Assembly: GCA_017448965.1 (NCBI GenBank)
Contig: JAFSKK010000054.1
Location: forward strand, 1 to 38,178
Direction: 5' to 3'
DNA from: Bacteroidaceae bacterium
GTDB taxonomy: Bacteria; Bacteroidota; Bacteroidia; Bacteroidales; Bacteroidaceae
DNA length: 38,178 nucleotides
The notes under the pieces were generated by a model. That model was not told where the DNA came from. It worked only from the letters and a program-made list of their open reading frames with translations, and did not search any database. The translations under genes were made by a program, and so were the position numbers. How positions within the stretch are numbered: the stretch's first letter is position 1; the number at the start of each line of letters is the position of its first letter. Below, in pieces: positions 1 through 38,178 of the stretch.

Positions 1-1
1 G

Positions 2-217
2 AAAAAATCACTTACAAAATGTCAATTTCAAAGTTCCTATTATTGATGAAATCGGTTTTCAGAACTTACATTTGTTCCGTTTGTGGATGATTTCTCCAAC
101 AAAAAGTTAGACAATTTTTCTAATGACCGATTTGGGATAAATATAGAGTTTACAACTTTCGGAAGTTACTGGTTCTTTGCGAGCAAAGCGCTACGCGATG
201 GCGCTCAGGAGTTATAG
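2..217 (+). pseudogene. Possible 3' remnant of a protein gene (frame-disrupted)
   Basis: From about position 50 to the TAG at 215-217 one frame reads as plausible protein (…FVPFVDDFSNKKLDN…FGSYWFFASKALRDGAQEL-stop). The 5' part of the window continues this only in another frame (…NVNFKVPIIDEIGFQ…), with TGA codons at 44-49 in the first frame. This could be the frameshifted tail of a gene that begins outside the window. The family is not recognised. The last codons run into the inverted repeat at 208-298, so the end of the gene may have been altered by that repeat. It could equally be a chance reading of non-coding DNA. Confidence 0.25.
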
Positions 218-316
218 GAGTTAAAGCCTATACCTCTGTCAACAGTGGAGAGGAGTTTTCACGCCAGCATTACATTCGGCTTTAACTCCTCTAACTCCTT
301 TAACTCCTTTAACTCC
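208..316. repeat. Inverted repeat with a 9-bp TAACTCCTT-type tandem tract
   Basis: A 21-bp arm at 208-228 (GGAGTTATAGGAGTTAAAGC plus one base) pairs with 278-298 with a single mismatch. The right arm continues as four copies of TAACTCC at 283, 292, 301 and 310, a strict 9-bp period. It could form a long hairpin downstream of the possible gene remnant. There is no T-run typical of an intrinsic terminator. I have the impression that such GGAGTTAAA-type repeats are common between Bacteroidales genes, but this was not checked. Confidence 0.6.
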
Positions 317-487
317 AAGAAAGTGGAGCTAGCTAAACTTAAATATAGTGTTTAATTTTGACTTCTCACAATTGATTTTGGAACTGTAACACTGTAACAG
401 TTTGTTGTCCCATTGTCTTCCGACTTCCATTGCCACATATTACTCTGTTGAAGAACCACCAACACGACACCTCCATCACCACAAAAT

Positions 488-552
488 CGGTGTGACTCAC
501 ACCGAGGGGGTCGGTCTGACTCAGACCGAGGGTGGCGGTGTGACTCACACCG
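488..552. repeat. Array 1: three 17-bp palindromes, 24-bp period
   Basis: CGGTGTGACTCACACCG at 488-504, CGGTCTGACTCAGACCG at 512-528 and CGGTGTGACTCACACCG at 536-552. The starts are exactly 24 bp apart and the 7-bp spacers are purine-rich (AGGGGGT, AGGGTGG). The middle unit carries compensating changes on both arms (GTGTG to GTCTG, CACAC to CAGAC), so the palindrome itself is conserved. Motifs resembling GAGGCAGTGGAAG follow on the right, as they do beside the array at 19587. The array lies about 135 bp upstream of a strong promoter. Confidence 0.8.
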
Positions 553-687
553 TTTCTGAGGTAGTGGAAGCATCGAAAAGGAGGCAGTGGAAGTGTCAAT
601 CGGGAGGAAACGCCACACTCGTCTGCACAGTTCTTTCATCCTGCCACATCTGCACCATACAGAAAACAACATTTTTCCCAAGAATAG

Positions 688-718
688 TTGTTCGGTTCAA
701 AAATCTTTCGTACTTTTG
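688..718 (+). promoter_or_regulatory. Bacteroidetes-type promoter
   Basis: TTG at 688-690, 20 bp of spacer, then TACTTTTG at 711-718, matching the Bacteroidetes consensus (TTTG around -33, TAnnTTTG around -7). Transcription would begin near 725 and run into the structured segment and then the methyltransferase gene at 1224. The surrounding sequence resembles the promoter at 19764-19794, which follows another palindrome array. Confidence 0.75.
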
Positions 719-724
719 CAACTG

Positions 725-1000
725 CATCTGCCCAGATAGCGCTACCCGATGCGAGGGAACAGCCGATGGGTGGAGCACTACATATTAAAAGGCGTTACTG
801 ACGCTTTGTTTTTGGGTAATCGAACTACCACATCTCGATTTGGAATCAAAAACAACGTGGGGTAACTGCCACGGGGTGTATTATATACTCTCCGTAGTGT
901 GCTGTGAGGGTTGTGTGCCCTCAAGCACACTTTACGGGTGTCTATATACTCCAACGTGGGTGTTTCTCTGTCTGTTTATTCCAATTGGCTGTGGTAGGCC
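725..1000 (+). ncRNA. Candidate structured RNA or long leader
   Basis: Several stems can be drawn: ATCGA 819-823 with TCGAT 835-839; CGTGG 856-860 with CCACG 869-873; and a long hairpin 892-937 in which CCGTA, GTGTGCT and TGAGGG pair with CCCTCA, AGCACAC and TACGG. The hairpin is bracketed by near-repeats GGTGTATTATATACTC (875-890) and GGTGTCTATATACTCC (937-952), and CAACGTGGG-like sequence occurs on both sides. A strong promoter ends at 718 and no convincing ORF is present, so this is probably a small RNA or an approximately 500-nt leader of the methyltransferase gene. I do not recognise the RNA family. The remainder, 1000-1223, shows nothing clear. Confidence 0.5.
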
Positions 1001-1223
1001 AGATTACTGAACGGGCAGAAGTAAAGCACCCACGTCTTTTGTATGTTAGGAAAAGACTTGTTTTTTCATACCGTTTTAGAGTGCTTGGCGGAATGTTTGA
1101 ATAAAAAAGGCTAGGTACGGGAAACATTCTTAAATATTGAAGACATTAATAAGATTCTGTCCGAAGTATTCATCCCGCGTCCTATTTCTTGGCAAATAAT
1201 CAAACAAAATAACCTAAAGTGGC

Positions 1224-2216
1224 ATGAAAGTAATTAGTCTTTTTAGTGGCTGTGGTGGGCTTGACCTTGGGTTTGAAAAAGCGGGATTTGAGATTCCAAT
1301 TGCAAATGAGTTTGATCCCTCTATCTATGAGACATTCAGAGTGAATCATCCCAAGACAAGATTAATTGAGGGAGATATTCGTAACATATCAGAAGACGAT
1401 TTCCCTCAGGATGTAGACGGTATCATTGGTGGCCCGCCTTGCCAATCTTGGTCTGAAGCAGGATCTTTACGAGGTATAGAAGATCAACGGGGACAGTTAT
1501 TCTTTGATTATATTAGAGTGTTGAGGAAAACTCAACCAAAGTTTTTCCTGGCTGAAAATGTTAGTGGAATGCTTGCTAATAGACACTCCGACGCGGTCAA
1601 GAACATATTGAAACTATTCGAAGAAAGTAATTATTATGTAACGCTAACTCTTGTCAACGCTAAGGATTATGGTGTGGCACAAGAACGGAAAAGGGTTTTC
1701 TATATTGGATTTAGAAAGGATCTGAATGTGAAGTTTACGTTTCCGGAAGGTTCCACAAGAGATGATAACAAGAAGTTGACTTTGAGGGATGTTATATGGG
1801 ATTTGCAATTTTCTGCGGTTCCTTCTGACCAGCATAATAACCATAATCCTATCGCCATTAACAACAATGAGTATTTCACAGGTGCATATTCTCCGATTTT
1901 CATGAGTCGTAATCGTGTGAAGTCTTGGGATGAACAAGCGTTTACGGTGCAGGCTTCTGGGCGTCAATGCCAATTGCATCCCCAAGCACCTAAAATGGTG
2001 AAGTTCGGAAAGAATGATTGCCGCTTTGTTGCGGGGGAAGAAAATTTGTATCGTCGCATGACCATTAGAGAAGTTGCACGAATACAGGGATTTCCTGATA
2101 ACTTTAAGTTTGTGTATAAAAACACGAATGACGCTTACAAGATGATAGGCAATGCAGTTCCTGTTAATCTAGCATATGAAATCGCAATGGCAATAAAAGA
2201 AGCTTTGAATGAGTAA
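1224..2216 (+). CDS. DNA (cytosine-5)-methyltransferase, M.HaeIII-like
   Basis: This 330-residue protein methylates the C5 of cytosine using S-adenosylmethionine. Motif I ([11 protein letters not shown]) is at residues 7-17, the catalytic PCQ loop (GGPPCQSW) has Cys73, motif VI is ENV, motif VIII is QERKRV, and motif X is GNAVP. Sequence and length match M.HaeIII as I remember it, including the target-recognition stretch [14 protein letters not shown], so GGCC is the inferred target with methylation of the inner C. The start ATG at 1224 matches the family N-terminus (M-x-x-ISLFSG). Its end overlaps the endonuclease start by 8 bp. The gene looks more AT-rich than the genes downstream, consistent with horizontal gain. 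It should protect DNA even though the linked endonuclease is interrupted. Confidence 0.93.
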
Positions 2217-3165
2217 CAAAAGTAATGATCAAGGAAGAGCGTATGAGTATATCACTCTGATGACGCTATATGCTGAAATCTCGAAAGTAAGAGATGTACA
2301 GATAATCAAGAATAGTAGTTTGTTAGCTGCTCAGAGTGCATGGGATAAGATGGACGATAGCATAAAAGCGTTGCTTTCGCTTAGTGCACAGTCTTTTATC
2401 CCTACAATCTTTGAACTGGAACCTCTTATCCTTGAAGAGGAAGGGGATGTGGTGGAATTGCTTATTCAGAAAGATGAGTAAGGAGAAAAAGGCGATGTGA
2501 GGGATATTTTGATAGTACGAAGTGGCATTCAGTGGGAAATAGGACTTAGTATGAAACATAACCACTTCGCAGTCAAGCATAGTAGATTGTCTGATAAGAT
2601 TGACTTTGGGGAGAAATGGTATGGACATCCTTGTTCCCAGAAATATTGGGATACGGTTCTTCCAATTTTTGAAAATCTTCGTGCAGCAAAAAGTCGCGGA
2701 ATGTCATGGAACGAATTAACAGCAAAGGCATCCAAAGTGTATTTGCCTTTGTTGAATGCTTTTATGGATGAGCTGGGTGAGTCCTATGACAAGCACAAGG
2801 ATTTGCCAAGGAGAATGGTGGAATATCTATTGGGTGAGTATGATTTCTATAAGATTGTTAGTATAGATCATAGGAGGTCTACCCTTATTAATGCTTTCAA
2901 CTTGCATGGGACATTGAACAAGGATGGCAAAATGACAAAATCAAGCATCAGCCTCCCCATTGCATCATTGCCAACTCGTATTGTGAGCTTGCAATTGAAA
3001 CCTGATAGTGATAATACTGTGGAATTGTATATGGATGGCGGATGGCAGTTTAGTTTTCGAATACATAATGCATCTACAATGATTGAACCAAGCTTGAAGT
3101 TTGATATACAGATTATAGGAATGCCTGCTACCATTATCACGATAGATTGCAAATGGAGAAGATGA
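2209..3165 (+). pseudogene. HaeIII-family type II restriction endonuclease, split by an in-frame stop
   Basis: The first part (ATG 2209, 90 residues, [15 protein letters not shown]…) ends at TAA 2479-2481. The same frame then continues through GEKGDVRDILIVR…WEIGLSMKHNHFAVKHSRLS…to TGA at 3163-3165. Read through the stop, it gives about 318 residues closely resembling R.HaeIII as remembered, which cuts GGCC. Codon 91 is therefore a nonsense mutation and not a frameshift: the two halves differ by 288 bases, a multiple of three. The stop lies just before the likely catalytic D…ExxLxxK region. A GTG at 2497 could restart translation of a 222-residue C-terminal piece. The enzyme is probably inactive unless the stop is read through or the two pieces assemble. 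The rest of the frame is intact, so the mutation looks recent. Confidence 0.88.
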
Positions 3166-4529
3166 AAATAATTTCCTTGTTTTCGGGATGTGGTGGTCTT
3201 GATTTGGGATTCAAAAACGCTGGATTTGATGTAATATGGGCTAATGAATATGATACCACAATACATCCCACATATAGATTGAATCATCCTCAGACAGAAC
3301 TCTGTACAAAAGACATACGAGATGTTTGTTCTGCTGATATTCCTGACTGTGATGGCATCATAGGTGGTCCTCCATGTCAGTCATGGAGTCTTGGCGGAAA
3401 GGGACTTGGATTAGAAGATGATCGTGGGAAACTTATGTATGAATACATTAGGATAGTCAGCGAGAAAGCACCCAAGTTTTTTCTCATGGAAAATGTTCCA
3501 GGAATGCTGACGTCACGTCATCAACAGGCTTTTACGCATTTTGTCAAGCTTTTTCAGAGTGCTGGTTATAATGTTAAATACGAACTGATAAATGCAGCAG
3601 ATTTCAAAATCCCTCAAGAACGGCTGAGATTGATCATCGTGGGCATCAGAAAGGATGTAGATGTTGAATACTTGTTCCCATCGAAGACGAGCGGTAAAAG
3701 AATCACTCTATTTCAGGCTATAGGTGATTTGAATATGGTTCCAAGAGCATACAATAAAGAGAACGTAGGAAAATCTGATGGCATGCTTCTCAATCATGAT
3801 TATTTTACTGGGGCATTTGATTCTAAATATATGGCAAGAAACAGGGTGAGAGGGTGGAGCGAGTTGTCATTTACCATCCAAGCTCAGGCAAAAAATGCAC
3901 CCTTGCATCCTCAAGCTCCTAAGATGCTCTATGTTTCTCAGAATGTCAGAAAGTTTGTTCCTGGTTACGAAAGTCTGTATAGACGTTTAAGTGTAAGAGA
4001 ATGTGCAAGAATACAGACATTTCCAGATGACTTTAGATTCGAATACAAGCATGTTGAAGATGGCTATAAGATGGTAGGAAATGCTGTACCTCCTCGTTTG
4101 GCATATTACTTGGGTATGTCTGTAAAGAGATGTTTTGAAGCGTTCCCGTTTATTCAACAAGAAGCCTTGGCATTGATTGGATATGTAAAAAGTGATGCGG
4201 ATTTTGGGACTATTAGAAAAGAAATGGTGTATTATGTTCGAGGAGGCAACAGGACTGGTGCAATACAATACGGACAATTGGTTAAACCAATAAAGTGGTT
4301 GTTGTTGCACCGTAAAACAAAGTGTGTATTATATGAATTGGCGTCCAGCAAAGCTATAGCATGTGAGAAGAAGGAACTCGTTCAGATGGGCTTTAAACCA
4401 AAAGGGAATGAGTATTGGCTTTTCAAGTTGGAAAAGGAAATTGAAGAAGAGGATATACGGACTTTAATTCTTAAGCAGGTTTCACGTCTGGGAAAGTCTC
4501 CTCAAATTGTGTCAATACATAAAAAGTAA
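3162..4529 (+). CDS. Second DNA (cytosine-5)-methyltransferase with C-terminal extension
   Basis: The chosen start is ATG 3162, whose ATGA overlaps the endonuclease stop and gives [12 protein letters not shown], aligned with the first methyltransferase; ATG 3153 is possible. The product has 455 residues. Motif I is [11 protein letters not shown], the catalytic loop is GGPPCQSW (Cys72), motif VI is ENV, motif VIII is QERLRL, and motif X is GNAVP. The region before motif IX reads IQAQAKNAPLHPQAP where the HaeIII-type enzyme has [15 protein letters not shown], so the recognition sequence may differ from GGCC. About 115 extra residues after the methyltransferase core (from about residue 340, ending in charged helices) have no family I recognise. 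Two C5-methyltransferases flanking one endonuclease is not the simplest HaeIII arrangement. Confidence 0.92.
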   Translation: MKIISLFSGCGGLDLGFKNAGFDVIWANEYDTTIHPTYRLNHPQTELCTKDIRDVCSADIPDCDGIIGGPPCQSWSLGGKGLGLEDDRGKLMYEYIRIVSEKAPKFFLMENVPGMLTSRHQQAFTHFVKLFQSAGYNVKYELINAADFKIPQERLRLIIVGIRKDVDVEYLFPSKTSGKRITLFQAIGDLNMVPRAYNKENVGKSDGMLLNHDYFTGAFDSKYMARNRVRGWSELSFTIQAQAKNAPLHPQAPKMLYVSQNVRKFVPGYESLYRRLSVRECARIQTFPDDFRFEYKHVEDGYKMVGNAVPPRLAYYLGMSVKRCFEAFPFIQQEALALIGYVKSDADFGTIRKEMVYYVRGGNRTGAIQYGQLVKPIKWLLLHRKTKCVLYELASSKAIACEKKELVQMGFKPKGNEYWLFKLEKEIEEEDIRTLILKQVSRLGKSPQIVSIHKK

Positions 4530-4561
4530 GCTTGATACTTTTTCTTTTATACTAAAAACAG

Positions 4562-4569
4562 TACTTTTG
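4562..4569 (+). promoter_or_regulatory. -7 element upstream of the small gene at 4594
   Basis: TACTTTTG fits the TAnnTTTG -7 consensus and lies 24 bp before the ATG at 4594. The nearest upstream TTG (4532-4534) is 27 bp away, longer than the usual 19-21, so the -33 box is poor. Confidence 0.45.
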
Positions 4570-4593
4570 CATCAATAAAAGCCATATTGTTTC

Positions 4594-4860
4594 ATGCAAG
4601 AGTCACATCTTTATACATATAATTATTGTGGAAAGGACTATTTAATAGCAGAAATTCCAGATGTTTTTACACATCAGGATGGTAAATTCATTTTGATAGG
4701 TCCGCAATCTCTAAACAAAGTTCTATATAATGACGAGGATGGATATACGGATAAAAAAGCTCTGCGTGTGGATGAGCAGATCTATGCATTCGTGGATGAC
4801 ACTTTCTTCAAACTTCCCCTTGATCAGTTTATAGATAGAATCAAACGGTTACTTGATTGA
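4594..4860 (+). CDS. Hypothetical small protein next to the R-M island
   Basis: An 88-residue protein (MQESHLYTYNYCGKDYLIAE…) of mixed α/β character, acidic, with no signal peptide, membrane segment or recognisable motif. It follows the second methyltransferase by 64 bp on the same strand and is preceded by a TACTTTTG -7 element, so it may have its own promoter. Base composition resembles the R-M island and not the later genes. It could be cargo of the island or an ordinary small protein; the sequence does not indicate a function. Confidence 0.6.
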   Translation: MQESHLYTYNYCGKDYLIAEIPDVFTHQDGKFILIGPQSLNKVLYNDEDGYTDKKALRVDEQIYAFVDDTFFKLPLDQFIDRIKRLLD

Positions 4861-4921
4861 CTTTCTTCAAAGTTGTCAGTACAAGAGAACCTTCCTAAAG
4901 AATTTCTCTCGCTTAAAGCAG

Positions 4922-5007
4922 GCTCTACCCAGCTCCTAGCCATACTCAAAAGGCTGGTTGGAGCAGCCTGGGAGCTGGGTAGGAGCTGGCTACAAGCTGG
5001 GTAGAGC
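4922..5007. repeat. Nested inverted/direct repeats (AGCTGGGTAG family)
   Basis: GCTCTACCCAGCT at 4922-4934 pairs perfectly with AGCTGGGTAGAGC at 4995-5007. CCAGCTCCTAGCC (4929-4941) can instead pair with GGGTAGGAGCTGG (4977-4989) with one mismatch, so two alternative hairpins are possible. GAGCTGGGTAG and AAGCTGGGTAG are direct copies. There is no gene between 4861 and 5405 that I would defend. Confidence 0.6.
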
Positions 5008-5138
5008 GAAGGAAATAGGGATATCCCTTGGATATTCCTACCATTGCCGAATGATATTCCTACGATATTGACTTGCGTCGAACCTGCTCTCGCTCTGGAT
5101 TCTGAAAGCTGGTTTTCTACTCATCTCGCTTACTCGCA

Positions 5139-5207
5139 GCTTACGACAACGCTTCGCGAAGCGTAAATCTCCGTAAGCATAGCGTAGGTATAGCGTAACC
5201 ATAGCGT
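5139..5207. repeat. Palindrome plus 11-bp-period ATAGCGT tract
   Basis: A perfect 16-bp palindrome ACGCTTCGCGAAGCGT (5149-5164) sits inside an outer inverted repeat GCTTACG (5139-5145) / CGTAAGC (5172-5178). It is followed by three ATAGCGT copies at 5179, 5190 and 5201, an exact 11-bp period, about one helical turn. Function unknown. The ORF that can be drawn over it on the minus strand looks like a by-product of the repeats. Confidence 0.55.
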
Positions 5208-5350
5208 CTGCTTGTCCTCTTCTTTCGCCCTTCTTCACCTCTTAGTGCCCTCTGCTACTCATTTACAATCACTAGGGACAGTTTTTTCGATTCGCTGATG
5301 AAGAAGAAATAAATACACACGATAATAAATTCTTAAAATACTTCCCGCTC

Positions 5351-5384
5351 TTTGCAATAAGGAGCGGAATTTTTAGTACATTTG
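5351..5384 (+). promoter_or_regulatory. Promoter of the NUDIX gene
   Basis: TTTG at 5351-5354 and TACATTTG at 5377-5384, with a 22-bp spacer that is slightly long. The predicted start near 5391 leaves about 15 nt of leader before ATG 5406. This supports the 5406 start over the upstream TTG at 5382, which lies inside the -7 box. Confidence 0.6.
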
Positions 5385-5405
5385 CAGTCTGAATTTGACA
5401 ATAAT

Positions 5406-5837
5406 ATGGAATATACCTATCAATATCCAAGACCTGCTGTCACCGCTGACTGCGTGGTGATGACAAAAGAGGAGAAGCCGAAGGTTCTCCTGATTGAGCG
5501 TGGCTTTGAGCCGTTTAAGGGTTGCTGGGCCTTCCCTGGCGGATTCATGAATATGGATGAAACCACCGAACAGTGCGCCATCCGTGAGCTGGAGGAAGAA
5601 ACAGGGTTGAAGGTGTCGAAGATGCAGCAGATTGGAGCTTACTCCAAGGTTGATCGCGACCCAAGAGGCAGAACAATCACTGTCGCTTATCTCGCTATCG
5701 TTGATACGCCTATCGTAGTCATAGGTCAGGATGATGCAGCAAAAGCTCAATGGTTTCCCATCGATGCGCTGCCTCCATTGGCATTCGACCACAACGACAT
5801 CATGGATGATGCAATTAAATTGTATCAGGAAAGGTAA
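5406..5837 (+). CDS. NUDIX hydrolase
   Basis: A 143-residue cytoplasmic hydrolase of nucleoside-diphosphate-linked compounds (X-ppN). The complete NUDIX box GGFMNMDETTEQCAIRELEE followed by ETGL fits GX5EX7REUXEEXGU, with the Glu residues that bind Mg2+. The N-terminal MEYTYQYPRPAVTADCVVM strand is typical of MutT/ADP-ribose-pyrophosphatase-like members. The substrate cannot be read from the sequence: oxidised nucleotides, ADP-ribose and others are possible. It is a single gene with its own promoter, and the length is normal for the family. Start ATG 5406 was chosen because the upstream in-frame TTG lies in the promoter. Confidence 0.9.
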   Translation: MEYTYQYPRPAVTADCVVMTKEEKPKVLLIERGFEPFKGCWAFPGGFMNMDETTEQCAIRELEEETGLKVSKMQQIGAYSKVDRDPRGRTITVAYLAIVDTPIVVIGQDDAAKAQWFPIDALPPLAFDHNDIMDDAIKLYQER

Positions 5838-5871
5838 AAAGACATAGGGACTGGCACAAGTCTTTCAATAG

Positions 5872-5902
5872 AACCTCCGTTGCGATTAATAGGCAACGGG
5901 GG
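5872..5902. terminator. Hairpin after the NUDIX gene
   Basis: An approximately 11-bp stem between ACCTCCGTTGC and GCAACGGGGGGT closes over a short loop, 35 bp past the NUDIX stop. There is no T-run, so termination is uncertain. The rest of 5903-6186 holds only a possible -7 element, TAAATTTG at 6098-6105, for the next gene. Confidence 0.4.
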
Positions 5903-6186
5903 GTAATGTGTTAATGGCGGAATGTATAATTAGGTGGCAACAACAGTGCTTTTTTGTCCGTGTAATCAGTCTCATCTGTGGCGATGTTCATGAAATGTGT
6001 ACGGGAAAGGTTGGTTTTGACTCTTTGGAGTGATGCTGGTAACGTTTTGTGTGTATATGTGTAACATTTGTGTGTGCTGTTTTGGGGGATTTTGGGGTAA
6101 ATTTGCAACTGGTTTTGGAATCGTCTGAGACCTATTTTTACAAATACCTATACATTAAACAACACTTAAAAACTTTACCAAAACAA

Positions 6187-8691
6187 ATGAAAAAATTTTA
6201 CGCAATGTTGGCCATGGCGGTGGTTCCATTGATGGCTTCTGCGCAGTTTGGAGTGGTTGCTCCGCTGCATGTCAACGGAAACCAGTTGAACGACCAGAAC
6301 GGCAACAAGGTGGTGCTCCATGGTGTGATGGACACCCCCAGTCCTTATTTCAATCACAATCGTTGGGGATACACGTGTACGGATAATAATGTAAGCGCGT
6401 GCATCAACTATTATGACAAGGTGTTTGGCGCTTTGCAGAATCCTGCCAAGGGCACGTACTGCAACATTTTCCGCCTGCACTTGGAGCCGGGTTGGACGAA
6501 TGACCCTTCGAAGCAGTCGACGGGCAGCGAGACGGGAGAGGCAAACATTTCTCGTTTCAGCGCAGCGCGTCTGCAGAAATATCTTGATATGCTCTACTGG
6601 CCTATCGCTCAGAAAGCCGTTAATCATGGCATGTATGTGGTGATGCGCCCTCCAGGCGTGTGTCCGAAGGAGTTGCAGGTGGGTGACTACTACCAAGAGT
6701 ATCTGAAGACGGTGTGGAACATTGTGTCGAGCAACAGCACCATCAAGCAGAATGCTGGCATCGTGTCGCTGGAGTTGGCCAACGAGCCTGTGCACATCAA
6801 GAACCAATGGGGTTACGACTCTGAGACGGCTATGCGCGACTATTTCCAGCCCATCATCGACATCATCCGACGCAACGGTTTCACGGGCATCATCTGGGTG
6901 CCTGGAACGGGTTACCAGAGCCAGTATCAGAACTATGCCAAGTATCCTGTCAACGACTCGAATTATGGTTATGCCGTGCATGTTTATCCTGAGTGGTATG
7001 GCGCGAGCGACAAGAGTTATAATCACCAGAATTTCATCACCAATTTCAAGAATCAGGTGCCTGTGGTGACCAGCAAGCCTATCCTCGTGAGCGAGATTGA
7101 CTGGAGCCCTGAGAAGCCTGGAACTGGCAAGTATAATGAGTTCGGTCAATGGGTGGCCAGCAACTATGGAACGTGGGGTACTGCATCGACCAGCAAGTGG
7201 GGTAATGCCTGGAAGGCTGTGATGGATTACTATGGCAACATCTCGATGACGCTGACCAGCATCGATGACTACCTCGATGTGGACGCTTTCTTGAACAACG
7301 GCACCATCAAGGCTGCCTTCGACGAGAACGTGGAGTGCTGCGCAAAGGCTTGCTTCTACTGGTATTATGAATACTCTCAGAAAGATTATGCCCGTAACAC
7401 GACCAATCAGAACAATAACAATAACAATAACCAGAACAATAACACAACTACCACTACCACTTCGGGCGACAAACTGATTCCCTCTTGGGGCGATGGCAGC
7501 AACTTTATCCCCGAAGGATGGACGACGGTGGATAATGGCTCGGAGATGCAGGCTGGAAGCGCCAGCCGTGGACCTCGTGTGATGCGCTTTGCTGATGGTG
7601 GTGAGATGACTTCGGCTTTCTATGCCCGTGAAATCAGCCCTGATCGCGCTGGCTACATCGAATATGGCGGCAAGAGTGGTCACAACCTCTCGTTGGTCTA
7701 TGGCGAGTATCTGCTTCAATGCAACATCGCGGCTTGGAAGGGTAGCCCCTACGTGAAGTGCGAGGTGTTTGACCCAGAAGGTGGCGTGCTTGCTTCTCGC
7801 ATCGTGAAGGCCAGCTGTAATGTGAATGGCAACAATTCTTCTAAAATTCAAGGCTCTGCCGTGTTGGCCATGAGTTTCTACTCCATGATTAAGGGTAACT
7901 ACCGTGTGCGCTTCACACCTGTGGCTGACGAGAACGGTAATGGCGGCAATTGGGTGGAAGCCCTCATCGGCAACGTCTCCCTCCAGTATCGTGGCAATCC
8001 TTTGGCCTTCAAGAAAGCGAACGAGGTTCCTGCTGGCTGGAAGCTGGTTGATGCCGACCAGGTGAAGCCTACAGGCGATGCAGGCAGCGGTCCCCGCGTG
8101 TTTGTCTTCAATGGCGGTGGTGAGATTCCAACAGGTCTCTACATCCGTCAGAGCGATGCCTCAAAAGCTGGCTATGCCGAGTTTGGCAGTACTGACGGCT
8201 ATGGCATGACCTTGAAGGCTGGTCAGTACAGCCTGAGCTACAACGCTGTGGCATGGGCAGGCACACCCTACGTGAAGTGTGAGGTGTTTGACCAGTCGAA
8301 CAATTGTCTCGGAAGTCAAATTATCCGTTGCAGCAAGAGTGTTGACAAGAATCTCAATGCATCGACTTATGGAAGTGCCTATGGTGTGGTGAACTTCTAT
8401 GCGCCCCGCACGGGCAACTATCGTTTCCGTTGGACACCTTGTGCTGACCAATGGGGTGGCAGCGGCACATGGGTTGAAGTGGTGTTTGGCCACATCAAGA
8501 TTTCGAAGGGGTCGGCCAATGCCAATGCCCGCGAACGGATGATAGACCTTGATGAGCAGACAACTGCCATCGAAGAGGTTTCGGCAGCCGCCAAGGAAGA
8601 TGACAGTTGGTACAACCTCAATGGTCAGAAGGTGAACGCTCCAACCAGAGGTTTGTATATCCACAAAGGCAAGAAAGTATATGTGAAGTAG
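6187..8691 (+). CDS. Secreted GH5 endo-glucanase with tandem repeat modules and T9SS-like tail
   Basis: An 834-residue precursor. Start ATG 6187 gives a clean signal peptide (MKKFYAMLAMAVVPLMASAQ); the frame is open further upstream but without a signal. The GH5 domain covers about 25-400: LANEPVH places the acid/base Glu at 200, HVYPEW gives His265/Tyr267, and LVSEIDWS places the nucleophile Glu at 303. An Asn/Thr-rich linker (about 404-430) follows. Two homologous modules of about 150 residues come next, both with GPRV, (Y)VKCEVFD, GNYR and GxWVE motifs; they look like β-sandwich carbohydrate-binding modules, but I cannot name the family. The end (YNLNGQKVNAPTRGLYIHKG then basic residues) is the short Prevotella form of a T9SS sorting tail, so surface or extracellular export is likely. 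The expected substrate is a β-glucan such as cellulose; exact specificity is open. Confidence 0.88.
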   Translation: MKKFYAMLAMAVVPLMASAQFGVVAPLHVNGNQLNDQNGNKVVLHGVMDTPSPYFNHNRWGYTCTDNNVSACINYYDKVFGALQNPAKGTYCNIFRLHLEPGWTNDPSKQSTGSETGEANISRFSAARLQKYLDMLYWPIAQKAVNHGMYVVMRPPGVCPKELQVGDYYQEYLKTVWNIVSSNSTIKQNAGIVSLELANEPVHIKNQWGYDSETAMRDYFQPIIDIIRRNGFTGIIWVPGTGYQSQYQNYAKYPVNDSNYGYAVHVYPEWYGASDKSYNHQNFITNFKNQVPVVTSKPILVSEIDWSPEKPGTGKYNEFGQWVASNYGTWGTASTSKWGNAWKAVMDYYGNISMTLTSIDDYLDVDAFLNNGTIKAAFDENVECCAKACFYWYYEYSQKDYARNTTNQNNNNNNNQNNNTTTTTTSGDKLIPSWGDGSNFIPEGWTTVDNGSEMQAGSASRGPRVMRFADGGEMTSAFYAREISPDRAGYIEYGGKSGHNLSLVYGEYLLQCNIAAWKGSPYVKCEVFDPEGGVLASRIVKASCNVNGNNSSKIQGSAVLAMSFYSMIKGNYRVRFTPVADENGNGGNWVEALIGNVSLQYRGNPLAFKKANEVPAGWKLVDADQVKPTGDAGSGPRVFVFNGGGEIPTGLYIRQSDASKAGYAEFGSTDGYGMTLKAGQYSLSYNAVAWAGTPYVKCEVFDQSNNCLGSQIIRCSKSVDKNLNASTYGSAYGVVNFYAPRTGNYRFRWTPCADQWGGSGTWVEVVFGHIKISKGSANANARERMIDLDEQTTAIEEVSAAAKEDDSWYNLNGQKVNAPTRGLYIHKGKKVYVK

Positions 8692-8865
8692 CATTCAGCT
8701 GCTGACAAAATTCCGACGTTGCACCCATCACATTTGCCACCGCTCCAGGTGTCGCAAGTGTGGTGGGTGTGAGTCGTTTAGGCTTTGTTGCGAGAGGAAT
8801 ATCTCGGCATGAAGTCCTTGAAACGTTAAACTAAGTTTAATTGTGTTTTAAGGAGTGTGAAATAT

Positions 8866-8896
8866 TTTGTCGGATGGGATTGTTTTTCTACTTTTG
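8866..8896 (+). promoter_or_regulatory. Promoter of the DUF4369 lipoprotein gene
   Basis: TTTG 8866-8869, 19-bp spacer, TACTTTTG 8889-8896: a textbook Bacteroidetes promoter. The transcript would start near 8903, which fixes the gene start at ATG 8932 and excludes the upstream in-frame start at 8857. Confidence 0.8.
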
Positions 8897-8931
8897 TGCC
8901 GATTTTGATAAACGAAGACGAAATCAGAGAG

Positions 8932-9633
8932 ATGAAAAGGTTTTTCCATGTAGTGGCTGGTGCTGCGTTGATGGCGGTGATGCTGGTGGCTTGCTCGACA
9001 AGTTACAACATTACGGGCACATCGATGCAGTCGTTCTATGATGGCGACATGGTGTACTTGCGTCCGCTGGGTGGCGACGACACGAAGGCGGTAGATTCGT
9101 GCAAGATTCTGCATGGCAAGTTCACGATGAGCGGCGCGGTGGATTCAGTGATGTGTGTGAGGATGTTCTTTGGAAGGAGCGGTGACAATATCCCCATCAT
9201 TCTGGAGGAGGGAAACATTAAGGTGATTGACCTGAACAATGCGATGAAGGTGGAGGGAACTCCGCTGAACGACAAGTTCTATGCGTTCATGACGGAGCGT
9301 GACTCGCTGATGTTCCTCTTGCAGGAGTTGCCGAGGAAGGAGAGCGCGATGATTCTCGACGGGTATGACCATGATGAGATTCTGCGTGAACTGGGTGAAG
9401 AGGAAGGCGCCTTGCGTCAGGCTATCGACAAGTTGGAAACGGACTTCGTGACTGCCAACTATGAAAACGTGCTGGGCATCACTTATTTCTTGGTACTCTG
9501 CGATAATGCCTACAATCAGTTTGGCTATCCGACCACTACTCCGCAGATAGACGAGATTTACGGCCGTGCGCCCGAATCGTTCAGAAACAACAAGGATGTG
9601 AAGCAGTACATGACGTTGTGCGAGGGAAAGTGA
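8932..9633 (+). CDS. DUF4369-domain lipoprotein
   Basis: A 233-residue predicted lipoprotein: MKRFFHVVAGAALMAVMLVAC with lipobox LVAC and acylated Cys21. After this comes a β-rich DUF4369 domain (about 25-115), the module usually found in front of thioredoxin-like TlpA domains in Bacteroidetes. Here no thioredoxin domain follows, only a helical segment (about 115-233). It would sit in the periplasm, anchored to a membrane. It is a single gene ending in a strong bidirectional terminator shared with rho. The role is unknown; the link to thiol-redox proteins is only by family association. Confidence 0.8.
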   Translation: MKRFFHVVAGAALMAVMLVACSTSYNITGTSMQSFYDGDMVYLRPLGGDDTKAVDSCKILHGKFTMSGAVDSVMCVRMFFGRSGDNIPIILEEGNIKVIDLNNAMKVEGTPLNDKFYAFMTERDSLMFLLQELPRKESAMILDGYDHDEILRELGEEEGALRQAIDKLETDFVTANYENVLGITYFLVLCDNAYNQFGYPTTTPQIDEIYGRAPESFRNNKDVKQYMTLCEGK

Positions 9634-9642
9634 ACAATTAAT

Positions 9643-9698
9643 GGATAAGCACAAAAAAGACCCAAGCAGATTTGCTTGGGTCTTTTTTGTGCTTATCC
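9643..9698. terminator. Bidirectional terminator with 26-bp arms
   Basis: A perfect inverted repeat: arms 9643-9668 and 9673-9698 with a 4-nt loop (GATT), with A/T runs within the stem so that it can act on both strands. It separates the convergent DUF4369 gene and rho. The rho stop codon (9693-9695) lies inside the right arm. Confidence 0.85.
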
Positions 9699-11663
9699 GT
9701 TCATGCTGATGAGGAATTCTTCGTTGTTCTTTGTGCGTTCTATCTGTTTCATCACAAAGTCCATCGCTTCCATCGAGGTCATGTCGGCAATATGGTTGCG
9801 GAGCACCCACATGCGGTTGAGCGTCGTCTGGTCTTGCAGCAGGTCGTCGCGACGAGTGGATGATGCCGTGAGGTTGACTGCTGGGAAGATGCGCTTGTTC
9901 GACAGGTTGCGGTCGAGTTGCAATTCCATGTTGCCTGTTCCCTTGAATTCCTCGAAGATGACTTCATCCATCTTGGACCCCGTGTCGATGAGGGCTGTGG
10001 CGATGATGGTGAGCGAACCACCATTCTCGATGTTGCGGGCAGCACCAAAGAAGCGCTTGGGCTTGTGGAGTGCGTTGGCATCCACACCACCGGAGAGCAC
10101 CTTGCCTGATGCTGGAGAAACGGTGTTGTAGGCACGTGCCAGACGGGTGATGGAGTCGAGGAAGATGACCACGTCGTGGCCACATTCCACCATGCGCTTG
10201 GCTTTCTCCAGCACGATGCCGGCAATCTTCACGTGGTTCTCGGCAGGTGCGTCGAACGTGGAGGCAATCACCTCGGCATTCACCGTGCGGGCCATGTCGG
10301 TCACTTCTTCAGGTCGCTCGTCGATGAGCAGCATCATCAGATATGCCTCTGGATGGTTGGCCGCAATGGAGTTGGCGATGTCCTTCATCAGCATGGTCTT
10401 ACCTGTCTTTGGCTGAGCCACGATGAGGGCACGCTGTCCCTTTCCGATGGGCGAGAAGAGGTCAACCACGCGTGAGGACTTGCTGTCATCGAAGCCCTTG
10501 CAGAGTTTGAACTTCTCGTCGGGGAAGAGTGGGGTGAGGAACTCGAAGCCCACGCGGTCGCGCACACGTGCTGGTTCGCAGCCGTTGATCTTCTCCACGC
10601 TTGCCAATGGGAAGAAACGTTCGCCTTCTCTTGGAGGACGCACGAAGCCATCCACCACATCGCCAGTCTTGAGGCCGTAGTGCTTGATTTGCTGCAGGCT
10701 CACAAACACGTCGTCGGGCGATGGCAGGTAGTTGTAGTCGCTGCTGCGCAGAAAACCGTAGTTGTCCACCGTTTCGAGCACACCGCTCACGCGGATGATG
10801 TTGTCAAACTCGTAAGGTCTTTCCTTGACAGGCTTTTCTTTCTTGACGGGTTGTGGGGCGGCTGCATAGTCGTCGTATTGTGGTGCTGCAGGCACTCTGT
10901 TCATTCTGCTGGGTTCTTCAACAAACTGGGTGAATGCGGCAAGAGGCTGGTAGTAGTCGCTCTCCTTCGGAATATCTTGCAGAATGATGAAGTCGGAGGT
11001 GCTGTTGGGTGTAGGAGCAACGGATTCTGCTGTGGAGAAGATGGTCTTGGCATGGGAGTCAGAAGGTACGTAGGTCTCTTCTGGCACATTGATTTCGTTC
11101 TTCTCTTCTGCTACAGGTGCTTCTGTTTCAGCGACGGGTGCCTCTTCTTCCTTCACCTTTGGCTTTCTTCCACGCTTCTTGGGCTCGGCAGTTTCGGTCT
11201 CGTTGGCTGCAGGATTTTCGGCTGCAGGTTCGTTGCTCTCAGCCTCCTTCTCTTCCTTCACCTTTGGTTTTCTTCCGCGCTTCTTGGGTTCTGCTGCCTC
11301 TTCTTCCTTGACTGCAACAGGGGCAGCCTCTGGCTCCTCAGCTGTGAGCATGGCTTTCTCCTCATCGGACAAGTCGGCAAAAAGCGACTCATCCTTTGTG
11401 ATCTTCATGTTCTTGTCCACCTTCTTGGCCTTGGTGTTGTTGGCCGTGTACACGCGATCGACATTCTTGATGCTGACGCGTGAACGCTTGCGTGGAGTCT
11501 TTTCGGCCGCAGCGCTGGAGGCAAAGTTGGTGGCCTGCTCGTCGATGATGGTCAGTCGGAGTGTGATGTCATCCATCTTATCGGCATTCTTGATGCCCAT
11601 CTCGGCTGCAATGTTGAGAAGTTCCTCCTTCTCCTTGCGGTTGAGTTCTTCTAAGTTATACAT
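9693..11663 (-). CDS. rho: Transcription termination factor Rho with disordered, AT-hook-bearing insert
   Basis: A 656-residue RNA-dependent hexameric ATPase that ends transcription. Residues 1-45 resemble the Rho N-terminal helical domain ([20 protein letters not shown]). Then comes a charged, low-complexity insert of about 230 residues rich in E, K, A and P. It contains two copies of [10 protein letters not shown] (126-135 and 161-170), an AT-hook-like basic motif. The RNA-binding domain follows ([21 protein letters not shown]), then the ATPase core with Walker A QPKTGKT (Lys422), Walker B VVIFLDS and the RxxEE…([10 protein letters not shown]) segment. E. coli Rho is about 420 residues; the excess is the insert. 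Large disordered Rho inserts are known in Bacteroides, where one has been reported to drive condensate formation. It is transcribed from its own promoter with a structured leader. Confidence 0.95.
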
Positions 11664-11768
11664 ATATGGGTAATTTGAAATAATGGAATCTTTCCTGCCG
11701 ATGGCACATGGAAAGTTTCTGTTCCGTAAAAATTTCTGTTTAGAATAATAATTGTGAGATTGATTTTC

Positions 11769-11806
11769 GGGACAACTCTTATAATATATAATATGTGGGT
11801 TGTCCC
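11769..11806 (-). promoter_or_regulatory. Hairpin in the rho 5' leader
   Basis: GGGACAAC near 11769 pairs with GTTGTCCC ending near 11806 around a very AT-rich loop that is itself nearly symmetric (TTATAATATATAATAT). It falls in the approximately 150-nt leader between the rho promoter and the ATG. Rho is autoregulated in several bacteria through its leader, so a control role is plausible but inferred. Confidence 0.5.
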
Positions 11807-11817
11807 AAAAGACGATG

Positions 11818-11848
11818 CAAAAGTAGCGATTATTTTATAAACTGCAAA
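11818..11848 (-). promoter_or_regulatory. rho promoter
   Basis: On the minus strand: TTTG (11848-11845), 19-bp spacer, TACTTTTG (11825-11818). It starts about 10 bp beyond the A-run of the engB terminator, so rho is transcribed independently of the operon upstream. The predicted leader is about 150 nt. Confidence 0.8.
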
Positions 11849-11857
11849 CACTTTCAC

Positions 11858-11898
11858 AAAAAAAATGCTCCAAATGTTTCATTGGAGCATTTTTTTTA
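11858..11898 (-). terminator. Intrinsic terminator after engB
   Basis: The stem AATGCTCCAAATG / CATTGGAGCATT is flanked by A8 on one side and T8 on the other. On the minus strand it gives a hairpin followed by U8. The engB stop codon (11896-11898) is at its edge. It may also work in the opposite direction. Confidence 0.85.
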
Positions 11899-12492
11899 TG
11901 CGTTTTTGTTAATATCTTCGATGTAGGAAAGGAGTTCCTCGCGTCCCATCTTGCTGGTGGCGGAGGTGATGAAGTAGGGCGGAAGTTCCTCCCATTCTTC
12001 ACGGAGCGTGTCCATATACTTTTCGACAGCGGGTTTCACCTTGCTGGCTGCCAGTTTGTCGGCTTTGGTGAAGACGATGGCGAACGGAACGCCATGACTG
12101 CCGAGGAAATGGAGGAATGCCAAGTCCACCTTCTGGGGGGCGTGGCGGATGTCGATGAGCACAAAGAGACAGGTGAGTTGTTCCCGTTCCAGCACATAGC
12201 CGCTAATCATGGCTTTCAGTTTCTCCATCTCTTTCTTACCGCGTTGTGCATAGCCATAGCCAGGCAGGTCGACCAGATACCATTGCTCGTTGATGAGAAA
12301 GTGGTTGATGCACATGGTCTTGCCAGGGGTGGCGGAGGTGAGGGCGAGTTTCCGTCGTTCGGTCAGGGCGTTGATAAGGGAAGACTTGCCCACGTTGCTT
12401 CGGCCGATGAAGGCGTATTCGTGGCGGTTATCCTTCGGACATTGCTCGTGGCGAGGATGAGAACCGATGTAGGTGGCTGAGGTTATTTTCAT
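11896..12492 (-). CDS. engB: Ribosome biogenesis GTPase EngB/YihA (YsxC)
   Basis: A 198-residue TRAFAC-class GTPase needed for assembly of the large ribosomal subunit. G1 is GRSNVGKSS, the conserved T of G2 follows in TSATPGKT, G3 is DLPGYGYA, G4 is TKAD and G5 is SATSKMG. Length and motif order are standard for the family, so the call is firm. It is the last gene of a minus-strand run (ATPase, CbiK-like, ABC-F, engB); 40 bp separate it from the ABC-F gene and a clear terminator follows. Confidence 0.95.
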   Translation of the reverse strand: MKITSATYIGSHPRHEQCPKDNRHEYAFIGRSNVGKSSLINALTERRKLALTSATPGKTMCINHFLINEQWYLVDLPGYGYAQRGKKEMEKLKAMISGYVLEREQLTCLFVLIDIRHAPQKVDLAFLHFLGSHGVPFAIVFTKADKLAASKVKPAVEKYMDTLREEWEELPPYFITSATSKMGREELLSYIEDINKNA

Positions 12493-12532
12493 GTGGAATG
12501 GGAATTATAAGAATTATGGGAATGGATGGGGA

Positions 12533-14305
12533 TTAGGCATATTCGGAGAGTTCGAGCCAGCGCATCTCTTTCTCTTCCAGTTCGTCGGAGAGGATGGGGA
12601 GGCGTTTGCTCAGTCGGGTGATTTCATCCACCGAGGTGGTGCCGCCACAGAGGGCTGCCTCGATTTGTTTCTTCTCGGCTTCGAGTGTGGCGATGTCCTT
12701 TTCCAGTTGGTTGTACTCTTGGCGTTCCTTGAAGGTGAGACGTCGGGCACGGTTCTGATTCCTCCCGTCAGGCTTCTCTTGTTCCTTGCTCCTCGTCCCT
12801 TGCTCCTTGCTCCTTGCCTCTTGCTCCTTATCATTCTGCTCTTTCCAGTCGCGGTATTGGCTGTAACTGCCTGGGAAGTCTTGGATGTCGCCATTGCCAT
12901 GAAAGACCAGCGTGTGGTCAACCACGCGATCCATGAAATAGCGGTCGTGGCTGACAATGATGAGGCATCCACGGAAGTTCTTGAGATAGTCTTCCAGAAT
13001 CTGTAGAGTCACGATGTCGAGGTCGTTGGTCGGCTCGTCGAGAATGAGGAAGTTGGGTGCCTTCATCAGCACGGTACAGAGATAAAGTCTCCGTTTCTCA
13101 CCTCCACTCAGTTTGTAGATGTAACTATATTGTTCTTCGGGCGGAAAGAGGAAATGCTGCAGAAACTGACCTGCCGATAGTTTTTCTCCGTTGCCCATGT
13201 CCACGTATTCAGCGATGTCTCTCACGGCATCAATCACCTTCTGGTCTTCCTTGAAGGACATGCCCTGCTGCGAATAGTAGCCAAAGCGTACTGTCTCGCC
13301 AATGTCGATGCTGCCGCTGTCGTGTGGCTCAAGTCCCAACAGCATCTTCACAAAGGTGGACTTTCCTGTGCCGTTATTGCCGACAATGCCGAGTTTCTCG
13401 TAGCGTGCGAAGTTATAGTTGAAGTCTTTCAGGATGATATGATCGTCAAACGCCTTGTTTACATTGTGAGCCTCAAAGATTTTGTTGCCGATGTAGGTGC
13501 CGCCCATTTCCAGTCGCACGTTGCGTTCCTCAATGCGTTGCTTGGCACGCTTCTCCAGTTCGTAGAAGGATTCAATCCTGTATCGCGCTTTCGAACTGCG
13601 GGCACAAGGGGTGGAACGCATCCATTCCAGTTCTGTTCGGTAGAGATTGTTCGCGCGAGCAATCTCCGCATTCATGTTGTCGATGCGTTCTTGCCGTTTC
13701 TCCAGATAGTAGGAATAGTTCCCCTTGTAGGAGTAGATGCGCGAGTTGTCCATCTCGATGATGCTGGAGCAGATGCGGTCGAGGAAGTAGCGGTCGTGTG
13801 TCACCATCAGGATGGCCATCGTCGAACGGCTCAGCATATTTTCCAACCACTCGATCATTTCGAGGTCGAGGTGATTGGTCGGCTCGTCGAGAATGAGCAG
13901 GTCGGGTTCACCTGCCAACACTCTTGCTAAAGCGATTCTCTTCACTTGCCCGCCACTCAACTGTGACTCGGTTCGTTGTGCTTCCTCTGGAGTGATTTTC
14001 GTTTGTGTGAGGAAACGCTTGTACCGCTGCATGTATTCGTCGTTTTTCCCTTCCAGTTCTTTGGTAGAGATGGTGGGTGTCTGTTCCAGATAGCCCACCT
14101 TGAGGTCGTTACGGAAAATCATCGTTCCTCCGTCGTCGCCTTCCTTACCGGCAATGATGCTGAGCAGGGTGGACTTTCCCGTTCCGTTCTTGGCGATGAG
14201 ACCAATGTGTTCACGCTCATTGATGGTGAACGACACATCTTCGAACAGCACTCGGTGGCCGATGCGTTTGGTCAGTCCTTTGATTTCGAGATAGGGGCTT
14301 GGCAT
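12533..14305 (-). CDS. ABC-F family ATPase (Uup-like)
   Basis: A 590-residue soluble protein with two ABC cassettes and no membrane segments. Cassette 1 has Walker A AKNGTGKST, signature LSGGQ and Walker B LLILDEPTNHLD. Cassette 2 has Walker A GNNGTGKST, signature LSGGEKRR and LILDEPTNDLD. The linker between the cassettes (about residues 200-260, ending in FYELEKRAKQRIEERNVRLEM) is the ABC-F arm. The final 60 residues form a coiled coil as in Uup, which binds branched DNA or ribosomes. Before it lies an odd stretch, KEQEARSKEQGTRSKEQEKP, coded by a simple GGAGCAAGG-type DNA repeat. It probably acts on the ribosome or in DNA-branch metabolism; a resistance role cannot be excluded. Confidence 0.9.
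   Translation of the reverse strand: MPSPYLEIKGLTKRIGHRVLFEDVSFTINEREHIGLIAKNGTGKSTLLSIIAGKEGDDGGTMIFRNDLKVGYLEQTPTISTKELEGKNDEYMQRYKRFLTQTKITPEEAQRTESQLSGGQVKRIALARVLAGEPDLLILDEPTNHLDLEMIEWLENMLSRSTMAILMVTHDRYFLDRICSSIIEMDNSRIYSYKGNYSYYLEKRQERIDNMNAEIARANNLYRTELEWMRSTPCARSSKARYRIESFYELEKRAKQRIEERNVRLEMGGTYIGNKIFEAHNVNKAFDDHIILKDFNYNFARYEKLGIVGNNGTGKSTFVKMLLGLEPHDSGSIDIGETVRFGYYSQQGMSFKEDQKVIDAVRDIAEYVDMGNGEKLSAGQFLQHFLFPPEEQYSYIYKLSGGEKRRLYLCTVLMKAPNFLILDEPTNDLDIVTLQILEDYLKNFRGCLIIVSHDRYFMDRVVDHTLVFHGNGDIQDFPGSYSQYRDWKEQNDKEQEARSKEQGTRSKEQEKPDGRNQNRARRLTFKERQEYNQLEKDIATLEAEKKQIEAALCGGTTSVDEITRLSKRLPILSDELEEKEMRWLELSEYA
12770..12838. repeat. Coding microsatellite (CTTGCTCCT-type) in the ABC-F gene
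   Basis: On the plus strand the segment is made of degenerate TTGCTCC/TTGCTCCTCG units, with copies TTGCTCCT, CTTGCTCC and CTTGCTCCTTG. In the minus-strand gene they encode repeated (R/T)SKEQ(G/E). This looks like an intergenic-type tandem repeat tolerated in the flexible linker before the C-terminal coiled coil. Because the unit is about 7 bp in places, slippage could change the frame. Confidence 0.6.
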
Positions 14306-14338
14306 GAACGGATTTGTATTTAGGGAATGAAACGGGTG

Positions 14339-15244
14339 TCAGCGGTTGATGAGTTTCAATTCCTTGGGCGAATATTTGTGGAACTTCTCGGCATGTTGAA
14401 TGTGGCTCACAAAAATGTCGATGATGGCATCGATGTCGCCCAAACAATGCATTTCTGTGGTCACTTTGCAGCCAGCACTCTGCAACAGGTTCGTCCATTC
14501 ACGAGCCATATCCATCGTGGATTGGTTGCTGGCCGTGAAGAGGAAGGGAATGAGGTGCACTTTCTTCACCTTTTCGTTTCTCAGTCGCTTAATGACACTT
14601 TCGGCTGATGGGTAGCCGCCCACCGCTCCTACGTACCATCCCTTCATGTCTTTGTCGTGAAGGGTGTAGTCAAGCATGGTGTATTGTGAGGCGTGTGTTC
14701 CCAAAAGGTTTGTGCACATCAGCACGTTGGCTTCCTTGGTGCTGCCGTATGCAGAGACGGTTGCATGGAGCGCTTTCTCATAGTCAGCGGCATCGTTCAG
14801 CAATGGGTCGCCCAGACGAACCTGCTTGAAGTGTGTTCTGGCTGCATCGACGGTGTAACGCAGAAATCGCATGTCGGCACCCTCCACAATGTCAGAAGAT
14901 TGTATCAGCACGTGTGTGTAGCCGTCCTTTCGCAGTTGGGTGAACAACTCATCGGGTGTGGGCATATAGTTAACACCATTGCTGTTTTTCTGTCGGATGA
15001 GGCTGCGCGAAGTCCATGCCTCGCGAAAGTCGTAGCTGGGGTAGGCCTGATGGATGCGGGTGTTGAAGCGGTCGATGCGTTGTTGCGAGGTGGCGTCTTC
15101 AGCCCCGACATGCACCGCTACCACGACGGCTTTGTCGCCTTCGCGCATGGTCTCGAACATGTCTTGTTCCAGTTCAGTTTCCTGTGCTGCCATGTGGAGA
15201 CAGAAGGAGAACAAAGCGATGAGTATGAGGTGGATTCTATTCAT
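14339..15244 (-). CDS. CbiK-like (anaerobic cobaltochelatase family) periplasmic protein lacking catalytic His
   Basis: 301 residues with signal peptide MNRIHLILIALFSFCLHMAAQ, so it is exported. The rest follows the CbiK fold: early β-strand VVVAVHVGAE, central Y-x-x-L-D block (SQYTMLDYTL), GGYPSAESVIKRL, KKVHLIPFLF and a final CLGDIDAI segment. True CbiK enzymes, which put Co2+ (or iron) into sirohydrochlorin, carry His in MGHGT and in GDHAxND. Here the equivalents read MCTNLLGTH (176-184; Thr178 in place of the first His) and TASNQSTMD (237-245; Gln241 in place of the second). It is therefore probably not a normal chelatase and may bind tetrapyrrole or metal. It overlaps the upstream ATPase gene by 8 bp, which suggests a joint uptake role. 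Confidence 0.75.
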   Translation of the reverse strand: MNRIHLILIALFSFCLHMAAQETELEQDMFETMREGDKAVVVAVHVGAEDATSQQRIDRFNTRIHQAYPSYDFREAWTSRSLIRQKNSNGVNYMPTPDELFTQLRKDGYTHVLIQSSDIVEGADMRFLRYTVDAARTHFKQVRLGDPLLNDAADYEKALHATVSAYGSTKEANVLMCTNLLGTHASQYTMLDYTLHDKDMKGWYVGAVGGYPSAESVIKRLRNEKVKKVHLIPFLFTASNQSTMDMAREWTNLLQSAGCKVTTEMHCLGDIDAIIDIFVSHIQHAEKFHKYSPKELKLINR

Positions 15245-16313
15245 ACGGAGTCATGTCGGCCGCTTCGCGGATGGCCGAAATTTGATGTTTCGTAATGGCA
15301 GGCACAATCATGTGCACCAGATGGGCAATCTTGTCCACTTTGATGCTCTCTTTCCCTTTTTCCAGCATGCGATAGGTGCCGTCTCCTGGGATTTTGATGG
15401 TCACGTCATTCGTGGCGTTGCTGCCTTCGGCTGATGCTACAGGACGCATGCCGTTTCTTGTCAGAGCCTTGCTGCAGAGACGATATTCCAGTGTATCTGG
15501 GTTGCCTTCCACAATGATGTCTCTGGCGGTCTCGTATTCGATGGAGAATGTGCACGACTCGCAGTCGAAAATCATTCCTTTTTTGTTGAAGTAGCGTTCG
15601 ATGCTGCCGTCCAGACTTAGGTCTTCGGGCAAGCCTGTGGTGAGTCCCATTTCGCGGTCGAGCAACCACACTTGGTCGGCCACTTGCAGGGCATGTTCCA
15701 AATCGTGTGTGCTCATGAAGATGGTCTTCTTCAGAGCTTTGGCTAATCGATGCAGCAGAAGCATCATGGAAACCTTGCTGGGGTAGTCGAGGTAAGCCGT
15801 GGGTTCGTCTAACAGGATGATAGGTGTCTCTTGGGCAATGGCTTTGGCAATCATCACCTTTTGCCGTTCACCGTCGGAGAGCGTTTGCATCTTTCTGGAT
15901 GCCAGTTCTTCGATGCCGACCCATCCAAGACATTTTGCTACGATAGTCTTGTCCTTTTCTGTGAGTTTTCCCCAGAAATCCGTGTAAGGACTGCGTCCCA
16001 TCGACACCACTTCTTCTGCAGTCATGTTTTTGATGTCTGAATTGTCTGTCAGCACTACGCTGACGAGGCGTGCCAGTTCCTTGCTCTTGTAGTTTTGTGT
16101 GTCTTGCCCCATCACTTCCACTCTGCCGTCCAAGGCCGGCTGGAACGCTGCCAATGTGCGCAGCAATGTCGATTTGCCTGCACCATTCGGTCCGAGCAGG
16201 CAAGTCATCTCGCCACTATTGAGTGTGGCATTCAACGCTTTGGCGATGATTTTCTCACCGCCTTTCACTTTGTAACCTGTTGTAAGGTCTTTCAGTTCAA
16301 TAGAAATGCTCAT
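15237..16313 (-). CDS. FecE/BtuD-type ABC transporter ATPase with C-terminal extension
   Basis: 358 residues. Walker A is GPNGAGKST (Lys47), signature LSDGERQK, Walker B IILLDEP, and an H-loop in STHDLEHAL. This is the pattern of ATPases driving iron-siderophore, haem or cobalamin import (FecE/FepC/BtuD). Standard members have about 255 residues. Here about 100 extra residues follow the core (from about 255: MIFDCESCTFSIEYETARD…), perhaps a regulatory domain; the family is not recognised. No permease or binding protein is in the window, but the next gene is a CbiK-like periplasmic protein with an 8-bp overlap, so a corrinoid, haem or metal role is likely. It heads the operon. Confidence 0.88.
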   Translation of the reverse strand: MSISIELKDLTTGYKVKGGEKIIAKALNATLNSGEMTCLLGPNGAGKSTLLRTLAAFQPALDGRVEVMGQDTQNYKSKELARLVSVVLTDNSDIKNMTAEEVVSMGRSPYTDFWGKLTEKDKTIVAKCLGWVGIEELASRKMQTLSDGERQKVMIAKAIAQETPIILLDEPTAYLDYPSKVSMMLLLHRLAKALKKTIFMSTHDLEHALQVADQVWLLDREMGLTTGLPEDLSLDGSIERYFNKKGMIFDCESCTFSIEYETARDIIVEGNPDTLEYRLCSKALTRNGMRPVASAEGSNATNDVTIKIPGDGTYRMLEKGKESIKVDKIAHLVHMIVPAITKHQISAIREAADMTPYE

Positions 16314-16321
16314 AATGGTTG

Positions 16322-16329
16322 CAAAGGTA
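16322..16329 (-). promoter_or_regulatory. -7 element of the ATPase operon
   Basis: TACCTTTG on the minus strand, only 8 bp before the ATG at 16313. A start site 5-7 nt downstream would give an almost leaderless mRNA. No clear -33 box was found. Confidence 0.5.
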
Positions 16330-16394
16330 CGGATTTTTCATGAATAATTGCTCATTGTTCATTGATAATTAGTTCTAAATTTCAAATCTTTCCG

Positions 16395-16402
16395 TATCTT
16401 TG
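16395..16402 (+). promoter_or_regulatory. -7 element upstream of the HMA-like gene
   Basis: TATCTTTG, 39 bp before ATG 16442, fits TAnnTTTG; the -33 box is weak. It diverges from the minus-strand ATPase promoter, with about 65 bp between the two -7 boxes. Confidence 0.5.
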
Positions 16403-16441
16403 CCCCGACAAAATAGAAACAAATAAAAAAAGAAAAGAAAA

Positions 16442-16801
16442 ATGAAAAGAACATTGACAATGATGGTGGTGGCGCTGCTGATGAGTGTTACCGCAATGGC
16501 TCAAGATTGGAAAGTGCTGGTAGTGAAGACCACGCCAGAAGTGCAGAATGTGGAAGCGCAGACGAAGGTGAAGAACCAACTTCGACTGACTACAGGTGTG
16601 AAGAAAGTGGAGGCAGATTTTGTGTCCAAGCAGGTGATGGTGACCTACGACCCTAAGAAGACCGACCAGAAGAAAATCGTGGCTGCCTTGAAGAAAAATG
16701 GTTATGAGACGACTGTGGTGAGCGACGGAAATGCACCAAAAAAAGCATCGGTGCAGACACCTGTGGATGGCACTTCTGGGGCTTCAAAGCAGAAGAAATG
16801 A
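16442..16801 (+). CDS. Periplasmic HMA-fold protein without CxxC
   Basis: 119 residues: signal peptide MKRTLTMMVVALLMSVTAMAQ, then a domain that reads like a heavy-metal-associated βαββαβ fold (VLVVKTTPEVQN…TGVKKVEADFVSKQVMVTYDP…IVAALKKNGYET). In copper-type HMA domains the first loop contains CxxC. Here it reads TTPEVQNVEAQT with no Cys, so metal binding of the usual kind is unlikely. The tail is a flexible Lys/Ser/Thr-rich stretch. It is divergent from the ATPase operon. A protein-protein or altered ligand role is inferred. Confidence 0.75.
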   Translation: MKRTLTMMVVALLMSVTAMAQDWKVLVVKTTPEVQNVEAQTKVKNQLRLTTGVKKVEADFVSKQVMVTYDPKKTDQKKIVAALKKNGYETTVVSDGNAPKKASVQTPVDGTSGASKQKK

Positions 16802-16877
16802 GCATTAGACCCTTCTGGCGTGAAAAGGTGCGTAAATGCTAATTTTTGTTACTTTTTTGATTATTTTGTGAGAAAAT

Positions 16878-16909
16878 TTGTTGGAAAGTATTTTTCTCTC
16901 TATATTCGC
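16878..16909 (+). promoter_or_regulatory. Probable manC promoter
   Basis: TTTG 16878-16881, 20-bp spacer, TATATTCG 16902-16909 (two mismatches to TAnnTTTG). This would give a leader of about 115 nt before ATG 17031. Confidence 0.45.
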
Positions 16910-17030
16910 AATGTGAAACGCTGAATCAGTAGGCTCAAGGCTGGTTTGTTCGTGGTGTTGACTGTGGAGGCGTAAATCACAAACTATTGATAACTAACCT
17001 GATTGATTCAATCAAACCTATCGAGTGAAT

Positions 17031-18119
17031 ATGGACAAAAGGAATTATTGTGTGATATTGGCTGGAGGACTGGGTACACGACTTTGGCCAATGAGCCGTG
17101 AGAAGAAACCCAAGCAGTTCATCGATGTGTTGGGTACGGGAAAGACGTTGTTACAGATGACCTATGAGCGGTTTGCCAGTTGTGTGGATACCGACAACAT
17201 CATCATCGTGACTAACGAAAACTATCGCCAGTTGGTGATGGAGCAGATACCAGGCTTGAAGTATGAGAATGTGTTGATGGAACCGATGCGCCGCAACACC
17301 GTGCCAGCCGTTACATGGGCTGCATTGGAAGTGGAGAGGCGTTGCCCAGAGGGGCGTTTCATCGTGAGCCCTTCCGACCAAAATGTGGTGGACATCAATG
17401 CTTTCTGCGAAGATATGCTCAAGGGACTGGATTATGTGGGAGAACGAAAAGTGCTGCTCACTTTGGGCGTGAAGCCCACACGGGCAGAGGAGTCGTTCGG
17501 CTACATCCAGATGGCGGAGGAACGTACTGACTATGGTCGCATCTACAAGGTGCAGAGTTTCACGGAGAAACCTGCCAACGAGTTTGCCCGCCTCTTCTAC
17601 GAAAGTGGAGAATTTCTTTGGAACACAGGACTCTTCATGTGGCGTGCCGATACCTTCTTGGAGGCCGTGAAGAGTGCCAGCGAAGAGTTCTCCAGTATTG
17701 TGGAGAAGGTGGTGGAGACCTATAATGCAGGTGACTACATTGCCGACCTCTTGATGGAACTTTTCACGAAGTGCCCGAACATGAGCCTCGAACAGAGTGT
17801 GTTGGAGAAGGCTGACAACGTGGATGTGATGCAATGCAACTTTGGTTGGGCAGACCTCGGCACCTGGGCGGCTGTGCATGAAGCGTTGCCGCAGTCGGAC
17901 ATGGGCAATGTGGTTATCGACTCTAAGTCGCTCCTCTACGACTGCAAGGACTGCATCATCAAACTGCCTGACGGACACGTTGCTGTGGTGCAGGGATTGG
18001 AAGACTATGTGGTGGTGGAGGAAGGCAATGTGCTGGTCATCTGCAAGAAGGGAGACCAGAAGAATATCCGCAAGTTTGTGAACGATGCGCAACTGAACTT
18101 GGGAGAAGAGTTCGTGTGA
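17031..18119 (+). CDS. manC: Mannose-1-phosphate guanylyltransferase
   Basis: 362 residues, cytoplasmic. Makes GDP-mannose from mannose-1-phosphate and GTP, the precursor for GDP-fucose and mannosylated surface glycans. The nucleotide-binding signature is GGLGTRLWPMSREKKPKQF (residues 12-30), the sugar-phosphate site is FTEKP (177-181), and the WNTGLFMW block is present. The C-terminal isomerase cupin of bifunctional ManC/AlgA is absent; this is the short form. ATG 17031 was chosen over a GTG two codons earlier. The gene stands alone, ending in a long hairpin. Confidence 0.92.
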   Translation: MDKRNYCVILAGGLGTRLWPMSREKKPKQFIDVLGTGKTLLQMTYERFASCVDTDNIIIVTNENYRQLVMEQIPGLKYENVLMEPMRRNTVPAVTWAALEVERRCPEGRFIVSPSDQNVVDINAFCEDMLKGLDYVGERKVLLTLGVKPTRAEESFGYIQMAEERTDYGRIYKVQSFTEKPANEFARLFYESGEFLWNTGLFMWRADTFLEAVKSASEEFSSIVEKVVETYNAGDYIADLLMELFTKCPNMSLEQSVLEKADNVDVMQCNFGWADLGTWAAVHEALPQSDMGNVVIDSKSLLYDCKDCIIKLPDGHVAVVQGLEDYVVVEEGNVLVICKKGDQKNIRKFVNDAQLNLGEEFV

Positions 18120-18129
18120 GAAATATTGA

Positions 18130-18223
18130 AGAATTGAAAAATTGAAGGATTGAAGTTTTTGGCTGACGCGATGTGAAAACACGCCGAATGGCCAACTTCA
18201 ATCCTTCAATTTTTCAATTCTTT
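18130..18223. terminator. Long hairpin between convergent genes
   Basis: A perfect inverted repeat of about 29 bp: arms 18130-18158 and 18195-18223, both built of ATTGAA-type units (GAATTGAAAAATTGAAGG), with A/T-rich ends. It lies between manC (+) and the TlpA-like gene (-) and can act as a terminator for both. ATTGAA-rich hairpins of this type appear to be a repeat family. Confidence 0.7.
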
Positions 18224-18227
18224 AATT

Positions 18228-19382
18228 TTATAACAGTTTCTGGATGTTTTCTTCCAATGTGCCTTCCATGAAGTCGCTGCGGACAACAATCTCGTTGGCT
18301 CTGTTCACGAGGAAGAATGTGGGCAGGTTGGTCACGTTGTAGATTTTTGTGGCCGATCCGTCTGTCTCATGCACACACACCCAGGGGAGATTTTCGCATG
18401 AGAACTTCCAGAAGTGAATGTCTTCGTCCAGCGAGATCTGGAAAATCTCGAAGCCCTGTGCATGATATTTCTCATAGAGGGTGCGCAGTTGTCGCATACG
18501 TTCTTTTGATTCTTCTGCGCTATAGGCGGTGAAGTCGATGAGCGCCACTTTCCCCTTCAGTTCTGTAACACTATGCAGCTGGCTGTTGATATCGGGCAGC
18601 GTGATGTCGATGATGCCCGTTTCCGACACTTTCTCCTCGTCCACTTCCATCACCCGCTGTTGTGGTGGAGCCGTGTTGTCCATTCCCTTGATGGCCATGT
18701 TGCACAGTTGCTTTGTGCGTGGCGCATCAGGGTAATTGCCGTCCCATGCTGTCGCTACAGTTGCGTAGCACTTCACGTCGTTGCGGTCGGTCAGCGGATT
18801 GAATAGTTGGAACGTGCCCTGCAGGTCGGTCAGACTTTGGCACACGGCATAGTAGGCCGCTGCTGATTTCGGCTCTGCGTAGATGTACTCCTGTTTCATC
18901 CGTTCCTTGTAGGCGTTGAGGATGCTTTTGATGCTGTCCACTTGGTCGCCCGGATACATGTCCTCGTTCCGCTCAATCTCCACCATCTGAGCCTGCACCT
19001 GTTGCTGCATCAGGCTTATCTCTTTGATTTTCTGACTGCTTTCGTTCCCTGCGATGGTGTATGCCTTCTCCATCGTTGGCAGTTTGGCCTTGATGGTGAT
19101 GGTCTCTGTGCTGTCCACCGCAAAGTTCACCAAGTGTTCCCCCACTTGCAACGCATAAAACTCAGGCGCCCCATTGGGAGCTGTCGCCTTGAACGAGAAA
19201 GTCCCGTCCTCCTTCAGTTTCACAGAGTCCAATTTTTGTACTCCATCCAGCGAACTCTGGATGAAGTACAGCATAGAGTCTTTCGCCCCTTCAATCGTTC
19301 CCTCCACACAGAACTTGGGCTCCTTGTCGCAGGCGGTCAGCATCATCAATCCAGCCGCTATCATCGTCAGTGTCTTTTTCAT
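18228..19382 (-). CDS. DUF4369/TlpA-like lipoprotein lacking the CxxC active site
   Basis: 384 residues from ATG 19382 (MKKTLTMIAAGLMMLTAC, lipobox LTAC, Cys18). An upstream in-frame start at 19502 is rejected because the promoter lies between. Residues about 20-120 form a DUF4369 domain (VEGTIEGAKDSMLYF…), then a helical linker. Residues about 255-384 form a TlpA/thioredoxin fold (IDITLPDINSQLHSVTELKG…VALIDFTAYSAEESKERM…NLPTFFLVN). At the position of WCxPC the sequence is YSAEES, so no redox Cys pair exists; the cis-Pro (LPTF) is kept. It is likely a periplasmic binding or scaffold protein and not a thiol oxidoreductase. Confidence 0.85.
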   Translation of the reverse strand: MKKTLTMIAAGLMMLTACDKEPKFCVEGTIEGAKDSMLYFIQSSLDGVQKLDSVKLKEDGTFSFKATAPNGAPEFYALQVGEHLVNFAVDSTETITIKAKLPTMEKAYTIAGNESSQKIKEISLMQQQVQAQMVEIERNEDMYPGDQVDSIKSILNAYKERMKQEYIYAEPKSAAAYYAVCQSLTDLQGTFQLFNPLTDRNDVKCYATVATAWDGNYPDAPRTKQLCNMAIKGMDNTAPPQQRVMEVDEEKVSETGIIDITLPDINSQLHSVTELKGKVALIDFTAYSAEESKERMRQLRTLYEKYHAQGFEIFQISLDEDIHFWKFSCENLPWVCVHETDGSATKIYNVTNLPTFFLVNRANEIVVRSDFMEGTLEENIQKLL

Positions 19383-19399
19383 CTTTCCAAATCTTTTTG

Positions 19400-19430
19400 C
19401 AAAAGTACGGTAAAAGCCCGACATGACAAA
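19400..19430 (-). promoter_or_regulatory. Promoter of the TlpA-like lipoprotein gene
   Basis: Minus strand: TTTG (19430-19427), 19-bp spacer, TACTTTTG (19407-19400). The start site near 19393 fixes the start codon at 19382. Confidence 0.82.
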
Positions 19431-19586
19431 AAGAACAACACAAAAAGTGAAAGCACCACGATGATTTACCTGCTTCTTCCTCCAAAAGCATGCTGATTCC
19501 ATTTCTTCTCAATCTTCTCATCGCCCATTTCCTCTCATTCCCCTCTTCCACAGCCTCGTTTCTTCCTCTTCCACAGCCTCCAAACC

Positions 19587-19651
19587 GACGTCCCCGACGT
19601 CGGTCGACCGATGTCCCCGATGTCGGTCAACCGATGTCCCCGACATCGAAT
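19587..19651. repeat. Array 2: three 19-bp near-palindromes, 23-bp period
   Basis: CCGACGTCCCCGACGTCGG (19587-19605), CCGATGTCCCCGATGTCGG (19610-19628) and CCGATGTCCCCGACATCGA (19633-19651). The starts are exactly 23 bp apart with 4-bp spacers (TCGA, TCAA). Unit 1 is a perfect palindrome around CCC, unit 3 almost so, and unit 2 is imperfect. Motifs CTTCCACAGCCTC on the left and GGGGCAGTGGAAG on the right form an inverted flank shared with array 1. A promoter lies about 110 bp downstream. Confidence 0.8.
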
Positions 19652-19763
19652 CAGGGGCAGTGGAAGCGCCCTCTTAGTGTTTGTGTCGTAAGGGAATCCG
19701 AGGTTTTTCCATGCTCGCAACATCAGCATTTCCACCCCTTGCAAAAAGATTTTTCCAAAATTG

Positions 19764-19794
19764 TTGTACGATTCAAAATTGTTTTGTAATTTTG
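19764..19794 (+). promoter_or_regulatory. Promoter of the DUF4160/DUF2442 pair
   Basis: TTG 19764-19766, 20-bp spacer, TAATTTTG 19787-19794. The neighbourhood (TTTTTCCAAAATTGTTGTACG, ATTCAAAATTGTTTTG) resembles that of the promoter at 688-718, which suggests that the array plus promoter is duplicated as a block. Confidence 0.75.
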
Positions 19795-19830
19795 CCACAA
19801 AGTTTTAGTCATTCGACCAATATAGAAGAA

Positions 19831-20121
19831 ATGCCCAAGGTCTTAGTGTATATTACAGCCAAAGTAATGTGGATGTTCCTGTTCTACAACAAGGACTACA
19901 ATGAGAATCGTGCACATGTGCATATCGGCAAGAAAGACACACAGAATCTCTGTAAGATATGGCTTGAGCCAATGGTGGAAATAGCCAAGCAGGGTGATTT
20001 GACAGATACACAGGCGAAAGAGGTGCTGAATCTGGCCGAGACATACCGAGAAAAGTTGCTTCATCAATGGGCGAATTTCAAAGAAGGTAAAGTTATTCGT
20101 ATCATTAAAATAAAGAAATAG
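19831..20121 (+). CDS. DUF4160 protein (putative toxin-antitoxin-like pair, first gene)
   Basis: 96 residues: MPKVLVYITAKVMWMFLFYNKDYNENRAHVHIG…KIWLEPMVEIAKQGDLT…. The short strand plus HVH motif and WLEP are typical of DUF4160, which usually begins MPxVxxxxxxxFxFYxxExxxxPHVHV. Start ATG 19831 is downstream of the promoter. The next gene is a DUF2442 protein 3 bp away. DUF4160-DUF2442 pairs are frequent and are often suggested to be toxin-antitoxin or regulatory modules; biochemical function is, to my knowledge, not settled. Confidence 0.82.
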   Translation: MPKVLVYITAKVMWMFLFYNKDYNENRAHVHIGKKDTQNLCKIWLEPMVEIAKQGDLTDTQAKEVLNLAETYREKLLHQWANFKEGKVIRIIKIKK

Positions 20122-20124
20122 AAT

Positions 20125-20397
20125 ATGTTCAACAAAGAAGGATATTGGGATGTGAAGCCACAGATTAAATCGGTAGGCTTCCCGAAGCGAGGCAAATTTC
20201 AAGTGGATTTGCAAGATGGTCGTGTGATTGTCATGCCAATTTCCGCCTTCCCCAGCATCAAGAAAGTCCCCCTCAAAGAGCGTGGAAACTGGTATCTGAT
20301 GGGTGGAGGTGTCTCTTGGGACTCATGTCCAGAAGTGATTCACATTGAGCAGATTCTTGGTGACTATCAGAAATATGGGCATGAGGCTTCGGCATAG
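20125..20397 (+). CDS. DUF2442 protein (partner of DUF4160)
   Basis: 90 residues: WDVKPQIKSVGFPKRGKFQVDLQDGRVIVMPISAFPSI…RGNWYLMGGGVSWDSCPEVIHIEQIL. The strand-rich start, DGR-(V/I)-x-V-x-(L/I) core and closing (V/I)SWxxxPEDIxxE-like block fit DUF2442. Spacing of 3 bp to the DUF4160 gene shows co-transcription. It might bind DNA as the antitoxin-like partner (inference). Confidence 0.82.
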   Translation: MFNKEGYWDVKPQIKSVGFPKRGKFQVDLQDGRVIVMPISAFPSIKKVPLKERGNWYLMGGGVSWDSCPEVIHIEQILGDYQKYGHEASA

Positions 20398-20493
20398 CAT
20401 TTGATGCTTCATGTCTGATGAAACACACGGCGGGGAGACGTTCTTGTTGACCATCTCCCCACTGGTGTTTATATTGGAAACCGACAAACTGTT

Positions 20494-21321
20494 TTACTCC
20501 GTTGTGAAGTACCCCTTGCCATGGCACTGGGTACAGGGTATATGAGAATGTCCAGATGAAGCCCAATAGGTTTTTCCACAGGTGCTGCAATATCGTCGGT
20601 CGCCCATGCCGTATGTTGGGACGCCGCTTTCTCTGACAATCGTTTTATTGCCGTGACAAAGCGGGCAGGTGTGTCTTGTCGGAGTGGATTTTGTTGTCCC
20701 CGAATTGGTGGTGTTTCGGCTGCCGCCAGAGGAACTTCCGTTGTTGTACCCTCCACTCGTGTATCCTCCACCTGTATTGTGCTTGGGCATGGTTGTCTCC
20801 CCCTTGCTGACCGTATTTACAAATGTGAGTGAGCCAAATCCAGGGGATGGCATGTCGGTTTCGTAGCTCATGTTGTAATTGGAGTCAACAATCCACCACT
20901 TTGTTGCATTGCCAAATCCAGCTAAAAGGTCATCCCCGTACACCTTCCTCCCATCTGGCTTTGTATGCGCATACTCGCACTTCACGCCACCTACCATTAT
21001 ATAATCATCGTAAAATTCTGCTTCAAACGTGAAGTCCCCAACATCAGATGTGTATTCGCCTGTATTGACGCAAAGACTCTGCCCACTTTTTGTGTATGTG
21101 CCTTTGTGGCGGAGATCTGAGGAAGATACTTTACTAACTGAAACAGATGATTCAGGCATAATATTTCTATTTGAATTTATCTCTTTTTCCCATTCTGCTT
21201 CCTGTTCTTCAAGTGGTCCGAATTTGTCTTCAGACGTGGTGACTTTCCCCAATTGGGCATACATTGGCATAGGAACGCTTAGAAGAATGATTGCGATTGC
21301 CTTAAATGTTGATAGTTTCAT
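20494..21321 (-). CDS. Secreted protein with DnaJ-like Cys motifs
   Basis: 275 residues with signal peptide MKLSTFKAIAIILLSVPMPMYAQ. The middle part is β-rich (TYTKSGQSLCVNTGEY…WWIVDSNYNMSYE). Next is a Gly/Ser/Asn/Thr-rich linker (about 183-215: HNTGGGYTSGGYNNGSSSGG…). The C-terminus has Cys pairs CPLCHG, CSTCGK and CTQCHGKG, resembling the zinc-binding CxxCxGxG modules of DnaJ. Such motifs on an exported protein are uncommon. No clear TAnnTTTG promoter with a -33 box was found; TAGGTTTG on the minus strand at 21387-21380 is a weak candidate. Function unknown. Confidence 0.7.
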   Translation of the reverse strand: MKLSTFKAIAIILLSVPMPMYAQLGKVTTSEDKFGPLEEQEAEWEKEINSNRNIMPESSVSVSKVSSSDLRHKGTYTKSGQSLCVNTGEYTSDVGDFTFEAEFYDDYIMVGGVKCEYAHTKPDGRKVYGDDLLAGFGNATKWWIVDSNYNMSYETDMPSPGFGSLTFVNTVSKGETTMPKHNTGGGYTSGGYNNGSSSGGSRNTTNSGTTKSTPTRHTCPLCHGNKTIVRESGVPTYGMGDRRYCSTCGKTYWASSGHSHIPCTQCHGKGYFTTE

Positions 21322-21339
21322 TTTACTTGCTATTTTAGG

Positions 21340-21600
21340 TTAATAAATAAACAGTCGTCGCCTCGATGGAAAGTCTGCACAAACCTATGGACATAAGAAA
21401 AGCGCAGACTCGCCATACTCTGACACAGGTCTGCGACAACCTCTAATACACTATGGTGAAGCCTGCACTTGTGAGTGCAGCACCAACATGTATTAGTTTT
21501 ACCCTTATTCTCTTGTTCGAGGTCGCAGTTCGTGTCAGAGATTTGAGCAAATAAAATGTCATGCCTTTCTTCAAAGCACGTCGCAATGATAATGAGATTC
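21340..21600. ncRNA. Candidate structured RNA / cruciform element
   Basis: Nested perfect stems: CTCTGACAC 21418-21426 with GTGTCAGAG 21532-21540; CTGCGAC 21431-21437 with GTCGCAG 21522-21528 (plus CCTC/GAGG next to it); CTAATACA 21443-21450 with TGTATTAG 21489-21496; GGTG 21455-21458 with CACC 21481-21484; CTGCACT 21463-21469 with AGTGCAG 21474-21480. A separate hairpin, AGTCTGC 21372-21378 with GCAGACT about 21404-21410, lies to the left. The total length and one long, interrupted hairpin resemble a 6S-like or msr/msd-like shape, but no sequence signature allows a name. The strand is not clear. It lies between two divergent genes. Confidence 0.5.
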
Positions 21601-21653
21601 TTTTTTACGACAAACAAAAAAGAGAAAAAACATCATCTTAAATCACAAATTTG

Positions 21654-21685
21654 TTTGGATGCTTCATGGAAAAGTATTATCTTTG
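21654..21685 (+). promoter_or_regulatory. Promoter of the coiled-coil lipoprotein gene
   Basis: TTTG 21654-21657, 20-bp spacer, TATCTTTG 21678-21685; ATG follows at 21720. Confidence 0.78.
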
Positions 21686-21719
21686 CAAAGTTTTATGACA
21701 AAATAAATACTATTCGAAT

Positions 21720-22565
21720 ATGAAAACAGTAAAGATTCTTATTGCAGGATTCGTGCTCACCACTTTGGTGGCATGTGACAAATTGGCGAAAATCGCAGGA
21801 CTGGCTTCACAGGAGGAACAAACTGAAATTGAGGCAGAGCCTGCTGAAGATCAGTTGCAACAGCAGGAGGTGGAGCAGATGGCTGAACTCATCAACGAGG
21901 TTGCGCTCTGCCTTGACTCTATCCAGGAGCAGGAACAGATGGTGACCATGATGGGAGAGTCTACTCCTAAGGCCGAGATTCTCTCGAAGTTGCGTGCGTT
22001 CAGGGAGACGCTGGAGAGAAAGAAGGCTGAGATTGCCCGGTTGACGGAAGAGACGCAGTCGGACAAGAAGACCATTACCAGTTTGAAGAAAACAATTGCC
22101 TATCTGAACCAGCAGTTGGAAGAGAAGAGTGCCAGAATTGCCAAGTTGGAAGAGGCGGTGAAGAAGAGAGATGTCAAGATTGCGGAACTTAACAATGAGG
22201 TGGATGACCTGACGTTCGAGACCGGCAAGCTGAGGGCTCAAAACCAGGAGCAGGAAAGGCGTCTGAACGAGGGCTACTACATCGTGGGAAAGAAAAAGGA
22301 ACTGAAGGAGCTCGGTTTGTTGTCTGGCGGTTGGTTCAGCAAGAAGCGTGCCAACTATTCCAACATCGATAACAGCAAGTTCACGAAGGTGGATATACGC
22401 AACTTCAAAACATTGGTGATTCCTTCGAAATCGCCTAAGCTGGTGACTGAAAAGCCTGCCTCAAGCTACACGCTGACCAAGAATGGTGATGGCACTTCTA
22501 CGTTGACAATCACGAATGCCAAGGATTTCTGGGAGGCATCTCCATATCTGATTATCATGGAGTAG
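21720..22565 (+). CDS. Coiled-coil lipoprotein
   Basis: 281 residues. MKTVKILIAGFVLTTLVAC has lipobox LVAC with Cys19. A long coiled coil spans about residues 50-190 (heptads in …LRAFRETLERKKAEIARLTEE…LEEKSARIAKLEEAVKKRD…). A C-terminal domain follows (YYIVGKKKELKELGLLSGGWFSKK…DIRNFKTLVIPSKSPKL…) that ends in an IME motif. A lipid anchor plus coiled coil and small domain suggest a periplasmic spacer or structural role. A similar lipoprotein layout is common in Bacteroidetes, but I do not know a named family. Confidence 0.8.
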   Translation: MKTVKILIAGFVLTTLVACDKLAKIAGLASQEEQTEIEAEPAEDQLQQQEVEQMAELINEVALCLDSIQEQEQMVTMMGESTPKAEILSKLRAFRETLERKKAEIARLTEETQSDKKTITSLKKTIAYLNQQLEEKSARIAKLEEAVKKRDVKIAELNNEVDDLTFETGKLRAQNQEQERRLNEGYYIVGKKKELKELGLLSGGWFSKKRANYSNIDNSKFTKVDIRNFKTLVIPSKSPKLVTEKPASSYTLTKNGDGTSTLTITNAKDFWEASPYLIIME

Positions 22566-22574
22566 GGGGTAATA

Positions 22575-22610
22575 GATCATTGGCAATTGACAATGATAAT
22601 TGACAATTAG
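22575..22610. repeat. ATTGACAAT-type repeat
   Basis: A string of overlapping TTGGCAATTGACAATGATAA and TTGACAATTAG units, partly palindromic (AATTGACAAT). A similar but degraded TTGTTCATTGATAATTAG occurs at 16354-16372. Confidence 0.5.
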
Positions 22611-22686
22611 GGCTCAGAATCTGCTAAAAAACATAAGAAAACGAAGATTTTCGGGCAAAGATAGCTGCCAAGTGCGGGAAAAAGGC

Positions 22687-22694
22687 TACCTTTG
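22687..22694 (+). promoter_or_regulatory. -7 element of pnp
   Basis: TACCTTTG, with a weak -33. The leader would be about 55 nt to ATG 22756. An in-frame ATG at 22732 is also downstream but adds residues atypical for PNPase. Confidence 0.5.
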
Positions 22695-22755
22695 TCCGAT
22701 TTTTCGTGCATATAGGTGCACGACACAGATGTTTTATATATTTTCAACAAACAAG

Positions 22756-25071
22756 ATGAATGTAATTACAAAGAAGGTTTCGTTGCCTGATGGAAGAGAA
22801 ATCAGCATCGAAACAGGAAAGCTCGCAAAACAAGCGGATGGTTCCGTGATGCTCCGTATGGGAGACACGATGCTCCTCGCCACTGTCTGCGCAGCGAAAG
22901 ATGCAGTACCGGGAACAGATTTTATGCCACTCCAGGTAGAGTATCGAGAGAAGTATGCGGCTAACGGCCGTTTCCCTGGAGGTTTCACCAAGCGCGAAGG
23001 CAAGGCAAGTGATGAGGAAATCCTCACCTGCCGTCTGGTTGACCGTGCCCTCCGTCCTCTGTTCCCATCCAACTATCACGCAGAGGTTTATGTGAATGTC
23101 ATCGTCTTCTCTGCCGATGGCAAAGATATGCCGGATGCACTGGCAGGTTTCGCTGCTTCTGCAGCACTTGCTGTGTCGGACATTCCTTTCGAAGGACCTA
23201 TCTCCGAGGTGCGTGTTGCACGCATCAATGGTGAGTTCGTGATCAACCCCACCTTCGAGCAGTTGAAGGAGGCTGATATGGACTTGATGGTGGGTGCCAC
23301 CGAAGAGAACATCATGATGGTGGAAGGTGAGATGAAGGAAGTGCAGGAGAAGGACTTGCTCGAGGCTCTCAAGGCAGCTCATGCAGCTATCAAGCCACAG
23401 TGCCAGTTGCAGAAGGAACTGATGAAGGAGTTGGGCAAGGATGTGAAGCGTGAGTATTGCCACGAGGTGAACGATGACGACTTGAAGGCTGACCTCGCTG
23501 CCAAGTGCTACCAGCCTGCTTACGATGTGACGAAGCAGGGTCTTGAGAAGCAAGCACGTGCAGAGGCTTTCGAGAAGATTCGCGAGGACTACAAGGAGGC
23601 ATACGCTGCTGCCCACACCGATTTGAGCGAAGAGGAATTGGAAGAGAAATATACGCTGATTGACCGCTACTACCACGATGTGGAGCGTGATGCTATGCGT
23701 CGTTGCATCCTCGATGAGGGTGTTCGTCTGGATGGTCGTAAGACCACAGACATTCGTCCTATCTGGTGCGAGGTTTCTCCACTGCCTGGACCTCACGGTT
23801 CTTCTATTTTCACACGTGGTGAAACACAGGCACTTGCTTCTGTCACCCTTGGCACCAAGCTTGACGAGAAGCTTGTGGACGGTGCATTGGAGCGTTACTA
23901 CATGAAGTTCCTCCTCCACTACAACTTCCCTCCATTCTCTACAGGTGAGGCAAAGGCACAGCGTGGTGTGGGTCGTCGTGAGATTGGTCACGGTCACCTC
24001 GCATGGCGCGGCATCAAGGGCCAGCTTCCAGATGATTATCCATACACTATCCGTGTGGTTTCCGACGTGTTGGAGTCTAACGGCTCTTCATCAATGGCCA
24101 CCACTTGTGCTGGTACGCTCGCTCTGATGGATGCAGGTGTGCCCATCAAGAACCCTGTAGCAGGTATCGCTATGGGTCTGATCAAGAACCCAGGTGAAGA
24201 CAAGTATGCAATCCTTTCTGACATTCTTGGCGATGAGGACCACCTCGGCGACATGGACTTCAAGACCACCGGTACGAAGAACGGTCTGACTGCCACTCAG
24301 ATGGACATCAAGTGCGACGGTCTTTCTTATGAAATTCTCGAGAAGGCGCTCATGCAGGCAAAGGCTGGTCGTGAGCACATCATGGGTGAGATGATGAAGA
24401 CCATCTCTGAACCACGTCCTGAGCTCAAGCCACACGTACCACGCATCGAGCAGATTATTATTCCTAAGGAGTTCATTGGTGCAGTCATTGGTCCTGGTGG
24501 CAAGGTTATCCAGCAGATGCAGGAAGACACGAAGACTGTCATCACCATCGACGAAGAGGATGGTGTGGGCAAGGTGCAGATTTCTGCTCCCGACCGCGAT
24601 GCCATCGAGGCTGCTATTGCCAAAATCAAGGCGATTGTGGCTCTTCCCGAAGTGGGCGAAGTCTATCATGGCACCGTCCGTTCAGTCATGCCATACGGAT
24701 GCTTCGTGGAATTCTTGCCAGGCAAGGACGGTCTGCTTCACATCTCCGAGATTGATTGGAAGCGTCTCGACACAGTCGAGGAGGCTGGCATCAAGGAAGG
24801 TGATGAGATTGACGTGAAGCTGATTGAGATTGATGAGAAGACGGGCAAGTACAAGCTCTCTCGTCGTGTGCTCATCGAGAAGCCTGCTGACTATGTGGAG
24901 CGTCCACAGCGTGAACGTCGTCCTCGTCCTGAGCGTGGCGAACGTCGTCCTCGCCCAGAACGTGGCGATCGTCACCCACGTCAGGAACGTCAGCCACGTG
25001 AGTCTCAGAACGATGCTCCTGCACAGGAAGGAGGCGATTTCCGTTCTGCACTCGACGATCTGTTGAAGTAA
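22756..25071 (+). CDS. pnp: Polyribonucleotide nucleotidyltransferase (PNPase)
   Basis: About 771 residues from ATG 22756 ([16 protein letters not shown]). Phosphorolytic 3'-5' exoribonuclease of RNA turnover. First RNase PH-like domain (…[22 protein letters not shown]), helical domain, second RNase PH domain with the catalytic-type blocks ([55 protein letters not shown]), then KH domain ([20 protein letters not shown]) and S1 domain ([20 protein letters not shown]). The extreme C-terminus adds an Arg/Pro repeat ([20 protein letters not shown]…) like tails that bind RNA. A strong hairpin terminator follows. Confidence 0.96.
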
Positions 25072-25087
25072 ACAACTACTGATATAT

Positions 25088-25127
25088 GAAGAAGGGGGCG
25101 TGTCAAATTTGACACGCCCCCTTCTTC
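25088..25127. terminator. Bidirectional terminator, 40-bp perfect palindrome
   Basis: Each 20-bp arm reads GAAGAAGGGGGCGTGTCAAA inwards and the match is perfect. It lies between convergent pnp (+) and the last gene of the 25149-30780 cluster (-). Confidence 0.82.
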
Positions 25128-25148
25128 TGTGATGATTGATCCACCTCG

Positions 25149-26147
25149 TCAGTATCCTAATGTCAACTCCATAGGTGGTGTGGTGCCACCTACAAGGATG
25201 CGTTTGCCGCCCCGATCGACAAACACATATTTCTCCATGCCCGCCTTGTTGGGGTCGGTCATGTGGTAGATACTATGTCCGCAGGGTTTCAGTCGGAGGG
25301 TGAATGCCTGTCCAGCCTCGATGTCGTTTATGGTCATCACACCGATACTGTTGTCATTCTTGAACCGCATGTAGTTGAACCGCATGGTGGTGCTGCCACT
25401 TTCGTTCATATAAACAGGACCTTCTTTGGGTCTCTCGTCGTAGGTGACGTATGGGAAGCCGTTCTGTTGGGCCACTTCGCTCATAGAGAGCTTGCGACCG
25501 CTGTTGCTGGAGTCGGAGCCTTCTTCCTTGTTGTGGCTTTCGTTGTCATTGGTACCATTGCTGCTATTGCTACCCATGCTACCCATGCTACCATTACTGC
25601 CATTACTACCAATATTACCAATGCTACCATAGTCCTTGTCATCATCGTTGTCGCTGCCATTGCCTGTTATCGACTCAAGCACCTCGTCTAAATCCATACC
25701 GTTATCCTGCATGTAGGAGTAGCCCCACCAGCCAAGGCCGCCGAGAACGAGGAGAAAAATCAGCACAGCCGCACAGCCACATCCGATGCAACCTTTGCCG
25801 CCCATGCCTTTCTTCTGGGGTTGGGTCGGAGGAGTCTCATTGGGAGGGGTGGACGCCGTCGTTGGAGGCTCAGGTGCTATTGGTGGCTCCAGTGCTGTTG
25901 GAGGCGCAGGTGCAGTTGGAAACTCAGGTTCAGTCGGAGGCTCAGGTGTTGTTGGAGGCTCAGCCGATGTTGGTATGGTTGGTGGCTGTGGAGGGAGTGG
26001 GGCTGATGGTGTCTCCACTGGTGGTGTCTCCTCAGTTGCAGCCACGGGTGTGTCGTCGGTTGCTGGTTGTGTGAGGGTCGCTCCGCAATTGCCGCAGAAC
26101 TTTGCTCCCTCAGGATTCTCGAATCCGCATTGTCCGCAAAATGCCAT
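25149..26147 (-). CDS. Zinc-ribbon, proline-repeat, single-TM protein (cluster gene 5)
   Basis: 332 residues from ATG 26147 (MAFCGQCGFENPEGAKFCGN…); the longer in-frame extension upstream is dropped because the zinc ribbon begins at this Met. Order: zinc ribbon CGQCG…FCGNCG (about 4-22); a Pro/Thr/Glu repeat region (PEPPTEPEFPTAPAPPTALE-like units, about 35-115); a Gly/Cys-rich turn and TM helix (CGCAAVLIFLLVLGGLGWWGYSYM, about 130-155); a Gly/Asn/Ser tract (SIGNIGSNGSNGSMGSMGSN); and a β-rich C-terminal domain of about 110 residues (…FPYVTYDERPKEGPVYM…). The layout recalls tethered sensor or envelope proteins. No family name can be given. Confidence 0.75.
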   Translation of the reverse strand: MAFCGQCGFENPEGAKFCGNCGATLTQPATDDTPVAATEETPPVETPSAPLPPQPPTIPTSAEPPTTPEPPTEPEFPTAPAPPTALEPPIAPEPPTTASTPPNETPPTQPQKKGMGGKGCIGCGCAAVLIFLLVLGGLGWWGYSYMQDNGMDLDEVLESITGNGSDNDDDKDYGSIGNIGSNGSNGSMGSMGSNSSNGTNDNESHNKEEGSDSSNSGRKLSMSEVAQQNGFPYVTYDERPKEGPVYMNESGSTTMRFNYMRFKNDNSIGVMTINDIEAGQAFTLRLKPCGHSIYHMTDPNKAGMEKYVFVDRGGKRILVGGTTPPMELTLGY

Positions 26148-26187
26148 AGTCTTATAGGTTTTATGAGTTAATATCAATGATGCGTTA

Positions 26188-26883
26188 TCAATTTCCTCGG
26201 ATGTAATCAATCATCATCTCCAGTTCGTTGTAGTACACTTCCTGTTCCTCATACACTTCCACAACTGCATCGTAACCTGTCTGGGTCACCATGTCGAAAT
26301 TGTCCACGCGCCAATCGCCATTTTCCAGCACCAGATGGAGTTTCATCTTGCTTCCAAATTGCTGACTGATGTCCACCAGCACTTCAGCGCGATGCATGGT
26401 GATGCCGGTCACCTCCAGAATCTGGTAGCTCCAGTTCTCGTCGAGGTCATCTTCGTAGTTGGCCAAAGTCCAGTGGTTGGACAATAGGTGCGCCTCTGTC
26501 AAGTCTTTTTTCTCAATCCTCGCCTTCTTCTCTGCCAAGGCGCGAATCTTCAGGTAATGATTGGAGCAGCATTGTTGGTCATCCATCAGTTTGTAGAAGG
26601 CGTTGACTCTTTCTTTGATGTGCTTCTCTGAATGCAGTTTGTCGTTGGGCGCAGGATTATCATTGACAATGGTGTCACCTTCGATGCTGTCAAGCATCAT
26701 GGAAATCTCCATCATGTTGATGGTGGCGGTGTCTATCCCGATGCCGTGACCGCCATCGATAACGGAGTCGGTGTCTGTTCCATCGCCAAGAACGCCATTG
26801 AAGATGCCTCCCTTGAGGCAACTTGTCATCATCAGCAGGCTTCCTGCCGCACCTATAGTTATCATCATCTTTTTCATCTTCAA
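26188..26883 (-). CDS. Hypothetical lipoprotein (cluster gene 4)
   Basis: 231 residues: MKMKKMMITIGAAGSLLMMTSC (lipobox MTSC), a Gly/Asp-rich linker (NGVLGDGTDTDSVIDGGHGI), then a mainly helical and strand domain (VNAFYKLMDDQQCCSNHYLKI…LVLENGDWRVDNFDMVTQTG). The last part resembles small NTF2-like or DUF3828-type domains (an LxLxxxNGxWxIDxF-like block). Spaced 40 bp from the zinc-ribbon gene and 17 bp from the gene upstream, so it is co-transcribed. Confidence 0.75.
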   Translation of the reverse strand: MKMKKMMITIGAAGSLLMMTSCLKGGIFNGVLGDGTDTDSVIDGGHGIGIDTATINMMEISMMLDSIEGDTIVNDNPAPNDKLHSEKHIKERVNAFYKLMDDQQCCSNHYLKIRALAEKKARIEKKDLTEAHLLSNHWTLANYEDDLDENWSYQILEVTGITMHRAEVLVDISQQFGSKMKLHLVLENGDWRVDNFDMVTQTGYDAVVEVYEEQEVYYNELEMMIDYIRGN

Positions 26884-26900
26884 TTATCCATTATGAATGA

Positions 26901-27527
26901 TTATTTTTCTGCCACGTATGCATCGCCCAAAAAGTTCCCACGGCAGATGAGGAGACTGTCGCCGCCAGGATAAACAGAGACGATGGCTGAGTTGTATTTG
27001 ATGTATTCAGCATAGCGTTCGGGTTCACCCCGCAGACGATCCCGCTGGATGTGGTAAGTGGCGAAGATGCCTTTGCCGTAACTCACCAGACGCACATCCT
27101 TCACCGTGTCCCGCTCCCAATACATATTCTCTTTCAGGTGCATCTCGACTGTGCCGATGGGATGGAGTGTGTCGCCCTCTATAGGAGTGAGGTGGAAGGT
27201 GATGAAACCGCCTGTGGAGGCTTGACGGTAGGTTACTCCATCGAGCGGCATGGGGTTGCCTTCGTGTATAGGCAGGTTCACATTCACGTTCACTTTGCTC
27301 AGATGGGCCACCTCTTCAGGTGTGGTAGGCTTCTTTTCTTTGAACACAGAGGGAAGCCAGAACTCGCCAGCCATTTCATACGTCCATCCGTCCATGATGG
27401 GCTGCCCCGTCTTTCCGCCGTTGATGACGGGACGTCCCCAATTGCAAGCCGTCAGCAACATGAGGGTGCAGGCGAGGCTTGCTGCTGCTTTCAGCATGCA
27501 GTTCCCGTTTTTCTTGGTTTTCTTCAT
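26901..27527 (-). CDS. Hypothetical lipoprotein (cluster gene 3)
   Basis: 208 residues from ATG 27527: MKKTKKNGNCMLKAAASLAC…LLTAC, with lipobox LTAC at about Cys28. The upstream in-frame codons overlap the previous gene and are not used. The mature part is β-rich: WTYEMAGEFWLPSVF…VTYRQASTGGFITFHLTPIE…YWERDTVKDVRLVSYGKGIF…. No family recognised. It would be on the periplasmic or outer membrane. Gap of 25 bp from the preceding gene. Confidence 0.75.
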   Translation of the reverse strand: MKKTKKNGNCMLKAAASLACTLMLLTACNWGRPVINGGKTGQPIMDGWTYEMAGEFWLPSVFKEKKPTTPEEVAHLSKVNVNVNLPIHEGNPMPLDGVTYRQASTGGFITFHLTPIEGDTLHPIGTVEMHLKENMYWERDTVKDVRLVSYGKGIFATYHIQRDRLRGEPERYAEYIKYNSAIVSVYPGGDSLLICRGNFLGDAYVAEK

Positions 27528-27552
27528 AGGCTTTGTATATTTTCTTGATGGA

Positions 27553-28056
27553 CTATTGATTGGGGTGTGTGAGCGGCACAATCTTCGTTCCGCAGTTTGT
27601 GCAGAACTTGTCGCCCGCTTTGAGGGGGGCACCGCAGTTTGTGCAGAATTTTGGTGTGATGAGTGGTGGCTCCACTGGTTGTGTGGCCTTCTCCTCCTCG
27701 GCTTGTTGTTGTGCCATAATTTGTTGCAGTTGTTGCAAAAGTTGGTCACGCTCTGCACCTCGTTCCATTGGCAAAAACATCCACTTGACCATGTATTCCA
27801 GTCCTGGTGCAAGTCCGATGGCACCTTCGCGGCTCACCATGTAGAAGGCCTCTTTCTCCAGTGGATGCTGCTCGTCGTACTCCTTGGCGAAGCGGAAGAG
27901 GTCATCGGCTGTGAAAGGCTGTCCTGTCGTTGCCAGCCGCCACACCAGACAGCTGTTGATGGCGATGGCCAAGGCCTGCAAGAGGTAGTGGTAATGTCCC
28001 GTCCAAAAAGCCTCTTCTGTGTATTGCTGTGGGGTTTTCTTGCTATTGGTTTCCAT
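27553..28056 (-). CDS. Protein with shared GHYH-REGAIG domain and C-terminal zinc ribbon (cluster gene 2)
   Basis: 167 residues, no signal peptide. Residues 16-105 are closely related to the N-terminus of the 901-residue neighbour: W-x-GHYHxLLQAL, VWR, TxQPxT, DL, YDExxP, MVxREGAIGxxxG, KWxxxPMExGxER. A Gln/Glu-rich bridge follows, then a double-Cys zinc ribbon (FCTNCG at 137-142 and FCTNCG at 151-156). Because the domain is found twice in one operon, it is probably a working module, perhaps for targeting or for binding between cluster members. I do not recognise it. Confidence 0.8.
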   Translation of the reverse strand: METNSKKTPQQYTEEAFWTGHYHYLLQALAIAINSCLVWRLATTGQPFTADDLFRFAKEYDEQHPLEKEAFYMVSREGAIGLAPGLEYMVKWMFLPMERGAERDQLLQQLQQIMAQQQAEEEKATQPVEPPLITPKFCTNCGAPLKAGDKFCTNCGTKIVPLTHPNQ

Positions 28057-28074
28057 AATCGTTGTTGCTGATGT

Positions 28075-30780
28075 TTATGACTTTTTGACTTTCGAGGCTG
28101 CGTTTGAGAAGTCCTTCACAAGATTTGTGTAGTATTCCACATCGTGCATGACGCCGTCCACTTTCGAGTCGCGTCCCCAGTTGCCTGTGTAGGAAGCGCC
28201 TATCTCTTGGTAGCCGGAGGCGATGCCCTTGGCCACGTCCAGTTTGTCTGTCTTTGTAAGTACCTTTTGGATGGTCTTGGCTGTTCCCTCGCTGAAGCGG
28301 AGTCCGGTGTCTTCTGCTAACGGGACGCCCTTCTTGGAGAGCGATTGTCCAGCTGACTTGTTCACCCAGCCGATGACCTTCTCTGCTTGTTTCCCTGCGA
28401 GGAAGTAGTTGGTCTTGTGCGCCATGGCAGTCTTCATCGTGTCGAGCACCTCGTCAGGATTCTTGCCGCTAGTTATGGCTTTCAATCCCTCCTTGATGCC
28501 TTCTGCTCCTACAACCATCGTACCTTCAACCCACACATTTTTGGTGATGTCGCCGGCTTGATTCTGCAAGATACCCAGCCCGCCATCGATGGCACCATTC
28601 ACGACAGCCTTCCCTATGCTTTCACCCTTTGAATAGGCTTCGCTGGCGGCTGGTAACACAGAGTGAGCCATGGTGTAGATGTTCTTTACCAAACGCCCAC
28701 CGCCTGGCACTAGTTCGCCCATGACGTTGATAGTGGTGGTGGCTGCGGTGTCGATGACCTCGGCTGCCTTATAGGCTTTGTCGTAGAACGCTGCCTCCTT
28801 CATCTGCCGCTCATGTTCCAGTTCTGCCGATGCCTGTTCCTTTTCCAATAGGTTATAAATCTTATACTTGTTCTGGGCATCTTCTCCTTCGAGACCGAAA
28901 TGCTTGGCAAGTCTTTCCAGTTGCGCCTTTTCCCTTGCTGCTGCTTCCTTCTCGGCTGCTTCCTCGGCGGCTTTCTGCTCACGGTAGGCTTGCCCCTGTG
29001 CATCTCTTTCTGCATTTAGTCTTTCGTTCTGTGCACGCTGCTCCGCCACGTCTTTTGCCGCCTTGTCGCCGACCTCCTTGAAGTAGCCGCTGTTTTCGGC
29101 ACGGTAACGGACATTCTCGGCAAGGCTCTCTGGCGTGTAGTGAGTGCCCATCTCGCTCTCGTAGCCACCGTCGGGGGTGGGGTAGTAGTTGAGCGGTTTG
29201 CCTGTGATGGGGTCACGCATGGTCAAAGTGCCGTCGGGGTTCTCCCTCATGTACTCGTTCCAGTAGGCACGGTTCTCGCCCAGCGGGTCTTCTGGTTCTT
29301 TCGGCTCAGGCTCTTTGGGTTCCGTCTCCTCTTCCTTCTTCTTCTCGGGTTCGGGTGGCAGACCATCGGATGGTGTGTCGGGCGTGGGTGCACCTCCGCC
29401 ACCACCACCTCCTCCTGATGGACCAACACCCAGCACGCTTCCGACGCTGGAGCCTGTGGCAGAGGCGATGCCGCCGCCAATCAGTACGCTGCCAATGGTG
29501 CTGATGATGTTGATGATAGTGGTTGGGATGGGTCCTGCGTGGTCGCCTGTCTCTTCCATGTACTCCTTGAGCACCTTGGTCAGGTCGTCCATCTGGTCGA
29601 TGAGTTTCAGACGGTCTTCTTCGGAAAGTTCCTTCACGTCGCCGTCAAGCAGCACTTCGTCAATCTTGAACTGCACATAGTGTGTGTCCTCCGTTTCGCT
29701 ATGTCCCAGTTCCTCGTCATCATCTACCTGCAGAAGCGTCACCTCATAGTAGCCACGCAAACCGCCTCGTTGGGTGTAGAACAATGACATGTCTGCCTTG
29801 CTGGGGATGACAGAATGGTGCTCAGGAGGAAGTCCGCGTCCCCCTCCCCAGTCGTAGCTGCCTCCAGGGTAGTAGTCGAAGGAGTAGCGGTTGGAGTTCT
29901 TGTCGTATGTGAAGAGAATCTGTGATGCAGTTAACGTATAGACGCCAAGCAAGTCACCGTTCGGAAGCCCTGTCCAGTCAGAGGTGACCGTCACGGTCGT
30001 CGGCTCGTTCAGATAGACATAAAATGTCAAGGGGGAATAGGGTATCTTCGCGTCTTCTGGTTCGTCGCCTATTGGTGTGATGTTGCACACGGTGGCTTTG
30101 AAGCCCATGATGTAGCGTTCTTTCGCTTCCCACATGGCATCGGCGATGCCGTTGAGGTCGAGGTTGCCTTTCTTGTCGAGGTGGAAGAACTGCACTGGCT
30201 CCACCCATTGCCCTTCTTTCTTTTGTGCAAAGATGGCGGTGGGCAACAGCATGAACAGCAGTACCATCATGGTAGTCATCAGCGGGTTGGGCTGATGAGT
30301 GGGGTTGGGCTGAACAGGCAATGGCGGTGGAGGCGGTGGTGTGGTTTGTAGTGGTGGTGGCGGTGGTGTGTTCGCTTTGTCACGGGCGATGTATTCCTGC
30401 ACCGCCTTCTCAATCGCCTCCTCAACCGCAAACTCCGCTTTGAGTTCCCAGCGCATGTCTTCGATGAGTTGTTCGCGCTCAGGTCCTGCCTCCATGGGGA
30501 TGTACCACCACTTGGTCAGGAACTCATAGCCTTTGCTGAAGCCGATGGCTCCCTCACGTGTCACCATGAAGAACTGAGGGGACTGTATGGGGTTCTCCTC
30601 GTCATAGCGCAGGGCAGTCTCATAGAGGTCTTTGACGGTGACGGGTTGCTGGGTGTCGCTTCTGCGCCACACCCAGCAGTATTGCATGGCCACGGTCAGC
30701 GCCTGAAGAAGTGAATGATAATGCCCCTTCCACACTGCGTGGTTGGGTTGCTGAGATGGTGAGTTGCCATTGTCTTGCAT
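28075..30780 (-). CDS. Large multi-domain protein: shared N-terminal domain, Pro linker, TM, Gly-rich hinge, helical C-terminus (cluster gene 1)
   Basis: 901 residues. N-terminal domain 16-107 is shared with the next gene. A Pro-rich linker (about 138-166) follows, then a hydrophobic segment looking like an internal signal/TM and ending AIFAQ (167-186). A β-rich region (about 190-370) precedes a hydrophobic stretch at about 424-445 (TTIINIISTIGSVLIGGGIA). Then come a Gly-rich hinge and an acidic Lys/Glu/Pro run (EPKKKEEETEPKEPEPKEPE-like), then a region with coiled-coil Ala/Glu/Gln repeats (about 585-660). The end is an Ala/Gly-rich helical domain (GELVPGGGRLVKNIYTMAHS…AITSGKNPDEVL…). The order — hinge, coiled coil, hydrophobic tail domain — resembles secreted polymorphic toxin or effector carriers, but no toxin motif is visible. 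Confidence 0.78.
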   Translation of the reverse strand: MQDNGNSPSQQPNHAVWKGHYHSLLQALTVAMQYCWVWRRSDTQQPVTVKDLYETALRYDEENPIQSPQFFMVTREGAIGFSKGYEFLTKWWYIPMEAGPEREQLIEDMRWELKAEFAVEEAIEKAVQEYIARDKANTPPPPPLQTTPPPPPPLPVQPNPTHQPNPLMTTMMVLLFMLLPTAIFAQKKEGQWVEPVQFFHLDKKGNLDLNGIADAMWEAKERYIMGFKATVCNITPIGDEPEDAKIPYSPLTFYVYLNEPTTVTVTSDWTGLPNGDLLGVYTLTASQILFTYDKNSNRYSFDYYPGGSYDWGGGRGLPPEHHSVIPSKADMSLFYTQRGGLRGYYEVTLLQVDDDEELGHSETEDTHYVQFKIDEVLLDGDVKELSEEDRLKLIDQMDDLTKVLKEYMEETGDHAGPIPTTIINIISTIGSVLIGGGIASATGSSVGSVLGVGPSGGGGGGGGAPTPDTPSDGLPPEPEKKKEEETEPKEPEPKEPEDPLGENRAYWNEYMRENPDGTLTMRDPITGKPLNYYPTPDGGYESEMGTHYTPESLAENVRYRAENSGYFKEVGDKAAKDVAEQRAQNERLNAERDAQGQAYREQKAAEEAAEKEAAAREKAQLERLAKHFGLEGEDAQNKYKIYNLLEKEQASAELEHERQMKEAAFYDKAYKAAEVIDTAATTTINVMGELVPGGGRLVKNIYTMAHSVLPAASEAYSKGESIGKAVVNGAIDGGLGILQNQAGDITKNVWVEGTMVVGAEGIKEGLKAITSGKNPDEVLDTMKTAMAHKTNYFLAGKQAEKVIGWVNKSAGQSLSKKGVPLAEDTGLRFSEGTAKTIQKVLTKTDKLDVAKGIASGYQEIGASYTGNWGRDSKVDGVMHDVEYYTNLVKDFSNAASKVKKS

Positions 30781-30802
30781 AGGTTCAGGTTTTGATGATG
30801 TG

Positions 30803-30833
30803 CAAATGTACAGATATATTCGGAAACGGCAAA
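30803..30833 (-). promoter_or_regulatory. Promoter of the five-gene cluster
   Basis: Minus strand: TTTG (30833-30830), 19-bp spacer, TACATTTG (30810-30803); ATG at 30780. The five genes run with gaps of 17-40 bp to the terminator at 25127-25088, so this one promoter can serve all of them. Confidence 0.85.
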
Positions 30834-30855
30834 CAAAAAGGCAAAAAAAGTGGAA

Positions 30856-32142
30856 TCAGAAAGAACTGATTCCACGAATGATTCTTTGGATGCCTTCTTT
30901 TAGAAGGCTGCGTTGTGTGGCGAGATTGATGCGGATGTAGCCTTCTCCTGCCGTTTGTCCGTACATGGTGCCTGGGTTGACGCGCACTTTGTGGTGGTGT
31001 AACAGATGGTGGGCCACTTCCTCTGAAGTTTTGCCTGTGGCAGCAATGTTCACCCACATCAGGTAGGTGCCCTCCAGCTCTGTGACAGGACATTCAGGAT
31101 GTGACTCTTCGAGCATTTGCTTGGCCACCTGATAGTTGCCGTAGATGTATTGGTTCAGTTCGTCGAGCCAGGCTTCTCCCTCGTCGGAGTAGGCCGCTTG
31201 CAGGGCAATGACTCCAAAAGGGTTGACGTCGCACACTTCGTTGATGTTGATGGCCTTGTCCACTTTCTCCCTCACCTCCTTGTCCTTCACGATGATGTTG
31301 GCTATCTGCAAGCCTGCGATATTGAAAGCTTTCGAGGGTGAAATGCACACGGCGCTGTTCATGGTGAATGGTGCGGAGATGGAGGCGAAGGGGGTGTAAG
31401 TGTGCCCAGGCATGACGAACTCGCAGTGAATCTCGTCGCTGATGACGAAGACTTGGTGCTGGAGGCAAATCTCGCCCATGCGTGTCAGTTCTTCCCGTGT
31501 CCATACGCGACCTGCTGGGTTGTGTGGATTGCAGAGCAGGAACACCTTCACGGCAGGGTCGGCACATTGCTGCTCGAAGTCCTCCCAATCCACAGTATAA
31601 GACCCTCCCCAAGACCCTCTCCCCAACCCTCCCCCATAATGGGGAGGGAGACCATGCGGAGTCTTGTCATTGGAGAACAAGCCGGAGGGTACCCCCTCCC
31701 CATTATGGGGGAGGGTTGGGGAGAGGGTCTTCAGCGGATTCTCTGCCAAGATGCAGCCGTTGTTTCTGATGCTGGAGAAAAAGCAGTTGTACACAGGTGT
31801 CTGCACCAGCACCTTGTCGCCGGGTTGAGTCAGGGCTTTAATGATGGCGGAGATGGCAGGCACCACACCACTTGTGTAGATGAACGAGCTTCTGTCGATG
31901 CTCCAATGGTGCCGACGCTCGAACCAGCGGATGGTAGCCTCATAATAACTCTCAGGCACGAAAGTGTAACCAAAACAGCCGTGCTGCATGCGCTCTCTCA
32001 GGGCTTTCAGAACGCAAGGAGCCGTCTCGAAATCCATGTCGGCCACCCATAGCGGGACAATCTCAGGGCTTTCCATCTCGTCCCATTTCACGCAGTTGGT
32101 GCCGCTTCTGTCGACGATTTTATCAAAGTCGTGAGTTTTCAT
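30856..32142 (-). CDS. MalY/PatB-type PLP-dependent C-S lyase (cystathionine β-lyase), with in-frame insertion element
   Basis: 428 residues; typical members have about 390. Fold type I PLP enzyme that breaks C-S bonds of cystathionine or related thioethers. The N-terminal KTHDFDKIVDRSGTNCVKWD, the ADMDF motif, LLCNPHNPAGRVWT, ISDEIHCE and the PLP lysine in SPSKAFNIAGLQ are all present. The surplus is a 39-40-residue block after LAENPLK, reading TLSPTLPHNGEG…GRGSWGGS. It is coded by the palindromic element at 31611-31731 and followed directly by the normal sequence YTVDWEDFEQQ. The insert falls in a surface segment between two conserved blocks, so the enzyme may remain active. A -7 element TATCTTTG is at 32176-32169. 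Confidence 0.9.
   Translation of the reverse strand: MKTHDFDKIVDRSGTNCVKWDEMESPEIVPLWVADMDFETAPCVLKALRERMQHGCFGYTFVPESYYEATIRWFERRHHWSIDRSSFIYTSGVVPAISAIIKALTQPGDKVLVQTPVYNCFFSSIRNNGCILAENPLKTLSPTLPHNGEGVPSGLFSNDKTPHGLPPHYGGGLGRGSWGGSYTVDWEDFEQQCADPAVKVFLLCNPHNPAGRVWTREELTRMGEICLQHQVFVISDEIHCEFVMPGHTYTPFASISAPFTMNSAVCISPSKAFNIAGLQIANIIVKDKEVREKVDKAININEVCDVNPFGVIALQAAYSDEGEAWLDELNQYIYGNYQVAKQMLEESHPECPVTELEGTYLMWVNIAATGKTSEEVAHHLLHHHKVRVNPGTMYGQTAGEGYIRINLATQRSLLKEGIQRIIRGISSF
31611..31731. mobile_element. MITE-like palindromic element in malY-like gene
   Basis: Terminal inverted repeats of 38 bp (31611-31648 and 31694-31731) match perfectly, begin AAGACCCTCTCCCCAACCCT and enclose 45 bp. Without the terminal AA/TT the element is 117 bp = 39 codons. 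A partial repeat, AAGACCCTCCCC, stands directly left at 31599-31610. The same element, with a diverged left end, lies reversed in the MATE gene at 33967-34087. It contains no ORF of its own and would need a transposase in trans. Confidence 0.82.
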
Positions 32143-32168
32143 TTTCAGTTCTTCTATCGTTTCGTTGG

Positions 32169-32176
32169 CAAAGATA
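32169..32176 (-). promoter_or_regulatory. -7 element of the malY-like gene
   Basis: TATCTTTG on the minus strand. The nearest TTTG (32203-32200) is 23 bp upstream, slightly too far, so the -33 box is doubtful. The palindrome array at 32264-32348 lies just upstream of it. Confidence 0.5.
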
Positions 32177-32263
32177 CGAAAAAATTTTCATTGAATCCTC
32201 AAAGTCAGCCACTTAAATTGTACAATCGCGGCTCTTCGTGTAACACGAATGAGGATGTTGAAA

Positions 32264-32348
32264 TGTTACACTTGTAACACACCCAGTGTTACAAGTGTAA
32301 CAGTGGATGTGTTACAAGTGTAACACTGGGTGTGTTACAAACGTTACA
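32264..32348. repeat. Array 3: four 16-bp palindromes (TGTTACAAGTGTAACA), 23-bp period
   Basis: TGTTACACTTGTAACA 32264-32279, TGTTACAAGTGTAACA 32287-32302 and 32310-32325, TGTTACAAACGTTACA 32333-32348. The starts are exactly 23 bp apart. The spacers CACCCAG, GTGGATG and CTGGGTG make the block at 32278-32334 a larger inverted repeat with about 25-bp arms. A further small palindrome, TCGTGTAACACGA, is at 32236-32248. It is sited between the malY-like promoter (to its left) and the end of the DUF3737 gene. The spacing and symmetry resemble operator or iteron arrays. Confidence 0.82.
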
Positions 32349-32390
32349 TTTAGCATGTGTCGCATGTGATGCTGAAAGACCCGTCATCGC

Positions 32391-33242
32391 TCACTTTCCG
32401 TTCACAATCACCTGGGCATTGGCAGGCTGCTTCTGGTTCTCATCCCAAATGAGTTCGCCCACTTTGCCTTCGACGATGACTGTGCCGCTGGTGGGGTTCT
32501 TGATGCTGTGTACATTGCCTCGGATGGTGCCGTTGACGGTGGAATATTCCAGAATGAGGTTGGCATCCTCGCCAAAGGTGCAGTCTTCGAGCGTGAGGCC
32601 ATCGACATAACAGAACAGTTGCTCGCCTGTCAGGTGGCAACGCACAAGGCGTATGTTCTTGCCGTACCAAGCCAGATACTCCCCATTCACCTCCGAATCA
32701 TAGATGGTGACGTTTTCCGATTCCCAGAAAGAGTCTTTGGAGTTGATGACAGCGTGGTGTATCTCCACATTCTTAGCATACTGAAAGGCGTAGTTGCCCT
32801 CTTGGTGGTAGTTCTCGATGAGGATGTTCTCTGAGTGCATGAAGGCATAGTCGCAATTGTCAATACGCACGTTCTTGAGGTGGATGTTCTTGCAATCCCA
32901 CAGGTATTGTTCTCCATTGGGAAAGTTGGTGTTCTCCACATAGATGCCATCCATCCGACGGAAGAGTTTGGGAGCATCCACCTTACAGTTGGTCATGCGG
33001 CAGTTGCGTGAATACCAAAGGCTGCTACGTGCACTCTCGGCAAAGTAGCAGTTGTTCACACGGAAACCGTCGGTCTCCCAAAATACGTACTTGCCCTCGA
33101 AAGTGCAGCCTTCAGCCTCGATGTTGCTGCTTTCCTTGATGGACGACTCGCCAATGTGGATGGTCACACCTTCCAGACGTAGATTGTGTGAGGCGTACAG
33201 GGGACGCTCTCCTCCAAACTCCTGATTCTTAATAATTTTCAT
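32391..33242 (-). CDS. DUF3737 family protein (right-handed β-helix)
   Basis: 283 residues: MKIIKNQEFGGERPLYASHNLRLEGVTI… with short repeats of the kind (C)xNxxxxNxxVDxxxxxxxSENxxI (e.g. CKNIHLKNVRIDNCDYAFMH, AKNVEIHHAVINSKDSFWES), the spacing typical of β-helix rungs. The family is common in Bacteroidetes and Firmicutes and is of unknown function; a carbohydrate link is suggested by its fold. It overlaps the MATE gene by 14 bp, so it is translated in tandem with it. Confidence 0.85.
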   Translation of the reverse strand: MKIIKNQEFGGERPLYASHNLRLEGVTIHIGESSIKESSNIEAEGCTFEGKYVFWETDGFRVNNCYFAESARSSLWYSRNCRMTNCKVDAPKLFRRMDGIYVENTNFPNGEQYLWDCKNIHLKNVRIDNCDYAFMHSENILIENYHQEGNYAFQYAKNVEIHHAVINSKDSFWESENVTIYDSEVNGEYLAWYGKNIRLVRCHLTGEQLFCYVDGLTLEDCTFGEDANLILEYSTVNGTIRGNVHSIKNPTSGTVIVEGKVGELIWDENQKQPANAQVIVNGK

Positions 33243-34803
33243 AAATGGTTTCGGTCTTAATGAGCGATTCTTTTTCTGTTTGTGTTGTTTGGTTCTTAGC
33301 CTCTTCCATGCTGATGTTGCTCCATCCTCTTCGGCTCAGTCGGAACAGGAAAGCAGCTCCTCGCCAACAGAGCTCGATGCACATGGCAATCCACACTCCG
33401 CGCAAGCCCATGGTGGGAGCCAGCATCAAGGCCAAAGTGAGGCGCACGATCCAGATGCTGGCCAGATTCATGAGGCTTGGCACCAACGTCTTGCCTGAGC
33501 CCACAAACACGCCATACGCCACGATGCTGGCGGCAAACATGGGTTCTGCCCATGCCTCGATGCGCAGCACTTCAGAGCCGAGTGCCACGACGGAAGCATC
33601 GGTGCTGACCATCTGCATCAGTTCGGGTGCAAACACACCCATCAGGATGCCCATCACCGCCATTACGGCCATGCCTAAGGTAACCGAAATCCACGCAAAA
33701 CTCCGCATCAAGTCCTTGCGACGAGCTCCGAGGCTCTGCCCCACCAGCGTGGTGGATGCCTCAGCGATGCCATATCCAGGCATGTAGCAGAGGCTTTCAA
33801 TGTTGATGCCGAACGTGTTGGCTGCGATGGCAACAGAACCTAAAGGGGCGATGATGCCTGTGATGGCAATTTGTGCACCGCACATCACACCTCGTTCCAA
33901 ACTGATGGGGGAACCGATGACAAAGGCTTTCTTGAGGGTCATGCGGCTGGGAATGTAATGATAAAAGACCCTCTCTGTCCTTCGGACATCTCCCCTATAA
34001 TGGGGAGAGCCATCCGGCTTGTTTGCTGGCGACAAAGACCCCGCATGGTCTCCCTCCCCATTACGGGGGAGGGTTGGGGAGAGGGTCTGTTGGTCTAAGG
34101 CAAAACGCAGTTGGGGGTCGCGCACCGACATGAAGTAGAGCATCAGCCCCATCGTGATGGCGTATGCCAAGAAGGTGCCGTATGCAGCTCCTGCTGTACC
34201 CATGTGGAGAACGAAGATGAAGAGATAGTTGAAAATCACGTCCAACACACACATAAGGGCATTCAGCAGACTTGGCACTTTAATGTTGCCGCTGCATCTC
34301 AAACTGCCCGCTGCCAGCATGTTGATTTCCAGCACGGGAAGTGCCATAGCCACGATAGTGAAGTATTCGGAGGCACCTGCATGAATCGATTCGTCTGCCC
34401 CAAGCCAAACGGGTAAGTATGGGGCGATGAGTATGCCGATGAGGGTCAACAGAAGACTGAATGTAAGCCCTGCAAAAAGCCCTTGCCGGATGATGTTTCT
34501 GGCGCCACGCAGGTCTTCGGCACCCACATAGTGCGCCACCTGCACGGAAAAGCCTGCCGCAAAAGCTGAGCATAAGCCGCCAAAAAGCCAGATGGTAGTG
34601 GACACCAATCCGACTGTGGCGGACTCTTTCGTGCCGAGATGCCCCAACATGGCGGCATCGATAATCTGCATGGCTACCGACGAAATCTGCGCCACCATGG
34701 CTGGAAGGCTCAAAAGAACAGTCAGCCGCAGCTTTTCTTGCCACGACATGTTTCTCGCACCTTTCCTCACCAGCGCCAGCAGTTCGTCTTTCGTCAGACT
34801 CAT
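33229..34803 (-). CDS. MATE-family exporter, with in-frame insertion element
   Basis: 524 residues with about 12 hydrophobic helices; usual MATE length is 440-460. Cation-coupled multidrug/toxin exporter of the inner membrane. N-terminal half: LTVLLSLPAMVAQISSVAMQ, IDAAMLGHLG…; second half: SPISLERGVMCGAQIAITGI…. Between helices 6 and 7, after LDQQ, the sequence TLSPTLPRNGEGDHAGSLSP…RTERVF appears. It is coded by the palindromic element at 33967-34087, and LDQQ and YHYIPSRMTLKKAFVIG flank it. This loop is cytoplasmic and tolerant of insertions, so function may be kept. Upstream gene end is 52 bp away, so it is probably part of the dipeptidyl-peptidase operon. Confidence 0.9.
   Translation of the reverse strand: MSLTKDELLALVRKGARNMSWQEKLRLTVLLSLPAMVAQISSVAMQIIDAAMLGHLGTKESATVGLVSTTIWLFGGLCSAFAAGFSVQVAHYVGAEDLRGARNIIRQGLFAGLTFSLLLTLIGILIAPYLPVWLGADESIHAGASEYFTIVAMALPVLEINMLAAGSLRCSGNIKVPSLLNALMCVLDVIFNYLFIFVLHMGTAGAAYGTFLAYAITMGLMLYFMSVRDPQLRFALDQQTLSPTLPRNGEGDHAGSLSPANKPDGSPHYRGDVRRTERVFYHYIPSRMTLKKAFVIGSPISLERGVMCGAQIAITGIIAPLGSVAIAANTFGINIESLCYMPGYGIAEASTTLVGQSLGARRKDLMRSFAWISVTLGMAVMAVMGILMGVFAPELMQMVSTDASVVALGSEVLRIEAWAEPMFAASIVAYGVFVGSGKTLVPSLMNLASIWIVRLTLALMLAPTMGLRGVWIAMCIELCWRGAAFLFRLSRRGWSNISMEEAKNQTTQTEKESLIKTETIYENY
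33967..34087. mobile_element. Second MITE-like palindromic element, in the MATE gene
   Basis: The right end (34052-34087, 36 bp) matches the end of the element at 31694-31729 with one change (TTACG for TTATG). The core contains CCGGCTTGTTTGCTGGCGAC and CCCCGCATGGTCT, the reverse complement of the malY-element core with changes. The left end (33967-34009) has diverged (GTCCTTCGGACA in place of the normal run). The element therefore sits in the opposite orientation relative to its host gene compared with the other copy, yet both leave the reading frame open. Confidence 0.78.
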
Positions 34804-34855
34804 CGTTTGTGTGTGTTCTTTCTTGCTTGGATGGGCGGTGTGTCCACCGAATGCA

Positions 34856-35629
34856 TCACTTGAGTGCTTCAGCCACCGCCTTCTCCAATGCCTCGCCTCT
34901 CAGATTCCTCTTCAATATCTTGCCGTCAGGGCCAAAGAGGATGATTTGTGGAATGCCGTTGATGCCATAAGCATCGCTACCAGCTTTCTGGGCATTCAAC
35001 ATCTGGGGGTAGGGGATGTGCAGTTGCTCGATGGCGCGCTGTGTGTCTTCGGGCTTGTCCCATGTGGCCACACCCAACACTTCGAACTTGTCGCCCTTGT
35101 ATTGGTTGTACACCTTGATGAGGTTGGGAATCTCGGCCTTGCATGGACCGCACCAACTGGCCCAGAAGTCAACGAGCACATACTTGCCTTTGCCTACATA
35201 ATCAGATAACTTCGTCACTTTGCCGTCATATTCGGCTTCGAAGTCCTTGAACATCTTGCCTTCGCTGGTCTCCATCTGCACCTGCCAACTTTTCTTGGAT
35301 TCGATGATGGTGGCATCTTGCTTCAGGAAGTCGTCGTTGTCCACGTAGGCAATCAATTCTTCTGGTGACATGACGGCCGACAAAACGCTTCTGACCACAT
35401 AGACTCCAGCCTCATTGTGGTTCTCCTTGACGAACTCGATAGCCATCCCTTTGACTACGGTCATTTCATTGCCATCTTCAGGCACGGCGTTGAGTTTCTC
35501 GAAGAAGGGTGCCAGCTTGGCGTTCACTTCTTCTCTTGTCATGGCTTTTGTGGCAGGTTTTGAGTCCTGTGCACAACTTGTTGCAGTCATCATGGCCAGC
35601 ACTGCAAACATCGCGATAATTTTCTTCAT
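34856..35629 (-). CDS. TlpA-like thioredoxin lipoprotein
   Basis: 257 residues. MKKIIAMFAVLAMMTATSC is a lipoprotein signal (Cys19). Residues about 25-120 form a helical N-terminal domain. Residues 125-257 form a TlpA/ResA-type thioredoxin: VTKLSDYVGKGKYVLVDFWA, active site WCGPC, cis-Pro block GIPQIILFGPDGKI. It is a periplasmic thiol-disulfide reductant or oxidoreductase. Here the CxxC is intact, in contrast to the related lipoprotein at 18228-19382. Located 38 bp after the dipeptidyl-peptidase gene and in one direction with it. Confidence 0.92.
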   Translation of the reverse strand: MKKIIAMFAVLAMMTATSCAQDSKPATKAMTREEVNAKLAPFFEKLNAVPEDGNEMTVVKGMAIEFVKENHNEAGVYVVRSVLSAVMSPEELIAYVDNDDFLKQDATIIESKKSWQVQMETSEGKMFKDFEAEYDGKVTKLSDYVGKGKYVLVDFWASWCGPCKAEIPNLIKVYNQYKGDKFEVLGVATWDKPEDTQRAIEQLHIPYPQMLNAQKAGSDAYGINGIPQIILFGPDGKILKRNLRGEALEKAVAEALK

Positions 35630-35667
35630 AGTTGTTCTTGCGTTGTTAGTTAATGTATGGTGATATT

Positions 35668-37929
35668 TTATTTTCCGCCAGCGGGAAGGAACTTCAACCA
35701 GAAGTTTTCCATTGTCTTCCGCAAATGCAAAGTCGTTCCCTCGCCTTCATCGATGCTGTGGGTGCGCATGGGGTAGGAGACTTGGTAGAACATTTTGCCT
35801 TCTTCAATGAGTTTGTTGACCAACATCTCGCAGTTCTGATAGTGTACATTATCATCTCCTGTGCCGTGAATCAAGAGCAGGTTACCCTCCAAACCTTCAG
35901 CGTAATGAATGGGCGAACCTTTCTCGTAACCTTCGGGATTGTTCTGCGGCGTGTTCATGTAGCGTTCTTGATAAATGGTGTCGTAGAGGCGTTGGTCTGC
36001 CACAAATGCCACAGCAATGCCCGTCTTGAACACTTCTGGATAGCGGAACATGCAGTTGAGCGTCTGACTTCCTCCACCGCTCCAGCCAGTGATGCCGATG
36101 CGCTCCGTGTCGATGAAAGGGAATTGACGTGCCAAGTCGAGGATGCCGTTGGCTTGGTCTTCGCTGGCAAATGTGCCCACCTCTCCGTAGATGCACTTGC
36201 GCCACTCTCTGCCTCGAGGTGCTGCAGCACCACGGTTGTCGATGCTCACGATGATGTAGCCGAGGCTGGCCAAATACTGATGCCAAGTGCTGCTCGACCA
36301 CACATCCTGTACGGTAGAATTGGCAGGCTCTCCATACACGTCAATAATTACGGGGTATTTCTTGCTGGCATCGAAATTGTATGGCTTTATCATCCATGCG
36401 TCAAGCATCAGTTCGCCCGATTTCACTTTCACAAATTCTTTGGGATGTATGCCAAGCGCGTCAAATTCTTGCTGTGCCTTGCTATTGTCCACCATTGTTC
36501 GTACCGTTTTGCCCGAAGGGAAAGACTGCATGTCTGTCTGTGGCACGGTCTTGGCATTGCTGAACGTATGCACAGCCCATGTGCAGGTAGGAGACATGTT
36601 GTAGCTGTGCTGTCCCTTCTGCTTGGCATCGCTCACCAACTCGCATTTGCCATCGCCAAACAATTTGGCTCTGTACAGATAGCGTTGTGTGGCATTGTCG
36701 GGCGATGCGATGAAATACACATAACCACTCTTTTCATTCATGCCTACTAACCTAATCACATCAAAGTTCCCTTTGGTGATGAGGGTTGTCTGCTTGCCAT
36801 CGGCACTCACGCGATACAGGTGCCTCCATCCATCACGTTCACTCATCCATGTGAAGAACTTGTTGCCTTTCAACCACTGTATTTTATCGTTCGTCTCCAC
36901 CCAAGCCACGTCGCTGTCCTCGAAAAGCTGGACCAAATCTTGTTTTCCAATTGTCGCTGTCCACACTTTGTTGCAGTGCTGTGGACGATCCATTTGCTGG
37001 ATGAACAACTGATTCGTACCAGGTACAAACTCCATTCTCGGCAGATAGTTGTTGCGCTCGTCGCCAGGAATCGGTAGCCAGGTTGTCTCACCACCTTCAG
37101 CGTTCACATAGCCGATCTTTACAGCGCTGTTTGTTGTGCCTGCTTTGGGGTATGGGAAGTGTTGAACGGTAGGGTAGATGCTGTCCACATTGTTGATGAT
37201 GTCGAACCAACCCGTTCCGCTGGTGTTGCTCTGCCAATAGGCGATGTACTTGCCGTCACCGCTCCAACGGAAACCGTCGCGACAATCAAACTCTTCTTCG
37301 TAGACCCAATCAAATGTGCCGTTCACGATAGTGTCGTTGCCGTCTGTTGTGATAGCTTGGTAGGTCTTTGTTGACAAATCTTCTACGTAGATGTTGTTCC
37401 TGCTCACATAAGCGACCTTGTTGGCATCTGGTGAAAATTTAGCAAACATCAGGCTGCTCTTGGGTAGTCCTTTGCCCAGCTGATGCAATTCCCCGTTCTT
37501 TCGGTTCAGCACCCAATAGTCCCCCCTGGTGTGGTAGCGCCACACCTTCTTAGTGTCTGTGAAAAACAGTACTTTTTCTTGATTATCGCTGAAAATGATA
37601 TCCATGACAGGTTTTTGGTCAAAGAAATACTCTCCGTTCTCTTTGTCCACTACAAGTTGTCCTGACGGAATCAACACAGTCTTGCTTTCATCTTTCGCAG
37701 AGTAGACAGCGACTTCAGGTTTGCTCGTTTCGTCATTCCAGTTTACCTGCAGGTAGTGTTCACCATCAGGCATCCATTCAATATGTGTAGGATAAGATGG
37801 GTAAACAATGGCACCGTAAGCTCTTAACTGCAACATTCTGGCAGTTTCATCTTGTTCCTGTGCAATAGCGATTCCACTACACATTATTAATATATATATA
37901 AGGAACCCTGTCTTTAATAAGTTTCTCAT
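35668..37929 (-). CDS. S9B dipeptidyl peptidase IV
   Basis: 753 residues. Signal peptide MRNLLKTGFLIYILIMCSGIAIAQ. Residues about 40-480 form an eight-bladed β-propeller with the substrate-amine EE block (DWVYEEEFDCRDGFRWSGDG). Residues about 500-753 form the α/β hydrolase: GWSGGGS with nucleophile Ser617, Asp692 in HGTGDDNVH, His724 in MRTHSIDEG. The Asp-His distance of 32 residues equals that of human DPP4 (708/740). It cuts X-Pro or X-Ala dipeptides from peptide N-termini in the periplasm, typical of peptide-fermenting Prevotella. Usual members have GWSYGG, here GWSGGG. First gene of a probable four-gene operon (with tlpA-like, MATE and DUF3737 genes). Confidence 0.93.
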   Translation of the reverse strand: MRNLLKTGFLIYILIMCSGIAIAQEQDETARMLQLRAYGAIVYPSYPTHIEWMPDGEHYLQVNWNDETSKPEVAVYSAKDESKTVLIPSGQLVVDKENGEYFFDQKPVMDIIFSDNQEKVLFFTDTKKVWRYHTRGDYWVLNRKNGELHQLGKGLPKSSLMFAKFSPDANKVAYVSRNNIYVEDLSTKTYQAITTDGNDTIVNGTFDWVYEEEFDCRDGFRWSGDGKYIAYWQSNTSGTGWFDIINNVDSIYPTVQHFPYPKAGTTNSAVKIGYVNAEGGETTWLPIPGDERNNYLPRMEFVPGTNQLFIQQMDRPQHCNKVWTATIGKQDLVQLFEDSDVAWVETNDKIQWLKGNKFFTWMSERDGWRHLYRVSADGKQTTLITKGNFDVIRLVGMNEKSGYVYFIASPDNATQRYLYRAKLFGDGKCELVSDAKQKGQHSYNMSPTCTWAVHTFSNAKTVPQTDMQSFPSGKTVRTMVDNSKAQQEFDALGIHPKEFVKVKSGELMLDAWMIKPYNFDASKKYPVIIDVYGEPANSTVQDVWSSSTWHQYLASLGYIIVSIDNRGAAAPRGREWRKCIYGEVGTFASEDQANGILDLARQFPFIDTERIGITGWSGGGSQTLNCMFRYPEVFKTGIAVAFVADQRLYDTIYQERYMNTPQNNPEGYEKGSPIHYAEGLEGNLLLIHGTGDDNVHYQNCEMLVNKLIEEGKMFYQVSYPMRTHSIDEGEGTTLHLRKTMENFWLKFLPAGGK

Positions 37930-37954
37930 TTGTCTTTTGTTCTAAAATTTGTTG

Positions 37955-37962
37955 CAAAGATA
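37955..37962 (-). promoter_or_regulatory. -7 element of the dipeptidyl-peptidase operon
   Basis: TATCTTTG on the minus strand, 26 bp before the ATG at 37929. No clear TTTG at the -33 position. Confidence 0.5.
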
Positions 37963-38064
37963 GGTCTTTTCTTTCGTAAAGGGGGCTTTTTCTGTGTTTA
38001 TAAATCTTAAAAGTCGACAAAATGAAAGAATTTTCTCATTTTTCCGAAAAAAGTTCGCGAAAGA

Positions 38065-38096
38065 TTTGGTCAGTATTTAAAATGGTCGTACCTTTG
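38065..38096 (+). promoter_or_regulatory. Promoter reading out of the window
   Basis: TTTG 38065-38068, 20-bp spacer, TACCTTTG 38089-38096, with A/T-rich sequence upstream. The predicted transcript begins near 38103 and is GC-rich and structured (for example CGCTTC…GAAGC at 38151-38170). There is no start codon context inside the window. It may drive a stable RNA or a gene with a structured leader. Confidence 0.7.
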
Positions 38097-38178
38097 CACT
38101 CGCTTTCGGGAAGCAACTGGGGTACGTTCTCCGGATGCACTATCATGCTCGCTTCTCGGAACGCGAAGCTCGATCTTT

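Follow-up and report, generated by a model that had tools for sequence, protein, structure and literature searches.

In-frame palindromic elements of a Bacteroidaceae genome share their hairpin ends with a DUF559 nuclease gene, a candidate for their mobilisation

Rickettsia palindromic elements (RPEs) and the coding palindromes of Wolbachia are repeats of 105–146 bp that lie in frame within conserved protein genes and also between genes (PMC2229807, PMC10969869; both in the parts consulted). Such in-frame elements were reported from Rickettsia in 2000 (Ogata et al., as cited in the consulted part of PMC2229807), and the consulted parts of the RPE reviews name no enzyme that moves them. For a gene with the domain of unknown function DUF559, the consulted part of PMC9403480 gives an assignment to the EDxHD type. 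Here we describe a family of palindromic elements starting from the window, i.e. a stretch of 38,178 nt from a Bacteroidaceae genome in which two protein genes carry one element each (A and B). With a probability of roughly two in three, we read A and B as nuclease-less, MITE-like copies of a hairpin-ended homing-nuclease element, which would be mobilised by that nuclease and tolerated in proteins because it is translated. The relevant features of the window are as follows.

18122..18229, no strand assigned: possibly related palindrome with AT-rich arms of 36 nt (94%), its core holding the motif at 18178–18191 (minus strand, 2 mismatches)
30856..32142, minus strand: host 1, gene for a PLP-dependent C-S lyase (malY/patB-like, 428 aa, Aminotran_1_2 match), insert at about aa 139–177
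31599..31610, plus strand: partial copy of the end sequence (AAGACCCTCCCC), adjoining element A inside the reading frame, found by eye
31611..31731, minus strand: element A, two type-A hairpin ends (31694–31731 and 31611–31648) and a 45-nt core, in frame in the malY/patB-like gene
31652..31665, plus strand: subterminal motif CCATGCGGAGTCTT in element A, 2 mismatches to the consensus CCATGCGGGRTGTT
33229..34803, minus strand: host 2, gene for a MATE-family transporter (524 aa, MatE match), insert at about aa 240–280
33966..34088, minus strand: element B, 123 nt, type-A end (34052–34088) plus inverted type-B end (33966–34008), in frame in the MATE gene
34010..34023, plus strand: similar motif CCATCCGGCTTGTT beside the type-B end of element B, 3 mismatches
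34035..34048, minus strand: subterminal motif CCATGCGGGGTCTT in element B, beside the type-A end, 1 mismatch

Element A proved to be built as the first-pass annotation had described it, with perfect 38-bp terminal repeats (31611–31648 and 31694–31731, 100% complementary at a spacing of 45 nt) and a re-measured 117 nt, or 39 codons, between its GACCC ends. Element B, previously placed at 33967–34087, is likewise an in-frame copy in the MATE gene, but its limits are 33966 and 34088, its palindrome is imperfect and its second end differs from those of A, representing a separate unit (GACCCTCTCTGTCC...GGACATCTCCCC). What had been taken for one palindromic element is a family whose ends come in two types, A and B. 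Positions 31612–31665 of element A pair to 96% with positions 34035–34088 of element B. The translations of both genes show the cores in opposite orientations relative to their hosts and the peptide TLSPTLP(H/R)NGEG at the start of both inserts, as had been claimed. Openness in several frames is in itself unremarkable: four of the six frames are open in each element, near the expectation from dinucleotide shuffles (P = 0.065 for A, 0.05 for B), and openness in many frames was rejected as an adaptation.

Both host genes, on the minus strand, maintain their open reading frame through the insert. Sequence alignment to a solved relative placed the insert of the malY-like protein between residues 146 and 148 of the 4dgt chain; an AlphaFold model of this protein with its insert, made from two sequences, was poor (pLDDT 44) and uninformative. 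The nearest relative found, Tb.RUG.104 (G041), is devoid of both elements at the matching sites, with identities of 89–90% on both sides of element A and of 89% and 81% beside element B, and instead of the inserts it has, as judged by eye, ~4 (malY) and 7–10 (MATE) different loop codons. A comparison of hosts with and without insert, which the first-pass annotation had called for, therefore did yield orthologues free of the element, albeit with a gap that is not perfectly clean, given the other codons in the G041 loop; the codons of the host differ at the insertion site. Relative to most orthologues, the net gain amounts to 114 nt in malY and 102 nt in MATE. More distant orthologues were also free of A and B, with the exception of G007, whose MATE gene bears a different insert-like stretch at the position of element B. 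Presence and absence at given sites vary among relatives in both directions, with G041 having copies at sites that are empty in the window's genome. A second malY-like paralogue of this genome carries a single unit in the matching loop, where G005 has an A/B pair (net +51 and +132 nt, respectively, over the empty G006 gene). No frameshifted or truncated host was encountered among the sites read, and there is no sign that the inserts mark dead genes, as had been considered. No target-site duplication was seen at the two window sites, nor a convincing one across 67 paired copies, whose left and right flanks were no more alike than shuffled flanks at lengths 1–8 and showed a small excess at lengths 9–15 (e.g., 0.29 vs 0.25 at 15). 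Between the malY-like gene and its neighbour lies a different, intergenic palindromic repeat of TGTTACACTTGTAACA type (32261–32351), with many similar copies in G041.

Searching the genome and its relatives for the ends, another suggestion of the initial annotation, uncovered a repeated family. Element A produced 76 overlapping matches in its own genome and the end pattern 37, as compared to one for the reversed pattern, which indicates a repeat beyond chance. When pattern matches were merged site by site by reading, with contigs C31 and C44 counted once, ~32 family sites resulted, of which 23 lie in frame within genes, 3 at gene ends and 6 in the gaps between genes. (The two contigs, L072 and L071, are identical at 6613/6613 compared bases, and one may be an assembly duplicate.) The 23 internal sites are spread over 22 unrelated genes, including those for CTP synthase, MutS2 (two sites), MutY, TopB (two single units), RsmF, Mfd, CbiB, a CobJ/precorrin-8X methylmutase fusion, ROK glucokinase, trans-4-hydroxy-L-proline dehydratase, PatB and GH88; in 14 of the 22, one family match spans the insert or falls in two stretches. 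In host genes, the frame runs on through the copies. Paired copies (n = 67) measure 89–202 nt, alongside single units of ~40–50 nt. Two neighbouring ComEA-like genes (L066:2117-2869 and L066:5040-5948) carry an element at the same site, as if co-duplicated.

When 84,980 genomes were scanned with the strict type-A pattern, it hit 86 stretches spread over 20 assemblies. Nineteen of these carry the label Bacteroidales, Bacteroidaceae or Prevotellaceae, several under names with rumen, sheep or horse. The remaining one is a small contig labelled uncultured actinobacterium RUG440 (L185), with the element inside an ORF, and is perhaps mis-binned. Among 41 genomes searched (own included), 17 had a family match, in 2 of 17 genera. 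The 86 stretches hold 115 unit clusters, of which a home-made codon-score gene finder, for which "inside an ORF" means in frame by definition, placed 55 inside predicted ORFs, 47 between ORFs, 6 across an ORF end and 7 at edges; the rest of their sequence is 86.6% predicted coding. A first classification of 92 copies, likewise based on this gene finder, had counted 32 that were in frame and had two coding flanks, 49 with one or both flanks non-coding, 5 on the same strand in another phase, 1 between opposite strands, 1 with an internal stop and 4 at edges. An exact type-A unit is also present in two IMG/VR contigs (L326, L327).

Copies between genes follow a strict rule in that they lie only between co-directional genes: with genes called by the same gene finder, this is true of all 41 element-bearing gaps (35 in the scan loci and 6 in the window's genome), as compared to 225 of 354 element-free gaps no shorter than 50 nt. 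Several of these 41 gaps are orthologous to one another; even at 25 independent sites, the probability would be ~1e-5. Because a gene cut in two would also appear co-directional, we tested 20 of the 41 gaps for split genes. In 16, both neighbours matched Pfam families and none of these looked like one split gene, leading us to reject this cause; in the other four, one neighbour was without a Pfam match. Neighbour pairs included gldK-type/gldL, gldM/gldN, etfB/etfA, uxuA/mannitol-dehydrogenase-type and recA/saccharopine-dehydrogenase-type genes.

The elements are also often better kept than their surroundings. Orthologous paired elements were more alike than their flanks in 18 of 23 pairs and less alike in 5, the 23 being those in which both copies were recognised as paired elements and several of which share a copy. 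In the strongest case (L169/L180), 122 of 123 element positions are identical at ~80% identity in the flanks. Since copies were found through likeness to the ends, part of this conservation reflects ascertainment; the L169/L180 spacer, which was not used in finding copies, is conserved as well. Such conservation could stem from gene conversion, from renewed insertion at an identical site or from selection acting on structure. It is not explained by plain decay of a selfish insert, and we count this against the preferred reading. In addition, both bases have changed together at one stem pair of the B unit (UA in 58 copies, CG in 12, none broken), possibly one inherited subfamily. Together with the co-directional rule, for which split genes are not the cause, these observations speak for hairpins that are kept by the host for mRNA stability, processing or translation pausing and whose spread is incidental. 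Set against this are the unrelated hosts, the variation of sites between relatives and the other possible sources of both the conservation and the double change, and we regard host-selected structure as improbable.

A candidate mover resides between leuA and leuC, where a longer copy holds a DUF559 ORF between the same end types as in A and B. Inverted ends are thereby common to short and longer copies, and the same end types exist with and without a nuclease gene in one genome. The DUF559 protein has a Vsr-like nuclease fold. Most DUF559 genes examined in this genus are flanked on both sides by hairpins of several sequence types, at leuA–leuC and, as identified by eye, at argG–argC, nadA–mnmA and other places, and at several loci the downstream protein begins within the right hairpin. 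Flanking repeats of at least 12 nt accompanied 19 of 28 DUF559 ORFs as compared to 5 of 113 control ORFs (4 of 32 DUF559 loci were dropped for flanks that were too short, and two controls were omitted as DUF559 ORFs themselves); the nine ORFs lacking such repeats count against the preferred reading. Among the 30 loci listed for the phylum, where 170 of 296 sampled genomes contain DUF559, 12 of the 17 stand-alone copies tested were bracketed, compared to 9 of 154 control ORFs.

Alternatively, the hairpins may be an independent, RPE-like palindromic family in which DUF559 genes merely land or ride along. Two genomes rich in hairpins, G005 (65% complete) and G015, had no detected DUF559 gene, and at several DUF559 loci the repeats are direct instead of inverted (L267, L270). 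Yet the DUF559 genes are each bracketed even where their hairpins differ, several of them with a common inner motif, and bracketing recurs beyond the phylum: of 38 plasmid records with a DUF559 match, ten loci were opened, and six, from Sphingomonas, Sinorhizobium, Deinococcus, Azospirillum lipoferum and two cyanobacteria, are flanked by repeats of 18 nt or more. Passive carriage of the nuclease gene therefore appears unlikely to us, though less so than the other alternatives. Further observations weigh against mobilisation by the nuclease, namely the other four plasmid loci, without a flanking repeat above 10 nt, and the fact that the leuA–leuC loci are the only DUF559 loci in this genus with ends close to those of A and B. 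Across 25 same-genus genomes, the presence of any DUF559 was weakly associated with that of elements (11/16 vs 2/9, p = 0.03; p = 0.06 without G006, whose match is an ordinary domain of a helicase). Among DUF559 relatives in IMG/VR, five stretches fit the peptide pattern and none was confirmed, while phage records returned three DUF559 matches, all under 60% identity.

What many of the differing hairpins have in common is CCATGCGGGRTGTT, which sits immediately inside them. Allowing up to 2 mismatches, it occurred upstream in 9 and downstream in 9 of 19 DUF559 loci (0 of 570 shuffles each), on both sides in 7 and on neither side in 8; it is missing on at least one side in 12, a gap that we count against the preferred reading. 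The 19 loci are not independent, several being the same argG–argC or leuA–leuC insertion in different genomes, and the motif-positive loci are largely one argG–argC insertion recurring across several genomes. In the window's genome the motif was found 22 times as compared to once for the control, part of these copies being in A/B elements, some in palindromes with different AT-rich arms and about two apparently by chance within genes. With the inner motif constant while the arms vary, CCATGCGGGRTGTT is a candidate recognition site, as judged from sequence. The core of the AT-rich palindrome at 18122–18229 contains CCATTCGGCGTGTT, close to the A/B family motif; another window palindrome with AT-rich arms (207–299) resembles L340, L341 and L345 by eye.

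DUF559 domains are also found inside larger proteins. In 12 of the 30 listed phylum loci, the domain lies within an ORF stretch of more than 600 aa, comprising LeuS (two), HsdR (four), MetH, an HsdM-type N6 methylase, a type ISP enzyme, another DNA methylase, an MmeI-like protein and the end of a GATase_5 protein; the search for relatives contributed L275, which is again a LeuS and brings these to three, and L276, a sugar epimerase/dehydratase. The nuclease domain of L282, a helicase, is an ordinary C-terminal one. Hairpins scoring at least 10 were present in 18 of 30 flanks (15 in-protein DUF559 ORFs) as compared to 20 of 339 control windows. One HsdR reading frame (L318:175-3315:+) has both a GIY-YIG and a DUF559 domain in frame. 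In fusions with restriction-modification enzymes the nuclease domain could serve the host, which again counts against the preferred reading. The insert might conceivably be excised from the RNA or skipped during translation to leave a mature protein without it, and the very stable RNA hairpin predicted for element A (−102.5 kcal/mol) would be in line with this. Removal, however, would require neither the frame nor the openness that are kept at the 23 internal sites, and Pfam listed no intein family for the 14 ORFs with DUF559 inside (cut-offs 0.01, 1e-6 and 1e-3), rendering this scenario very improbable.

For the reading that we prefer, in which A and B are short copies of a nuclease-coding element, the long form consists of a hairpin end, a DUF559 endonuclease gene (Vsr fold, EDxHD-type homing endonuclease family) and an inverted second hairpin end. 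The nuclease may act on the ends or on a target, and repair may then copy the element into the site; the target would not be duplicated and might lose a few bases. Selection would remove gene-breaking insertions, and those that keep the frame in loops, linkers and gene ends would persist, such that the surviving element is translated as a TLSPTLPHNGEG-type loop. Whether this extends to a class of mobile element in four bacterial phyla, undescribed as far as we searched, is in our estimation finely balanced: a Vsr-fold homing nuclease between hairpin ends would insert into coding genes and operon junctions, be translated unspliced within the host protein and shed nuclease-less hairpins (the window copies and possibly RPEs) that remodel protein loops. 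In titles and abstracts of the open-licence PMC literature, we found no link of DUF559 to palindromic elements. The present case offers in-frame palindromes a testable mover candidate in the form of a small homing-type nuclease whose gene lies between identical end types. If the nuclease does move the elements, this would link coding palindromes to homing endonucleases, provide a common domain of unknown function with a role and reveal where new loops in such enzymes as LeuS, MetH, CTP synthase and MutS2 can naturally come from, suggesting a route by which "readable" mobile DNA might spread through protein genes.

How does the family compare to known systems? Mobilisation by a RAYT (Y1) transposase, as for REP/BIME elements and REPtrons, would fit the hairpin units that are single or in inverted pairs, the occurrence within genes, which is also reported for REPs (PMC3733652, in the part consulted), and a repeat-bracketed gene as candidate mover. 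However, the nuclease here is of the Vsr fold rather than a Y1 transposase, copies in the window's genome are mostly within genes, and neither the B-unit consensus nor, on reading, the A unit has a GTAG or CGTC foot tag. Y1_Tnp (PF01797) had no match in the window's genome (assembly 86% complete) or in the copy-rich G013 and G015 and does not track copy number; RAYT mobilisation was rejected on this basis, and of all alternatives we consider it the least probable. From EDxHD/Vsr-fold homing endonucleases such as I-Bth0305I, the present genes differ in that hairpins bracket them and that they are read in frame, Pfam listing no intein domain. RPEs, to which the first-pass annotation had likened the elements, are matched in size (121 and 123 nt for A and B, at ~100–150 bp for RPEs) and in the in-frame insertion into unrelated conserved genes with insert-free orthologues. 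Unlike RPEs of Rickettsia and Wolbachia, the A/B family belongs to another phylum, has two distinct end types and, in its longer copies, a nuclease gene between the ends. The family works like RPEs, an analogy rather than a claim of membership. Finally, in comparison to MITEs, the longer A/B form encodes a nuclease instead of a known transposase and target-site duplications are not convincing, but, as with MITEs, the short copies share their inverted ends with a longer coding element, here the leuA–leuC copy with its DUF559 ORF.
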